A DNA stretch of 64,000 nt, taken from the NCBI GenBank assembly GCA_013298775.1, contig JAAFIV010000004.1, forward strand, positions 1 to 64,000, read 5' to 3'. This document shows positions 1 through 64,000 of this stretch, one piece after another. The translations under genes and the position numbers were made by a program. Source of the DNA: Ignavibacteria bacterium. Its GTDB lineage: Bacteria > Bacteroidota > Ignavibacteria > Kapaibacteriales > UBA4661. Every line of letters begins with the position of its first letter. Position 1 is the first letter of the stretch. The notes beneath the pieces were generated by a model. That model had not been told where the DNA came from and did not search any database. It worked only from the letters and a program-made list of their open reading frames with translations.

Positions 1-203
1 GCCGCGCTGTGCCTGTTGCCGGAAGCCTTATCAATCCTGAAACCAAAGAGAAATTCAACGCTGACGTGAAGGCGGAATATGAGAAAATCCGCACGGATTA
101 TGCCTCGCGGCAATCGGAGAAGAATTTGTTGCCGATAGCGGCAGCAAGAAAGAATAAGCTGAATCTTTGGAATGGTGCGGTGAAGAAGATGGAGGCGGCG
201 TAA
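1..203 (+). CDS. metH: Methionine synthase MetH, 3' fragment of gene (B12-binding domain end; no activation domain seen)
   Basis: Frame open from window start; RAVPVAGSLI..VKAEYEKIRTDYASRQSEKNLLPIAAARKNKLNLW matches the linker after the cobalamin domain of MetH (DASRAVGV..; VRAEYEKVR..LAEARANRF..W). Stop TAA at 201-203. Confidence 0.75.
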   Translation, partial: RAVPVAGSLINPETKEKFNADVKAEYEKIRTDYASRQSEKNLLPIAAARKNKLNLWNGAVKKMEAA

Positions 204-1135
204 TGGCTATTCCTGGGCGCATAGAAATACCTCTTCCGTTATTAAAGGCTTTATCCGATGGCAAAGTTCATTCGGTCAATTCCATAATTGATGTATTAGC
301 TCAAGAATTCAGTTTATCATCATCGGAACGAATGCAGTCTGTACCAAGCGGCGCTCCTGTTTTTGATACTCGTATCCGTTGGGCGTTTGTTGACTTGAAA
401 ATTGCCAAGTTGTTATCCTCTCCATCTCGTGGTTATATTCAGATTACTGAACGTGGCATTGATGTACTGAGCAAATCGCCAGAGAAGATTGATAGCAAAT
501 TTTTAATGCAGTTTCCTGAATTTGAGCAAAAATTATCAGAAAAAAAACAAACTAAAGATTTGATAAATACGTTGCCAAAATCGGATAAACCCTATTTTGA
601 GCATCAAAAAGCTCCCGAAGAAATTTTTGAAGAAACTTATACCTTCGTTAGTGCTGCGCTTGTTGAAAATCTCTTGGAGCGAGTGAAACAAATCACTCCA
701 GCCCGTTTTGAACGTCTTGTGGTAGATTTGCTGGGCAAAATGGGCTACGGTGGCGCACTTTCCAATGCTGGCAGTATCACGAAACTAAGCGGTGATGAAG
801 GCATAGACGGTGTTATCAAAGAAGACAAACTTGGATTGGATATGATTTATCTTCAAGCAAAACGCTGGAAAGAAACAACCGTTGGAAGACCAGAAATACA
901 AAAATTTGTTGGCGCACTGGCTGGGCAAAAGGCTTCAAAAGGCGTATTCATTACAACTTCTGCTTTCACCAAAGAAGCACGTGAATACGCGGCAAATTTG
1001 CAGCAAAAAGTTGTTTTGATTGACGGCGAACAGCTAGCTGAATTGATGATTGAATACGACCTTGGCGTTTCAATTGCTCAAACATATCTCATCAAGCGCG
1101 TAGATAATGACTATTTTGACGAAAATCTTGATTAA
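203..1135 (+). CDS. mrr: Mrr-type restriction endonuclease (PD-(D/E)xK Mrr_cat)
   Basis: ATG at 203 overlaps the metH stop (TAATG). RFERLVVDLLGKMGYGG..GDEGIDGVIKEDKLGLDMIYLQAKRW..GRPEIQKFVGALAGQKASKGVFITTSAFTKEAREYA is the canonical Mrr catalytic domain; N-terminal winged-helix-like domain. Confidence 0.9.
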   Translation: MAIPGRIEIPLPLLKALSDGKVHSVNSIIDVLAQEFSLSSSERMQSVPSGAPVFDTRIRWAFVDLKIAKLLSSPSRGYIQITERGIDVLSKSPEKIDSKFLMQFPEFEQKLSEKKQTKDLINTLPKSDKPYFEHQKAPEEIFEETYTFVSAALVENLLERVKQITPARFERLVVDLLGKMGYGGALSNAGSITKLSGDEGIDGVIKEDKLGLDMIYLQAKRWKETTVGRPEIQKFVGALAGQKASKGVFITTSAFTKEAREYAANLQQKVVLIDGEQLAELMIEYDLGVSIAQTYLIKRVDNDYFDENLD

Positions 1136-1156
1136 CCATTTGGAAAGGAAAGAAAA

Positions 1157-1343
1157 ATGCCCGCCACCCTCACCGCCGTCTATGAGCGGCACGAAGACTG
1201 GTTTATCGGCTACGCCCAAAGAACTCTCTGGCGTAAACGTCCAAGAGGCAACGCTGGAAGAAGCCCGCGAGAGCTTGCGTGAAGCCGTGCAGCTCATTAT
1301 TGAAAGCAACCGTTTTTTAGCGCAACATCATTTTACTTGCTGA
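1157..1343 (+). pseudogene. HicB-family antitoxin remnant, split by a frameshift
   Basis: Frame from ATG 1157 gives MPATLTAVYERHEDWFIGYA, then a nonsense tail to TGA at 1280-1282; the frame ending at 1343 gives ELSGVNVQEATLEEARESLREAVQLIIESNR. Together they read as a HicB domain. RBS-like GGAAAGGAAAG precedes ATG. Confidence 0.7.
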
Positions 1344-1347
1344 CAAC

Positions 1348-2817
1348 ATGACCATCACCCTCAAAAACTTCGGTCCCATCAAAGAACTGACGATGGACTT
1401 GACGAAAAACCTACATTTGCTGTATGGCGAAAGTAGTGTGGGGAAGTCGTATGCGGCGTATTGTGCGTATTTGTTGGTAAGTAAGTTGCAAGAGCCGATA
1501 ATACGAAGTGGAAGGCATATTCTCCCAGAGGATAGTACCGTCGATACAACGCTTTTAGCGATGCTGAATAACGCACGAATACAAGGGCAAAATGAGGTCG
1601 AGGTTGGCTCATCTGAATTTTCTAGCTTATTTTTGGAAACCCTCGCAGAATCGCTACAGGATATTTTAGCCCCTTTGTTCCAAGCCACTTTTGGCAATCG
1701 CCTTGAAGAGCTAAATAATGAATATACTCATGGCTCTTTCTCGCTTTTACTTTCGACGGATATAGTGGAGTTAGTTTTTTCATCGCGGCACGAATTAGGA
1801 CCTTTACATTTAACCGGTTTTATTCCCAAAGTACCTATTGTTATTAAGCAAAGTCAGCAATCTAGCTCGGTTGGTGGTACAGTAACATTTGAAAATGGGT
1901 GTATTGTTGCAATATCACAAAGAACATTTTCTGCTCTTTTACGCAATTATATCATTCAATCGCTCGGCGCATCGTTACAATCTGTTAGTTCAAGAATGTA
2001 TTATCTGCCTGCTTCCCGACTAGGTTTATACAGAATGCACACGTCGTTTTCACCAATTATTGCCGAATTGGCAACTCGGCGTTTCGACTTACGCAGTTCA
2101 ATTAATTTGCCCTCACTAACAACACCAGATGCGGACTATATTCAACAACTCGCACAAATACAGACACATTCTGTAGCTTCACCACTGACAACACTTGCAG
2201 AACGTGTAGAACATGATATAATCAAGGGAACAATTCATTTTGAGGAGCAGACAAAACGAATCGTTTTTCAACCAAAGGATACCAATATCTGGCAAGATAT
2301 TTCTCATGTTTCCTCAATGGTTGCTGCGCTTGCGCCACTTGTGCTGTACCTGAAATATGTCCTCACAACGCCAAGACCACCACAATCACAATACCAAGAA
2401 TTACAGGAAGACGCTTCTCCGGCAGAAACAATTACATTTCAACAAAAAGCAATTTTCTTCATCTTTGAAGAACCCGAAGCACACCTCCACCCCACGGCAC
2501 AAGTCAAACTCATGGAAATCTTGGCAGAACTGACGAAATACAATGTGCGCGTGATGCTGACTTCGCATAGCGATTTTATGTTCAGCAAGCTGGGGAATTT
2601 AGTTTTAGGCGATACAATAGACGAAAAAGATATTGCCGTCTATCATCTTGTTATGACCGACGAAGGTAGTATTGATGCGGGCGATATGCACATTACAAAA
2701 CAAGAAATTCGTGAAACAAATTTTGCAGATGTTTCCGAAGGCTTGTACGATGAGCGTTTGGAGCTTATTGAGCAGATGAGAAACAAAAAGAAAGGCGTAT
2801 TGAATGGAGCTTCTTGA
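1348..2817 (+). CDS. AAA/ABC-type ATPase of OLD/AAA15-like class (putative defence ATPase)
   Basis: N-terminal KNFGPIKELTMDL, Walker A GESSVGKS, Walker B/glutamate AIFFIFEEPEAHLHP, H-switch LTSHSDFMFSKL. Confidence 0.85.
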   Translation: MTITLKNFGPIKELTMDLTKNLHLLYGESSVGKSYAAYCAYLLVSKLQEPIIRSGRHILPEDSTVDTTLLAMLNNARIQGQNEVEVGSSEFSSLFLETLAESLQDILAPLFQATFGNRLEELNNEYTHGSFSLLLSTDIVELVFSSRHELGPLHLTGFIPKVPIVIKQSQQSSSVGGTVTFENGCIVAISQRTFSALLRNYIIQSLGASLQSVSSRMYYLPASRLGLYRMHTSFSPIIAELATRRFDLRSSINLPSLTTPDADYIQQLAQIQTHSVASPLTTLAERVEHDIIKGTIHFEEQTKRIVFQPKDTNIWQDISHVSSMVAALAPLVLYLKYVLTTPRPPQSQYQELQEDASPAETITFQQKAIFFIFEEPEAHLHPTAQVKLMEILAELTKYNVRVMLTSHSDFMFSKLGNLVLGDTIDEKDIAVYHLVMTDEGSIDAGDMHITKQEIRETNFADVSEGLYDERLELIEQMRNKKKGVLNGAS

Positions 2818-3304
2818 AAAATTGCGTAACGACCCACGCCTCACCTTGTGCGCGAAATGCGAAGAAAACGGCGTAGATGTTGAGGTTGCGGCAGATATAC
2901 CGTATGTTCTTATCAATCCCGAAACCTATTACACCAAAGCAAATCCAGAAGAACGTCCCAAAATGGTGGATTGCTTCTTTGTACAGCATTGTGAAAATAA
3001 TGGCTACCATTTCACCATTGTTGAGTTGAAAAATCGCAGAATCAAAGTACAAGACGTTATCGAAAAATTTGAGCGATGTTTTGACCGCTTTATGACACAA
3101 GATTTTCCTGAATACTTTGACCGTGATTGTCCTATCAAGCTCTATCTTGTTTCGCAAGTCACCTTGGAATGGGAAGAAGAAAAACTCATAGGCGGCACAT
3201 ACACAAACAGAATGAAGGCGTTGATGAGTAACACATTTTCTTTTCGTGGCATACCGCTCAACATTGAGCCTAAAAATCCGACACCCATCATTCAACCGTG
3301 TTGA
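2804..3304 (+). CDS. Small partner protein with PD-(D/E)xK nuclease-like motif
   Basis: Overlaps the ATPase stop by 14 nt; KMVDCFFVQHCENNGYHFTIVELKNRRIKVQDVIEKFERCFDRF shows a D...(I/V)ExK pattern followed by a helix. Confidence 0.6.
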   Translation: MELLEKLRNDPRLTLCAKCEENGVDVEVAADIPYVLINPETYYTKANPEERPKMVDCFFVQHCENNGYHFTIVELKNRRIKVQDVIEKFERCFDRFMTQDFPEYFDRDCPIKLYLVSQVTLEWEEEKLIGGTYTNRMKALMSNTFSFRGIPLNIEPKNPTPIIQPC

Positions 3305-3399
3305 AATCATATTCACTATGAGAATCCAATCAGTACACCTAGAAAACTGAGCTGGTTCAATGAGAGAGATATGAGTTTTCACGCGGCTTCCGACCCATT

Positions 3400-3969
3400 T
3401 TAAAGAGTTACACGGATATGCTTTCTGAAGCGGGAATGATGAGCAAAATCGTCTTCCATGCTGTACGCGCAAATCAAAAACACCGATGCGGCTTCCGTCA
3501 AGTGGTGATGGAAACGGTCTTCTGGGTGCTGCTGAATACGGAATGATACTGTTGTGATGCCGTGTTGCTCTGTCCCAGAAACATTGCTTATCGCACTGGT
3601 ACCACCGAGCGTGGCGACTGGCACATGCTCACCCGCCCGAACGACGTACTGGTCTTCAATGCGGACTTTTCCTTGCTCAACACTTGCCATGATGAGGTTT
3701 GTGCCAACAATATCATCGCGGGTGTTGAATCCGAGTGCTATCCAGCCTGTTGTTGGTGCTGTGACGGTACATTCTATCATGCTGCCAGCTTGTAACGACC
3801 ATCGCACGGTCATTCCGTCAATTGTTACGCTTTTTTCTTCCATGCCGAGAGTAAATAATGGTTGCGAGGGAAGTGATAGAGATTGCAATGCAATAAAGAA
3901 TACGCCCCACAGTGCGAAATCGCCACAAAAGTGTATGGAGCGCGTGAGATGGAGGGAATTCTTGCTCAT
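3400..3969 (-). CDS. DOMON domain-containing protein
   Basis: VRWSLQAGSMIECTVTAPTTGWIALGFNTRDDIVGTNLIMASVEQGKVRIEDQYV matches the DOMON pattern. Confidence 0.75.
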   Translation of the reverse strand: MSKNSLHLTRSIHFCGDFALWGVFFIALQSLSLPSQPLFTLGMEEKSVTIDGMTVRWSLQAGSMIECTVTAPTTGWIALGFNTRDDIVGTNLIMASVEQGKVRIEDQYVVRAGEHVPVATLGGTSAISNVSGTEQHGITTVSFRIQQHPEDRFHHHLTEAASVFLICAYSMEDDFAHHSRFRKHIRVTL

Positions 3970-4439
3970 TTTTCTTTCCCCTTTGCCTGAAGTTCAACAA
4001 GGTCATGTACGAGTTGCCATCCTGTTTCTACCGAATAGAAAAGCGAGAACGTTGAGGAAAAACGAAGTGCTGCGCTCTCGAGTTCTGCACGGACAATAGC
4101 GGTATTATTCCAAAGCTCTACGCTGCGAATGGTAATAGTACGAGGTTTTCCACCAATTTTCCCTTCACTGATAAGTTGTAAATATTGCTCACGGTTTTCG
4201 ATAACTGGTGTGGCAGCACTTGTGTTAGGCAAATGTGCTAATGCGCGGTAATTGGGATGCAGACACTCTTCAAGCACTTTCCTATTACTCTCGTCTCCTG
4301 CTTTAATAAAAGCAACCACGCGAGACTCAACAGCCTTTTTATCTGCACCTATATTGTGGCTGCCCGTTGGTGCTTGAGCTAATGCACTCAAGACTGCACC
4401 AGATACAGCCATGACTATTGTTGCAAAGAGGGTTTTCAT
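3966..4439 (-). CDS. Nuclear transport factor 2 (NTF2)/SnoaL-like secreted protein
   Basis: Signal peptide MKTLFATIVMAVSGAVLSALAQA; NTF2-like fold pattern; 4 nt overlap with the DOMON gene (same operon). Confidence 0.65.
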   Translation of the reverse strand: MKTLFATIVMAVSGAVLSALAQAPTGSHNIGADKKAVESRVVAFIKAGDESNRKVLEECLHPNYRALAHLPNTSAATPVIENREQYLQLISEGKIGGKPRTITIRSVELWNNTAIVRAELESAALRFSSTFSLFYSVETGWQLVHDLVELQAKGKEK

Positions 4440-4471
4440 GAGTATTCCTTCGTGTAATAATTATTAAAAAG

Positions 4472-4497
4472 CTAATAATTAGCATACTAACTATTAG
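4472..4497. promoter_or_regulatory. Putative MarR operator upstream of the NTF2-like/DOMON operon
   Basis: CTAATAATTAG-CATA-CTAACTATTAG; shares CTAACTATT with the site upstream of the MarR gene. Confidence 0.45.
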
Positions 4498-4513
4498 GGT
4501 AAAAAAAATAGAT

Positions 4514-4942
4514 TTACTCTGTAAAGTTTTCAATCAAACGTCCCAAAACCCTCTTAAATACTCGTAAGTCAGATTCTGAGACATTGCCAATACCTTGCTC
4601 TCGAATCGCCATCACCGTAGGTAAGAGTTTTTGTACCATTGCTTTTCCTTCGCTTGTGGTGTAAATTTCAAATTTACGGCGGTCTTCCGCACTCACCTGC
4701 CGATACACCCAGCCTTTTTTAACGAGATTATCAATAATGCGTGTAACCGTCGGCGCGTCCTTGAAGGCAAGCTCCGTGATTTCAACCTGCGAAAGCCCTT
4801 GTCCGTCGTGGATAATGTACAGCACAACCCACTGCTCTACCGTAATATCCACACCCGCTTGCACAAAATACTGTTGTGAAACCATGCGCATTTGGCGCAT
4901 CGCACGTTCCATTAAGTAGGGATATGCTTGTTCAATTTCCAT
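4514..4942 (-). CDS. MarR family transcriptional regulator
   Basis: Winged helix LSQVEITELAFKDAPTVTRIIDNLVKKGWVYRQVSAEDRRKFEIYTTSEGKAM. Confidence 0.9.
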   Translation of the reverse strand: MEIEQAYPYLMERAMRQMRMVSQQYFVQAGVDITVEQWVVLYIIHDGQGLSQVEITELAFKDAPTVTRIIDNLVKKGWVYRQVSAEDRRKFEIYTTSEGKAMVQKLLPTVMAIREQGIGNVSESDLRVFKRVLGRLIENFTE

Positions 4943-4952
4943 TTCGTTGTTG

Positions 4953-4980
4953 TAGTAATAGTTGTTGTACTAACTATTGC
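4953..4980. promoter_or_regulatory. Putative MarR autoregulatory operator
   Basis: TAGTAATAGTTGTTGTACTAACTATTGC: inverted repeat AATAGTT..AACTATT directly upstream of the MarR start. Confidence 0.45.
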
Positions 4981-5161
4981 AAGTTAAAAAAATAAAAACC
5001 TATTTCCAAATATTTTCAGACATATATTTCAGCAGGTACACCATTTCTACAAGCACTTTTTCGTATATTGCGGTGCTGAAATTATGCCAATAAGGAAACA
5101 TTCAATTCTTTCCGCTAAACCCGCATCATAGCTCATTTTTTCGACAATATTTTCCGTTTAT

Positions 5162-5773
5162 ATGATTGCACAACTGCGCGGTACAATTGCCGCTAAAAGC
5201 CCCGTAGAACTCGTTATTGATTGCAATGGCGTTGGGTATGCGGTTTCGGTCTCAACGGGAACATCGGAGCGGGTTCCGGCGGTTGGTGAAGCAACGACGC
5301 TGCTGACCATGATGATTGTGCGCGAGGATGCGCACCAGCTTTTTGGCTTTATGAGCGAAGCCGAGCGCGATGTCTTCAAACTTCTTATTTCCATTAGTGG
5401 CATCGGTCCGAAAATTGCTATTTCGATTCTCTCCGCCGTGCAGATTGCCGAATTGCAAGATATTATCATGCGCAGCGACCTTATTCGTCTGCAAAAACTT
5501 CCCGGTATTGGCAAAAAAACTGCCGAGCGAATTATTGTGGAATTGCGTGATAAAATCGGCTCGGTGCAAGGATTTGAGCAGCTTCCGCAGGAAAACATCC
5601 AAACCGCGACGCAGCGCAACGTCCGCGACGAAACGCTTGCAGCAATGGTCAAACTCGGCTACCAACGCGCTGTTGCGGAGAAAGCTATCAAAACCACACT
5701 ACAAGCCGAACCAGAAGCAACCTTTACGGTGGAGCAATTATTGCGTAAAGCCCTCCGCAACTCGGCACGATAA
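5162..5773 (+). CDS. ruvA: Holliday junction branch migration protein RuvA
   Basis: MIAQLRGTIAAKSP..LLISISGIGPKIAISILS..LQKLPGIGKKTAERIIVELRDK, typical RuvA HhH motifs. Confidence 0.97.
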   Translation: MIAQLRGTIAAKSPVELVIDCNGVGYAVSVSTGTSERVPAVGEATTLLTMMIVREDAHQLFGFMSEAERDVFKLLISISGIGPKIAISILSAVQIAELQDIIMRSDLIRLQKLPGIGKKTAERIIVELRDKIGSVQGFEQLPQENIQTATQRNVRDETLAAMVKLGYQRAVAEKAIKTTLQAEPEATFTVEQLLRKALRNSAR

Positions 5774-5988
5774 GGCGTGTTCTGCTCATTCGCTTGGTGC
5801 TGTAATTCTTTTGGTGCGGTGTTGCGTTTGGTGCTATATTGGCGTAAGGCGTTTTCATTGGAAAGAGCGCAGACATCCAATTACCTTGTATTCGTCTGTT
5901 TTCAGGAAGCGTGCATTCAGGCGGCGTGCATTCAAACTCAAGCAATCACACACTCTCTACCACTTCACTTTTTCGCGAAAGATACTCT

Positions 5989-7119
5989 ATGTCGCAAACT
6001 ACTATTCGTCCCGTTATGACGGAAACCGACCGGATGCGTTTTATCAAATCGCAATGGAATTTCTACAAGAACGACCCGAACTGGGTTGCGCCACTGATTG
6101 ATGAGCGAAAAAAACTCCTCAGTGTTACGAAAAATCCTATCTATCAGCACTCGAAAATTGAAATGTTTCTTGCCGAGCGCGATGGCGTAGTTGTTGGGCG
6201 CATTGCGGGAATCACGAATGGAAATCACAACAAAAAGTACCAAGATAAAGTCGGTTTTTTTGGCTTTTTTGAATGCGAAAACAATCAAGACACCGCTAAT
6301 AAATTGTTTGATGCCGCGCACGCATGGCTGAAGCAGCAAGGAATGACGGCATCGCGCGGACCAGTGAATCCCTCCATGAACGACGAAGCTGCGCTTTTGG
6401 TGGAAGGTTTCGATGAGCCGCCCGTGATACTGACCACCTACAATCCCGCGTATTATGTGGCGTTGCTGGAAAATGCGGGCTATGCAAAAGCGAAGGATAT
6501 GTATGCGTATTTGCTGCGACATGAAAGCTACCAAAACGACAAGATGAAACGCCTGCAAGCGGCTCTGCGTGAGCGATACAAGATTACCATTCGAGAAATC
6601 AACATCAAAAACAAAGCGCAACTTGAAAAAGATGCGAATGACATTAAAGAAATTTACAATGCTGCGTGGGCGAGTAATTGGGGCATTGTTCCCTTTACCG
6701 ACGCAGAATTCGCCGCGCTCGTGAAAGATTTGAAACCCGTTGCCGACCAGCGTCTTATCTACTTTGCCGAAGTTGATGGTAAAGTGGCAGGTTTTATGCT
6801 AGCTCTGCCTGATATTAACCGTGCGCTGATTCACAGTCGTTCTGGCGGCTTGCTGGGCGCGGGCTGGAGCTTGCTCACCAAGAGTAGCAAGGTGGATTTA
6901 TGCCGTATTATCGTGATGGGCGTTTTGCCGGAATATCAGAAAATTGGCATTGATGCGGTGATGTATTATGAAATTGAAGAGCGTAGCCGCGAAAAATATC
7001 CACAAGGCGGCGAAGCCTCATGGATAGCCGAAGACAACGAAGCAATGAACCGCGCACTCACCAAAACGATGAACGCAAAACGCTACAAAACGTATCGTAT
7101 TTACGAGAAAAGTATCTAA
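5989..7119 (+). CDS. GNAT-like N-acetyltransferase family protein
   Basis: MSQTTIRPVMTETDRMRFIKSQWNFYKNDPNWVAPLIDERKKLL..; C-terminal VDLCRIIVMGVLPEYQKIGIDAVMYYE acetyltransferase-like. Confidence 0.75.
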   Translation: MSQTTIRPVMTETDRMRFIKSQWNFYKNDPNWVAPLIDERKKLLSVTKNPIYQHSKIEMFLAERDGVVVGRIAGITNGNHNKKYQDKVGFFGFFECENNQDTANKLFDAAHAWLKQQGMTASRGPVNPSMNDEAALLVEGFDEPPVILTTYNPAYYVALLENAGYAKAKDMYAYLLRHESYQNDKMKRLQAALRERYKITIREINIKNKAQLEKDANDIKEIYNAAWASNWGIVPFTDAEFAALVKDLKPVADQRLIYFAEVDGKVAGFMLALPDINRALIHSRSGGLLGAGWSLLTKSSKVDLCRIIVMGVLPEYQKIGIDAVMYYEIEERSREKYPQGGEASWIAEDNEAMNRALTKTMNAKRYKTYRIYEKSI

Positions 7120-7152
7120 AAATTGAATAAGAAATAAAGGGCAGCAGTCAGT

Positions 7153-7245
7153 AGTGGCACAGATAGTGGCACAGACATTCTTGTCTGTGTTTGTCGCTTG
7201 AAGCCCGCATTGGCACTCACAGACAAGAATGTCTGTGCCACTACT
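7153..7245. repeat. MITE-like palindromic repeat (family B core)
   Basis: AGTGGCACAGACATTCTTGTCTGTG ... CACAGACAAGAATGTCTGTGCCACTAC; the same core recurs at 35715-35790, about 41690-41816, 59471-59560 and 61621-61702. Confidence 0.8.
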
Positions 7246-7351
7246 TATTGTTGAAATTTCTTTGCTTAATTTTCAAATAAAACTACGCCTCATATTCCGC
7301 GAATCCACAAGCACGCAACTCGCAACATTTTCACCCTTTCCCCACCAAGCT

Positions 7352-8458
7352 ATGAACAGCATTCTGAACAATGACAATACTCGCAACAGTCGGCTACGAC
7401 TTGCGTCTGGAGTTTCTCGCGTGTGCATGAGCCTTCTTTTTATGCTTGCTTTTTTGGTTGTTGTTGCCGATGTGCTGCTCGCGCAGCGCAGAAGTAGCTT
7501 TGGTGGTTCGCGGTCGTCGTCGTCGCGCCCGTCGTATTCGTCGCCGTCGCGCTCAAGTGGGTCGAGTTTTGGTGGCTCGCGGTCGTCATCGCCGAGTTAT
7601 TCGCCGTCGCGTCCGTCGTATTCGTCGCCGTCGCGCTCGTATTCATCGGGTTCTTCAGGCGGGTCATCGTTTGGGACGCGCCGCTCGTCGCCAAGTGTTT
7701 CGGTGCCGTCGCGCTCGTATTCGCCAAACTCTGGCGGTGCGTACATGGGCGGAAACATGAATACGCGGACAAGAAGCTACGGCATTCCGCGCAAGGAAAG
7801 CTACGGCGGGCAGACGTATTCCTATCGCGGAAACACCAATGGCGTGGCTGTAAACCGCTCTACGTCTATGATTCCACGTAATTACTCGTATTCCTACAAC
7901 GATGTGTACAGCCGCCGCAACAACTATTATTCGGGTTTGCGTTTCGCGCCGCCGAGCTACATTGGCTACACAAGCCCTAGTTACGGGATGTTCAGCACGT
8001 TGTTTATGCTCAGTGCCTTGCAAAACCTTCAAGCACAGCAAAACGCCATGTTCTTTTACAATCACTGGAATACGCCGTCTATGATGGCGTGGCGCAACGA
8101 TATGAACACAGCAGCACAATCCGACCCGCAAGCCGCCCAGCGCATCCGCGACCTCGAATCCCGCGTCCAGCAGCTTGAACGCGAAAAAAGCGGTCTTCGC
8201 GACACAACGTATATGCCCAATGGCGTTGATTCAAGCGTGGTGTTGAGCAATGAAGCACTCGGCGTGAAAAATGACGACGACGGCAGCGATAATGCGGATG
8301 CTGCCGCCGCACGCTCTGGTCGCCGTGAACGCGAGGAATCAAGCGGTGGCGGAGGCTTTTTGTGGTTCTTGCTCATTGGCGGTGGCGTAGGCGCGTGGTG
8401 GTTTATTCGCCGCAATAAGAAAGCGCGGGAATCTGAGAATACGGGTAGTTTTTCGTAA
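7352..8458 (+). CDS. Membrane/secreted protein with Ser/Arg-rich low-complexity region and C-terminal TM segment
   Basis: N-terminal hydrophobic segment, SRRSSFGGSRSSSSRPSYSSPSRSS.. repeats, C-terminal GGGGFLWFLLIGGGVGAWWFIRRNKK. Confidence 0.7.
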   Translation: MNSILNNDNTRNSRLRLASGVSRVCMSLLFMLAFLVVVADVLLAQRRSSFGGSRSSSSRPSYSSPSRSSGSSFGGSRSSSPSYSPSRPSYSSPSRSYSSGSSGGSSFGTRRSSPSVSVPSRSYSPNSGGAYMGGNMNTRTRSYGIPRKESYGGQTYSYRGNTNGVAVNRSTSMIPRNYSYSYNDVYSRRNNYYSGLRFAPPSYIGYTSPSYGMFSTLFMLSALQNLQAQQNAMFFYNHWNTPSMMAWRNDMNTAAQSDPQAAQRIRDLESRVQQLEREKSGLRDTTYMPNGVDSSVVLSNEALGVKNDDDGSDNADAAAARSGRREREESSGGGGFLWFLLIGGGVGAWWFIRRNKKARESENTGSFS

Positions 8459-8474
8459 GAATTTTTAAAATCTT

Positions 8475-8589
8475 TTCTCGTCGGGCGGCTGTTATCACAA
8501 GCGCAGTAGCTGTCTGGCGGGTAGAGTAGTGTAAGAAAACCACCCGCCGGACGGCAGCGTTCACGCACTCCTCAGCCGCCCGACGGGAA
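8475..8589. repeat. Large imperfect palindromic element (family D, copy 1)
   Basis: CTCGTCGGGCGGCTG...CAGCCGCCCGACGGG with a nested inner stem GGCGGGT/ACCCGCC; related copy at 17276-17421. Confidence 0.75.
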
Positions 8590-8637
8590 TATAAAATAAC
8601 TCATTCTGTTTCACCATTTTCCATAGCACAAACAACC

Positions 8638-10491
8638 ATGACGACAAGCGCAGAACGGCATGAATACAAAGCCGAGATGAAACAACTTCTTCATTTAATT
8701 GTTCATTCTCTCTACACGCATCCCGAAGTATTTGTCCGCGAACTCATTTCCAATGCGTCCGACGCTATCAACAAAGCCCGCTTCCGCAGTTTGACGGATG
8801 CTCAGATGCTTGACCGCGACGCGCCCTTTGAGATTCACCTCAGCGTGGATGCCGCCGAGCAGCGATTTACCCTCGAAGATTCGGGAATTGGCATGACAAA
8901 AGAGGATTTGATGAACAAACTCGGCACGGTTGCGAGTTCGGGGACGCTTGAGTTTATCAAGCAAATGAAGGAGCAAAACGCCACGCTCGACGGCAATATG
9001 ATTGGGCAATTTGGCGTAGGCTTTTATGCCGTGTTCATGGTTGCCGACGATGTTACGGTGGAAACACGCCACGCCGACCCAGATTCTATCGGGCTTCGCT
9101 GGCAGTCCGACGGCAAAGGCAGCTTCACTATTGAGGAATGCGACAAAGCCACACGCGGCACTCGCATCAGCTTTCGCTTGAAGGATGAAGCGAAGGAATT
9201 TAGCGAGGAATATCGCTTAAAATCACTCATTCAGAAGTATTCTAATTTTGTAGATTTTCCCATTACCCTGAATGGCGAAAAAGCGAATAGCGTCCGCGCC
9301 TTGTGGCAAGCCCCGAAGGAGGGCATCACGACCGAAGAAGCGCATGAATTCTACAAGTTTGTGGCAGGAGATTACCAAGAACCGCTTGGCTACGTGCATA
9401 TCGCCATCGAAGGTGCAGTGAATTTCAAAGCACTCGTCTTTGTTCCGAAAACGCCCATTTTGCGCCCTTTCGCCCAAGACCTTGATAAATCCTTGCATCT
9501 TTACACAAACAAAGTCTTGATTCAAGAGCATTGCAAAGAGCTTCTGCCCGATTACCTGCGCTTCCTGCGCGGCGTGGTGGACACGGACGATTTGCCGCTC
9601 AACGTCTCGCGCGAAATCACGCAGACCAGTCCGCAGATGACGAAAATTCGGAATGTGATTACAAGCAAGGTTTTAAGTCTCTTGGAGGACTGGGCAAGCA
9701 ACGACGCGGCGAAGTACGAAGAATTTTACCGCGCAGTGGGCAATGTCTTCAAAATCGGCATCAATTCTGACTTCACGAACCGCGAGAAAATTACCGCGCT
9801 CTTGCGTTTTGAAAGCTCCACGCAAGCTGCGGGAACGCTTGTTGGCTTACAAGGCTACACAGAGCGCATGAAACCTGAGCAAAATGAAATCTACTTTTTC
9901 ACGGGCGAACGCCGCGAAGCAATGCTCGCCCAGCCAAATATGGAATATTTCATCAAGCACGGGCTAGAAGTGCTGCTGCTTACCGACCCGCTTGACATCG
10001 TGATTGCGCCGTCTATTCCGAGTTTCGAGGGTAAAGCATTGGTTTCGATTGACAAAGCAACGCTCTCTTCTTCTCCGCAATCAAACGAAAGCACGCCCGA
10101 AACCACACCAACAGACGATTCTTCGCCGCTCCTCGCGCTTTTCAAAGAAGTGCTGGGCGACAGCGTCGAAAACGTACAATCCTCCAAACGCTTGGTAGAA
10201 TCAGCCGTTACGCTGGTTGTCGGGAAAGAAGGCTTGGATGCGCAAATGGAAAAAATGATGAAAATGATGGATAGCAATTTCACGGGCGGGCGGAAAGTTT
10301 TGGAAGTAAATATGGAGCATCCGCTTATCACCAAGCTCGCTGCGATGCAGCTTGCGGAGCCAGGAAGCCCGCGCTTGCGGCAGTTTATCACGCAGTTGTA
10401 CGAAGGCGCACTGCTCTTGGAAGGAAATATGCCATCGCCAGCAGTGTTTGTGCGTCGCATGACGGACATTATGACCGAAGCAGCGTCGTGA
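8638..10491 (+). CDS. htpG: Molecular chaperone HtpG (Hsp90)
   Basis: YKAEMKQLLHLIVHSLYTHPEVFVRELISNASDAINKAR..GQFGVGFYAVFMVAD..NVSREITQ. Confidence 0.97.
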   Translation: MTTSAERHEYKAEMKQLLHLIVHSLYTHPEVFVRELISNASDAINKARFRSLTDAQMLDRDAPFEIHLSVDAAEQRFTLEDSGIGMTKEDLMNKLGTVASSGTLEFIKQMKEQNATLDGNMIGQFGVGFYAVFMVADDVTVETRHADPDSIGLRWQSDGKGSFTIEECDKATRGTRISFRLKDEAKEFSEEYRLKSLIQKYSNFVDFPITLNGEKANSVRALWQAPKEGITTEEAHEFYKFVAGDYQEPLGYVHIAIEGAVNFKALVFVPKTPILRPFAQDLDKSLHLYTNKVLIQEHCKELLPDYLRFLRGVVDTDDLPLNVSREITQTSPQMTKIRNVITSKVLSLLEDWASNDAAKYEEFYRAVGNVFKIGINSDFTNREKITALLRFESSTQAAGTLVGLQGYTERMKPEQNEIYFFTGERREAMLAQPNMEYFIKHGLEVLLLTDPLDIVIAPSIPSFEGKALVSIDKATLSSSPQSNESTPETTPTDDSSPLLALFKEVLGDSVENVQSSKRLVESAVTLVVGKEGLDAQMEKMMKMMDSNFTGGRKVLEVNMEHPLITKLAAMQLAEPGSPRLRQFITQLYEGALLLEGNMPSPAVFVRRMTDIMTEAAS

Positions 10492-10596
10492 TTGTTGGAC
10501 GGAGATGAAGCCCGGATTGAATGGATGAAGATGATTCACGAGCAGAAAATATCACTTATGCCAATTAAAAGCTAGGTTAAATTGTTGATTTTTCTG

Positions 10597-10738
10597 ACAC
10601 TGATTTAACTGGTCAAAATGATTTTCACAGATAAATGATGTAGACTGATAGAAACAGAATTTTTTCAAATCATTATTCTTCAATCTGTTATCAGCATTTA
10701 TCAGTCTAATCATTTTAATCAGTGTCAAAACTATCTTT
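10597..10738. repeat. Long imperfect inverted repeat
   Basis: TGACACTGATTTAACTGGTCAAAATGATT...AATCATTTTAATCAGTGTCAAAA flanking AT-rich arms GATAAATGATG/CAGCATTTATC. Confidence 0.65.
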
Positions 10739-10855
10739 TAATTTACATCACTTATCATCTTCATCCATCCAATTATCTCGAATCTGCGTCCCTTCTTCGA
10801 TTGACGAAACCCAACCAACTATAAAAAACGAACTCAAAACCCAACATTTGCCCCA

Positions 10856-11773
10856 ATGAAATCCAAACGTTGCGCTTTCCTTTCGATGGACAATCCCGAT
10901 GATTTCGTGATTGATGACGAACTCGCCTACGAACCACTTCGCCGCTTGCAGTGGGAGGTGGAAACGGTCTCGTGGCGTGCGCAGGTGAATTGGGACCTCT
11001 TCGACCTCGTCATTATCCGCTCTCCGTGGGATTACCAAAACGCGCCCGATGAGTTTCTGCGGGTGTTGGACAAAATCACGCATTCGAGCGCGGAATTGCA
11101 AAATCCCTTGCCGCTTGTGCGCTGGAATCTGGATAAACGCTATCTGCGAGACTTGGAAACACGCGGCATTCCGATTGTTCCCACGTGCTGGGGCGAAAAT
11201 GCGAACGACCTTCACGAAGCGAGCATTCATGCGTGGTACGGGCAATTATCTACGCCAGAGCTTATCATCAAGCCCGTTATCAGCGCAAACGCCGACCACA
11301 CCTATCGTGTGCCGTACAATCAGCGTTTGGAGCTTCTGCCGATGCTTCAGGACGTTTTCCGCAATCGCGCATTTATGGTGCAGCCCTTTATGCCGTCGGT
11401 GTTGGAGGAAGGTGAATTTTCGCTGTTTTATTTTGCTGGGGAATATAGTCATGCTATTTTGAAAACTCCGAAACAGGACGATTTCCGTGTTCAGGAAGAG
11501 CATGGCGGCTACATTCGCGGCGTACAGCCCAGCGAAACCTTGCGCCGCCAAGCCGACGCTGCAATGGAAGTGCTTCCGGCATCGCCCTTGTACGCGAGAG
11601 TAGATTTTGTGCGCCTTCCACAGGCACACACCACCGAACATTTTGTGGTGATGGAATTTGAACTTATCGAACCCGCATTGTATCTTCGCATGGACGAAGG
11701 CGCACCAGCCCGCTTTGCAAATGCTATCAACAATTTCAATACGGTAGATGCGTGGATGGCGCGGATGTACTAA
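10856..11773 (+). CDS. ATP-grasp domain protein (RimK/DcsG-like)
   Basis: VIIRSPWDYQNAPDEFLRVLD..LVRWNLDKRYLRDLETRGIPIVPTCW..ELIIKPVISANADHTYRV..VMEFELIEPALYLRMDEGAPARFANAI. Confidence 0.75.
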   Translation: MKSKRCAFLSMDNPDDFVIDDELAYEPLRRLQWEVETVSWRAQVNWDLFDLVIIRSPWDYQNAPDEFLRVLDKITHSSAELQNPLPLVRWNLDKRYLRDLETRGIPIVPTCWGENANDLHEASIHAWYGQLSTPELIIKPVISANADHTYRVPYNQRLELLPMLQDVFRNRAFMVQPFMPSVLEEGEFSLFYFAGEYSHAILKTPKQDDFRVQEEHGGYIRGVQPSETLRRQADAAMEVLPASPLYARVDFVRLPQAHTTEHFVVMEFELIEPALYLRMDEGAPARFANAINNFNTVDAWMARMY

Positions 11774-11818
11774 GGCAAAGGATGAAGGATGAAATCTGAA
11801 GGATGAAATGAAGACGTT

Positions 11819-11985
11819 TGTAGGTGGCGCAGACAGGAGTGTCCGCGCTACCATCTGAACTAGATATCATGGGGCTTCGGTAGCACAGACACTCTTGTCT
11901 GTGCCATTGGAAAAGCGTCAAGTAGCGCAGACAGGAGTGTTCCGCGCTACTATCTGCACCAGATTTTATGCGGCTTTCGCCAAAA
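11819..11985. repeat. MITE-like repeat family A (one and a half copies)
   Basis: GGTGGCGCAGACAGGAGTGTCCGCGCTACCATCTGAAC...GGGCTTCGGTAGCACAGACACTCTTGTCTGTGCCATT then a second AGTAGCGCAGACAGGAGTGTTCCGCGCTACTATCTG. Confidence 0.75.
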
Positions 11986-12024
11986 AAATTCAACATGTAA
12001 AACTCAATACTCAACATTGAACGT

Positions 12025-12948
12025 ATGACTTTTTGTTTAGGAATTAAGGTAAAAGATGGCTTAGTTGGAATCGCTGATACCCGCATCACGACTGGCTCGG
12101 AATGTATTACCGCAAAGAAAGTAACGATTCACCGCTACGGGCGTTATCCGATGTTTTTGATGACCTCTGGCTTGCGCTCGGTGCGCGACAAAGCACTCAC
12201 CTATTTTACCGAAGTGATTGAAGACAGCGAGCATCATTTTGATAAATTGTACAAAGCCGTGAACGAATTTGGCAAGCAAATACGCCGTGTTGCCGACGAA
12301 GACCGTGAAGCATTGAAAAAAGGCGGACTGGATTTCAACATCCACGCGCTCATTGGCGGGCAGCTTGAGCGCGACAGCGAACACAAGCTCTTTTTGCTCT
12401 ATCCCGAAGGAAATTGGGTGGAAATTGGCGAAGGAACGCCGTATCACATTATCGGCTCGGCACGGTACGGGAAGCCAGTGTTGGACAGGGCGTTGGGCTT
12501 TGCTTCGCCAATGGATTTCGCGCTGAAAGTGGGCTATCTCGCCTTCGACGCAACCTTTATGAGCGCGACCGATGTTGCCTTCCCGATTGACGTAGTGATG
12601 TACCGCAACAATACGCACGACATCATTGAACGCCGCTTCGAGAAAGATGATTTTGAAGCCGCAGCAGGCGCGTGGCAAGACCACATTGTGCAATCCATAC
12701 AGAATTTACCGATGGGACAGCTGGATTCGGTTTTTGCCAAAGCACTCGAACAGCCCTTGCGCCCAAGCCACACCTACTCTTCGCCGATGTCGCCGGCTGC
12801 GCAGCTTATTTTGTCGCACAATGCAGATACGCCTCAGGGACAAGGAACGACGGCACATTCAAGCGTTTCTGGCGCGAATAGCCGTACAACCTTGGCGCGG
12901 GAAACGCATTTTTCGAGCCAGCAGCACGTCCCGAAAACGCAGGCTTGA
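12025..12948 (+). CDS. Anbu-type proteasome-like peptidase (20S beta-like, Ntn-hydrolase)
   Basis: MTFCLGIKVKDGLVGIADTRITTGSECITAKKVTIHRYGRYPMFLMTSGLRSVRDKALTYF..FNIHALIGGQ, Anbu-like with potential Thr nucleophile after Met removal. Confidence 0.8.
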   Translation: MTFCLGIKVKDGLVGIADTRITTGSECITAKKVTIHRYGRYPMFLMTSGLRSVRDKALTYFTEVIEDSEHHFDKLYKAVNEFGKQIRRVADEDREALKKGGLDFNIHALIGGQLERDSEHKLFLLYPEGNWVEIGEGTPYHIIGSARYGKPVLDRALGFASPMDFALKVGYLAFDATFMSATDVAFPIDVVMYRNNTHDIIERRFEKDDFEAAAGAWQDHIVQSIQNLPMGQLDSVFAKALEQPLRPSHTYSSPMSPAAQLILSHNADTPQGQGTTAHSSVSGANSRTTLARETHFSSQQHVPKTQA

Positions 12949-13002
12949 TGGACAGTATGATACCGTTTCGATTGTAAAATGAATAGTTTCAATTCTCCGA
13001 AA

Positions 13003-13022
13003 CAAGGCAGCATGCTGCCTTG
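13003..13022. repeat. Perfect 20-bp palindrome CAAGGCAGCATGCTGCCTTG
   Basis: Self-complementary; identical sequence at 41749-41768. Confidence 0.9.
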
Positions 13023-13063
13023 CTAAAATCAAAGTATTCAAAATACAGTAAAAACGGTATGAC

Positions 13064-13165
13064 TTTTGCAGATGGCGCAGACAAAAGTGTTACGCGCCAC
13101 CTCCAGACAAATACTGGCTTCGGCAAAAGCAGACACTCTTGTCTGCCCATTCCATGCGCTTTTGA
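13064..13165. repeat. MITE-like repeat family A copy
   Basis: AGATGGCGCAGACAAAAGTGTTACGCGCCACC...GGCTTCGGCAAAAGCAGACACTCTTGTCTGCCCATTCCATGCGCTTTTG. Confidence 0.7.
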
Positions 13166-13215
13166 CCAGAATCTTACTTTAGCTTTTCATTTTACCATTT
13201 TTGGAGTCATTGACC

Positions 13216-14727
13216 ATGCAAAACTGTGATGTTTGCGTTATAGGTGGAGGTCCTGCCGGATACGCTGCTGCGATGCGGGCGTTGGACTTTGGCAAACGAG
13301 TTATTTTGATTGAAAAAGACCGCTTGGGTGGAGCGGCAATTTACAATGGTGCGCTGTCCTCGAAGACGCTCTGGGAGCTGTCCCGCGACGTGCGGCGTTT
13401 GCGCGTAACCGAGCGTGGTTACACGGTGTTTGACTACAAATTGGACTTTGCGCAGATTGTAAAAGTAGCCAACAAAGCCGTGCAAGAACGCCACGAGCAG
13501 CTTGCCAAGCAGGTCAATGAACTTGCAGAACACATTTGCTGCGACCGTTTTCGCTTCATTCATGGTTTTGGTCGGCTTGTTTCGGCGCATGAAATCGAAG
13601 TAACAACGCCGAAAGGGAAGGAAATTATCACGGCGGAATATGTTGTTTTGGCAACAGGAAGTGTGCCGCGCAAATTGCCGAATGTTACGATTGACGAGAA
13701 AAGTATTGTTACCAGCGACGGCGTTGGGAATTGGACGAAATTCCCTGAAAGCATGGTCATTCTTGGCGCGGGCGTGATTGGTTGCGAGTTTGCATCCATC
13801 TTCTCCAATTTCGGCATGACCGACGTGCGTCTCATTGACAAAGCCGACCATATCTTGCCCTTCGAGGATAAAGATATTTCCGAAATGATTACGGAAAATT
13901 TCGTTGCAAGCGGTATCCAGATTCACCGCAACGCAAGTTTGGAGAAAATGGAAATTGACGAAAAAGGCTGGGTGAATTACACGCTGAAGTTCAAGGACGG
14001 GCGCGTGGAAACCTACAACGTCGAAAAGGCACTTATTTCGATTGGGCGCGTTACGGCGGTAAATGGCTTGGGAGTGCGTGAAATCGGGATAAATATCACC
14101 GATAGCGGCAACTTCATCGTTGATAGCGACGGGCGCACGAATATCCCGAATATCTTCGCCGTTGGCGACCTCACCGCCGATATTTGCCTTGTGAACGTGG
14201 GCGAATTGGAAGGGCGACACGTCGTGGAAACGATGTATAATTCTCAAGCGAACAAGCATTTGAGTTACGAAAATATCTCGACGATTATGTTCCTCATGCC
14301 GGAATCATCGGGCGTGGGCGCGAATGAGCAGATGCTGATGCAAAAAGGAATCCCGTACCGTGTGGCGACATTTAGCTACAATTACATCAATCGCGCAATC
14401 GCAATGCGGAGTTTGAAAGGCTTGTACAAAATTATCGTCAGCGACGACGACGATATGCGGCTTTTGGGGATGCGCATTATTGGAGAGCAGTCCTCAAGCG
14501 CGATTCAGGCGGCGGCATTGTTAATACATATGGGGAAAGGCATTGCAGAGCTTGCAGAACTCATTCACCCGCACCCATCCATTGTGGAAGGTGCGCAAGA
14601 ATGTGTGCGGATGCTGCTTGGCTCGTCAATAATCAAGCCACAAGTTTTCCCCGCAGATTTGCGCTGTGTGCGTGTTGCCAACGGCGTTGCGACGGAAATT
14701 AACCACTTTTTGCAGCATAGTAAGTAA
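13216..14727 (+). CDS. FAD-dependent pyridine nucleotide-disulfide oxidoreductase-like protein (SthA/Lpd fold) lacking the CxxxxC pair
   Basis: CDVCVIGGGPAGYAAAMRALDFGKRVILIEKDRLGGAAIYNGALSSKTLWE; VVLATGSVPRKLP; MVILGAGVIGCEFASIFSNFG; IFAVGDLT; HPHPSIVEGAQE. Confidence 0.85.
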   Translation: MQNCDVCVIGGGPAGYAAAMRALDFGKRVILIEKDRLGGAAIYNGALSSKTLWELSRDVRRLRVTERGYTVFDYKLDFAQIVKVANKAVQERHEQLAKQVNELAEHICCDRFRFIHGFGRLVSAHEIEVTTPKGKEIITAEYVVLATGSVPRKLPNVTIDEKSIVTSDGVGNWTKFPESMVILGAGVIGCEFASIFSNFGMTDVRLIDKADHILPFEDKDISEMITENFVASGIQIHRNASLEKMEIDEKGWVNYTLKFKDGRVETYNVEKALISIGRVTAVNGLGVREIGINITDSGNFIVDSDGRTNIPNIFAVGDLTADICLVNVGELEGRHVVETMYNSQANKHLSYENISTIMFLMPESSGVGANEQMLMQKGIPYRVATFSYNYINRAIAMRSLKGLYKIIVSDDDDMRLLGMRIIGEQSSSAIQAAALLIHMGKGIAELAELIHPHPSIVEGAQECVRMLLGSSIIKPQVFPADLRCVRVANGVATEINHFLQHSK

Positions 14728-14768
14728 AAATTGAGGTTGTAAACTCTTGTCAATTTTTCCCATTATGT

Positions 14769-15086
14769 ATGCCATTAACCGATTTTTTTATCTACTTGGA
14801 TACTGCGCACGAAGAGCGTGTGCGCGTTCGTTTGACTATCGAAAAGGGGAAATTGACCGATTTGGTCTATCAGTATGAAAGTTTGATTGATGGCCAATGG
14901 CATCCCATCGTGCGCTACGACATGGCACATGGATTTTTTCATCGTGATGTTTTGTTTCCAAACGGCACACAGCAAAAAACACGGATTGACCTTCCGACCC
15001 TTGAAATAGCAGCCCTTTTCGCAGACCAAGACTTGAAGGACAAATGGGAATTTTACAAAGAAGGATATATCTCTAAATTCAAATAG
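14769..15086 (+). CDS. DUF7718-like small protein
   Basis: IEKGKLTDLVYQYESLIDGQWHPIVRYDMAHGFFHRDVLFPNG..DLKDKWEFYKEGY. Confidence 0.55.
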   Translation: MPLTDFFIYLDTAHEERVRVRLTIEKGKLTDLVYQYESLIDGQWHPIVRYDMAHGFFHRDVLFPNGTQQKTRIDLPTLEIAALFADQDLKDKWEFYKEGYISKFK

Positions 15087-15095
15087 GAAAATACG

Positions 15096-15323
15096 ATGAC
15101 CAAGCAAGAAGAAGTACACCACAATATTGGCTTAACATTTGAGTTCTTACGCGCTTGCATTACAAATCCCGCGCTTTTGGAGCGGGTAGAGCAATTTGCG
15201 GACGGTGCAGAGATTGTTTTTATTGAAAAAGACCAACCCTTTCCAATACCGAAAGAGGGTGCAAAGCAAGAGTTTATCAAGGTTGCACACTCTTTTGAGA
15301 TTGTCGAAGCGGAACTTGCGTAA
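15096..15323 (+). CDS. DUF5647-like small protein
   Basis: EEVHHNIGLTFEFLRACITNPALLERVEQFADGAEIVFIEKDQPF; 9 nt gap from the preceding small gene. Confidence 0.55.
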   Translation: MTKQEEVHHNIGLTFEFLRACITNPALLERVEQFADGAEIVFIEKDQPFPIPKEGAKQEFIKVAHSFEIVEAELA

Positions 15324-15385
15324 TTCAATTTGTCATTCAGTGACTTGGTAAGAAAAATTTCTAAGCAATCAAGCAAGAACGCCCC

Positions 15386-15787
15386 ATGCAGCAATCTATC
15401 TTCCATATCGCACTCGTGGTGCGGGATTACGACGAAGCAATAGAATTTTACACGAAAAAGCTCCATTTTACGCTCGTCGAAGACACGTATCAGCCAGAAC
15501 AGGATAAACGCTGGGTGGTGGTCGCGCCGCCAAATTCTGTTGGTACGTCGCTGCTTTTGGCGCGAGCCTCCAAGCCAGAACAAGGCGCATTTGTCGGCAA
15601 TCAAACGGGCGGACGCGTGTTTCTCTTTCTTCAAACTGACGATTTCTGGCGCGATTACAACGACATGAAAGCAAAAGGCATTCACTTCGTCCGCGAGCCA
15701 AGAGAAGAAAGCTACGGTACGGTCGTTGTGTTCGAGGATTTGTACGGCAATTTATGGGATTTAGTACAGTTGAAGGCAAAAGGATAA
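15386..15787 (+). CDS. VOC family (glyoxalase/bleomycin-resistance-like) protein
   Basis: FHIALVVRDYDEAIEFYTKKLHFTLVEDTYQ..FEDLYGNLWDLVQ. Confidence 0.9.
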   Translation: MQQSIFHIALVVRDYDEAIEFYTKKLHFTLVEDTYQPEQDKRWVVVAPPNSVGTSLLLARASKPEQGAFVGNQTGGRVFLFLQTDDFWRDYNDMKAKGIHFVREPREESYGTVVVFEDLYGNLWDLVQLKAKG

Positions 15788-15859
15788 AGGCTAAAAAGCC
15801 TCATCAAAGCTCGTCTTCAGCCAATGACCAATGACGAATCACCAATGACCAAATACACA

Positions 15860-16159
15860 ATGACCGACCAAAAAAAACGCCGCCTCATGCTTGGAATGCT
15901 GATAGGTGTTCCTCTTGCAGCCTATACGCTGTTCTCTTCGCGGGGACTCTTTTCGCGGGTTTCTTTGGAATGGGAAGGGCGCACCCTCAAAGAGCGCGTA
16001 GAAACTGCTACAAGGGAACAGGATTCGCTGAAAGCGGTAATACAGCAACTCGAAACTGATACCGTGATGATTGAGCGCATTGCACGGGAAAAATACGGCA
16101 TGATTCGCGCTGGAGAGCGGGTGTTTATTGTGAATGAGCAGACACCTTTAAAGAAATAG
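15860..16159 (+). CDS. Septum formation initiator family protein (FtsB/DivIC-like)
   Basis: Single N-terminal TM, coiled coil, IERIAREKYGMIRAGERVFIV; in-frame upstream ATGs at 15824/15845 lie in a short repeat. Confidence 0.8.
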   Translation: MTDQKKRRLMLGMLIGVPLAAYTLFSSRGLFSRVSLEWEGRTLKERVETATREQDSLKAVIQQLETDTVMIERIAREKYGMIRAGERVFIVNEQTPLKK

Positions 16160-16200
16160 ATTGTTCAAAAACTTTTTCACTCACTTAACGCACAAACATT

Positions 16201-17139
16201 ATGTACGCAGGCATTGACATCGGCGGAACGAGCATCAAATATGGAATTGTGTCGGCGGATGGCGAAATCAAGCAGCAAGCCTCCACGCCCACCAATCCTG
16301 AGTCTGGCAAAGATGCGATGATTGACCAATTGCAAAAAATCGTCAAAAAGCTCTCGGGCGAGGCAGAATCTATTGGTGTGGGCTTTCCGTCGGTGGTGAA
16401 TCCGAAAGATGGCTGCGTGTATCATCCGCCGAATCTGCCCGGGTGGGGCATTGTTCCTTTGGTGGAGCTACTCCAAAGCGTTTCCACTGTTCCGGTGGCA
16501 ATTGACAACGATGCAAACGTCGCGGCATACGCAGAAGCGGCGTTGGGTGCGGGCAAGGACGAATCGCATTTCCTCTACATCACGCTTGGAACGGGCGTTG
16601 GTGGGGGAATTATCATCAATCATCGCATTTTTACAGGCGAGCGCGGCGGTGGTGGCGAATGCGGACATATCCTTATCAACGTTGATGCAGAGCCGCATGA
16701 AGGCAGTAACCTCAGCTTCCGCACTGGAACGCTCGAAGAAGCTATCGGGCGGTACGGCTTGATTCGCATGGCAAAGCAGTTTGCCGCAGCGCATCCAGAA
16801 TCGCTCTTGCACAATGTGAAAGAATTGGACGTAAAAGACATTTCCGATGCCGCCGTGCGCAGCGACAAAGCCGCGCTTGAATGCCTTCAACGTGCAGGAA
16901 AACTGCTTGGCTTGGGCTTGTGTTCCATGCTTGCCATTCTGGATATGCGCATTGTGGTTGTTGGTGGCGGTATTTCCCAAGCGCACCCAATTTTCCTCGA
17001 TACCGCTCGCGAAATGCTGAGAACACGCTCTCTCTCGACGATTGCGCCCGAATCAGAAATTCGTACTGCTCGCTTTGGCTCGACGGCGGGCTTGGTGGGC
17101 GCAGCAATGCTTGGAAAATTCAAGCTCTTGTACACCTAA
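16201..17139 (+). CDS. ROK family protein (glucokinase-like)
   Basis: MYAGIDIGGTSIKYGIVSADG..VAIDNDANVAAYAEAALGAGK..LGTGVGGGIIINHRIFTGERGGGGECGHILI. Confidence 0.9.
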   Translation: MYAGIDIGGTSIKYGIVSADGEIKQQASTPTNPESGKDAMIDQLQKIVKKLSGEAESIGVGFPSVVNPKDGCVYHPPNLPGWGIVPLVELLQSVSTVPVAIDNDANVAAYAEAALGAGKDESHFLYITLGTGVGGGIIINHRIFTGERGGGGECGHILINVDAEPHEGSNLSFRTGTLEEAIGRYGLIRMAKQFAAAHPESLLHNVKELDVKDISDAAVRSDKAALECLQRAGKLLGLGLCSMLAILDMRIVVVGGGISQAHPIFLDTAREMLRTRSLSTIAPESEIRTARFGSTAGLVGAAMLGKFKLLYT

Positions 17140-17275
17140 GAAAAGTATGAAGTATGAAGTATGAAGTTTGAAATGTGAAGTTTGAAATATCAAGTTTGAA
17201 ATATCAAGTCTGCAAGGCTCTTCAATACTTGCCTCAGCGATATGGGATTCATACTTCACATTTCATACCTTTCTT

Positions 17276-17421
17276 GTAACTGGTCAGGTAGCTCTTCTCG
17301 TCCAAGCGGCTGTTATCACCAGAGCAGTAGCCGTCCGGCGAGTGATGTGCAGCGAGTCACCCGCCGGACGGCTACTGCGCTCGCACTAACAGCCGTCCGA
17401 CGGGAATACCTGACCAGTTAC
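17276..17421. repeat. MITE-like palindromic element (family D, full copy with TIRs)
   Basis: Terminal repeats GTAACTGGTCAGGTA / TACCTGACCAGTTAC (15 bp perfect), candidate CTT target duplication, internal stems GCGGCTG../CAGCCGTCCGACGGG. Confidence 0.85.
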
Positions 17422-17470
17422 CTTTTCTTCTTCCCAATGTCCTCCAGTTTTCAGGCTCACGAAGTTTACC

Positions 17471-18952
17471 ATGCTCATCACGCTCACGACCGCGCCAACG
17501 CTTACGCCAGAGACCCTTCACCACAGCGCGTTCTCACCAAACATTTCTGTACAATTCAGCCCAGAGGCACGTTCAGCAATGGATAGTTCCTGTGCCGCTC
17601 TACAAGCGGCATTGGAACATGGCGAACCTGTGTACGGCATTACCACAGGCTTCGGACCACTTGTCCGTTTTGATACGAGCAATAACGATGCACAGGGAAT
17701 CGGCTTGATTCGGCATCTCTGCGCTGGTAGTGGCAGTGCGTTGCCGCAAGCAGTGGTGCGCTCTGCAATGCTGCTACGCTTGCACACTGTTATTCAGGGA
17801 CATTCAGGAATTTCATGCGAGGCAGCCGAGCGGTATAGGGAATTGCTGAATGATGTGCTACAAGGAGGGACTACGCCATTTGTTCCAGCCGTCGGCTCGC
17901 TTGGCGCAAGTGGCGACCTGATTCCGCTTGCTCATGTATTGCAATCCTTGCCAGAAACCCACCAACACACGCTTTCAGGGCGCGATGCCCTCGCTCTTGT
18001 CAATGGAACATCTTTTTCGACTGCGTTTGCCGCATTATCGCTTGTTCGTGCAGAGCGCATGATTGCTTGCTTAGAAGACCTCACCGCATGGATACTGGGT
18101 TTGTGGCAATGCCGCCAAAGTAGCCTCAGTCCTCGCTTGCATGCTGCAAAGGGACACTGGGGGCAAGAAGAATCTGCTCGAAGAATTGCTGCAGAGGTAC
18201 GCAAATACGGGCTTGGAGAGGATGATACGCGCCCCTTGCAGGAAATCTATTCTTTGCGATGCGCACCGCAAATTTTAGGTGCTGTGCGCGATGTGATGCG
18301 CTCTGCACGGGAAATGATTCAACAAGAAATGAATGGCATTGATGACAATCCATTTATTGATGCTATGCCGCTTGAAGCACGTAACGACGAGCTTTTCAGA
18401 GACTTAACCGTTCTACACGGCGGAAACTTTATGACTCAGCACATTGCCTTTGCTGCCGATATGCTGAACAATGCACTCACACAGGCTGGAAACCTCGCAG
18501 AGCGGCATATTTTCGCGCTTACCAATCCCGAAACGAGCCACGCGCCACTGCTTCTTGCCTTCCGTCCTGGGCATTCAAGTGGTATGGCGGGTGTACAGCT
18601 TACTGCTACTGCCTTGGTAGCGGAAATGCGGGCAAATGCAAGGAATTATGGCTCTTCTACTCTGCCCACCAATGCAGGAAATCAAGATATTGTCCCAATG
18701 GGTTTTCAAGCCGCGCAAACACTCTTTGCACAAACGGAACGTTTAGCAGGAATCCTTGCGTGCGAGCTTTTATGCTGTTCCCAGCTTGCCTTCCTGATTC
18801 AAGAAGGTTCTGCGCGAGGACGATACGTTCCGCCGCCAGAGGGACTAAAAGAGGCTACAAACGGCTTTGTACCTGTGCGCGACGACAGAGCTTTGTATGG
18901 TGAAATTGCCGCCCTCGCAGAATGGTTTTTGGGCGAAGGTATTGCCAAATAA
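17471..18952 (+). CDS. Aromatic amino acid ammonia-lyase (HAL/PAL/TAL family)
   Basis: VPAVGSLGASGDLIPLAHV (MIO-forming Ala-Ser-Gly); YGITTGFGPLVRF; GIDDNPFIDAMP..LHGGNFMTQHIAFAADML. Confidence 0.9.
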   Translation: MLITLTTAPTLTPETLHHSAFSPNISVQFSPEARSAMDSSCAALQAALEHGEPVYGITTGFGPLVRFDTSNNDAQGIGLIRHLCAGSGSALPQAVVRSAMLLRLHTVIQGHSGISCEAAERYRELLNDVLQGGTTPFVPAVGSLGASGDLIPLAHVLQSLPETHQHTLSGRDALALVNGTSFSTAFAALSLVRAERMIACLEDLTAWILGLWQCRQSSLSPRLHAAKGHWGQEESARRIAAEVRKYGLGEDDTRPLQEIYSLRCAPQILGAVRDVMRSAREMIQQEMNGIDDNPFIDAMPLEARNDELFRDLTVLHGGNFMTQHIAFAADMLNNALTQAGNLAERHIFALTNPETSHAPLLLAFRPGHSSGMAGVQLTATALVAEMRANARNYGSSTLPTNAGNQDIVPMGFQAAQTLFAQTERLAGILACELLCCSQLAFLIQEGSARGRYVPPPEGLKEATNGFVPVRDDRALYGEIAALAEWFLGEGIAK

Positions 18953-18960
18953 CTTTTATA

Positions 18961-19075
18961 GGGCTTTCGCAAATGGCGCAGACAGGAGTGTCTGCGCTAC
19001 CATCTGAACCAGAGGTATGCGCTTTTGGTAGAACAGACACTCTTGTCTGTTCCATAAAATGAGCATTTTTCGAGA
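18961..19075. repeat. MITE-like repeat family A copy
   Basis: GGGCTTTCGCAAATGGCGCAGACAGGAGTGTCTGCGCTACCATCTGAACCAGA...GGTAGAACAGACACTCTTGTCTGTTCCATAAAATGAGC. Confidence 0.8.
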
Positions 19076-19096
19076 GTTTTTTCTTGTTATAAAAAA

Positions 19097-19114
19097 TAAA
19101 TGTTGCAACATTTA
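19097..19114. promoter_or_regulatory. Putative MarR-type operator upstream of YceI gene
   Basis: Perfect 18-bp palindrome TAAATGTTGCAACATTTA; related sites 19813-19830 and 20101-20118. Confidence 0.6.
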
Positions 19115-19194
19115 ATGTCGCAACGTATATTTGCATTGTTCAATCGCTCACAACTCATAAACAATATTTTGTTTCACATCTTTTTTGTACTACT

Positions 19195-19788
19195 ATGAAA
19201 CGCTTCTTCGCAAGCCTCGTTCTTTTTGTTGTTACTGGCGTAAGCGCCGTCTTTTCTCAAGATACGTGGAATTTGGACAAGAGCCATTCCAGCGTAAAAT
19301 TTGCTGTAAAGCACCTTGTGGTTTCGGAGACTGAAGGCGCATTTAAGCTCTTCTCTGGCTCGGTAAAAGCAAAAGATGAGAGCTTTGTAGATGCACAAAT
19401 TGATTTCACCGTCGATGTAACAAGCATCAATACCGACGATGAAAAGCGCGATGGTCACTTGAAATCGGATGATTTCTTCAACGCTGAAAAATTTCCTCAA
19501 ATGAAATTTGTTGGTAAATCCTTCAAAAAAGCGGGCAAAGGAAAGTATAAACTCACCGGCGACCTCACCATTCGCGACGTAACAAAAACCGTGAGCTTCG
19601 ATGTTGATTTTGGTGGTGTTGCAAAAGACCCTTGGGGCAATACCAAAGCGGGTTTCAAGGCAAGCACAACGGTCAATCGTCTTGACTATAACTTGAAATG
19701 GAATACCATGCTCGAAACAGGTGGCGCGGTCGTTGGCAAAGAAGTTAAAATCGTTGTAAACATTGAACTTGCAAAGGCAAAAGCATAA
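19195..19788 (+). CDS. YceI family protein
   Basis: Signal peptide; WNLDKSHSSVKFAVKHLVVSETEGAFKLFSGSV..HLKSDDFFNAEKFPQMKFVGKSF..LTGDLTIRDVTKTVSFDV. Confidence 0.95.
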   Translation: MKRFFASLVLFVVTGVSAVFSQDTWNLDKSHSSVKFAVKHLVVSETEGAFKLFSGSVKAKDESFVDAQIDFTVDVTSINTDDEKRDGHLKSDDFFNAEKFPQMKFVGKSFKKAGKGKYKLTGDLTIRDVTKTVSFDVDFGGVAKDPWGNTKAGFKASTTVNRLDYNLKWNTMLETGGAVVGKEVKIVVNIELAKAKA

Positions 19789-19879
19789 CCCGCACGTACA
19801 ATAACAATAAAACTTGTGTTGCAACGTTTATACTGGTAATTGTTCAAAGGGGAACAACGTAACTCCTCCAAAAAGAAGA

Positions 19880-19920
19880 CGCGAACACACGTAAAATGGT
19901 GTTCGCGTTTTTTTATTTTT
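19880..19920 (+). terminator. Rho-independent terminator
   Basis: CGCGAACAC-ACGTAAAATG-GTGTTCGCG followed by TTTTTTTATTTTT. Confidence 0.85.
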
Positions 19921-19954
19921 CTATAAATGTTGGTGCAACAGCAGATTGTTTTTT

Positions 19955-20076
19955 GGACTTTGGCAAATGGCGCAGACAGGAGTGTTACGCGCTGCCATCT
20001 GCAACGAGGTTTCATACGACTTCGGTAGAACAGACGCTCTTATCTGTTCCATACAATGAACATTTTGCGAAAGTTT
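19955..20076. repeat. MITE-like repeat family A copy
   Basis: GGACTTTGGCAAATGGCGCAGACAGGAGTGTTACGCGCTGCCATCTG...GGTAGAACAGACGCTCTTATCTGTTCCATACAATGAACATTTTGCGAAAG. Confidence 0.8.
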
Positions 20077-20100
20077 TATGTTTATTTATTGTTTGTTCAA

Positions 20101-20118
20101 TAAGTGTTGCAACGCTTA
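20101..20118. promoter_or_regulatory. Putative operator upstream of marR-like gene
   Basis: TAAGTGTTGCAACGCTTA, near-palindrome sharing GTTGCAAC core with the 19097 site. Confidence 0.5.
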
Positions 20119-20160
20119 TTGGTGTCATTTGTGTTTTTCTCAACTTTTTCCTCGTCTTTT

Positions 20161-20619
20161 ATGCCTCCCCTGCATGAAGAAATCCAGCAAACAAAATTTC
20201 GGAATGAACGCCATAAAGCGGTCATCAATATCATTTTCACAGGAAATTGGCTTACAAGCGAGCATTCACGCTTCTTGAAGGAATTTAACCTCAGCGAGCA
20301 GCAATTCAATATTCTGCGTATTCTACGCGGACAAGCGGGAGAGCCAGCGTCCATCAGCCTTTTGAAGGAACGCATGCTCGACAAAATGAGTGATGTTTCT
20401 CGCCTCGTGGAACGCCTTCGTGTGAGCGGGTTGGTAGAGCGAAGCGTCTGCGAGCAAGACCGCCGCGCTGTGGAAGTAGTGATTACCAAGCAGGGTTTGG
20501 AGCTGCTTCGGCGGATTGATGCTCGTGCCGATGAGGTAGATAGCATCGTATCTTCTCTGACGGATGAAGAACTCCGCTTTCTGAATTTTTTGTTGGATAA
20601 AGTGCGTTCACAAGGATAA
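20161..20619 (+). CDS. MarR family transcriptional regulator (YceI-linked)
   Basis: LSEQQFNILRILRGQAGEPASISLLKERMLDKMSDVSRLVERLRVSGLVERSVCEQDRRAVEVVITKQG. Confidence 0.9.
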   Translation: MPPLHEEIQQTKFRNERHKAVINIIFTGNWLTSEHSRFLKEFNLSEQQFNILRILRGQAGEPASISLLKERMLDKMSDVSRLVERLRVSGLVERSVCEQDRRAVEVVITKQGLELLRRIDARADEVDSIVSSLTDEELRFLNFLLDKVRSQG

Positions 20620-21589
20620 ACCTTGTTTGCCTTATCCTATGACTTTTGGTAATATTAAAATATTACTACAAGTAACTTGGCGGAAAAGAAAATTTTGTGT
20701 AATTTTGCAGCGCGTATGAGAAATACGCGTTGTAGTATGTAGTTTGATATGACATAGTTTGAGACGATACAATATCACCAAGTACGCCCGCAAGCCGTAC
20801 TTCTCGACGACGATGTGACGACTTCCCTCCCCACGCAAGCATAACAACACCTAAGCAAGCACTCGTGGAAGGTTCTTTGGATAATTCTCATTTTTGTGTT
20901 CTTCACAAAGCTCTTTACCTTATCAAAATTTGGTAAATGGTTTTATTGTAAGACGCAGAAAGTCTATTTTTTGAAGATATCCCGCCATTCCCACGCGGTG
21001 TGTTTTTTGTTACTTTTTCTGGTATTCATGCTGTTGTTACCGCATTCTTTTTCGGTGTTCTACCACCTCTACTGTCCTTCTTGTGCGGTCTCCGCTCGCT
21101 CTCTTTTTACCGTTCGCCATGACTTTTAGTCATTGAAAAAACTTACCTTTAGGCACTAGGAAGAATCCCCGCTTTGTGCGATGTTTGTACTGTTGATGTT
21201 CCTTGTTCTTTATGAACATTGTTTAAGCATCTCCACGCATCGGTCTCTTCGGTATTCTCCTTGTAATGCAGATAATTGCTCAGATAACCTCTCAGATAAT
21301 TTCTGGTTTTCTTCGCCTTTTGGTTTGTCCATCGTGAACGTGAAATGAGTTCGACACAATAAGCCTCTACTGTAGCCTTCATACAGTACCACAAAAGCAA
21401 CAAAACATCCTTACTCCCAAATTCCGACCCTAACAGGCAGCAAGTATTTCAGTTCGGTACTGCTTCTGTTCTTGCCAATAATGTACAATTATAGTGGTAA
21501 GCAAACAGCGCAGAAATTGGTATCCACCCGTCCGCAGCGAACACGTTCTTTGAAGTATATGAAGAGAAAGAGCCTCAAGCAACGCTCAT

Positions 21590-21780
21590 TGAGCATAACG
21601 CCATGACAGCATAACGCTCCAAAGCAAGCATAACAACACAATGTGGCAAGCATGACAACGCTATGGCAAGCATAGCACCATGACACAGCATAACGCCATG
21701 ACAGCATAACGCTCCACAGCATAACGCTCCAAAGCAAGCATAACAACACAAGCTGCGCTTGAAAAGCATAACAACAACAT
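21590..21780. repeat. Irregular cluster of AGCATAACNNC short repeats
   Basis: GCATAACGCCATGACAGCATAACGCTCCAAAGCAAGCATAACAACACAA near 21593-21641 and again, rearranged, at 21688-21752; single units at about 20836-20850 and 21860-21873. Confidence 0.7.
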
Positions 21781-22013
21781 ACTGGCTCTTTCCAACATCT
21801 CCTTCACCGAAAAAACGTTCCAAACCGCTTTCCACCGCCCAACGCGCACGCTACGCACAAGCATAGCAACACCCCCAACGACCCCCGGTAGTGTGCAAAA
21901 TAGCCCCATAACACATCCGCTTCGGCAAACACACGACACTTCGTCGGTGTCATCAATTCTTCGGTTGATTCTACTGAATAAATCAACCATAACTTTTAAT
22001 TTTCTAGGTTTCT

Positions 22014-25000
22014 ATGAAACGATTTTCTTCCATACTGTTAGCGGCTCTCGTAGCTACGCTGATGCTCGTGTCGAATGTACGAGCGCAGCAGTACACGGGT
22101 ACCCCTACTCCTTCAGACTGGCAGAACGCGCTTTTGACATGGAACACTCCAACGTTTCCAGGTCAATTGAACGACAATACAATTGCTATTGTCAACTCGC
22201 CTCCGCCAGTAGTTGCTGCTGCGACTCTCACTAACTGTGGCGGTGTGCCGAACCGTGTTCGTGCGCTCCAAATTAACTCTGTTACAGCTGTTACCCTTCA
22301 AGGTACTGGTACTCTTGTTATTGGTGCGTTGAATATTAATTCCAACGTTGCCTTAACCATTGGCCCTGGTCTTAACGTTGTTATTGACTCCATTATTGAC
22401 GGAGCTGCAGGTTCTACAATTTCTGTATTAGCTGGTGGTACGCTCACTTTGCGCAAAGGTGCAAACGCTCCTGCACAGCAGGTGCTTTTAGGTGGTACCA
22501 CGCTTGCCGTCGGCACTATCAATAGTTCGGTTGTTATTGAAAATGGTTTTAACGGCGGCAACTTCCCGACCAATATTTTCTATGCTGTCCCTCCGGCACT
22601 TGCTGCCACAATGACCTATACTGGTAACATTACCGTAAACGGTAATACAAACTTGGGCGAAAATATCACGACCCTCGGTGGTGGCGGTATCTTGACCGTT
22701 AATAGTGGTGTCTTGCAAGTAACTCCAGGTGCAACATTGGAATTACGACAAACAGCTGCCAACAGTCTTCAAGGTACAGGTACATTGAATGCTGCAGTTG
22801 GTGGTAATATCATTCTTGGTAATTCTACAGCTGGTGCAGCATTTAACGCTGCTATTGTTCCTGCTCAGCGTCTTTCAAATCCCTACACAGGTACATTGAC
22901 GCTCAGTGCGACTCAGTCGTACACGGTGAATAGTGATTTGACATTCTCACCGCCGAACCCAGTAACAGCGCAGCAATCTGTTTTGAACATGACAAATGCT
23001 GCTGGTAATTTTATCGTTCCAGCTGGTGTAACCGTGCGTTTTAATAACACTATCAACAACGCCATTCAAGGGGCGGGCCAGGTGTTAATAAATGCTGGTG
23101 GTACTGTTGTTCTTGGCGAAGGCTTTAATGCAGGCGTTGTGCCCGCAGCACGCTTTTCAACCATCAATGGTACACTCCGCACTGTTGGTCCATTGTCTTT
23201 GAACGTTACGGGCAATCCGAATCCCTTTGCCGCAACAGGTCAGTTTGAAATCGGCGGCGATTTGACACTTGCTGGCGGTGGTCAATTGGAATTCAGCCAA
23301 ACGAGCCCGAACTCTGTACGTGCTATTAATAATGCACGTATCATCTCTCCAGGTTTTAATACGGGCGTTCAGTTTAATGCAAACTCGAATAACGGAGTTC
23401 TTCCAGGTTGTTTGTTTGGAAATCCGTATAGTGGCTATATCACTATCCGCTCATCGATGGTACTTTCTTGCGACCTCTCGATGGCAACAGATGCTGGTCC
23501 GATTAACTTCGATGCTACAACTGTTGGTGCTGCTGCAAACATCATTTTGACCGTAAACCCGAATGTAACCTTAGCTCTTCGTCAGCAAGTTGGTGGTCGT
23601 ATGACCGCAGCTTTGGCAGGTGCTCCAGTTGAGAGTCCTCTCCTTTGCTACATACAAGGCGCAAACAATACTTCTCGTGTTGTCTTAGGCTTGGGTGCAA
23701 ACGGTGGTACCGTCCCTGGTGCTAACCCGCTTGTTGCTCCTCCTGCTGCTCCAGTGGTTCCTTTCTTGCCGCTTTCTGGCGTTACCACTTTTAATGGTCG
23801 CTTGGTTTTGGAAGGTTCATTGACGTTGGCTGCTAACCTTGCAATGGGTACAGGTTCTGTCCTTGACCTTGCTAGTGGTAATCTCACTGTACAAGCAACA
23901 CGTACGTTGCGCCTTTTGAACTCTGGTTCAAATTCGCTCATAGGTACGGGCTTTCTCCAAGCTATTGCTCCAACAGCGAATAGCTATCGTCACAATGGCA
24001 ATGGTAATGTTGCTTTCGGTTCAACCATTGAAATTGGTACGAGCATGAACGGTACCATTTTCCCTGCAGCACGCTTTGCAAGCCCGTTCCAAGGGAACAT
24101 CGACTTCTCCACTGCTGGTAGTATTACCGTGCAGGGCGATTTCGTTCACGCAGTTCCTGGTGGACAAGGATATTTCGTAGTTGGTGACGTTCAAAACGGT
24201 GTTTCTACCGCGAACATTACCATTGCTGCAAATTCTTCTGTTCGCTTGAACGCTATCACGCCTTCTTCGCTTTTTGGTTCGGCAATATACAACCCGCCAG
24301 TACCAGCTTTCCCGGGTGGGTCGTTTCAAGGTATTGACCAAACATCACGCCTTGTTTTGGGTGTAGGTCATGCTGGTGGTATCAATGCCCTTGCGTTTAC
24401 AACAACTGGTACATGGCTTGCTAACCCCTTCAATGGTACTTTAGCTTTTGCAAGTAGCGGTATTATCTTCACTTCTGCAACTATCGGTCTTCCTGGTGGT
24501 TTGGAATTGGGTGGTAACGTTTCTGTTATTAGCGGTGGAGCTTCTATCGGTTATGGTGGTGGTAATTCTACCCTTACTGCTACTATTGGTGCTGGGGGCG
24601 GAAGAGGTATGTTCCAACACCCTCATGATCCTGTCGCTGGTCCCACCTATTACTCACCAATTACCATTACCTTGAATAACCAAGCACCAGGCTCAATCTC
24701 TGGTTTAGGTACATTCTTGACCGCAACAGGCAATACGCTTGTTTTCGGTTCTGGTGCAAACGGTGGTATTATCCCAGGCAACCGCTTGGCAAGCCCACAC
24801 TTTGGTACGATTGCTACGGTTTCTGCTATGACACTGCAAGGCAATCTTACTATCGGCGACTTGCGCGATGGCTTCCGTGGTCGTACCGCTGGTGCTGCTA
24901 CGGTAGATGAATTCCATTCGTCTGGCTATTTGAAACTTGGTGATCTTCTTACCATTGATAACAATGCTGTATTGACAGTAAGTAATGCTACTGCGCAGCC

Positions 25001-28000
25001 TTTCTCTACACGTTTTGGTGGCAATGCAGATGCATTCCAAGTTTCAACAAATGGTACTGGTTTTATCCAAGCTAATCCAAACGGCGAGCTTCGCATTTTG
25101 GACGGCTTCAATTCTCGTAACAGCGGCAATTCTTCTGGATATTACGTTAGTATTGCTGGTGCTCAAGCTGTTGCTGGTGGTGCGAACCGTGCATCGGTTT
25201 CAAACTTCATTCCGACACTGTCTTTCTTCCATCCAGGCTTCTTGGCAAGTCCGTTCAATGGTAAGTTGTTCTTTGGTTCGGATATGCCGCAAGATGCGCA
25301 CGCTACCTTGGCTGCACGCTCCTTCACAGGTGGTTTTAGCCGCTTCAATATCACAACTGGTACGCTTCGTATTGGTACAACAGGCTTCTTGGGCTTGATT
25401 TCTCCATTGATTGTAAGCTCTGGTACAGCACAAATTCTTGCTGCTGCTGCTGGTCCTTCCATGTTCGATGGTTATCCACGTGTTATTCTTGAGCAAACTG
25501 GTGCAAATAGCTTTGTTGGTACAACAACAGGCAGCTTTATTCAGTCTTCGACTGGTAACTTTGGTGGTCTTGCTCCGACATTCAACATGGCGCGTAATCA
25601 TGGCAATGCTATCGGTGGTTCTATTTCATTGGGCGTAGGCTTCAATGGTGGTATCATTCCCGCTTCTGTGTTTGCTAATCCATTTGCTGGTCGCTTGAAT
25701 ATGCCGAATGCTGCTGGCACATTAAACTTGGTTGGTACGTTGAACATGAACTCTTCTTACAACCCCTTAGCGATGATGGACTTCGGTGTCCTCAACTTGG
25801 GTAATGTAAATCACGTTCTCAACGTACAAGACGGTTCTACGCTGTCGCTCGGTACAACTGGTACAATCGTTGGTAATATTATTACTAATTACTCATGGGG
25901 TTCTGGCGTTCCGAACGGTAGCATTGCTGCATATACGGTAGCAGAACTTGCAACCTTCCAAGCATTGCAAGGTGCTGGTAGAATCCAAGGTGGTGGCAAC
26001 AACGCTCGCGTTATCATTCCTGGTAACATGAACGATGGTTATATCACGGGTGCAAACTTCGCTGTTCCATTTAATGGTCGTATGGTTATTTCAACAGGTA
26101 ACTCCCTTCCTGGTGCAGATGCTAATGCAGGATACTCGCGTATGTTCCTCGTTGGTAACTTAACCTTTGGTGCAGTTGGTTCAAACAATGGTGTTTTGGA
26201 AATTCAAGCTCCAACCTACGTTGCAACGAACTTGACAAACCAAATAGCTCCAGAACTTGTTCTTGCTGCTCCGAATAACGCTGGCTTGCAAGGCGGTGCT
26301 TCTGTTACCTTCAACAACATTTCTCCAGTATCGGTTGTATTGCCAGGTAATGGTGTTCTTGTTGCGACAACGAACATTGGTCGCGTTATTATTGGTCCAA
26401 ATGCTCTTGGAAACATTCTTCCAGCAGCACAATTGCGTCAGCCGTTTGTTGGTCAGTTGATTGTAACGAGCGGTTCTACTGCTCCGTACGCTCTCAATGT
26501 TGATTTGCGTTTGGCACAAGACCGTGCTACAACGCCAGTAAATGCATACGGTGAGCCTGGTGTTCAAAACGGTTACCTCCGTACCTTTGCTGATATTAAC
26601 ATTGCAAGCCTTGTAACCTTGGGTATTCAAAATACCGCCATCGGTGCTATTACTGGTACTGGTGTATTGCAAGGTGCGAGCGCAAGTTCTACCGTACGCT
26701 TCTTGAGCTTCTTCGGTATGAGTGCAAACAACGGTAAAATTGGTAAAATGGCTGGTCCAGTATTGAACAATGGTGCTGCTGTTGCAGGTTCTATGTCTGC
26801 GACTCTGAACGCTGCTACCGTTGAAACAGGCGGTTTTGCTGAACCATTCAATGGTACTATCCAAACAGACATGGCGCAAAATAATGGTATGCCTGGTGGC
26901 GACCCTGTTGCTGCTCCAGTAGCTGCTAATCCTACCGAACCAAAACGTAACGTGTACCACCTCTACGGTCGCGTTGTCTTGGGTGCTCCAGGTAGCTCGA
27001 ACGGTGTCTTGAATGCTTCTGGTGCAACAATCTATGTTGCTGGTGCTGACCTTGCTGGTCCGACCGTTGCTCAAAACGCGCTTATCCGCTCAACAGTGGG
27101 TAACTTGGTTATTAACAACATCTCGGCTCTTGCTACGGCATTCCCAGGTGCAGGTCGTGTTACGCCAAAAGGCTTGACAAACGGTGCTGCTGTGGCTTTG
27201 AACGGTAACCCCGCTCCATTGTCGCCAAGCAACGACATCGCAACTGCTGGCTTGAACGGTAGCATCGTCTTTGGTCCGAGCGCGCTTGGCGGAAACTTCC
27301 CGTCTGACCGCTTTACAGCATTACCAGCTATCGGTACTGCTATTGCGAACGACCAACGGAACGAAGCTCCATGGAATGCGGAAGTTCGTGGTACCATCAT
27401 GACCTCTACAGGTACCATGACAGCTACCTCTTCTACGCTTGTAAACTTGACGTTTGCAAACGGTGGTTCATTGCTTGTTGGTGGTCCTGACCTCCGCTAT
27501 GCAACATCATCCTTGCCGACAACTCCGGTTTCTACCTTGGCTACCTTGGTGGTTCCGAACAACACGGTGTACACTATCAACACCACACACCGCTTGGCAT
27601 TTGGTGGCAATGGTGCGCTCCTCTTGGGTACAACCAACGCTACTCTTGCCTTTGGTCCATTAGTTGCTGGTATAGCTCCAAATGAAGGTGTCCTCTATGG
27701 TGAAAACCTTGGCGTACACAACAATGGTTCGTTCGACTTTAATTTTGCTGGCTCCCTTGACCTTCGCGGTACACTGCGCCAAGGTGCAGGTGGTCGCGAT
27801 GAAGGTCGTATTCGAGGTATTACTGCTGGTGGTAACATTGTTATCGGTACAAGTGCTACGCTTGACCTTCGCATGCAAACATTGCGCGTTGGTGGTAATA
27901 CTCCGACCCTATTCGGCTTTATCCGCGCTATTGGTACAACAGCTACTTCGTCAGTTCTTATTTTTGGTCCTGACTATGGTCGCTTCCTGAATGGTAACGT

Positions 28001-31000
28001 TGCTCCAGCAGGTACCATTCTGATTAACGGTAATAATGCAGACCCTGTCGGTAACATTGATACCCGTCAAGGTCGTATCAACCAAGACTTGCCGCTTTTG
28101 AACACCTCTGTTCCAAGCGTTGCTGCTAGCACGATGGGTATCGGTTTCGGTGGTACGATTATCACCTCTACTGGCTCTATCGCCGTAACAAACGGTAACC
28201 TTTCGATTTCTGGTGCACTCGAAATGGGTGGTATCTTGAATCTTGAAGGTGTAGCTGGCGGTCAGCGTACATATGCTTTCAACAACTGGGGTGCAAACTC
28301 CTTCCGCCGTACTGATGGTTCTGACGGACAGCTTCGCGCAAACCCTGATGGTTTGGGCACTGCTGTAAACAACGGCGCACGTGTGGTTCTTGGTCCTACC
28401 ACGAACTTGAACACTGCAACTGTTCCGCTTTCTAACAGCCCTGCAGTATTGACCCAATACAGCTTCAACGGTGGTGTGCTTCCAGCAAACCTCTTGGGTC
28501 GCTCGAATGGTAACACTGGTGCTCCTGTCAACGGCTTGCCGATTGACGGTATTGGTACAAACCTCTTTGGTGCTACACGTGGTACAGCGCAGTTGGACAT
28601 CAACGGCTCGAACTTGACCCTTTCTGGCGGTAACTTGTATATGTTCGGCGATTTGAACTTCACCGCTCTGGGTGGTGATCTTCGCATTCCAGCAGCTACA
28701 CAGCTTACCATCAATGGTGGTTTTGCTCAAGCAGCTGGTCAAAATCGTGGTGTTATCACTGCAGCAAACAATACAGCAACCTTGGCATTTGCCGCGGCTG
28801 CTCGCTTGAATGGTGCTGGCGGTACATTCGACCAAACCCAAGGGGTGGTAGGTCCGCTTCAAGCAGGTAATACTCTTGATGCAAACTCACCGCAAATCGG
28901 TGGTCGTGATGGTCTTGGCTTTACTGGTACGCTTCGTCAGTTGTCGTCAAACTTCGACGAATCAGCACTTCCAGCGTATGCAGGTTCTCCAGTGAACGTA
29001 AGCCGTTCTAACCTTGGTATCTCTGGTATCACGGTAACAATCGCTTCTGCTGGTATTATCGACATGCAGAGCACACGCTCTACCATCGTCTTCCGTGCAG
29101 CAGGTTCACGTTTGAACTTGAACAATACTGGTGTTAATAGCTATTTGCCTTCATTTGCAGCAGCTATCGCGAATGGTACATTGCGTGAAGCAACAACCTC
29201 TATCATTAGCTTGCAAGCTCCAACAGGTGCTGTAGCTACACAAGCCTTTACAAGCGGTACAGTATCGTTTGGTGCTGGTTTCAATGGTGGCGTAGTTCCT
29301 GGTAACATCTTGTCTGCATATCGCTTACAAGCAGGTTCAGCATTCATCATGAACAGTAACTTGAACTTGGGTTCAGACATGTTCGTTTCAACAAACGGTA
29401 CATGGAACTTCAACTCAGGTACAAACAAACTCACCCTCGGTGCAAGCAACATGACGGTTCACAGCCCGGTTCAAAATGCGAACCAAGACCGTTATTTTGT
29501 AACTGATGGTGTAGGTGTTGTAGGCTTGAATGGTATCGGTAACGTTACCTTCCCAGTTGGTCCGACATCGGCATTGTACACACCGATTAACATCGTGAAC
29601 AATGCACAAGCATCGCTCTTCAGCGTTGGTGCGCGTCCGCGTACAGTAACGGTTCCGCCAGCAAACACCGGTAGCAATGCAGTGCTTGCTTCTGTGAATG
29701 CACAGTGGAACGTAACACAAAACAACAACGTTGCACAAGGTGTTGCTGTTCTTGTAAGCCCACAATGGCCGTCTTCGCTTGAAGGTGCTGGCTTCAACCG
29801 CCAAATCGCAAGCGTCAATCGCTATTCTGGTGCAACAATTGCACAAACTTCGACACCAGCTCCGGGAACACCGGTATCAGGCTTGACGAACTACTTTACT
29901 TCTACGTTGGTAGTTTCTCAAGCTGCAAATCCAGGCTTGTTGGTTAGCTCTCCGATTATCGTAACATCGCAGCCGCAACCAGCTATCAGCAGCTTCTCAC
30001 CAGCATCTGGCTTCACTGGTTCAGTGATTACCATCGTTGGTCAGCGTTTCACAGGTGTTACAGCTGTCACAGGGGTAACATTTGGTGGCACACCAGCTGC
30101 GAGCTTCACCGTTTCAACAGGTGGTGATACCATCCGCGCAGTGGTTGGCTCTGGTGCAACAGGTAATGTTGTGGTAACACAAGCAGGCGGTACAGCTTCA
30201 TTGGGTACATTTACCTACTTGGGTATGCCTCCAACGACACCAGTTATCACGAGTGCTCTTCCGCAACCTATCCCAGCTGGTTTGGGTGATGCGGTAGTGA
30301 CTATCCGTGGTACAGGTTTTGGTCGCCTTGCTGTTCGTGTAAACGCTACTGGTTCTGGTTTGACTGGTTCTCTTATTCCGACGAGCAACTCTGACAGTGT
30401 TATTGTTGTCAACATTCCGGGTCAATTCTCCCGCAATATTGGTTCAATCACTTTGCAAGTTGTAAGCTCAGATAGAAACCCTGTTTCTACCACTGTCCCA
30501 GTAGCTGCAGCTCCGACAACTACCCTCACCGGTATTTCTCCAGCAGCAAGCACAAGCGGTAATTTGGCAGCACACACCTTAGAATTGACTGGTACCGCAT
30601 TCGGTCCGCAATCAATCTTTAGCTTGAACGGTGTACCGCTCAACGTTGTTGGCTTTACCAACAATCCAAACGGCACATCAACAGCTCGCGTATTGGTTCC
30701 GGCTGGTGTAACAAGTGGCGACATCGTTGTTACCAACTTGAACAACACAACAGGTCGTATCCCGTATGCAGTGAACGGCTTGCCGCGTCCGGTGATTACA
30801 AGTGTTAATCCGCTTGCAATCCTTCCGGGTAGCCCGACAACACGTCTCACCGTTACAGGTCAGAACTTCATCCCTGGCGCAGTTGTTACCTTCAATGGTC
30901 AACCGCTCACCACGGCATCCGTAAGTGCTACCTCGATTGCATTCGACGTTCCGGCGAATCTCTTAGCGCAACCTGACTTGGCTACTATCCGCATTGTCAA

Positions 31001-31889
31001 TCCGGATAATCAAGTTATCGGCTATCGCTTCCCGATTTCGACGACCGTACCTCCAGGCGGTTCTAACCCTCTTGCTCCGCAAGTTCCAGTTGATTCACTT
31101 GGTCGTCCGCTTTCTGGTTCAATCACACCAGCAACAACGACTGCTACTGTCCCAGCAACAGCATTCCAGCTTACCATCAATGGCTCTAACTTTAGCACTG
31201 GCACAACCGTTTCTTTGGGTGGCATTCCGCTTACAATCGTAAGTGTAACAGGCACACGCATCGTAGCGAATGTTCCCGCTTCAGCGAACGTTGCTGGTAT
31301 GGCTCAGCTTCAGCTTGCTAATGGTACAGCAACCACAAACTTGCCGTACACCATTACAGGTACAGTGAATCCTCCATCTGGTGTTCCAACAGTAAGTGGT
31401 ATCGCACAAAACCGCAATACAGTTGTTATCAATGGTTCTAACTTTGCTCCTGGCGCGACAGTAACATTCGGTCCGAATAATACTCCGCTCACAGTAGTTC
31501 CAGGTACAGATCGCTTGGTAGCAACCTTGCCTTCTCCGACACCAGATGGTAACTACACCGTTACAGTAACCAACCCAGGTGCTAATGGTGGTTCGGTAAC
31601 TCGTCAAGTAGCAATCACCTCAGTTTCAACTGAGCGTCTTGCTGCAACACGTGTATATCCGAACCCAACCGTTGATGTTGTGAATGTTGAAGTAAATCTC
31701 GACCGTGCTTCTACGGTTGTTATCAACGTCACCAACACCCTTGGTCAGGTAGTAATGACAGTACGTACCAACGCTTCGGCTGGCTTCTTCGCGAAGTCAA
31801 TCAACGTTGCGAACTTGCCGTCAGGTGCTTACACCATCGAAGTAACAGACGGTACACGTCGTTCTATCGAGAAAATCATTAAGAACTAA
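22014..31889 (+). CDS. Giant secreted repeat protein with TIG/IPT domains and T9SS type A sorting domain
   Basis: Signal peptide MKRFSSILLAALVATLMLVSNVRAQQ; many degenerate G(F/A)NGGxxPxxxxxxPFxGxL repeats; TIG-like ISSFSPASGFTGSVITIVGQRFTGVT; C-terminal VYPNPTVDVVNVEVNLDRASTVVINVTNTLGQ..LPSGAYTIEV. Confidence 0.9.
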   Translation: MKRFSSILLAALVATLMLVSNVRAQQYTGTPTPSDWQNALLTWNTPTFPGQLNDNTIAIVNSPPPVVAAATLTNCGGVPNRVRALQINSVTAVTLQGTGTLVIGALNINSNVALTIGPGLNVVIDSIIDGAAGSTISVLAGGTLTLRKGANAPAQQVLLGGTTLAVGTINSSVVIENGFNGGNFPTNIFYAVPPALAATMTYTGNITVNGNTNLGENITTLGGGGILTVNSGVLQVTPGATLELRQTAANSLQGTGTLNAAVGGNIILGNSTAGAAFNAAIVPAQRLSNPYTGTLTLSATQSYTVNSDLTFSPPNPVTAQQSVLNMTNAAGNFIVPAGVTVRFNNTINNAIQGAGQVLINAGGTVVLGEGFNAGVVPAARFSTINGTLRTVGPLSLNVTGNPNPFAATGQFEIGGDLTLAGGGQLEFSQTSPNSVRAINNARIISPGFNTGVQFNANSNNGVLPGCLFGNPYSGYITIRSSMVLSCDLSMATDAGPINFDATTVGAAANIILTVNPNVTLALRQQVGGRMTAALAGAPVESPLLCYIQGANNTSRVVLGLGANGGTVPGANPLVAPPAAPVVPFLPLSGVTTFNGRLVLEGSLTLAANLAMGTGSVLDLASGNLTVQATRTLRLLNSGSNSLIGTGFLQAIAPTANSYRHNGNGNVAFGSTIEIGTSMNGTIFPAARFASPFQGNIDFSTAGSITVQGDFVHAVPGGQGYFVVGDVQNGVSTANITIAANSSVRLNAITPSSLFGSAIYNPPVPAFPGGSFQGIDQTSRLVLGVGHAGGINALAFTTTGTWLANPFNGTLAFASSGIIFTSATIGLPGGLELGGNVSVISGGASIGYGGGNSTLTATIGAGGGRGMFQHPHDPVAGPTYYSPITITLNNQAPGSISGLGTFLTATGNTLVFGSGANGGIIPGNRLASPHFGTIATVSAMTLQGNLTIGDLRDGFRGRTAGAATVDEFHSSGYLKLGDLLTIDNNAVLTVSNATAQPFSTRFGGNADAFQVSTNGTGFIQANPNGELRILDGFNSRNSGNSSGYYVSIAGAQAVAGGANRASVSNFIPTLSFFHPGFLASPFNGKLFFGSDMPQDAHATLAARSFTGGFSRFNITTGTLRIGTTGFLGLISPLIVSSGTAQILAAAAGPSMFDGYPRVILEQTGANSFVGTTTGSFIQSSTGNFGGLAPTFNMARNHGNAIGGSISLGVGFNGGIIPASVFANPFAGRLNMPNAAGTLNLVGTLNMNSSYNPLAMMDFGVLNLGNVNHVLNVQDGSTLSLGTTGTIVGNIITNYSWGSGVPNGSIAAYTVAELATFQALQGAGRIQGGGNNARVIIPGNMNDGYITGANFAVPFNGRMVISTGNSLPGADANAGYSRMFLVGNLTFGAVGSNNGVLEIQAPTYVATNLTNQIAPELVLAAPNNAGLQGGASVTFNNISPVSVVLPGNGVLVATTNIGRVIIGPNALGNILPAAQLRQPFVGQLIVTSGSTAPYALNVDLRLAQDRATTPVNAYGEPGVQNGYLRTFADINIASLVTLGIQNTAIGAITGTGVLQGASASSTVRFLSFFGMSANNGKIGKMAGPVLNNGAAVAGSMSATLNAATVETGGFAEPFNGTIQTDMAQNNGMPGGDPVAAPVAANPTEPKRNVYHLYGRVVLGAPGSSNGVLNASGATIYVAGADLAGPTVAQNALIRSTVGNLVINNISALATAFPGAGRVTPKGLTNGAAVALNGNPAPLSPSNDIATAGLNGSIVFGPSALGGNFPSDRFTALPAIGTAIANDQRNEAPWNAEVRGTIMTSTGTMTATSSTLVNLTFANGGSLLVGGPDLRYATSSLPTTPVSTLATLVVPNNTVYTINTTHRLAFGGNGALLLGTTNATLAFGPLVAGIAPNEGVLYGENLGVHNNGSFDFNFAGSLDLRGTLRQGAGGRDEGRIRGITAGGNIVIGTSATLDLRMQTLRVGGNTPTLFGFIRAIGTTATSSVLIFGPDYGRFLNGNVAPAGTILINGNNADPVGNIDTRQGRINQDLPLLNTSVPSVAASTMGIGFGGTIITSTGSIAVTNGNLSISGALEMGGILNLEGVAGGQRTYAFNNWGANSFRRTDGSDGQLRANPDGLGTAVNNGARVVLGPTTNLNTATVPLSNSPAVLTQYSFNGGVLPANLLGRSNGNTGAPVNGLPIDGIGTNLFGATRGTAQLDINGSNLTLSGGNLYMFGDLNFTALGGDLRIPAATQLTINGGFAQAAGQNRGVITAANNTATLAFAAAARLNGAGGTFDQTQGVVGPLQAGNTLDANSPQIGGRDGLGFTGTLRQLSSNFDESALPAYAGSPVNVSRSNLGISGITVTIASAGIIDMQSTRSTIVFRAAGSRLNLNNTGVNSYLPSFAAAIANGTLREATTSIISLQAPTGAVATQAFTSGTVSFGAGFNGGVVPGNILSAYRLQAGSAFIMNSNLNLGSDMFVSTNGTWNFNSGTNKLTLGASNMTVHSPVQNANQDRYFVTDGVGVVGLNGIGNVTFPVGPTSALYTPINIVNNAQASLFSVGARPRTVTVPPANTGSNAVLASVNAQWNVTQNNNVAQGVAVLVSPQWPSSLEGAGFNRQIASVNRYSGATIAQTSTPAPGTPVSGLTNYFTSTLVVSQAANPGLLVSSPIIVTSQPQPAISSFSPASGFTGSVITIVGQRFTGVTAVTGVTFGGTPAASFTVSTGGDTIRAVVGSGATGNVVVTQAGGTASLGTFTYLGMPPTTPVITSALPQPIPAGLGDAVVTIRGTGFGRLAVRVNATGSGLTGSLIPTSNSDSVIVVNIPGQFSRNIGSITLQVVSSDRNPVSTTVPVAAAPTTTLTGISPAASTSGNLAAHTLELTGTAFGPQSIFSLNGVPLNVVGFTNNPNGTSTARVLVPAGVTSGDIVVTNLNNTTGRIPYAVNGLPRPVITSVNPLAILPGSPTTRLTVTGQNFIPGAVVTFNGQPLTTASVSATSIAFDVPANLLAQPDLATIRIVNPDNQVIGYRFPISTTVPPGGSNPLAPQVPVDSLGRPLSGSITPATTTATVPATAFQLTINGSNFSTGTTVSLGGIPLTIVSVTGTRIVANVPASANVAGMAQLQLANGTATTNLPYTITGTVNPPSGVPTVSGIAQNRNTVVINGSNFAPGATVTFGPNNTPLTVVPGTDRLVATLPSPTPDGNYTVTVTNPGANGGSVTRQVAITSVSTERLAATRVYPNPTVDVVNVEVNLDRASTVVINVTNTLGQVVMTVRTNASAGFFAKSINVANLPSGAYTIEVTDGTRRSIEKIIKN

Positions 31890-31949
31890 TGATTGAGAAC
31901 TAGTGAATAAGCGTGCTGCAAAGCACACTTGAGCATTAGATGGTATTTC

Positions 31950-31985
31950 AAAAGCCGAACTCTGGAAGGGGTTCGGCTTTTTTTT
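31950..31985 (+). terminator. Rho-independent terminator of giant gene
   Basis: AAAAGCCGAAC-TCTGGAAGG-GGTTCGGCTTTTTTTT. Confidence 0.9.
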
Positions 31986-32057
31986 GTTATTTTTGTTGGC
32001 GAAGAGGTCATGTAGTGCATTGGTTATTAGTCATTGGTCAATTCGTCAGACGACGAC

Positions 32058-32149
32058 AATCAACCAATGACCAATGTACTAATCAACCAATGACCAATGT
32101 ACTAATTAACCAATGACTAATGCACCAATCAACCAATGACCAAACACGA
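32058..32149. repeat. Tandem repeat, about 4 x 23 bp (AATCAACCAATGACCAATGTACT)
   Basis: Units at 32058, 32081, 32104 and 32127; first two identical. The start codon of the next gene lies in the fourth unit. Confidence 0.85.
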
Positions 32150-34214
32150 CTGGCTCTCCATCGCTCGCACCGTTTTTATTTCGCGGTGCATTGATACTAT
32201 CGAAGAAACCGAACTTGTGCCTGCGGGCAAGGTTTTGTACCAATTCTCCTCCAAAGGACATGAACTCGCGCAAGCACTCATGGCACACGAACTGCGCCAC
32301 ACGCACGACGGCGCGGCAGTCTATTACCGCTCCCGTCCCTTCATGCTCGGCGTGGGGATGAGCATTCGCACCGCCTTCGCCGGACCGCTCGGCAAAGCAA
32401 CAGGGCGAAGCGGCGGGCGTGATATTGGCGTTGTGCATAATCTTTCACCCGAAGGCGCGACTGACCGTGCGGCGGCAGAACGAATAACGGTACTGCCTTC
32501 GAGCGGCGATGTCGGGTCGCAATTCACACCCGCGATGGGCTGGGCGCAAGCGGCAGTGTACAGAAGCGAGGTAATGAAAGAAACCGCGTGGGAAGGCGCG
32601 TGTGGCATTTCTTTTTCGGGGGACGGCGCAGTGGCTACGAATGGCTTTTGGGCGGCTCTGGGGGCTTCTACGACGCTCAATTTGCCAATGATATTTGTGG
32701 TGGAGGATAACGGCTTTGGTATTTCCGTGCCATCGGTCTTGCAAACGCCAAATGGAAACATTGCAGAAAACTTGAAAAACTTTGGAAATCTGCTCGTGCT
32801 GGATGGTACCGGCACCGACCCTGAAGCAACCGCCGCTCTAGCAAAAAAGGCTGTCGCGCACGCACGAGCGCGGAAATCTCCTGTGTTGCTGCGTTTTGTG
32901 GTGCCGCGTTTGGTGGGGCATTCGGGCGCAGATAATCAGGCATACAAAAGCGCGAAACAACGCGCCGACGAAGAACGACGCGACCCCGTGCCGATTCTGC
33001 GTGAATTTTTACTCAAAAAGAAGTTTCTTACGAAAGCAGAATTGGCGAAATTTGAAGAAGAATGCGAGCGCGAAACCCGCACCGCCCTTGCCCTCGCCCT
33101 TGCCGATGCGGAACCTGTGCCAGAAGACGGCATAAAATATGTGTTCTCCACGCCAGAAAAGCCGCAGAGCGTTGGTGGAATGCTGGCAGAGACAGCGAAG
33201 TTGCCCGTATTTCCTCAAAGCGATGGCGCGAATGATGTCCGCTTGAACATGATTGAAGCCGTGAAGCGCGTGCTGGATGAAGAATTAAGCTGGAACCCGC
33301 GTGTATTGGTCTTTGGCGAGGATGTTGGCGTGAAAGGCGGTGTACATGGCGCGACGGTGGATTTGCAGCGTAAGCACGGCGTGGAGCGGGTCTTCGATAC
33401 CTCGCTCTCGGAAGAAGGCATTATTGGGCGTTCTGTGGGAATGGCACTTGCAGGGCTTGTGCCTGTGCCAGAGATACAATTTCGTAAATACGCCGACCCA
33501 GCAATGGAGCAATTAAACGACTGTGGCACGATTCGCTGGCGCACGAATGGCGACTTTGCCGCACCAATGGTCGTGCGCATTCCCGTTGGCGTGGGCAAGC
33601 GCACTGGCGACCCTTGGCACAGCGTAAGCGGGGAAGCGGTCTTTGCGCATTCTATTGGTTGGCGCATTGCCTTTCCGTCGAATGCCCGCGACGCGGCAGG
33701 GCTGATGCGCTCTGCCTTGCGCGGCAATGACCCTACGTATTTCCTCGAACACCGCGCCCTGTTGGACACCGCACAAGGACGCGCTCTGTTTCCTGTCCAG
33801 CAAGATTTTACCATTCCTTTCGGCGTGGCGGCGCGGGTGCGCGAAGGCAAGCGAGCAAGCATTGTTGCGTGGGGCGAGATGCTGCACCGCGCCGTAGAAG
33901 CTGCGGGGCGATGTGGCGGTGATATTGACGTTCTCGACCTCCGCACCATCATTCCTTGGGACAAGGATGCCATCTACGAAAGCGTCCGCAAAACGGGACG
34001 GGTACTGGTGCTGCACGAAGACACGCATACGGCAGGCTTTGGCGGGGAAATTGCCTCATGGATTGCCGAAGAGTGTTTCACGTTCTTGGACGCGCCCGTA
34101 CAACGCCTCTCCACAGCTGATTGTCCAATTGCATATCACCCAAACCTGATGAATGCTGCCGTACCGACGCTCGACGTTATTGCACAACGACTTTCTTTGT
34201 TACTTGCTTTTTAA
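32136..34214 (+). CDS. Fused alpha/beta E1 component of 2-oxoacid dehydrogenase (TPP-dependent)
   Basis: E1-alpha half (YYRSRPFMLGVGMSIRTAF..GDGAVATNGFWAALGASTTLNLPMIFVVEDNGFGISVPS) followed by E1-beta half (MIEAVKRVLDEELSWNPRVLVFGEDVGVKGGVHGAT..RVLVLHEDTHTAGFGGEIAS). Confidence 0.92.
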   Translation: MTKHDWLSIARTVFISRCIDTIEETELVPAGKVLYQFSSKGHELAQALMAHELRHTHDGAAVYYRSRPFMLGVGMSIRTAFAGPLGKATGRSGGRDIGVVHNLSPEGATDRAAAERITVLPSSGDVGSQFTPAMGWAQAAVYRSEVMKETAWEGACGISFSGDGAVATNGFWAALGASTTLNLPMIFVVEDNGFGISVPSVLQTPNGNIAENLKNFGNLLVLDGTGTDPEATAALAKKAVAHARARKSPVLLRFVVPRLVGHSGADNQAYKSAKQRADEERRDPVPILREFLLKKKFLTKAELAKFEEECERETRTALALALADAEPVPEDGIKYVFSTPEKPQSVGGMLAETAKLPVFPQSDGANDVRLNMIEAVKRVLDEELSWNPRVLVFGEDVGVKGGVHGATVDLQRKHGVERVFDTSLSEEGIIGRSVGMALAGLVPVPEIQFRKYADPAMEQLNDCGTIRWRTNGDFAAPMVVRIPVGVGKRTGDPWHSVSGEAVFAHSIGWRIAFPSNARDAAGLMRSALRGNDPTYFLEHRALLDTAQGRALFPVQQDFTIPFGVAARVREGKRASIVAWGEMLHRAVEAAGRCGGDIDVLDLRTIIPWDKDAIYESVRKTGRVLVLHEDTHTAGFGGEIASWIAEECFTFLDAPVQRLSTADCPIAYHPNLMNAAVPTLDVIAQRLSLLLAF

Positions 34215-34266
34215 GATTTTTATGGCATGATGTAATCCCTTACCTGCCTGATAAAATCTCTATCTT

Positions 34267-34294
34267 GTCGAGACAAGGCTCGCCTTGTCTCGAC
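34267..34294. repeat. Hairpin GTCGAGACAAGG-CTCG-CCTTGTCTCGAC
   Basis: 12-bp perfect stem with 4-nt loop. Confidence 0.85.
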
Positions 34295-34344
34295 GTTCAA
34301 ACAGCCAAATATCTACGTGTTTCCTCATCTCAAACCAACCCGCA

Positions 34345-34707
34345 ATGAGTACCATTCTCCAAAACCACTACGTCCTTGCCGTCCACGACCTTCGAGCAAA
34401 TGCTGCATTTTTTGGAAAACTTGGCTTTGAAATCACCTCCGAGCCGCCAGGCTGGATATTTGTTGAACGCGATAATTGTATGATAATGCTGGGTGATTGC
34501 CGCACGTCCATTCCCGCAGAAAATCTGGGCGACCACAGCTATTTTGGGTATTTGCTGGTGAGTGATGCGAAAGAATTTTATGAACACGTCGTGAGAAACG
34601 GCGTGGCAATTCATCACGCTCTTGCCGACAAACCATGGGGAATGCGGGAGTTTGGCGTGAAATCGCCCGAAGGACACAGGATAATGATTGGCGAAGTCCT
34701 TCAATAA
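34345..34707 (+). CDS. VOC/glyoxalase superfamily protein
   Basis: HYVLAVHDLRANAAFFGKLGFEITSEPPGWIFVERDNCMIMLGD..FGVKSPEGHRIMIGE. Confidence 0.85.
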   Translation: MSTILQNHYVLAVHDLRANAAFFGKLGFEITSEPPGWIFVERDNCMIMLGDCRTSIPAENLGDHSYFGYLLVSDAKEFYEHVVRNGVAIHHALADKPWGMREFGVKSPEGHRIMIGEVLQ

Positions 34708-34716
34708 AATGGATTC

Positions 34717-35601
34717 TTACCCAAAGAGCTTTGTGCGCACAACTTCACCTGCCAAAATCTGCATTTTCTTTCGTTGTGGTACGAAAACACGCCCTAAGAA
34801 GGGGTTGAAATCACGCTCTTCGATTTTGTAGAGAATGCCGCGATAAATCTTGCTTGCAGCCGAAATTGCATACTGCGAGGAACGCGGCAACAGCGAAATA
34901 CCTTTATCTCCTTCTTCGTAGTATTCATGCGCCCTCTCGACCTGAAAGCGCATACAGTCGCGCAATTCCGGCGAAAAGCGTTCTTGCAAAATATCCTGTT
35001 CCGATACGCCAAACCGCGCCAAATCTTCTTGCGGCAGGTAAATCCGCCCCATGTTTTTATCTTCCTGCACATCGCGCAGAATGTTCGTGAGCTGCATCGC
35101 AATTCCCATTTTTTCGGCGTACTCGAAGGCGGAAGCGTCCTTGTAGCCAAGCACGCACGTCATCATCAGCCCAACAACCGATGCCACGCGATAGCAGAAA
35201 ACGTAGAGGTCGTCGAAGGTTTGGTAGCGGTCAAATTCCATATCCATCGTTACGCCCTTCAGCAAATCCATTGGGTATTCAAGCGGCATGCTGCACCTGC
35301 TCATAACTGGCGCGAATGCTCGCATGACGGAGTGTTCCGATTCACCCGTGCGATGGCAAATGGTCAGTTCTTGGCGTAATGCCTCGACTTCAGCAAAAAG
35401 CTCTTCGGGCGTGCGTCCGCGTGGGGCATCAATCAAATTGTCCGCATAGCGGCAGAAGCCGTACACTGCGTAGGTTGCCCAACGTTTATCGGTGGGGAGA
35501 ATACTTGCCGACACATAAAAACTTTTTGCAAAATGCGCCGTAAGATGCCGCGCATGAAGAAATGATATTTTGAGGTCGGGGTTGAGCCAGAATTTATCCA
35601 T
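34717..35601 (-). CDS. Phytoene/squalene synthase family protein
   Basis: SFYVSASILPTDKRWATYAVYGFCRYADNLIDAPRG..AMQLTNILRDVQEDKNMGRIYLPQEDL (prenyl synthase Asp motifs). Confidence 0.9.
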   Translation of the reverse strand: MDKFWLNPDLKISFLHARHLTAHFAKSFYVSASILPTDKRWATYAVYGFCRYADNLIDAPRGRTPEELFAEVEALRQELTICHRTGESEHSVMRAFAPVMSRCSMPLEYPMDLLKGVTMDMEFDRYQTFDDLYVFCYRVASVVGLMMTCVLGYKDASAFEYAEKMGIAMQLTNILRDVQEDKNMGRIYLPQEDLARFGVSEQDILQERFSPELRDCMRFQVERAHEYYEEGDKGISLLPRSSQYAISAASKIYRGILYKIEERDFNPFLGRVFVPQRKKMQILAGEVVRTKLFG

Positions 35602-35646
35602 GAATGTTGTTGTGATGAGCGATAGGAAGGTAGAAAAAGAAAAGGA

Positions 35647-35928
35647 GGGCTTTCGCAAATGGCGCAAACAAGAGTGTCTGCGCTCTTTGTACACGACAAA
35701 ACTTCTTCAGCAGTGGCACAGACATTCTTGTCTGTGAGTGTTGGTGCGGGATTCAGGTGAGAAACACAGACAGGAATGTCTGTGCCACTGAAGCCTGATT
35801 CTACGAGCTTTTCAGAGGTTTTGTCGTGTACAAAGGTCTGCGCTACCATTAAACATAGATTTCATGGGGCTTCAGTAGGGCAGACACTCTTGTCTGCCTT
35901 CATGCAACGAGCCGTTTACGAAAGCCCT
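35647..35928. repeat. Family A MITE interrupted by a family B MITE
   Basis: Family A ends GGGCTTTCGCAAATGGCGCA.. and ..TTTACGAAAGCCC; interrupted at 35685-35835. Confidence 0.85.
35685..35835. mobile_element. Family B MITE (151 bp) with 9-bp target-site duplication
   Basis: TIRs CTTTGTACACGACAAAAC / GTTTTGTCGTGTACAAAG; flanked by GTCTGCGCT at 35676-35684 and 35836-35844. Confidence 0.9.
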
Positions 35929-35991
35929 AAAAAGAAAGAAAAATGTGCCTCAAAGCGTGTATTGGTGGTGCTTTTCGTGCATCTGTATTGT

Positions 35992-38628
35992 TCAAGCGTG
36001 TGCGCTTGGCAAATCTACAAAAAAGCGTGCGCCATTGCCGAGTGTGGATTCGCACCACACCTTGCCGTTCATAGATTCCACCATTTGCTTGACAATGCTC
36101 AAGCCCAGACCAGTGCTGTGTTCTCCAGCAGTTGGGCGAGCGGAAAGACGGGCAAATTTACCAAATAATTTTTGCATATCATCTTCCGAAAGTCCCGGAC
36201 CTTCGTCGCGGACTTCGATGCGTATGCTGGCATTATCGGCAGTGCGTACCATCACAAAAACATTTTTGCCTTTCGGTGAATACTTTATTGCATTGGAAAC
36301 GAGGTTTTCCAGCACTTGCGTCAAGCGTTGCTCGTCTGCCACAGCCCGCATCTCTTCTTGCTCTGGCAGAAATTGAAGCTGAATTTCTTTTGCTTCGGCG
36401 CGTTCTTGATACATTTCTACCGTCATGGAAACAATCGGTAAAATATCAAAATGCACTAAGCTGAGAGGCGCGGCGGTTGCTTCGCTCCGATACGCATCCA
36501 AAATATTCTTCACCAAATCGCCCATTCGCGCACTGATGATGCCCATTTGCTTGATAATGCGTTGCCGCGTTTCCTCCTCTGCTGTTGGCGAGGCGAGAAT
36601 TTCCGTCAAGCCAGCAAGCGCACTAATGGGATTTTTCAAATCATGCGCGACAATGCTGATAATTTCAGATTTTTCCGTGTTCAGAGTGTTCAACTCCTGA
36701 TTCCGCGCTGCAAGGTCGCCAATGACGGTTTGTAAATCACGGTTGGCAGCGTGTACCTGTTCTGAAACTCGCTCCAATTCTCGATACGCATTCGCATTGG
36801 ACAATGCTGAGGTGATAAAGGGAATAATGGTGCGCAGGAAATTCAACCGATGTTCCGTGAAATACTGCGCCTCATAGCTCTGCGCACTCGCAACACCGAT
36901 GAGCTTACCAGAAGCCTGAATAAGGGGAAAATACACAAGCGAGGCGGGCGAGGCACCATGCAGAGCGGATTGCTGAAAATCATCCACAAGCACCATTTCA
37001 CGACGTTCTACGCACTGCACCGCAGCACGCTCGCGCTCTTTCATGGACAAAATGTAGTTTGGAAGAATAACCCGATTTTCAATCGTCAGCGTATATTCAA
37101 TTTCTTCGCGTGCTTCAGAATACGTTCCCACAACGACAATCGGCGCATTGATGACGCGGTTGATGTCGTCGTACAAACTGAGACCAATGCCGTTCAAATC
37201 GAGTGTGGAGGTGATTTTTTGTCCAATCGCACTGAGAACTTTCACGCTGTTGTAGGCTTCTTCGAGCATCTGTGCGTTGTCTTCGGAAATGAGCTTGGCG
37301 GTTTCGAGCTGGATGTTGTTTTCGCGCAGAAGTTCGTTTGTGTGTTGGATTTTCAATGCCTGTTCCTGCACAAGAGCTTTTTGCCGCATAATTTCTGCCT
37401 TCGCCTGCCGCTCTTGGCGAATATTACGATAGAATTGGGCAGCAATGATACCAATCAACACAAGACCAATACTGAGCGCAATGATGATGATACGCTGGCG
37501 TTCTTTATCTTTTTCCAAAAGCAGTATTTGTCCCTCTTTTTTGCGCATTTCGAGGTCGGTTTGCTGCAAGGCAAAATTATTACGAATGTTGGTTTGATAA
37601 ATAGAATCTTGGTACAATGCCGCCAAATGTTCGTATTTATGCGCTTCTTGGAACTTTCCCATTGCCGCATACGAATCACCCAACGCCTTATACGCGCTGC
37701 GGATTTGCGCTTTTTCTCGCCGCCCTTGCGCCATGCCGAGCGCAAGCATGCTGTATTCTACTGCTCGCGGGGCATCGTTCAGAGCGAGGTACAATCGGGC
37801 AAGGCTGGTGTAATTGAAAATAATGGTGCGTTCGTGATTGAGCTGTTGTGCATATAAAAGCGAAAGCTGTAATGCCTCCAACGCCTCATATTTCCTGCCC
37901 TCAGCAAGAGAGCATTCGCCAAGATTATTCAGATTGATGGCAAGATTGAGCGTGTCGCGCTGACGTGTGAAGTACGACATCGTTTTTTGCACGTATTCAC
38001 GCCCTTTTGCAGCATTTCCCAGTAAACGATAATCAATACCAAGCTCTTGATATACATCCATAATCACGGTGCTATCTAAGGTTTTATCGGCTTCGTAGGC
38101 TTTTTGAGCAAAAGAAAATGCCCGCAAATGTTCCTCCAATGAACGCTCGTAGCTGCTCACGGCACGAAAAAGAGTACCTTTGTATTGAATCAGTTGTGCG
38201 CTCGGAAGGGCGAGATTGCTCATTTCGGCAACTTTTTGTCCCTGCAAATATGCCTCCATTGCTGCTGCATAATCGCCCTCAATGTGCCGCAGCCAACCCA
38301 AAATACGATAGCCACGTGCTATTCCTGTGGGATACTCCAACTGCTCAGAAAGGCGAATTGCTTGCGTGGCAAATTCTACGCCAACTGTTGTATTCACGGT
38401 GCGGTACGCGTTGGCAAGTTCATACAACGCATCGGCAAGTTCTGTGCTGCCCTGTTTTGCTTCCCCGCGTACCTGCTCTACGCGCCGCGTCAGCGAATCC
38501 AAGCGCGTATCGGCATATATGTACGTCGTGATTGCTGCTTGCACAAGAAATACCAACAGTATTCGTGTTACAGGCTGGAACAAACGAGAGAATGAAGTGT
38601 GTGAAAAGAAATGTCGCAGAAACGGCAT
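35992..38628 (-). CDS. TPR- and GAF-containing sensor histidine kinase
   Basis: TPR-rich N-terminus, TM IIIALSIGLVLIGIIAAQF, GAF-like region, H-box SIVAHDLKNPISALAG, HATPase NLVSNAIKYSPKG..DEGPGLSEDD..STGLGLSIVKQ. Confidence 0.9.
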   Translation of the reverse strand: MPFLRHFFSHTSFSRLFQPVTRILLVFLVQAAITTYIYADTRLDSLTRRVEQVRGEAKQGSTELADALYELANAYRTVNTTVGVEFATQAIRLSEQLEYPTGIARGYRILGWLRHIEGDYAAAMEAYLQGQKVAEMSNLALPSAQLIQYKGTLFRAVSSYERSLEEHLRAFSFAQKAYEADKTLDSTVIMDVYQELGIDYRLLGNAAKGREYVQKTMSYFTRQRDTLNLAINLNNLGECSLAEGRKYEALEALQLSLLYAQQLNHERTIIFNYTSLARLYLALNDAPRAVEYSMLALGMAQGRREKAQIRSAYKALGDSYAAMGKFQEAHKYEHLAALYQDSIYQTNIRNNFALQQTDLEMRKKEGQILLLEKDKERQRIIIIALSIGLVLIGIIAAQFYRNIRQERQAKAEIMRQKALVQEQALKIQHTNELLRENNIQLETAKLISEDNAQMLEEAYNSVKVLSAIGQKITSTLDLNGIGLSLYDDINRVINAPIVVVGTYSEAREEIEYTLTIENRVILPNYILSMKERERAAVQCVERREMVLVDDFQQSALHGASPASLVYFPLIQASGKLIGVASAQSYEAQYFTEHRLNFLRTIIPFITSALSNANAYRELERVSEQVHAANRDLQTVIGDLAARNQELNTLNTEKSEIISIVAHDLKNPISALAGLTEILASPTAEEETRQRIIKQMGIISARMGDLVKNILDAYRSEATAAPLSLVHFDILPIVSMTVEMYQERAEAKEIQLQFLPEQEEMRAVADEQRLTQVLENLVSNAIKYSPKGKNVFVMVRTADNASIRIEVRDEGPGLSEDDMQKLFGKFARLSARPTAGEHSTGLGLSIVKQMVESMNGKVWCESTLGNGARFFVDLPSAHA

Positions 38629-38874
38629 AAAAACGAGATTTGCAATTGGAAATGGAAGGGTAGGGAGCAAGGAAAAGCCAAATCAAGAAGCGGGAACACT
38701 TGTCCTCTCGCCTTTCTCTCTTTGCACCGTACACAAGCGGGTAATTTAGCAAAAAGTTTGTATTTTACGGGTGTTGATTTCGCTTTTGTGAAATTTTCCC
38801 CGCTTTTCGCTCGCGGCAGCGCACGCTATCACGGTTCTTTCTCACTCCTTCACTGTATTTGAATAAAAATCTTC

Positions 38875-39900
38875 ATGAAAATCTTGATGAAATCCTTGAT
38901 GAAATCTACCAAAACAACATTCCTTCTTCTTGCAGCTCTCTTTGCCAGCATGTATGCGATTTCGGCGTGTTCCTTCTCTTTGCCGAAGCTCTTTTCTTCC
39001 TTGTTCAAAAATGCACCCAAAACCGTAACCAATGCGAAACCCATTCCTGAATTTACGACTGTTTCGTACAAGGATTCCGCCGCCGTGCGCTTTCTCGTCG
39101 TCGGCGATTGGGGAACAGGCTCTGGCTTTCAAAAGCGTGTTGCTGACCAAATGTGCCTGAAAGCCGCATCAGAACGTGCAGAGTTTGTCATTAGCACGGG
39201 CGATAACATTTACAATCGCGGCGTAGATTCCCTCAACGACCCGCAATGGAAAACGAAATTTGAAGATATCTATGCGTGCGATGCTCTACAAATCCCGTGG
39301 TACGCGGTCTTGGGCAATCACGACCATCGCGGCAACATTCAAGCGCAGATTGATTACCACGCCAAAAGTCCGCGTTGGAATATGCCCGCCCGCTATTACA
39401 CCTTCCGCAAAACCGCATCAAATGGCGTTTTCATAGACTTCTTTGCAATTGATACCGACCCGCTCATCACCGCGAACTGGGACTTCTGCACCGAGCAGGA
39501 ACGCTGGCTAAAAGCGGCATTGCAGAAATCCGATGCCAGATGGAAAATCGTTGTCGGACACCATATGGTGCGCTCCTATGGCGGTTACGGCGACCAGCAA
39601 ATTCTGATAGACCGCATAAAACCACTCTTGGATGAATTCAAAGTGGATTTGTACATGAACGGACACGACCACGATATTCAATACATTAAAAATCCTACCG
39701 ATGCGTTTTACTGCTTAGTATCTGGCGGCGGCGGCGAAGGACGCGACACGGGTTACGGCGACCACACAATTTTTGCCATGACAAATGGCGGATTTAATTA
39801 TATTGCAGTTTCTGAATCGCATTTGTATTGCGAATTTATCAACATCGAAGGCAAAACGCTCTTCGCTACGCGTATTTCCAAGCTCCAAACCAAAGGCTAG
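38875..39900 (+). CDS. Metallophosphoesterase, tartrate-resistant (purple) acid phosphatase-like
   Basis: FLVVGDWGTGSGFQKRVADQM..FVISTGDNIYNRGVDS..WYAVLGNHDHRGN..VVGHHMVRSYG..YMNGHDHDIQYI. Confidence 0.92.
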   Translation: MKILMKSLMKSTKTTFLLLAALFASMYAISACSFSLPKLFSSLFKNAPKTVTNAKPIPEFTTVSYKDSAAVRFLVVGDWGTGSGFQKRVADQMCLKAASERAEFVISTGDNIYNRGVDSLNDPQWKTKFEDIYACDALQIPWYAVLGNHDHRGNIQAQIDYHAKSPRWNMPARYYTFRKTASNGVFIDFFAIDTDPLITANWDFCTEQERWLKAALQKSDARWKIVVGHHMVRSYGGYGDQQILIDRIKPLLDEFKVDLYMNGHDHDIQYIKNPTDAFYCLVSGGGGEGRDTGYGDHTIFAMTNGGFNYIAVSESHLYCEFINIEGKTLFATRISKLQTKG

Positions 39901-40020
39901 CATTTATTGAATCTTGTTCCTCCGAAGCTCATTCCCTCGCTCAGATGCAGCACCAATACACGCTTGCAGAGCTTTTGAATGCGCCCCGAACCAACTCAAT
40001 TTATTCTTGTTGTATTTTCT

Positions 40021-41145
40021 ATGGAGTTACGAATGCTCAAGCCTTGTGTTTTGCTGTCTCGCAGTGCTGTTTTTTCTTCTGCTTCTGCTGCAAAAATATC
40101 TGCCGCAGAAATATCTGCTTCAGCAACATTGTTGTTCTCGCCCGCAACCGCATTATTCCTCGCTGTTTTCGCTGTTTTTTCTTCCGCTAGTTTTGCACAA
40201 ACTTCTTCGCTCGGTACGCCGCAATTCGGTACGCCGCAATTCGGTAGTTATTCTTTTTTGCGCAATGATGCCGGAGCGCGTGCTGCTGCGCTTGGTGGCG
40301 CGTTTGTGGCAATTCACGACGACCCCGCTGCGGTGTTTTACAATCCCGCCGCCATTGCCAGCGCGGAGGAGAATCAAATTCACGCAACATTTTTCAAGCA
40401 CGTTGCAGATGTCAATTCTGGTTTTTTTGTGTACAATACTTCGCTGAAAGGTTTGGGTGTAAGCTCAAACTCCTCATTGGCACAAGGTTCTGTGGCAATC
40501 AGCGCGAACTACGTAAACTACGGGCAATTTGCACGTACCGACCGCAACGGCACGAGTTCTGGCGCGAATTTCGGCGGCGGCGACCTCGCTCTTGCTGCCA
40601 CCTACGCAAACCAGCTTGATTCTACTTGGTTTTACGGCGTTTCGGTGAAATACATCAATAGCCGCTTGGATAATGTTTCAACGGGCGCAGTTGCGGTAGA
40701 TGCTGGCATGCTGTATCGTATTCCAAAAGCAAATGTGAATATCGGTGTGTCGGTGTTGCATGCGGGAACGCAAGTCGCCTCGCTCGGCACCACGCCCGAC
40801 CGCTTGCCGATAGATGTGCGCCTTGGCGTAAATCATCGCTTGCGGGGCTTGCCACTCCTCATCAATGCGTCCTTTGCTCGCTTGGCGGATTCTACGGCAA
40901 CCTTGCCAGAACGTTTTTTGAATTTTCAAATTGGTGGGGAATTTTACTTTGGTCAAGCAGTGCGCGTGCGTATTGGCTATGACAACCAGCGTCGGCGCGA
41001 GCTTTCACCAGAGGCACAGCCCCGTTTTACGGGCTTCAATGCGGGTGTAGGCGTGGCATTGCCGAATCTTGGTGTGGATTACGCGCTCAGTATTGTTGGC
41101 ATGCCCGGAATAGTGCATCGCGTCTCGCTTTTGCTGAAAATGTAA
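40021..41145 (+). CDS. porQ: PorV/PorQ family T9SS-associated outer-membrane protein (PorQ-like)
   Basis: SYSFLRNDAGARAAALGGAFVAIHDDPAAVFYNPAAIASAEENQIHATFFKHVADVNSGFFVYN; beta-barrel C-terminus. Confidence 0.65.
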   Translation: MELRMLKPCVLLSRSAVFSSASAAKISAAEISASATLLFSPATALFLAVFAVFSSASFAQTSSLGTPQFGTPQFGSYSFLRNDAGARAAALGGAFVAIHDDPAAVFYNPAAIASAEENQIHATFFKHVADVNSGFFVYNTSLKGLGVSSNSSLAQGSVAISANYVNYGQFARTDRNGTSSGANFGGGDLALAATYANQLDSTWFYGVSVKYINSRLDNVSTGAVAVDAGMLYRIPKANVNIGVSVLHAGTQVASLGTTPDRLPIDVRLGVNHRLRGLPLLINASFARLADSTATLPERFLNFQIGGEFYFGQAVRVRIGYDNQRRRELSPEAQPRFTGFNAGVGVALPNLGVDYALSIVGMPGIVHRVSLLLKM

Positions 41146-41197
41146 GATTGAAAAGGTAAGATTGAAAAGGTAAGATTGAAAAGGTAAGATTGAAAAA
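41142..41197. repeat. Tandem repeat 4 x 14 bp (GTAAGATTGAAAAG)
   Basis: Four consecutive units, last with a terminal substitution; the first unit contains the TAA stop of the porQ-like gene. Confidence 0.9.
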
Positions 41198-41243
41198 GAA
41201 AAGTATGGTGAGGCTTTTTTATCAATAATAATCATCCAATCCT

Positions 41244-41510
41244 ATGAACCTCAATGATATAAACCCCAGCACCGACGCGCTCTTGCAGGATAATTCTCTT
41301 CAAGCAAAAACGCAGCCCGCACTTGAAATTGGCGCAGAAACCACGCTTGAAGCGGTTGGCAGCGTCATAGATACAGGACTTGATATAGTGTCATCAGATG
41401 TCGCAGAAGGCGCACTAGAAGTGGCTTCCACGCTCCTTAGCGAATCAGGCGAGCTTTTGGCATCGCTTGGCGAAGGTGTCCTTTCCGTAATCGGTGAAAT
41501 TTTATCGTAA
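41244..41510 (+). CDS. Small acidic amphipathic protein of unknown function (88 aa)
   Basis: MNLNDINPSTDALLQDNSLQ..; upstream spacing plausible, ends shortly before a strong terminator. Confidence 0.5.
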   Translation: MNLNDINPSTDALLQDNSLQAKTQPALEIGAETTLEAVGSVIDTGLDIVSSDVAEGALEVASTLLSESGELLASLGEGVLSVIGEILS

Positions 41511-41546
41511 TATTATCGTAATATTATCGTAAATACTGTAAAAGTA

Positions 41547-41590
41547 AAAAGCCTCAACGCTAGATTACATCAAGCGTTGAGGCTTTTTTA
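41547..41590. terminator. Rho-independent (possibly bidirectional) terminator
   Basis: AAAAAGCCTCAACGCT-AGATTACATCA-AGCGTTGAGGCTTTTTTA. Confidence 0.9.
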
Positions 41591-41597
41591 TTTCCAT

Positions 41598-41840
41598 CTT
41601 TTGTACACGATAAAATCTCTGAGAAGCTCATACAATCAGGCTTCTGTGGCTTGAGACTTCTTATTTGTGTTTATCGCTTGAAACCCTCACTAAATACTCA
41701 CAGACAAGAATAGAGTTTATCTCGAATAAGGTTTTTAGAGTTTTGGAGCAAGGCAGCATGCTGCCTTGTTTAGTAAAAAAGTCTATTCGGAATAAAGTCT
41801 AATGTCTGTGCCACTACTGAAGAAATTTTGTCGTGTACTC
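41598..41840. repeat. Family B MITE interrupted by another small element
   Basis: Ends CTTTTGTACACGATAAAATCTCTGA.. and ..AATTTTGTCGTGTAC; internal insertion at 41712-41800. Confidence 0.8.
41712..41800. mobile_element. 89-bp MITE-like insertion containing a perfect 20-bp palindrome
   Basis: Imperfect TIRs AGAGTTTATCTCGAAT / ATTCGGAATAAAGTCT; candidate AAT duplication at 41709-41711 and 41801-41803. Confidence 0.75.
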
Positions 41841-41881
41841 AGAGTTTCATCCTTCAGATTTCATACTTCATCCTTTTCTTC

Positions 41882-44800
41882 TCACTTCCGCACCGTTACG
41901 CGCTCGGTAAGGATTGCATTCGGCGCGGTCATCACAAGAAAATAGGTGCCAGAGGGAACGTCCTGCAACGGCATGGAAAGCACGTATTCACCTGCTTGGT
42001 GTTCCGATTGTACCAGCCTTTTTACCACATTTCCCAGCACATTTACGAGCGAAATTTCCACAAAGCCATCTTCGCGCACGGTGTAATTCAGCGAGGCACC
42101 ATCGTGTGCGGGATTCGGTGCAATTGCTGTCATGCGATTCGCTTTTGCTGTGGTTGTAAGCCGCTTCCCACCTGCAATGCAGGCTTGCGCCCTGAAGAGA
42201 CCATTTTGTACGTCTTCCAGAAATGCCTGTTTTGACCCCACATATCGCCGAAGCGTGTCTATGCCCCAGCGCACCTCTTCCAGTTCAATGAGGCTTGAAT
42301 CCACGTCGCCCGACACCGAAGCGCAGGTGATTCTGAGAAATACGCCCGTGCGCTGAAATTCTTCTACTAAGGTTCGGTCGCCCACGCGGGCGAGCGGGAA
42401 GTACGGAATGCTCACGCGGTGCAGACGCGAGCGCGTATCAAGGTTGCGCACCGTGTAGGCGGCTGCGCTTTGCACGAGCGACAACACTTGCGAACTCATG
42501 CGCAAAGATGCCGAAAACGCAAGCGGCAAGCCATTCACTTCATTTAACCTAATAAGGTCTCCTGCTGCTTTCGTGGAATCAAGAAAGTACAACTCCAGCG
42601 TCGTGCGACCGCCAGGCGCGACCGAATCTTGTCCCCGTGCTGGACGCACTCCTACGCGCAAACTCACATCACCCAGACTAACCATCGTTTGCGGGCGTTG
42701 CTCGCGCACAAAGACGGTGAGTGGCGCGAGAAGCGTATCTTTGAATTGGTCGAGAATAGTGGTGCCATTGGTGGAAAGCCGCTCCACATCTACGAAGTAG
42801 CGGAGCGTATTGGTGAAATTGCCTGTGCCAGTGGGATTGCAGCGAATAATCACCGCCGTTGTGTCGTTGCCGCCAACGTAGAACGGACGCTGCGCCGAAA
42901 GCTGCTCCACGCTGAAACCTGTGGCTTTATTCACAAACTCCGCGCCCGTCACGCTCATGCGCGTAAAATTATCGCCGCGATTCAGCACCAATGCTATACT
43001 TTGCGCTGTTTTGCCAAAGCGAATCGTATCCATGTTGATTGGCAAAACTTTTACTGGCGTGCCGCGCCCTAGCAGCAAATCCGCCAGACGCAGTGTGTCT
43101 TCTCGCCCGATGGCATTGATGTAGCGAATGCTGACATTTGCTTTTTTGTCGCCAATGCTGCGCGGCGCGAACCGAAGGCTATCCAAAATAATCGTCTGCC
43201 CTGCAAGCAGCCTCAAACCTCGAATGTCGAGCGGAATGCGGAAACTGACTTCGTTGTCATTACCCTCAACATCGCGTAAAATCAATTCATTCGGGGTGAG
43301 ATTAGTCAGAAACGCCCGTCCGATGCTGGATTCACCCAACACAACATTGCCAAAATTAACCGTACTCATCGCAATAGCAGTTCCGGGCGATGCAGTAACG
43401 AAGCGACCTGCAAGCGACCAAGGGCTGGTAATACCGATGCCGTTGATTGCCTGTACGCGCCAGTAGTATTGCACAAGTGGCTGCAAGCCGCTCACCATAC
43501 CTGTTACAACGCGCTGCGTCGTATCGGCAAAGCGCACGGTTGCGCTGGTGAGAATATCCGCAAAGTCGCGCCGTTCCGCCACTTGCACGAGATATTCTAC
43601 GGCATTGTCCACGCGTGTCCATTGCAGTGTGGGTGCGAAAGCAATAAATCGTGCGTCTTGCTGTGGAAATACCAGCTCTGGTGCTTGTGTGGGCGGGCGC
43701 GGCGGCACTGGCAACACGCGCACAGGGCGCGAAACAAGGCGCAGTCTGTCCATGATAGTATTTGTTACGACGCAAACATAGCTGCCCGTGTCGCGAGCGG
43801 TGAAGGACTCCACGCGAAAGGCGACCGTTGCTGAGGTTGGGCGCACTTCCGCGCCGTTTTTGAACCATTGATACTGATTTGCTCGCCCTGTGACGGCAAT
43901 GCTTATTTCAAAGGGATTGCCAATCACGACGCTGGTGTCGCGAGCCGCACCAATACTATCTTGCGGGGCATAAATGAAGTTCGGAATAAAGGCATTGTTT
44001 TGTAAATCGCCAAATTGCAAACGATTTCCCTGCGCAAACAGCGTGGAAACAATGGACGGCGAAGTAAAGCCTGGAATGTTCGTAAAACGGTTGTACGACA
44101 GCCCCAGCGTTTGCAGTGAGCGGGCTTGGCGGAATTGCGCGGGAAGCGTTCCTGAAAAACTATTGCTGTCCAGATAGAGTGTTTGCAAGCTGTCGAGCGT
44201 GGCAAGCCCTTGTGGAATCTCGCCCGTGAACTGATTGTTACGCAGAGCGAGAAATTTCAAGCGTCTCAAATTGCCGATGCCACTTGGTACGGTGCCAGAG
44301 AGCTGATTCCGTCCCACGTCCAGTGTTTGCAGGTTCGTAAGGCGAGAAATGATGCCGCTTATGTTCGAGCCGCGTAGTTGGTTGTTGTCCAAGCGCAATT
44401 CTTCCAAATTGCCCAAACTGCCGATAGATGCTGGCACGTCGCCCGTTAGCCTGTTGCCATTCAACCACAGAAAACGCAAATTCGGTGTTGCAAAGGCTTG
44501 TGTTTGCTGGTCTTTCGGGGAATTCTGCTGTGCGGTGGCATTGACAAAGTTTACCGCCATTGCCCCAAAGCCGCTTGGAATCTCGCCCGTCAGCTCGTTG
44601 CGGTCGAGGTAGAGTGCTTGAAGGTTGGTTAAATTCGTTAATTCTGCGGGAATTGTTCCCGTCAAACGATTTTCGCCCAGCCCGAGCGAGCGCAAGCGTG
44701 AAAGCGTTCCTAAGCAGGATGGAATCTCGCCTGTGAAGCCATTTTGCCGTAGGTTCAATTCTTCCAAACTACCAAGTCCGCACAGTATGGCAGGAATGCG

Positions 44801-47800
44801 CCCCGTGAGGCGGTTGCGGTCTGCCACCAGCACACGCAAGCGGGAGAGCGCACCAATGCTATCGCTCAGGCTACCCGTGAACTGATTCCCGCCGATGCGC
44901 ACTTCTTCAAGCGAGGTCAAACGCTGAATCCACGCGGGAAATGCGCCCGTGATGGCGTTGTCGGTCAAGTCCAACACGCGCAAACCCTGTAATTCCGCCA
45001 GTGCTTCGGGAATTATTCCGCGCAAATTGTTTTCTGGTAAGCGTATTTGCGTAATGCGATTATTTTCGATGGTGATACCCGCCCAATCCCGCACAGGGTC
45101 TGCCGAGAGCCAACGATTGGTGGCGCGATTTGTCCAGCTTGCGCCGCCCAAACTATCGTACAAGGTGCGTACAATGGCGGTTTCAAACTCTAATTGCGTC
45201 AGCACTTGCAATTCCTGCGGCGATGTCGCACCGCCCCGCGAACCTGAAACCCGCACAAAACCTGACGAGCCACTGCCAAGTTGCGCAATGATGACGCTAT
45301 CGGATTGCACAAAAAAGTTCAGCGCGGGCGTTGTCCCAAAAATGACTGATGAAATGCTCGTTAAATTGCCGCCGCGCAGTGTAACGGTGCCACCTGTAAC
45401 CGTGAACGGCGGTTGAATGCTCGTCAGATACGGCGACGGAATGACGGTTACGATGATGGAAGAAGTCGTCGCGCCGCCAATGGTGGTAAGTGCAAGTGTT
45501 CCCGTTGTTGAGGTTCGTGTAACGCGCACAACGAGTTCGGTGGAGGAAATGGACTGCACCAATTCCGCGCGACCGCCGCCAATACTGACTTCGCGGACAC
45601 CCGTCAAGAATTGCCCGCGCACATTTACGAGCGAACCAAAGGTTGCGCGTGATGGCTCAACGCTTGTAATGACGGGTTGTACAGCTGCCACGAGGAAGGA
45701 CGCGCTGGAAGTAAATGTGCCGTTTGCTGTGGTGACAATCACCGCTCCGCGCACGGCTCTCGGCGGGATTGCGCCAACAACGGCAAGCATTTGCGTCGTG
45801 GAAATCACGCGCACATCTCGCGCTGGAACGCCGACAATCGTTACCGTTGCATCGCTTGTGAAATTGCGCCCAATAATTTCCACGAGCGTTCCCGACGTGC
45901 CGAAACTTGGCGTAAAACCTGTGATGCCGACAAATGGTTGTACTTCAAAAGTAGTGCGAGACACCGCCAAACCGCCAGGCGTTTCAAGACGCACCTGCGC
46001 ATTGGTTACATTGATGGGAATCTGCACCGTTGCTTGTGTTTGAGACAAGACCTGTAAATTTGCTCCGGTAATTGCACCAAACGTTGCCCGCGTCGCGTAC
46101 AAGAAATGGTCGCCCGTAAGCACCACTGTTGTTCCACCAACTGCCTCCGCGATAGGCGTACCACGTTCATCCGTGATGCGGCTTAAAATCGGTGGTGGCG
46201 TAACGAAGAAGATAGTTGCAGAAGTGGCGCGTCCGGCGGGCGTTACAATCGTGATATTGCCCGTTGTGCCAGGACCAAGTACCACGCTCACTGTTGTTGT
46301 ATTATTCACCGTGTGAGATTCTACGCGGACTCCACCGAAAAAGACTGTATCTACGACGCTCAGATTCGCGCCCGTAATGCGCACAATTCCTCGCACGGGA
46401 CCAGCAAGGGGAAAATATTCTGTGATAGTCGGTACGCCAAACCACGAAAAACTGCTTGTGGTCGTCGCTACGCCGCCCGCCGTGCCGACGCGGATTGCGC
46501 CCGTTACATCTTGGTTTGGGCAGCGCACTTGAATGAGAGAATCCGTGCGCGTCAGCACAGGCATTAACACACCGCCAAAGCTGACAGTTGCTGCGCTGGA
46601 GATGTATCGTCCGCGAATGGTAACGAGCGTATTATTTCCGCCACGCACGGGCGAAACTGCGGTAATGACTGGCGCAGGAGCGTATGCAAATGTTGTGGGC
46701 GAAAACGCAGTGCCACCCAGCGCGACCACGCTCACACGCCCCGTAGCCCCCGCACCAACAATGGCGCGGACTTGCGTGGGGCTGAGTTGCTGAAAACTCG
46801 TCGCGGGAATGGTACCAAAAAATACTTGTGTAACGTCGGTAAAATTTGAGCCAGTAATTGTTGCGGTTGTTCCCATCGTACCTTCATTCGGCTCGACGCG
46901 AGTAATGGTCGGGATGGGAGAGGAATTCGACACCGCAAAAAAGCGGGGATTCACACCAACAACCGTATAAAAATTACTCGATAAAAACGTGCTGATAAGC
47001 TGCGCACCAAGAAGCTGATACGGTGAATTCTGCGCACTATTCGCCATTGCAAATTGATTCGTTGCTACAAAGGGCGGAGTGGTGCGGTCGCTGCTAATGC
47101 GGGCGCGGGTGTAATCGCCCACCGTGCCTTGGTCAATGCGCCAAAAGTAATTTTCTAAGGATTGAATACCCGCCGAAACGGAGCTTGTTGTCGCGGTGTT
47201 GTATGCCTCTATTTCCAGCACTGGTGCGCCCGCACCCGTTGTTGCATCGTTGATGGTAAGCGGATAATACGTGCCGCCCTTGCCGACAGGAAAAAAAATG
47301 GGAAATGCAGTCATGGTGGCTGATGGAATGGCACGGCGCAGAGCGCATTGCACAAACGACCGAATAGAGCCGCCGAGCAAGCCATTGACATTATTCAAGG
47401 TAATGCGGAAACTCCCCGCAGTAGCGATATTTCCTTGCTGCAAGGACAATGTGCCTGTATTACTGAATGGTACGTCTGTCCCCAACGTGAGTGTTTGCGA
47501 GGGTCTGTCCATTGTGAGTCCATTCAGCGCAAAGGCTGAGTTCCAGCGAAAATTGCCAGAAAGCACACTGGTACTTGCTCCATTGATGGTGATGCGTCCG
47601 CCACCATTGGCATCGTCGCTAAAAGCAGCATCGGTGGTTAAATTCACGGGACCGTTCAAAATCAAGGTAAATGAGCCAATATCGAACTTGGAAGCAAGCG
47701 TGAGTGCGCCTTGCAGCGTGAGTGCGCCACTCATCGAAACGGTGCCGTTGGGATTGTTCAATTCTACTGAACCCAGCATCGTTGCTGGTACTTCCGCCGT

Positions 47801-48610
47801 TGTGAGCGCACGCGCTACTGCCGAGCCAACATACACAAAGCGAGCATTCGCGCCAGCATACGATATAGAATTTGCCGTGCCGCTAATGCTTGCATTGCCT
47901 TCGCAGCGCACCGTTCCGCCATTTGCAACGGTAATTGTGCCAGTATTATTCAAATTAAACGTGCCGCCAGTGAGCAAAAGCGTATTTGTCGCGCCGATGA
48001 CGATAGTGCCAGAGTTTGTGCCGCCTGTATTGTTGATAGTCAGCGTCGTTGTGCCTGTTGCAAGGCGCAGCGTTCCAGCAAGCGTGGAAAGCGTTTGCAC
48101 CCGCAGATTTGTGGTGAGGTCGAGGACGACTCCCGTGCGATTGAGCTGTAAGGTGTTCAATTCCTCCATCCCAGTAACAAAGCGGAGTGCGCCCAAAATC
48201 GTACCGACGTTATTCACAAAAAAATTCGATGCCAGCGTTCCGCCCCATTGACCATTCAAAATGAGCGGACCATCAAAACTGGCGGTTTGTCCGCTTAAAT
48301 TGATGGTTGCGTTTGTTTGCAATTCAAACGTGACATTCGCGCCAACAAACAAGGCTGTACCAAGCGTTGCGGTTCGTCCGGTGGGGAAAACGAAAAGGTC
48401 GCTGGCAGAAAAAAAGTTTGGTGCCGCCGCACCACCACCCATAAGAACGGTGTTCCAATTGGCAGGATTTGAGGGGTCGCCTGTTTGGTAAAAATACGTC
48501 GCGGCTCGAAGCGAAGGCGCACCAATACTCACATTGAGCAGCATTGCGCACGAGCAACACAGCAACAGCAAGCGAATCTGCCGCATGGCGTAAAGTATTG
48601 CATGCGTCAT
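41882..48610 (-). CDS. Giant T9SS-secreted protein with TIG/IPT repeats, leucine-rich repeats, Ig-like and fibronectin-like domains
   Basis: Signal peptide MRQIRLLLLCCSCAMLLNVS; TIG units (ITGSNFTDVTQVFFGTIPATSF..); LRR units (LTGTIPAELTNLTNLQALYLDRNELTGEIP); C-terminal PNPAHDGASLNYTVREDGFVEISLVNVLG..VPSGTYFLVMT. Confidence 0.92.
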   Translation of the reverse strand: MTHAILYAMRQIRLLLLCCSCAMLLNVSIGAPSLRAATYFYQTGDPSNPANWNTVLMGGGAAAPNFFSASDLFVFPTGRTATLGTALFVGANVTFELQTNATINLSGQTASFDGPLILNGQWGGTLASNFFVNNVGTILGALRFVTGMEELNTLQLNRTGVVLDLTTNLRVQTLSTLAGTLRLATGTTTLTINNTGGTNSGTIVIGATNTLLLTGGTFNLNNTGTITVANGGTVRCEGNASISGTANSISYAGANARFVYVGSAVARALTTAEVPATMLGSVELNNPNGTVSMSGALTLQGALTLASKFDIGSFTLILNGPVNLTTDAAFSDDANGGGRITINGASTSVLSGNFRWNSAFALNGLTMDRPSQTLTLGTDVPFSNTGTLSLQQGNIATAGSFRITLNNVNGLLGGSIRSFVQCALRRAIPSATMTAFPIFFPVGKGGTYYPLTINDATTGAGAPVLEIEAYNTATTSSVSAGIQSLENYFWRIDQGTVGDYTRARISSDRTTPPFVATNQFAMANSAQNSPYQLLGAQLISTFLSSNFYTVVGVNPRFFAVSNSSPIPTITRVEPNEGTMGTTATITGSNFTDVTQVFFGTIPATSFQQLSPTQVRAIVGAGATGRVSVVALGGTAFSPTTFAYAPAPVITAVSPVRGGNNTLVTIRGRYISSAATVSFGGVLMPVLTRTDSLIQVRCPNQDVTGAIRVGTAGGVATTTSSFSWFGVPTITEYFPLAGPVRGIVRITGANLSVVDTVFFGGVRVESHTVNNTTTVSVVLGPGTTGNITIVTPAGRATSATIFFVTPPPILSRITDERGTPIAEAVGGTTVVLTGDHFLYATRATFGAITGANLQVLSQTQATVQIPINVTNAQVRLETPGGLAVSRTTFEVQPFVGITGFTPSFGTSGTLVEIIGRNFTSDATVTIVGVPARDVRVISTTQMLAVVGAIPPRAVRGAVIVTTANGTFTSSASFLVAAVQPVITSVEPSRATFGSLVNVRGQFLTGVREVSIGGGRAELVQSISSTELVVRVTRTSTTGTLALTTIGGATTSSIIVTVIPSPYLTSIQPPFTVTGGTVTLRGGNLTSISSVIFGTTPALNFFVQSDSVIIAQLGSGSSGFVRVSGSRGGATSPQELQVLTQLEFETAIVRTLYDSLGGASWTNRATNRWLSADPVRDWAGITIENNRITQIRLPENNLRGIIPEALAELQGLRVLDLTDNAITGAFPAWIQRLTSLEEVRIGGNQFTGSLSDSIGALSRLRVLVADRNRLTGRIPAILCGLGSLEELNLRQNGFTGEIPSCLGTLSRLRSLGLGENRLTGTIPAELTNLTNLQALYLDRNELTGEIPSGFGAMAVNFVNATAQQNSPKDQQTQAFATPNLRFLWLNGNRLTGDVPASIGSLGNLEELRLDNNQLRGSNISGIISRLTNLQTLDVGRNQLSGTVPSGIGNLRRLKFLALRNNQFTGEIPQGLATLDSLQTLYLDSNSFSGTLPAQFRQARSLQTLGLSYNRFTNIPGFTSPSIVSTLFAQGNRLQFGDLQNNAFIPNFIYAPQDSIGAARDTSVVIGNPFEISIAVTGRANQYQWFKNGAEVRPTSATVAFRVESFTARDTGSYVCVVTNTIMDRLRLVSRPVRVLPVPPRPPTQAPELVFPQQDARFIAFAPTLQWTRVDNAVEYLVQVAERRDFADILTSATVRFADTTQRVVTGMVSGLQPLVQYYWRVQAINGIGITSPWSLAGRFVTASPGTAIAMSTVNFGNVVLGESSIGRAFLTNLTPNELILRDVEGNDNEVSFRIPLDIRGLRLLAGQTIILDSLRFAPRSIGDKKANVSIRYINAIGREDTLRLADLLLGRGTPVKVLPINMDTIRFGKTAQSIALVLNRGDNFTRMSVTGAEFVNKATGFSVEQLSAQRPFYVGGNDTTAVIIRCNPTGTGNFTNTLRYFVDVERLSTNGTTILDQFKDTLLAPLTVFVREQRPQTMVSLGDVSLRVGVRPARGQDSVAPGGRTTLELYFLDSTKAAGDLIRLNEVNGLPLAFSASLRMSSQVLSLVQSAAAYTVRNLDTRSRLHRVSIPYFPLARVGDRTLVEEFQRTGVFLRITCASVSGDVDSSLIELEEVRWGIDTLRRYVGSKQAFLEDVQNGLFRAQACIAGGKRLTTTAKANRMTAIAPNPAHDGASLNYTVREDGFVEISLVNVLGNVVKRLVQSEHQAGEYVLSMPLQDVPSGTYFLVMTAPNAILTERVTVRK

Positions 48611-49060
48611 TGTGCTGAAGGGTGCTGAACGCCAAGCGCAGAGCGCGTTGGGGAACGTGGTGCGAAGCGGAGAACGAGAATCAAGGACAAGCATAATAAT
48701 ATTCGAGAAAAATCGAAAAGAACGATTGGAAATGGAGGTATCATCAAGCATTTGCAATCACAATGAGACAAGAACCTGTCTCTTTTTTGCAAGGTGTTGT
48801 GCGCTCTGCTGATGTATTTTCACACATCTTTCTGCGGTGAAATTACGAAAGAAATTGCCGTAAAGCAAGGTTTTATGCCGTTGTAAGAATTGACCACACA
48901 GGGCAAAATATCCTGCCGAACGATACTCTCGCCGCAAAACATCAACATTGCTGCAAAAATCGTACCGTTTGCTCAAGATTTTGTTGGGCGTGTGGTGAAA
49001 GAGAATTCCCCTATGTATTCTTTCATTGTTCCTTCCTCTTTTTTCTGAAACAACTCTTCT

Positions 49061-49195
49061 TTTGAAGTTTAGATGAAATTGCCCGTTCTCGCCCTCATCC
49101 CCCGCCTTCTCCCAGAGGGAGAAGGAGCTAAGACGAAGAATATCAAACGCTTCTGAAGCCCTCTCCCTCTGGGAGAGGGTTGGGTGAGGGCAAGC
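49061..49195. repeat. Family C palindromic repeat (CCCTCTCCC..GGGAGAGGG type), probably truncated
   Basis: TTTGAAGTTTAGATGAAATT start as at 59583; CCTTCTCCCAGAGGGAGAAGG and CCCTCTCCCTCTGGGAGAGGG hairpins. Confidence 0.75.
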
Positions 49196-49289
49196 GCAGA
49201 AGTAAGATTTTATGCGTTTCGCAGAATTGTATCTCAACCTCAATCTTCTTGGAACAACAGCGAAAAATGCGTAGATTCTTTGATTCACG

Positions 49290-52200
49290 ATGTACGTTCT
49301 CGTTATCTTTTTCACCGTATTGATGCCGTCAATGCCCCACTTTACGCATCTTACAATGGTTTTTACGCTTTTGTGCCAGAGCATTTTTTGTACCATTTTC
49401 TACAAAAAGAGCTTACGTGCAGCATGGATACTTGCTTTGTACCTAGAAGCAAGTATTCATGCGCCATTTGCCATTGCACAAGTAAATACGCAAAAAGATA
49501 CACAGAACGAGACGCGAGAAATGACGCAGGGAACACCGCACGCTGCTGTACCATTTCCCACAACATTTGTCCATTATTCCGTTGAGCAAGGATTGTCGCA
49601 AAGTAGCGTATTTACAAGTCTGCAAGACCATTTCGGGTTTATGTGGTTCGGTACGCAAGACGGCTTGAATCGTTTCGATGGATATTCTTTTCGGGTCTAT
49701 CGCGCTCATCTTGGCGATACGACGGCACTTGTGGGGAATTCGATTGCGGCATTGTACGAAGGGCGTTCAGGGCAGTTGTGGGTGCAAACAAACAACGGTC
49801 TGTGCTTGTACAATCGCGCAAAAGAAACATTTTCCCTTGTGCCTCTGCCTACAAACCGCATCAATGCTTTGCTGGAAGATAATCGCGGTGTGTTGTGGAT
49901 TGCGACCGAGCAGGGAGTATTTCGCTATACCAATGCTGAACGCCGCGTAGAATCATGCTTCGCCGAAGCCGCATCCTCTCTTGCCAATGACAGTACCGGC
50001 ACGATATGGATAGGAACACATCGTGGACTTTTTTTCTGCAACGAGCTTCAACGCTCACCAGTCGTCATTCAAAAACACACCACCACGCCGAAAACCGAGA
50101 TTTTTACACTCCTTGCTACACGCAATACGTTGTGGATTGCCTCAGCGCAAGGATTGATGGAGCTTCGCGGGAATTCTACGCTGTCAAATTCTACGCTGTC
50201 AAATTCTACATTGACAAACTCCGTGCCAACGCTATATCATCCCGAAGCAGCACTGCCGCCTGAACTCCGCACAAATGCTCGTATTCGGGAGCTACGACGT
50301 GATAGGAGTGATTGCTTGTGGATACGCTATTCAAATGCCGTTGTGCGATGGAAGGTTGTCTCTCAAACCTCGCGTGGATATTCTTCTCGTGAGCATTCAT
50401 ATCATTCAGAAGTAGCATTACAACTGAGTTCGAGCGTAGTTTCGTGCTTGAGCGAAGATGCTCATGGGCGGATGTGGATTGGCACAACAGATGGGCTGTA
50501 TATTTTCGCCAATAACCGCTTGGATGCTGTTCCCGTGCGGTCTTCGCAGGAATTTGGCTTGCAAGAAGGTCTCATTCGCTCGCTGTACTCCGACCGCACC
50601 GGAGCGATGTGGATTGGGCTAAACGTCGGTGGATTGCAGCTTTGGCACAGGTCGCGCCAGAAATTTACCGCGATTCGGCGCGATGAAATGACCACGCAGA
50701 CGCTTGTCGGACCAAGTGTGCGGGCGTTTGCAAATGGCAGCAAGCCGCATGAATACTGGATTGCAACGGAAAATGGCTTGAATTATTGGTCGAAACAAAC
50801 CAACGCATGGAAAACGTATCGTGCCGATGAGAATAATGGGCTACAAAAGATAACGACCAAGACTACCTCGAAAGCGAGGAACAATGCGGCTTCTACGCTT
50901 CCTTTTTCTCAACTTCGCGCTCTGTACCGCGCACCAAACGGTATGCTCTGGATAGGCACCTACGGTGGCGGCTTGGTGTCGTTCAACCCAGCAACGGAGC
51001 GGTTTACAAGCTATTCGTATAATCCCACCGACAAGCGTGGCATTGCAAGTGAACAAGTGCGTGTGATTTTCCCCGATACTGCACGAAACTTGCTTTTCTT
51101 AGGACATTATCGTTCTGTGATTGGCACTGCGCCGTTTAATGGTGGCATTACCGTTTGGCAAACACCACTGACCCGCACGTCGTCCTTCCAGACCGCACAA
51201 GAGCAGGCGGTACGCCACTATCTTGCTTCGTCTGCGACGACAACCACGCTTCCATCGCAAGAACTTTCTTCACAAAATACACTCTCAAGCAACGAAGTAC
51301 GCTCGTTCCACCGTGATGCAAAAGGACGCTTGTGGATTGGTACGCATGGCGGCGGGCTGAATTGCTTGGACGAGCGCACGGGGACAGTACGCCATTTTCT
51401 CTCGAATGACAAGGACTCATCGGCACTCAGCGGCAATAGTGTTACGAGTATTTGCGATGCCGATAGCGGGAAATTATGGGTTTCAACGACGTTTGGTTTA
51501 AACAAATTCGACCCCGAAAGCGGCACAGCAACACGCTTCACCGTGCGCGATGGTCTTGCGAATGATTTTATTTACGGCATGCTCCCCGACGCGCACGGTA
51601 ATCTCTGGCTTAGTACCAATCACGGTTTGTCGCGGTTTTCACCCTCCACACGCACGTTTCGTAATTACGATGCCGACGACGGTTTGCAAAGCGACGAGTT
51701 CAATTCAGGCGCGTATTTCCTGAATGCGGCGGGAGAAATGATGTTTGGCGGTGTACATGGATTCAATGTCTTTCATCCCGACAGCATTGCAGATGCTCCT
51801 GAGCCAATAACCATGCGCCTTACAGACTTTTCTGCGCTCAATATTCCTGTGCCTTTGGATAGTGCGTTGCAGGAATATCGCGAGCTGACATTACCATACT
51901 CGAAGAATGCTTTTTCACTGGAATTTTCGCCGCTTGAGTACAGCAATATTCGCAAAATTCGGTATGCGTATAAGCTCGTGGGAGTTGATAAAGACTGGAT
52001 TTTCTCTGGTGCGCGGCGATTTGCATCGTACAGCGAACTAGAGCCGGGAACGTATCAATTCTACGTGCAAGCCTCTCGCGAAAATGGTTCGTTTGCTCTG
52101 GAAGCCGCACCAATGCTTGTGCAAATTGTCATTACTCCGCCATTTTGGAAAACGTGGTGGTTTCGTGCTTGCTGTGGATTCCTACTTTTTGTGAGTATCT

Positions 52201-53228
52201 GGGCTGCATACAAAGGGCGTATTCGCGTCATTCAGCGTCAGAAGCGAGAATTGGAGCGGCTTGTGCAGCAGCGCACGCAGGAATTGGAATCGGCAAATAT
52301 TGAACTTCAATCCGCCAGTGAAGAGATTACGCGGCAGAACGATATTTTGCAAGAACAAACGGTGCAGGTGGAACTGAGCAATTCCGAGCTTGCCGAAGCA
52401 AATGCGCAGCTTGCCACGATGAACACTCGCTTGCAATCGCTCAACCAACGCAAGAATGAGCTTGTTGGGATGGTTGCGCACGACCTCCGCAACCCGCTTA
52501 CAAGCATCATTATGAGTGCAGAGCTGATTGCACGGGCATTTGAGAAGATGTCGCACGAAAAAGTAAAGGACACGGCACTGAAAGTAAAAGGCTCTGCCGA
52601 GCGCATGAATGCTATCATTGCCGATGTGTTAAACGTTGAAGCGGTTGAAGCGGGGACGTTACAGTTTCGCATTGAAACCGTGAATGGAAGCCGTCTTGCA
52701 GCAAATATTGTCGAAGAATACCGTTCGCGTGGCGCAGCAAAGGGTATTACGCTACATTTTGCATCCTCCACCCCAGATGTGATGCTGTCTGCAGACGAGC
52801 GTGCAACGCATCAAGTTATCGAAAATATTGTTTCCAATGCGATAAAATACTCCCCTTCCCAGTCCAATGTGTGGGTACGTGTGGACATTGACCATGAACA
52901 AATACTCACGCAAGAAATCATCAGGCAAGAAACAACCGCGCACGAAGTACCTTCCCAAGAAGTACCTCCCCAAGAAGCAAGAAAATACGCGCTTTTCAGC
53001 GTGCGCGATGAAGGTCCGGGCTTGAGCGACGACGACCAGAAAAAACTTTTTGGGCGTTTTGCTCGCCTCACTCCGCGTCCCACTGGTGATGAGCCTTCCA
53101 CTGGTCTTGGACTTTCCATTGTGAAGGAATTTGTTGAAGCAATGAGCGGAACGATTTCTTGTAAGAGTAGTCTTGGTGCGGGTTCGGAGTTTATTGTGCG
53201 CCTTCCGCTTGTTCCTGAGCATTTCTAA
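49290..53228 (+). CDS. Two-component regulator propeller domain sensor histidine kinase
   Basis: Repeated RegProp motifs (FMWFGTQDGLNRFDGYSF; LWIGTHGGGLNCLDERTG), Y_Y_Y domain, TM, H-box GMVAHDLRNPLTSIIMSAE, HATPase. Confidence 0.93.
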   Translation: MYVLVIFFTVLMPSMPHFTHLTMVFTLLCQSIFCTIFYKKSLRAAWILALYLEASIHAPFAIAQVNTQKDTQNETREMTQGTPHAAVPFPTTFVHYSVEQGLSQSSVFTSLQDHFGFMWFGTQDGLNRFDGYSFRVYRAHLGDTTALVGNSIAALYEGRSGQLWVQTNNGLCLYNRAKETFSLVPLPTNRINALLEDNRGVLWIATEQGVFRYTNAERRVESCFAEAASSLANDSTGTIWIGTHRGLFFCNELQRSPVVIQKHTTTPKTEIFTLLATRNTLWIASAQGLMELRGNSTLSNSTLSNSTLTNSVPTLYHPEAALPPELRTNARIRELRRDRSDCLWIRYSNAVVRWKVVSQTSRGYSSREHSYHSEVALQLSSSVVSCLSEDAHGRMWIGTTDGLYIFANNRLDAVPVRSSQEFGLQEGLIRSLYSDRTGAMWIGLNVGGLQLWHRSRQKFTAIRRDEMTTQTLVGPSVRAFANGSKPHEYWIATENGLNYWSKQTNAWKTYRADENNGLQKITTKTTSKARNNAASTLPFSQLRALYRAPNGMLWIGTYGGGLVSFNPATERFTSYSYNPTDKRGIASEQVRVIFPDTARNLLFLGHYRSVIGTAPFNGGITVWQTPLTRTSSFQTAQEQAVRHYLASSATTTTLPSQELSSQNTLSSNEVRSFHRDAKGRLWIGTHGGGLNCLDERTGTVRHFLSNDKDSSALSGNSVTSICDADSGKLWVSTTFGLNKFDPESGTATRFTVRDGLANDFIYGMLPDAHGNLWLSTNHGLSRFSPSTRTFRNYDADDGLQSDEFNSGAYFLNAAGEMMFGGVHGFNVFHPDSIADAPEPITMRLTDFSALNIPVPLDSALQEYRELTLPYSKNAFSLEFSPLEYSNIRKIRYAYKLVGVDKDWIFSGARRFASYSELEPGTYQFYVQASRENGSFALEAAPMLVQIVITPPFWKTWWFRACCGFLLFVSIWAAYKGRIRVIQRQKRELERLVQQRTQELESANIELQSASEEITRQNDILQEQTVQVELSNSELAEANAQLATMNTRLQSLNQRKNELVGMVAHDLRNPLTSIIMSAELIARAFEKMSHEKVKDTALKVKGSAERMNAIIADVLNVEAVEAGTLQFRIETVNGSRLAANIVEEYRSRGAAKGITLHFASSTPDVMLSADERATHQVIENIVSNAIKYSPSQSNVWVRVDIDHEQILTQEIIRQETTAHEVPSQEVPPQEARKYALFSVRDEGPGLSDDDQKKLFGRFARLTPRPTGDEPSTGLGLSIVKEFVEAMSGTISCKSSLGAGSEFIVRLPLVPEHF

Positions 53229-54727
53229 ACCTGTTCCATATTCCGCGCTAATTCTCCCAGTGTCTTGAATGCCTCTTCAAATCGTGCTGACCAAGGATAG
53301 CCGCAGTTCAAGCGCACAAAATTGCGGTATTCTTCTTTGCGGGAAAAAATTGGTCCTGGCGCAATACTAATTTTTTTTCGCATTGCCCCCTCGTGAAGCC
53401 TGATAGAATCTACATAGTCGGGGAATTCTACCCAAACCACAAATCCACCTGTGGGACGCGTAACTTTCGTCCCTTCGGGAAAATACTCGCCAATCGCTGA
53501 AATAACGCGCTGTACCTGAAACGAATACGCCTTGCGCAATGCCCGCATCTGGTGTTCATAGCCGCCTGTTTGCAGAAATTTTGCCATCACCAATTGCGGC
53601 AAGGTTGGCGAGGCAAGGTTGGTCGTGATTTTCGCCCGATACACTTCTTCAAAAAAGCGTCCGGGCAAGGTGTAGCCTACGCGCAAGCCGGGCGAAACGG
53701 TTTTGGAAAATGACGAACAGAGCATCACCCAGCCCTCGCGGTCGAATGCCTTCACGGGGCGTGGACGCTTATCGCCAAAGTAAATATCACCATATACGTC
53801 GTCTTCAATAACGGGAATGCGGTATTTTGTAGCCATTGCCGCAAGCGCAGCCTTGTGTTCATCGGGCATGCAGCAGCCGAGCGGGTTGCTGAAATTTGGT
53901 ACAACAATACAGGCTTTAATGCTCCCTTTTTTCATCACTGGCTCAAGCGATTCGAGTGAAATGCCGCTTTTGGGGTCGGTTGGAATTTCCAATGCTTTCA
54001 TTCCCAAGCCTTCAATCACGCGCAAAATCCCGAAGTAGCAGGGTGATTCCACCGCAATCGTATCTCCTTCGCGGGCAACCGAGCGCAAGGAAATATTGAG
54101 TGCTTCGGTCGCTGCAACGGTGGTAATAACTTCATCGGGCGAATGCACACCGCCCCAATCCATTGCCCGAAGCGCAATTTGGCGGCGCAGTTCGATGTTT
54201 CCGCCCGGATGCTCGTAGCGTGCAATACTTTGAATTTCCGAGCGTGCAATGGAAGCATACAGTTTGGAAATTTTAGTAATAGGCAAAAGTTCTGGCGAGG
54301 GCAGAGCAGCTCCAAGCGGCACAAAATCGGCATAGTGCGCGGCGTTGATGAGGTCTTCCACAAGCGTAACCACATTCACAACGGGTGCGGGTTTGGGCGC
54401 GAAGCGGCGTATGGTCGGCTCTGGCGGCATGTTTCGCTGGCGAAGGCGCACATAATAGCCTGATTGCGGCTTTGCTTCTATCATTCCAACATCTTCCAAG
54501 TGCATGTACGCTTGCAGCACCGTCGAAATACTCACATTTTTCTGTTGCGATAATTTCCGCACCGACGGCAAGCGGTCGCCAGCCTGCAAGACGCTTTGGT
54601 CAATTTGCCGACGAATTTCCCCAGCAATTTTCTCGTACAAATGCGCATCGGCTTCAATGGTTTTTGTGGCAAGCAATTCTGGTGGAAATTGCTGCGTGGT
54701 GTGATTGCGTTCAATGTCAGGTTTCAT
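53225..54727 (-). CDS. MocR-type GntR/aminotransferase-fold transcriptional regulator
   Basis: wHTH LYEKIAGEIRRQIDQSVLQAGDRLPSVRKLSQQKNVSISTVLQAY plus aminotransferase fold (VVPNFSNPLGCCMPDEHK..IEDDVYGDIYFG..CSSFSKTVSPGLRVGY). Confidence 0.93.
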   Translation of the reverse strand: MKPDIERNHTTQQFPPELLATKTIEADAHLYEKIAGEIRRQIDQSVLQAGDRLPSVRKLSQQKNVSISTVLQAYMHLEDVGMIEAKPQSGYYVRLRQRNMPPEPTIRRFAPKPAPVVNVVTLVEDLINAAHYADFVPLGAALPSPELLPITKISKLYASIARSEIQSIARYEHPGGNIELRRQIALRAMDWGGVHSPDEVITTVAATEALNISLRSVAREGDTIAVESPCYFGILRVIEGLGMKALEIPTDPKSGISLESLEPVMKKGSIKACIVVPNFSNPLGCCMPDEHKAALAAMATKYRIPVIEDDVYGDIYFGDKRPRPVKAFDREGWVMLCSSFSKTVSPGLRVGYTLPGRFFEEVYRAKITTNLASPTLPQLVMAKFLQTGGYEHQMRALRKAYSFQVQRVISAIGEYFPEGTKVTRPTGGFVVWVEFPDYVDSIRLHEGAMRKKISIAPGPIFSRKEEYRNFVRLNCGYPWSARFEEAFKTLGELARNMEQV

Positions 54728-54904
54728 GGGGCGCGTGGAGAATGATGGGAAAAGAATTGTTGTAAAATACCTAAACTGTACTGGTCGCTAATTTACATTA
54801 TTGTATCTGTTTTGCAATACAATTTCGCAGTAATTTTGTGAAGTCAATATGTTTTGACCCCACGTTGTTTACGTTATTGTTCACTTTACTGCATTGACAA
54901 CGCT

Positions 54905-55348
54905 ATGCACATCGCCCAGCTCAACATCGCACGAATGCTTGCTCCTATGGAAAGCGACCTCATGAAAGATTTTCGTGAAGGACTTGAGCCAATAAATACA
55001 CTTGGCGAGCAATCGCGCGGCTTCGTGTGGCGTTTGAAGGATGAAAACGATAATGCAACAGCAATCCGCATTTTTGACGATGAAATGGTGATTGTGAACC
55101 TAACGGTGTGGGAAAGTATTCAGTCCTTGTTTGATTTTGCGTACAAGTCCAATCATGCAGATTTTGTGCGCCGTCGCGCCGAATGGTTTGAAAAATCAAA
55201 TCTACCGATGTACGTCCTTTGGCAGGTTGAGGAAGGGCATATTCCCTCGACCGAAGAGGCAAAAGAACGCTTGGAATATCTGCAAAAACACGGCGATTCG
55301 GACTATGCGTTTCAGTTCAAATACGCTGCAAAGCTGATGGTTGCGTAG
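54905..55348 (+). CDS. DUF3291 domain-containing protein
   Basis: MHIAQLNIARMLAPMESDLMKDFREGLEPINTLGEQSRGFVWRLKDE..VWESIQSLFDFAYKSNHADFVRRRAEWFEK. Confidence 0.85.
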   Translation: MHIAQLNIARMLAPMESDLMKDFREGLEPINTLGEQSRGFVWRLKDENDNATAIRIFDDEMVIVNLTVWESIQSLFDFAYKSNHADFVRRRAEWFEKSNLPMYVLWQVEEGHIPSTEEAKERLEYLQKHGDSDYAFQFKYAAKLMVA

Positions 55349-55378
55349 ATTTTTTGTCACTCGCTGGGTCTTGATGTA

Positions 55379-55505
55379 GGAACGCGGACTGGAGGACTCA
55401 GAGGATTTTGAGGATAAAAAGCAAAAACAGAAGAAAAAGTAAAAAGAATAAAGTAAAAAGAAAAAGTCCTCAACATCCTGAGAGTCTGGGCTTCATCCGC
55501 GTTCC
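55379..55505. repeat. Inverted repeat element (family E, copy 1)
   Basis: GGAACGCGGACTGGAGGACTCAGAGGATTTTGAGGA...TCCTCAACATCCTGAGAGTC..TCCGCGTTCC. Confidence 0.75.
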
Positions 55506-55594
55506 TCGACGAAAATAATCTGACCAGTTACGATATTAGTCACACAATTATTCACACAGACAGACCAATTTTTTCATTTTATCGGAATTGTACC

Positions 55595-56806
55595 ATGACT
55601 ACACAAGCCTTCACCCCGCAGAGCCTCTTCTCGGAGCGCATTTTGGGCGTTCCAACATCGTTTATTCGTGAAATCCTGAAAGTAACAGTGCAACCTGATA
55701 TTATCTCGTTTGCGGGTGGTTTACCGAATCCAGAATTTTTCCCTGTTGAAGCAATTCAACAAGCAAGCGATACCGTGCTGACAAAAGACGGCAAAACTGC
55801 TTTGCAATACTCCACCACCGAAGGCTATTTGCCGCTTCGAGAGTATATTTCTGCTCGGTACAAGTCGCATCAAGGCTTGGACATTGCGCCCGATGAAATT
55901 TTGATTACTGGCGGTTCGCAGCAAGCGATTGACCTTGTGGGCAAAGTGTTTTTGAATAAAGGCGACGTTGTGGCAATCGAAAAGCCCGGATACTTAGGTT
56001 CTATCCAGTCTCTCTCAATGTATCAGCCCAATTTTCAAGGTGTGAATCTGACGAGCGAGGGCGTGGATGTGGAAGAATTGGAAGCCTTGTACGACCGTAC
56101 AAATCCGAAGATGTTCTGCGCAATTCCGAATTTTCAAAATCCAACGGGCTTGAGCTACACCGAGCGCACCCGTGAGCGTGTTGCAGAGGCACTTGTCGGG
56201 CGCAATACTATTGTAATTGAAGACGACCCATACGGCGAACTGCGTTTTGCAGGAACGCGCTCAAAGTCGCTGAAACACTACTTTGGCGCACAGTGTGTGT
56301 TGTTTGGCTCGTTCTCGAAAATTGCCGCACCAGGCTTACGTTTGGGCTGGGTGGTTGCGCCAAAACCGATGATGGAGAAATTTGTCATTGCCAAGCAAGC
56401 AAGCGATTTGCACACGAATTTCTTTGCGCAACGCGTCATGTACCAATACCTTTTGGACAACGATATTGATGCGCACATCAAGCGCATCAGCGAAGCGTAT
56501 GGCAAACAGCGCGATGCAATGGTTCAAGCGATTGAAGAATTTTTCCCTGCCGAAGCGCGTTCTACCAAGCCAGAAGGTGGGATGTTTGTGTGGATTACAA
56601 TGCCTGAGAATTTCTCCGCGTTGAAGTTTTTCGATGTGGCAATCAAGCAAAAAGTAGCATTTGTGCCAGGTACACCATTCTTTGTGGATGGAAGCGGTGC
56701 GAATACAATGCGTTTGAATTACTCTGGTGCATCACCAGAGACTATCCGCGAAGGAATTGCGCGGCTTGGCAAACTTATGGAAGAGTTTATGCCACAAGTA
56801 GCGTAA
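55595..56806 (+). CDS. PLP-dependent aminotransferase (LysN/2-aminoadipate aminotransferase-like)
   Basis: PDIISFAGGLPNPEFFPVEAI..ALQYSTTEGYLPLREYIS..NFQNPTGLSY..IEDDPYGELRF..FGSFSKIAAPGLRLGW. Confidence 0.93.
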   Translation: MTTQAFTPQSLFSERILGVPTSFIREILKVTVQPDIISFAGGLPNPEFFPVEAIQQASDTVLTKDGKTALQYSTTEGYLPLREYISARYKSHQGLDIAPDEILITGGSQQAIDLVGKVFLNKGDVVAIEKPGYLGSIQSLSMYQPNFQGVNLTSEGVDVEELEALYDRTNPKMFCAIPNFQNPTGLSYTERTRERVAEALVGRNTIVIEDDPYGELRFAGTRSKSLKHYFGAQCVLFGSFSKIAAPGLRLGWVVAPKPMMEKFVIAKQASDLHTNFFAQRVMYQYLLDNDIDAHIKRISEAYGKQRDAMVQAIEEFFPAEARSTKPEGGMFVWITMPENFSALKFFDVAIKQKVAFVPGTPFFVDGSGANTMRLNYSGASPETIREGIARLGKLMEEFMPQVA

Positions 56807-57142
56807 AAAGAAAAAAACGATACAGGTAAAAACAGATATGATGCGGGTTTTGAGGCGTTCACCCGCAACAACAATAGATAGAATGATTGCGTAGAATTGA
56901 CCGCGTAAAACTGACTGAGCAAAGATTTTATTGAATATTGTTGAAGGGGAAAAACTCCTGAGGTTGCCGTGCAAACGGAAACCTCCTCTCTGAAGCATTA
57001 CAGCCGTTTGCACACAATTTTGTGCGCAAACGGCTGTGGTGTTTTTGGAGAGTTGCTACCGTGCGATGATGGAACGGCATAGGGCAATATATCCCACGAC
57101 AAAGGGAGTACCGTAAAAGGTTTGAGACAGGAAAGGGCAACA

Positions 57143-57178
57143 AAAAAGCCGCTTCAGTAATGAAGCGGCTTTTGCGGT
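57143..57178 (-). terminator. Rho-independent terminator downstream of tRNA-Arg
   Basis: On minus strand AAAAGCCGCTTCA-TTAC-TGAAGCGGCTTTTTTG. Confidence 0.85.
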
Positions 57179-57182
57179 TTTT

Positions 57183-57259
57183 TGGTGCACCCAAAGAGAT
57201 TCGAACTCCTAGCCTTTTGATTCGTAGTCAAATGCTCTATCCAGTTGAGCTATGGGTGC
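57183..57259 (-). tRNA. tRNA-Arg (anticodon ACG)
   Basis: Minus strand GCACCCATAGCTCAACTGGATAGAGCATTTGACTACGAATCAAAAGGCTAGGAGTTCGAATCTCTTTGGGTGCACCA; full cloverleaf, anticodon loop CTACGAA, encoded CCA. Confidence 0.96.
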
Positions 57260-57304
57260 ATCTGTCAAGCGAATAATCGGTGTTATCTGAACACAATGCG
57301 ATTA

Positions 57305-57568
57305 TTACGCTGCTTTTTTCATTTTCTGGATGTGCGTTGCAAGTTTCGACTTGTGGTTTGCTGCATAGTTTTTATGTACAATGCCACGGTCTGCAATGCG
57401 GTCGAGGATTTGCGCTGCGCGACGGAATTTTTGCTCGGCTTCAGAAGCATTCGGAGCAGACGTTACGTCTTTGATGGCGCGTTTTGCCATTACTTTGTAG
57501 AAGCGGTTGTACGCTTGGCGTTTTTTGTCTTGGCGGACGCGCTTTTCTGATGAAACATGATTTGGCAT
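57305..57568 (-). CDS. rpsT: 30S ribosomal protein S20
   Basis: MPNHVSSEKRVRQDKKRQAYNRFYKVMAKRAIKDV..LDRIADRGIVHKNYAANHKSKLATHIQKM. Confidence 0.96.
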   Translation of the reverse strand: MPNHVSSEKRVRQDKKRQAYNRFYKVMAKRAIKDVTSAPNASEAEQKFRRAAQILDRIADRGIVHKNYAANHKSKLATHIQKMKKAA

Positions 57569-57716
57569 ATCGTTCTGATATTTTCTTTATGCTGTATTGT
57601 TGAAATAGTATAGACCACAAATTTACGAAGAACTTTATTTACTTCCAAAATATTTTTTAAAACTTTCTACATTTTTTCGCTTTCCGTCCGTCAAACACCG
57701 CACAGAAACACGTGCG

Positions 57717-59426
57717 TCAAATCAAATGTGTAACAGCAATTTTCCGAAATTTCTTGCCAGAAAGCAGATTCGACGAGCTTCCTGAAGCATTGCTCCGCAA
57801 AATTACTTCGCCTTTTTTCAAGTTCGTGATTGCTTCTTTTAATCGCTGAAAATCTTGCCCCGAAACACCGAATAAATCTCTGAGGACGCGGTCGTTCATG
57901 CTTTGTTGGCGCATGATGAGCGGATATTGCGCGTTGGCGTAAAAATCAAAGTATTCGCTGCGGAAGCTCTCCATTGCTTGCGTTGCGAGGATTATGCTCA
58001 AGCCTTTATTGCGCCCAACTGCTATCAAGTTCCGAAGCGGTTTGTTGTCAAAATCCAGCATATAGTGTGCTTCGTCAATGATGGTGAAGTGGCGCAGTTC
58101 CACGTGTGTAGCGTTTACGGCTTGGACGGGCAAGGTTTCGTAACACGCATTCAATTTCGCAATCGTAAAATAGACCACCGCTTTTGCCAAAATTCCTTCT
58201 TTCGGAAACGTGTCTAATTTCACAATCACATTCGTGCGAACAAGGTCAATGCTATCGTGCGCGGCAAAAAGATTGGAACGAATAAGCTGTGCCAGCAACG
58301 ATTTCACAGAATCCGCTTTCTCCCGCGATTTCTCATCTTGCAACAAAATATATTCCTCCAACACCGCTTCAAATCTAATTGGCGCACCTTTGCTTGCTTG
58401 ATATGCCGCAATGACCGCTTCAGTGAGCCTGTTTGCCATGTTCGCGCTCATTGTGGCGCGGTCGAGCGCGAGCAGCGCGTTGGCAAGTTCGGTAGCGTAG
58501 AGATTGATTTCGCTGCGCATTGCTTGAGACAAAGCATTGCCACTTTCCTGTATTTGTGAGGCTTTGGGGCGAAAATCTTTGAACGGATTGAACGGCAAAG
58601 GCGCGAGAAGCGGATTGTGTATGCACTTCTCCGAAAGCTCGAAATGGCGTAACCACGCGCCGTTGGCGGGGTCGGAAAATTCTCCTTTGTAATCGAACAG
58701 CAAAATACTCAACGGGAAGGGCGTTTCCACCGTCGCGCCGCGCATTTGCTGCAACAAAACCGCCAGCAAATTCGTTTTGCCTGAACCCGTCGCCCCCGCA
58801 ATCAGCATTTGCGTATTTGCGATGTCGCGTCCGTTCAAACTCAGGTACGACGGGCTTTCTACCGCCGTGTCCACAAACGAACCAATACGAATATTGAGTG
58901 CGGGAATATCCTGCGCCGCACCAGAACGTTCCTCGCTTGCAATGTATTCAAGCCATTCTTGCAAGATTTCTTCGCGCAGACAGAGCTGCGCACCGCGTAA
59001 CATCTCGCTTCCAACGATTTTGCTTATCTGCGTTGAAGTATTGACCGTTTCTTTATTTTGAGAATCCGCGCTTTGAGCTAATTCCGCCGGGAAGCACGAT
59101 GAATAGCGTAGTTTCAGCAATGCCGACCACAACGGAACGTTGTTATTCCGCGAAAAAACGGTGTCGTGAATGCCGAGCGTCTCGGAAAGCGGCAACGTTG
59201 CATAGTCTTCAACGCTACGAGGCGCGTCAATACTCAGTCCGACGGCAAAGCACAGGCGTTGAACAAGATTGTTAGTAATCGTAATTGGCTGCAAATCCGC
59301 ACCACGCCATGCGAGTGGGTTGCACAAGGTTTCCAAGCGTTGCTTTATTTCCATCACCAATGGTTGCAGCGCGTCGGCTTGTCGGAGGGCGGTAAAGTCT
59401 AGGGTTTCGGAGGGAATTGCGTTCAT
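57717..59426 (-). CDS. HerA/VirB4-like DUF87 ATPase with DndE-like N-terminal region
   Basis: Walker A MLIAGATGSGKTNLL, Walker B FTIIDEAHYML, sensor LATQAMESF; N-terminal NLVQRLCFAVGLSIDAPRSVEDYATLPLSETLGIHDTVFSRNNNVPLWSALLKLRY resembles DndE. Confidence 0.75.
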   Translation of the reverse strand: MNAIPSETLDFTALRQADALQPLVMEIKQRLETLCNPLAWRGADLQPITITNNLVQRLCFAVGLSIDAPRSVEDYATLPLSETLGIHDTVFSRNNNVPLWSALLKLRYSSCFPAELAQSADSQNKETVNTSTQISKIVGSEMLRGAQLCLREEILQEWLEYIASEERSGAAQDIPALNIRIGSFVDTAVESPSYLSLNGRDIANTQMLIAGATGSGKTNLLAVLLQQMRGATVETPFPLSILLFDYKGEFSDPANGAWLRHFELSEKCIHNPLLAPLPFNPFKDFRPKASQIQESGNALSQAMRSEINLYATELANALLALDRATMSANMANRLTEAVIAAYQASKGAPIRFEAVLEEYILLQDEKSREKADSVKSLLAQLIRSNLFAAHDSIDLVRTNVIVKLDTFPKEGILAKAVVYFTIAKLNACYETLPVQAVNATHVELRHFTIIDEAHYMLDFDNKPLRNLIAVGRNKGLSIILATQAMESFRSEYFDFYANAQYPLIMRQQSMNDRVLRDLFGVSGQDFQRLKEAITNLKKGEVILRSNASGSSSNLLSGKKFRKIAVTHLI

Positions 59427-59470
59427 GCACGAGAGGATTTTTAAACGATTAAGGCTGGTATGAAGCAAAA

Positions 59471-59566
59471 AATCATTAGTGGCACAGACATTCTTGTCTG
59501 TGAGTATTGGTGAGGGACTCAGGTAAAAAGCACAGACAAGAATGTCCGTGCCACTGAAGCCTCATT
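59471..59566. repeat. Family B MITE core copy
   Basis: AGTGGCACAGACATTCTTGTCTGTGAGTATTGGTGAGG...AGCACAGACAAGAATGTCCGTGCCACTGAAGCC. Confidence 0.8.
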
Positions 59567-59582
59567 CTACAATGTCCTATTC

Positions 59583-59755
59583 TTTGAAGTTTAGATAAAA
59601 TTCTGAAAGCCGCATAAAACCATGACCTGCACGAAGCCCTCACCCAACCCTCTCCCAGAGGGAGGGGGCTTCAGAACTCGCATAAAATCTTGCCCTTCTC
59701 CCTCTGGGAGAAGGGTTGGGATGAGGGCGGCGCAAGAGTTTATCTAAACTTCAAA
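59583..59755. mobile_element. Family C MITE (173 bp) at the panC stop codon
   Basis: TIRs TTTGAAGTTTAGATAAA / TTTATCTAAACTTCAAA (17 bp perfect); candidate TTC duplication at 59580-59582 and 59756-59758. Confidence 0.85.
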
Positions 59756-60604
59756 TTCCACAACCACCACATTATCAATCAAGCGCGTAGAACCAAGCCG
59801 CACGGCGAGAAGCAGCACGATTGCTTGTGTTGTGGCAAAAGTATCGGGTTGTGCGAGTGTCGTGGCATCGGCGGCGGCGGCGTAGTCAATGCGCAAATGC
59901 GGAATGCTTGTCAAGATAGATTTCATCAGGCTTTCAATGCTGCTCCGCTCACGCTCACCACGTTCAATCAGCGTCTTTGCTTCTTGCAGAGCTTTGTGCA
60001 GAACAAGAGCATTGATGCGGTCTTCAGGCGATAAATACACATTCCGCGAACTCATCGCCAAGCCGTCTTTTTCGCGCATCGTGGGGCAAATCCTGAGTTC
60101 AAGCGGGAAAGCGAGGTCGCGCACGAGTTTTTGTACCACCATACATTGCTGATAATCTTTCTGTCCAAAGAAGGCAACATCAGGCTGCGTGAGCAAAAAG
60201 AGCTTCGCTACAACGGTTGCAACGCCATCGAAATGCGTGGGGCGAAATTCTCCTTCAAACGGGGCAGTTACGCCGCCGATGCTGATATTGAGCGCGAAAT
60301 CTGGCGTGTACATTTCTTCTGCTTTGGGCGTAAAAAGAACATCTGCGCCTGCTTCGCTCGCCAGGGCTGTATCCCGCTCCAAATCTCGCGGGTAGCGGGA
60401 AAGGTCTTCTGTTGGCGCGAATTGCAGAGGATTAACAAAAATAGTGGTAATCACAACATCGCACTCCTCGCGGGCAGTGCGTATCAGCGATGCGTGTCCG
60501 TCATGCAAAAAGCCCATCGTTGGTACAACGCCGACGCGCTTGCCAGAACGCTTGTATTCAAGCGCGATGCGTTGCATTTCTGTTGTGGAGGAGAGTATGT
60601 GCAT
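59744..60604 (-). CDS. panC: Pantothenate synthetase
   Basis: VGVVPTMGFLHDGHASLIRTAREECDVVITTIFVNPLQFAPTEDLSRYPRDLERD..FGQKDYQQCMVVQKLVRDLAFP. Confidence 0.97.
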   Translation of the reverse strand: MHILSSTTEMQRIALEYKRSGKRVGVVPTMGFLHDGHASLIRTAREECDVVITTIFVNPLQFAPTEDLSRYPRDLERDTALASEAGADVLFTPKAEEMYTPDFALNISIGGVTAPFEGEFRPTHFDGVATVVAKLFLLTQPDVAFFGQKDYQQCMVVQKLVRDLAFPLELRICPTMREKDGLAMSSRNVYLSPEDRINALVLHKALQEAKTLIERGERERSSIESLMKSILTSIPHLRIDYAAAADATTLAQPDTFATTQAIVLLLAVRLGSTRLIDNVVVVEFEV

Positions 60605-60655
60605 GGCGTGGGTGGATGGGAGAAAATGCGAACGTACTTGTTCTGATTTTGATTT

Positions 60656-60764
60656 GAGAACGCGGATTTTGAGGACAGAAGAAGACTTTTCAAGGATGCA
60701 ATTATACGTTCAAAACACGCCAGAGTCCTGACCAGTCCTCTAAAGTCCTCAAATCCGCGTTCTC
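60656..60764. repeat. Inverted repeat element (family E, copy 2)
   Basis: GAGAACGCGGATTTTGAGGAC...GTCCTCAAATCCGCGTTCTC. Confidence 0.85.
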
Positions 60765-60786
60765 TGACGAATGCCCAGTCAAAAGT

Positions 60787-61563
60787 CTATTGCGTACGAA
60801 AATCAAGATTATAAAAAAGGAAAAACATCAGCGTATTATTGCTCTCGAACTGATACCCATTGGCTTTCTGAATGGTCTGATTCATAAAACCAAGCTGCAC
60901 ATTGGCATTTGGCAAAAACTGAAACCCAAGATTCGCGCCGATGCGGTTTTGGTCGAACACATTGTAGCGAACTGTTTCGCCAAAGTTGATAAATATTTCA
61001 TCGTACACATTCACAAACCACGTATTTGCGCGGACTCTGTCGCCTTCCAACGGCAGCGTGAAAAGGCAGCGATAGCGCATACGGTTTTGGTAATCCGCTC
61101 CGCTAGCGGGCTGCGTGGGTGTTGCTTCAAAATCGCCCAAGATGCGTTGCTCTAGGCGAAAACGATGTTGAAATTCCGCATTTCCCTCGAAATGCCGCAC
61201 CATTACTTGCTCCCACGGGCGATGCTCGGGGCGGAAAGCACGAATTGGCTGCGTACCGTAGGGATGCGTCCCAACGTAGCAATAGCCAGCCGTGAGCGTA
61301 ACGTTGTCGGTCAAATGATAGTTGATGCCTGTGCGCAGCAAGAGCTGTTGCCACGAAGCAAGGAAATCTGCGCGTCGCACCTGTACCTCCGTGTGCAAAC
61401 TCCATTCTTTGGTAAAACGGTGCGTTCCGAAGTAATGCAGCCAAGCGTGGGTCTGCGGAGAAACTTCTTGCGGACGTAGTGTTTGTGCGCTGCTTGGGGT
61501 TATTTGTGTGAACAAGCAGATAAAGCTCGTCAGCAAATACGGAAATATGCGGTGTTTGAGCAT
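60787..61563 (-). CDS. DUF2490 family outer-membrane-like protein
   Basis: Signal peptide; HAWLHYFGTHRFTKEWSLHTEVQVRRADFLASWQQLLLRTGINYHLTDNVTLTAGYCYVGTHPYG. Confidence 0.85.
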   Translation of the reverse strand: MLKHRIFPYLLTSFICLFTQITPSSAQTLRPQEVSPQTHAWLHYFGTHRFTKEWSLHTEVQVRRADFLASWQQLLLRTGINYHLTDNVTLTAGYCYVGTHPYGTQPIRAFRPEHRPWEQVMVRHFEGNAEFQHRFRLEQRILGDFEATPTQPASGADYQNRMRYRCLFTLPLEGDRVRANTWFVNVYDEIFINFGETVRYNVFDQNRIGANLGFQFLPNANVQLGFMNQTIQKANGYQFESNNTLMFFLFYNLDFRTQ

Positions 61564-61620
61564 ACAATCGTTTGAAAAATTGCAAAAATCTTAATGATAA
61601 CACAGAAAAGTTTCTTCATA

Positions 61621-61706
61621 AGTGGCACAGATATTCTTGTCTGTGAGTGTTGATGCAAGCCTAAAGCGAAGAACACAGACAGGAATGTCTGTGCCACCGA
61701 AGACAT
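61621..61706. repeat. Family B MITE core copy
   Basis: AGTGGCACAGATATTCTTGTCTGTGAGTGTTGATG...ACACAGACAGGAATGTCTGTGCCACCGAAG. Confidence 0.8.
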
Positions 61707-61730
61707 AGGAAGCTGAATGTATCTAGCGTT

Positions 61731-63569
61731 TTATTCCTCTTCGGCAAGATATTTTGCCAGAAACGTTTCCATTGTTTCGTAAAATTCAAAGCGATTTTCT
61801 TCATTACGGAAGCCGTGTCCTTCGTTGTCTTTCACAAGGTATGGCACGTCAATCCCGCGTCGTTTCAATGCCTCCACGATTTGATTGGATTCCTCAATGT
61901 TCACACGCGGGTCTTTCGCGCCCTGCGCCACGAGCAAAGGAGCTTTGATGCGGTCCACATGAAAAACGGGCGAGGTTGCTTTGAACTGCTCTGCGTCCGT
62001 GTCGGGATTGCCCACCATTTCGTGCATCATTGCCAAATACGGCTTCCAATACGGTGGAATGGTCTGCATGAAGGTAAATAAATTGCTTACGCCAACGTAA
62101 TCCACGCCGCACGCATACAATTCTGGCGTGAACGCCAAACCCGCCAGCACCGCATAACCACCGTAGCTGCCGCCGTAAATCGCCACGCGCTTGGGGTCGG
62201 CGATGCCTTCCTCGATGAGCCATTGTACGCCGTCGCTGATGTCGTTTTGCATGGCGCGTCCCCACTGCTTGAAACCGTGTTCCCAGAAGGTGCGTCCGTA
62301 GCCCGTCGAGCCGCGATAATTCACCTGCAAGACCGCATATCCGCGATTGGCGAGGAATTGAATTTCAGGATTGTAGCCCCATGCGTCGCGCACCCAGGGT
62401 CCGCCATGTGGATTGATAACGACGGGCAAATGCCGTGCTTGCTGGTGTCTGGGCAATTTCGGCAGCGTCAAATAGCCATGCAGCGTGAGTCCATCGCGGC
62501 TGTGGAATTTTACAGGTTTCATTTCCGCGAGGTCTTTTTCATTCAGCCAAGGGCTGATGTCGCTGAGTTTTGTGAGGCGGTCTTTGTTCAAATCGAAGAG
62601 ATAATACGCGCCCAGCGAGCGGTCGCTGTACGTGCGGACAATCATCATATCTTCGTTTTTGTTCATGTCGTGAATCGTTACCTCGTAGCCGTGCAAGCGA
62701 GCCGCGACGCGCTGATAGAGCGATTTTGCAATTTTATCCAAAAATACTCGCTCGCGCTTCCACGTTGTGTACGCAATGGCTGTTAAAACCTTGCGTTTGC
62801 GGGAATACGAGAGCGTTGTGGCATCCACGTCGTCATGCTCGAACAGCACATCATTTTCTTTTGCGTTTTCAAGGCTGAATCGCACAATCGCACTTTTGTC
62901 GCGTCCCAGATTTGATGCGGCATACAGGTCATTGTTATCAAAGCTAAAAAACATTGGGTCAATGCTTTCTTTGAAATTCGTGGTCAGCACGGGCGCGAAC
63001 TCATCTTGCTCGGTTTTGCGGTGCAGAAGTGTTGTTTCTACGCCATCAGTCGCCATTGCGATGCGGAGTTTGCCGTCGTGGTCGGTCATCCAACCCGTGA
63101 TATTTCCTGGGTTTTCGGCAATCATTTGTAATTCGCCGCTTGGCAAATGCAAACGATAGACATCGAACAGCTCTGGATTGCGCTTGTTCAGGCTGATGAG
63201 CATGAAATCATCGTGGTCTTCGAGCGCGTCAATGATTTGCGCTCGTACACCGTCGAAGGGCGTGAGGTCGCGCAGATTATCACCACTGAGATTCACCGCC
63301 ACAACGTGATAGTTTTCATCGCCACCAAAATCTTTCACATAAACAATGCAATTATCGGTTTTCCAAAAATAGCCCGCGATATCGCGCTCGGTTTCCTGCG
63401 TGAGGCGAAAGGTGCGCTCATCGCGGCGGTCTTGAACAACAATGTTCATGCGGTTTTCAAAGGGCTGCAACCACGAAATAAACATCCCGCTTGGCGAGAT
63501 TTGGTAATTTGCTTTCTCAGGATTACGAAAAAAATCACGAAGAGGAATAAGCGGTGATGCGGTGTTCAT
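61731..63569 (-). CDS. S9 family prolyl oligopeptidase
   Basis: VVINPHGGPWVRDAWGYNPEIQFLANRGYAVLQVNYRGSTGYGR..AIYGGSYGGYAVLAGLAFTPELY..HVDRIKAPLLVAQGAKDPRVNIEES..DNEGHGF. Confidence 0.95.
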   Translation of the reverse strand: MNTASPLIPLRDFFRNPEKANYQISPSGMFISWLQPFENRMNIVVQDRRDERTFRLTQETERDIAGYFWKTDNCIVYVKDFGGDENYHVVAVNLSGDNLRDLTPFDGVRAQIIDALEDHDDFMLISLNKRNPELFDVYRLHLPSGELQMIAENPGNITGWMTDHDGKLRIAMATDGVETTLLHRKTEQDEFAPVLTTNFKESIDPMFFSFDNNDLYAASNLGRDKSAIVRFSLENAKENDVLFEHDDVDATTLSYSRKRKVLTAIAYTTWKRERVFLDKIAKSLYQRVAARLHGYEVTIHDMNKNEDMMIVRTYSDRSLGAYYLFDLNKDRLTKLSDISPWLNEKDLAEMKPVKFHSRDGLTLHGYLTLPKLPRHQQARHLPVVINPHGGPWVRDAWGYNPEIQFLANRGYAVLQVNYRGSTGYGRTFWEHGFKQWGRAMQNDISDGVQWLIEEGIADPKRVAIYGGSYGGYAVLAGLAFTPELYACGVDYVGVSNLFTFMQTIPPYWKPYLAMMHEMVGNPDTDAEQFKATSPVFHVDRIKAPLLVAQGAKDPRVNIEESNQIVEALKRRGIDVPYLVKDNEGHGFRNEENRFEFYETMETFLAKYLAEEE

Positions 63570-63654
63570 GGGAAAGAGTGAAATTTGAGGGAGGAGAGAT
63601 AAAGAGAAATGCAAAGGGGCGAAAAACCTCGTGTTCTTCGCCCCTTGTGGATGT

Positions 63655-64000
63655 TTACTGATGTAAAACTGGCGTGATGCTGCGTTTACCTAAATGTTCA
63701 ATCACGAGGAAATACGCGCCTTGTGGCAATTCTTTCAGGGAAAGAAGTTCACTTGCGTTCTCTGCAATCCAGCGCACACGTTCTTGCCCTACGCTTGTAA
63801 TGATGCGGCATTCAGCGCGTGGTGGAATGCCATTTACGAGCAGTACATCCTGTGCGGGATTTGGCGAACAGACCACAGAAGCAAGATTGGATGAGGCGTT
63901 GCGGTTATTCACCGACGTTGCTGTTTGCTGTGCGGCAACTTGCACATTGACATCGAAAAAGGTTGTTGCAGCGCGGCGTTTATCATCCACTGCCACGACC
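63655..64000 (-). CDS. T9SS type A sorting domain-containing protein, C-terminal fragment (runs off window)
   Basis: VVCSPNPAQDVLLVNGIPPRAECRIITSVGQERVRW..LKELPQGAYFLVIEHLGKRSITPVLHQ. Confidence 0.8.
   Translation of the reverse strand, partial: VVAVDDKRRAATTFFDVNVQVAAQQTATSVNNRNASSNLASVVCSPNPAQDVLLVNGIPPRAECRIITSVGQERVRWIAENASELLSLKELPQGAYFLVIEHLGKRSITPVLHQ

Follow-up and report, generated by a model that had tools for sequence, protein, structure and literature searches.

Overlapping ATPase and Nuclease Genes of an Ignavibacteria Genome Form a Candidate Anti-phage Module with an Apparently Exchanged Nuclease

Gene Organization of the Locus

The window analyzed here, a stretch of 64,000 nucleotides of an Ignavibacteria genome, opens with the end of a metH gene, followed on the same strand by an mrr gene, a HicB/UPF0150-like orphan, an ATPase gene and a gene for a small partner protein (Table 1). 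A preliminary description of this DNA had proposed that the last four constitute an undescribed defense module; the coordinates, the ATPase motifs and the 14-nt overlap that it gave are all correct, and its interpretation is considered below in the light of the proteins, their relatives and the corresponding loci of congeneric genomes.

Table 1. Features at the locus and their positions in the window
Feature	Position	Strand	Remarks
metH 3' end without activation domain; resident neighbor, outside the module	3..203	+	
Mrr-type restriction endonuclease; neighbor, outside the module	203..1135	+	Mrr_cat 4.5e-38, Mrr_N 1.2e-22; PADLOC mREase_IV 3.1e-78
HicB/UPF0150-like orphan, frameshifted; linked neighbor, not a conserved component	1157..1345 (about)	+	UPF0150 0.0077, below cut-off
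OLD/AAA_15-type ABC ATPase, proposed sensor	1348..2817	+	489 aa; Walker A, Walker B, H-loop; AAA_15 profile; fold like PtuA and Rad50
End of ~93% DNA identity to congener G397; inferred 5' recombination breakpoint	2771	.	46 nt short of the end of the ATPase gene
Small PD-(D/E)xK-type nuclease, proposed effector	2804..3304	+	166 aa; D56 (2969-2971), E74-x-K76 (3023-3031)
Fossil of a third gene	3313..3348	+	36 bp, 91.7% identity, E 1e-8, to the start of the ABC-type ATPase gene behind the G397 pair

The ATPase and Its Small Partner

The ATPase matched the Pfam profile AAA_15 at 2e-15, and its sequence contains a Walker A motif with K33 (GESSVGKS, 1426-1449), a Walker B/D-loop motif (FEEPEAHLHP, 2464-2493) and an LTSHSD motif, with R224 situated in PASR and H407 as the H-loop His. 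In the alignment columns of the close clade, K33, R224, E375 and H407 are invariant among the ATPases. No TOPRIM match was obtained in the ATPase or in the partner with the Pfam, NCBIfam and PADLOC profiles. The larger protein displays the residues of an OLD/AAA_15-type ABC ATPase (Walker A, a conserved Arg, the Glu of Walker B and the His of the H-loop) and is free of TOPRIM. Its predicted structure (pLDDT 75.8) matched those of PtuA and Rad50, and the C-terminus reached about 80 residues beyond the H-loop. The dN/dS ratio of the gene, calculated between the window and congener G397, was about 0.14, and the ATPase is under purifying selection.

The partner gene shares exactly 14 nt with that of the ATPase. 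Its product had no match of its own in Pfam, NCBIfam or PADLOC, a comparison of its sequence with solved structures returned nothing credible, and a tblastn search against plasmids and phages gave 0 matches. Residues D56, E74 and K76 were unchanged across 21 relatives, two archaea among them. The AF2 model of the partner reached a pLDDT of 88.5, and a Foldseek search of the PDB with this model found nothing strong (best E 0.046, TM ~0.3). The upper part of this weak list consisted mostly of PD-(D/E)xK nucleases, led by EcoO109I, EndoMS and Card1; further weak matches were Bse634I, Nt.BspD6I, BstEII and cap-snatching endonucleases, and TOPRIM proteins did not appear among the fold matches. An HNH nuclease of the PtuB type was likewise not found in the ATPase or the partner by profiles, nor in the partner model and its fold matches, in agreement with the earlier claim that the partner lacks TOPRIM and HNH motifs. 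The ATPase is thus adjoined by a small protein with D...ExK residues and a PD-(D/E)xK fold, the fold matches being weak and mostly of that class. These data back the ExK assignment first guessed from the sequence, and we conclude that the partner is probably a divergent PD-(D/E)xK nuclease.

Association and Distribution of the Two Genes

When 396 genomes of the phylum were searched with the partner alone, four matched, and the ATPase profile at E<1e-100 recovered exactly the same four, in all of which the two genes adjoin and overlap. At the genus level the pair was present in four of eight genomes and did not occupy one fixed place. The wider set comprised 80 ATPase relatives from a scan of GTDB species genomes, and an iterated partner HMM detected a partner directly downstream of the ATPase in at least 66 of them. 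Among close relatives this was the case for 17 of 19, the exceptions being one in-frame truncated fusion and one degraded locus, and among distant relatives for 49 of 61, five of them recognized once over-extended ORF starts were taken into account. All 73 partner-profile matches among 4,440 ORFs were located immediately behind an ATPase gene; because the profile was partly built from the same loci, this count is circular for those, which does not apply to the lack of matches at other places. The distances of ATPase and partner were correlated (r 0.43, Mantel p 0.0002), also without two close relatives (0.38, p 0.003); when single regions of the ATPase were considered, their co-variation with the partner was weak, spread out and uninformative. 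The ATPase and partner genes are a conserved operon across genomes and a real two-gene unit, as anticipated by the proposal that they make up a two-component system of their own.

The clade belongs mainly to Bacteroidota and also reaches Myxococcota, Pseudomonadota and Bacillota (Lachnospiraceae), and two archaeal loci (L033 and L087) show the same layout of an ATPase and a small ExK protein. In a Lachnospiraceae relative (L025:4992-6614), an in-frame fusion joins the ATPase to a nuclease that has lost its catalytic part and retains the C-terminal one, apparently a deletion remnant. The neighbors of 18 relatives were mostly ordinary genes, together with scattered defense genes (Wadjet, AriA-like, MADS) and integrases, and no clear defense-island enrichment was seen near these 18 loci, which were surveyed without a control set.

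The Neighboring metH, mrr, and HicB-like Genes

Because the window begins at the start of a contig (in a genome of 5.2 Mb), metH is visible as its last 66 codons only. The gene stops before the activation domain, which is encoded as a gene of its own on another contig (L091, G000:C67:95401-96219), and metH of congener G280 terminates at the same place. A disruption of metH by an insert is ruled out by these two observations; metH is split in the genus, with the B12 activation domain as a separate gene.

The identification of mrr was confirmed by matches to both Mrr domains (Table 1), and the HicB remnant was also correctly recognized, since a HicB/UPF0150-like homologue stands intact and in frame in the corresponding position upstream of the G397 ATPase gene; compared with this homologue, the copy in the window carries a frameshift. 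In contrast, the inclusion of Mrr and HicB in the module did not hold. In G280, metH on contig C110 is followed by an mrr gene 65% identical to that of the window and then by a methyltransferase gene, and the pair lies on a different contig (C51), behind an amidohydrolase gene. In G398, too, the pair is preceded by an amidohydrolase gene of this kind, and the HicB-like gene is absent upstream of the pair in both G398 and G280. These gene orders and the distribution of HicB indicate that mrr is a neighbor and that the cassette was inserted downstream of metH and mrr genes already resident there. A module of four genes, with Mrr and HicB acting alongside the pair, would agree with the tight same-strand packing in the window and with the linkage of the HicB-like gene to the ATPase in G397 as well, but is extremely improbable when no other pair locus carries mrr within the sequence examined and HicB is broken in the window.

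Elsewhere in the genus, the vicinity of the DOMON operon in G397 (L095:7305-10308) contains genes for an N6 methylase and possibly for a nuclease; G400 (L096) lacks both at the corresponding site, which is a variable spot for restriction genes in these two genomes.

Divergence of the Nuclease Gene between Congeners

The comparison of the window with G397 by blastn aligned positions 1143-2771 at 92.9% identity; the alignment stops there, and identity then falls to about 54%. The ATPases of the two genomes show 92% DNA identity and about 93% protein identity (dN 0.038, dS 0.275), and the nucleases 43% protein identity and about 53% DNA identity, with saturated synonymous sites. The reverse is seen between G397 and G398, whose ATPases are more distant (85.5% identical) and whose nucleases are nevertheless closer (67%). 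These comparisons come from draft genomes, the G397 contig (C611, L125) being just 3.8 kb long. Because selection at the protein level does not account for synonymous saturation beside an ATPase dS of 0.28, the data argue for recombination, indicating that, in the simplest reading, the nuclease gene of the window was replaced. The alternative, that the nuclease diverged fast under selection and no exchange took place, could be reconciled with an AU test of the deeper nuclease pair of the window and G280, in which a single clade was not rejected (p 0.245). We regard it as unlikely, since selection on the protein does not accelerate change at synonymous sites, identity drops abruptly at 2771, and the G397 and G398 nucleases resemble each other despite the greater distance of their ATPases.

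In the exchange by recombination, the last ~15 residues of the ATPase would travel with the nuclease, because the putative breakpoint precedes the end of the ATPase gene. The C-terminal end of the ATPase is EQMRNKKKGVLNGAS in the window, ERLNQQAEVA in G397 and ERLNEQAEIA in G398. A co-travelling tail would fit a role in docking the nuclease, although it is no proof of it. Downstream of the nuclease gene, the fossil of the third gene reads MRIQSxHLEN and then a stop. The corresponding ABC-type ATPase gene is intact behind the G397 pair (L125, from ~2383 onward in module orientation) and absent behind that of G398; to judge from the remnant, this gene is lost from the window.

What is new at this locus is that a close relative combines a nearly identical sensor gene with a different nuclease gene. 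We propose tentatively that the window pair represents a separate clade in which the nuclease and the last ATPase residues may be swapped as a cassette, so that one sensor could be re-armed with effectors that perhaps hit different targets. The window genome and G397 (ATPase 93%, nuclease 43%) amount to a near-natural experiment, which raises the question of whether the sensor chooses the triggering phage, the nuclease chooses what is destroyed, and the ATPase tail chooses the nuclease that fits.

Proposed Mechanism and Alternative Functions

A guide to function is WonAB, a two-gene system of an OLD-type ATPase and a nuclease from the Vibrio cholerae WASA-1 prophage, in which both genes, the essential ATPase residues (WonA K34, R182, E300 and H333) and WonB K71 are required (PMC12137116). 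Overproduction of WonB is toxic only with active WonA; its activation halts translation and leaves genomic DNA intact, and the C-terminal extension of WonA is the predicted binding site of WonB (PMC12137116). By analogy, we consider it probable that the ATPase and nuclease genes of the window form a two-gene anti-phage module, in which the ATPase would detect infection and license the nuclease to abort it. On the model of WonAB, the ATPase would dimerize, bind ATP and sense an infection cue. Its C-terminal tail would dock the small nuclease, as is predicted for WonAB, holding it stable and inactive until, on infection, the ATPase licenses it. The nuclease would then cut host nucleic acid, with tRNA or rRNA, by analogy with WonAB, a likelier target than the chromosome. 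This cleavage would abort the infection.

The same module could instead carry a nuclease that cuts DNA, either of the phage or of the chromosome, in the manner of Gabija or of restriction enzyme-like partners. DNA enzymes (EcoO109I, Bse634I and Nt.BspD6I) are indeed among the nearest solved folds of the partner, and the profile matches of its relatives weakly touch HSDR_N and TnsA-like domains. However, RNA-cutting PD-(D/E)xK endonucleases, the viral cap-snatching enzymes, are also among the fold matches, and activated WonB spares the genome and stops translation (PMC12137116), which makes a DNA target somewhat unlikely. If the two genes were a toxin-antitoxin or plasmid-addiction system, the nuclease being the toxin and the ATPase its antitoxin, their overlap and the presence of relatives on small ColE1-type plasmids with little other cargo would be accounted for. 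Against it, the ATPase is encoded upstream and has three times the size of the nuclease, and the toxicity of WonAB needs WonA and its ATPase activity, which according to the authors excludes simple sequestration (PMC12137116); we find this explanation quite unlikely. A housekeeping ATPase-nuclease pair acting in repair or in the cell cycle, as reported for the archaeal OLD protein Cran1, is very unlikely: not every OLD-family ATPase serves defense (PMC12796447) and the ATPase is under purifying selection, but presence is patchy (4/8 genomes in the genus and 4/396 in the phylum), position changes, the nuclease is apparently exchanged, relatives are plasmid-borne, and Cran1, by its description, combines ATPase and nickase in a single protein, unlike a pair of ATPase and nuclease.

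Comparison with Known Systems

The view that the pair is undescribed has to be given up, as the same architecture has been published as PD-T4-4 (PMC9519451), as WonAB (PMC12137116) and as the class "OLD-ABC ATPase + Novel REase." A search with the PADLOC models placed the window ATPase nearest to a known system and left the window partner unrecognized. The best model for the ATPase was PD-T4-4_A (5.8e-24, in a match split over three separate stretches), and an E. coli plasmid pair found through the window ATPase is squarely PD-T4-4 in both genes (A 3e-123, B 1e-43), an anti-phage system of E. coli (PMC9519451). PD-T4-4 pairs (L005, L099 and L102) reside on ColE1-type plasmids of 4-5 kb in E. 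coli and Klebsiella with nearly nothing else aboard. The window pair shares with PD-T4-4 the gene order and a partner with D...(D/E)xK residues. It differs from PD-T4-4 and from the PADLOC candidate PDC-M47 in the position of its ATPase, since in the ATPase tree, which is unrooted and has long branches, PD-T4-4 and PDC-M47-like proteins occupy one branch and the window clade another, both supported at 100/99. The window partner did not match the PD-T4-4_B and PDC-M47B models of PADLOC, which overlooks it because the clade is divergent; at most 3 of 21 partner relatives matched PD-T4-4_B, and weakly, and an hhalign comparison of the partner profile with PD-T4-4_B was not significant (E 0.066). 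The partner profile was linked to the distant archaeal/Poribacteria-type partners with a probability of 95.8%. A homology of the partner to PD-T4-4_B would thus rest on motif, position and this profile link.

With WonAB the window pair has in common a two-gene operon of a TOPRIM-free OLD-type ABC ATPase and a small PD-(D/E)xK nuclease. The counterparts of WonA K34, R182, E300 and H333 and of WonB K71 are K33, R224, E375, H407 and K76, matched by motif and not by alignment. The spacing of the first three differs (K33-R224-E375 here and K34-R182-E300 in WonA), as does the size of the nuclease, which has 166 residues here and 16.1 kDa in WonB, the two being likened by motif rather than by sequence alignment. 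The WonAB primer pattern was absent from the IMG/VR viral contigs.

The class "OLD-ABC ATPase + Novel REase," predicted by Krishnan et al. (2020) according to PMC12137116, occurs in 0.96% of bacterial genomes, with an example in Anaerovibrio of the Bacillota, as stated by the WonAB authors (PMC12137116). As far as its description in that paper goes, this class has the same architecture as the window clade, which also includes Bacillota (Lachnospiraceae), and the two may be the same group. PARIS, Gabija and Septu similarly pair a related OLD/Rad50-like ATPase with a nuclease, but that of PARIS and Gabija is a TOPRIM protein (AriB and GajA) and that of Septu an HNH protein (PtuB), both of which are absent from the window pair. 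We therefore file the window pair under the OLD-ABC ATPase plus PD-(D/E)xK nuclease kind, as neither PD-T4-4 nor proven WonAB. Its nuclease escapes the PADLOC 2023 models, and the clade to which it belongs extends a little-studied defense architecture.
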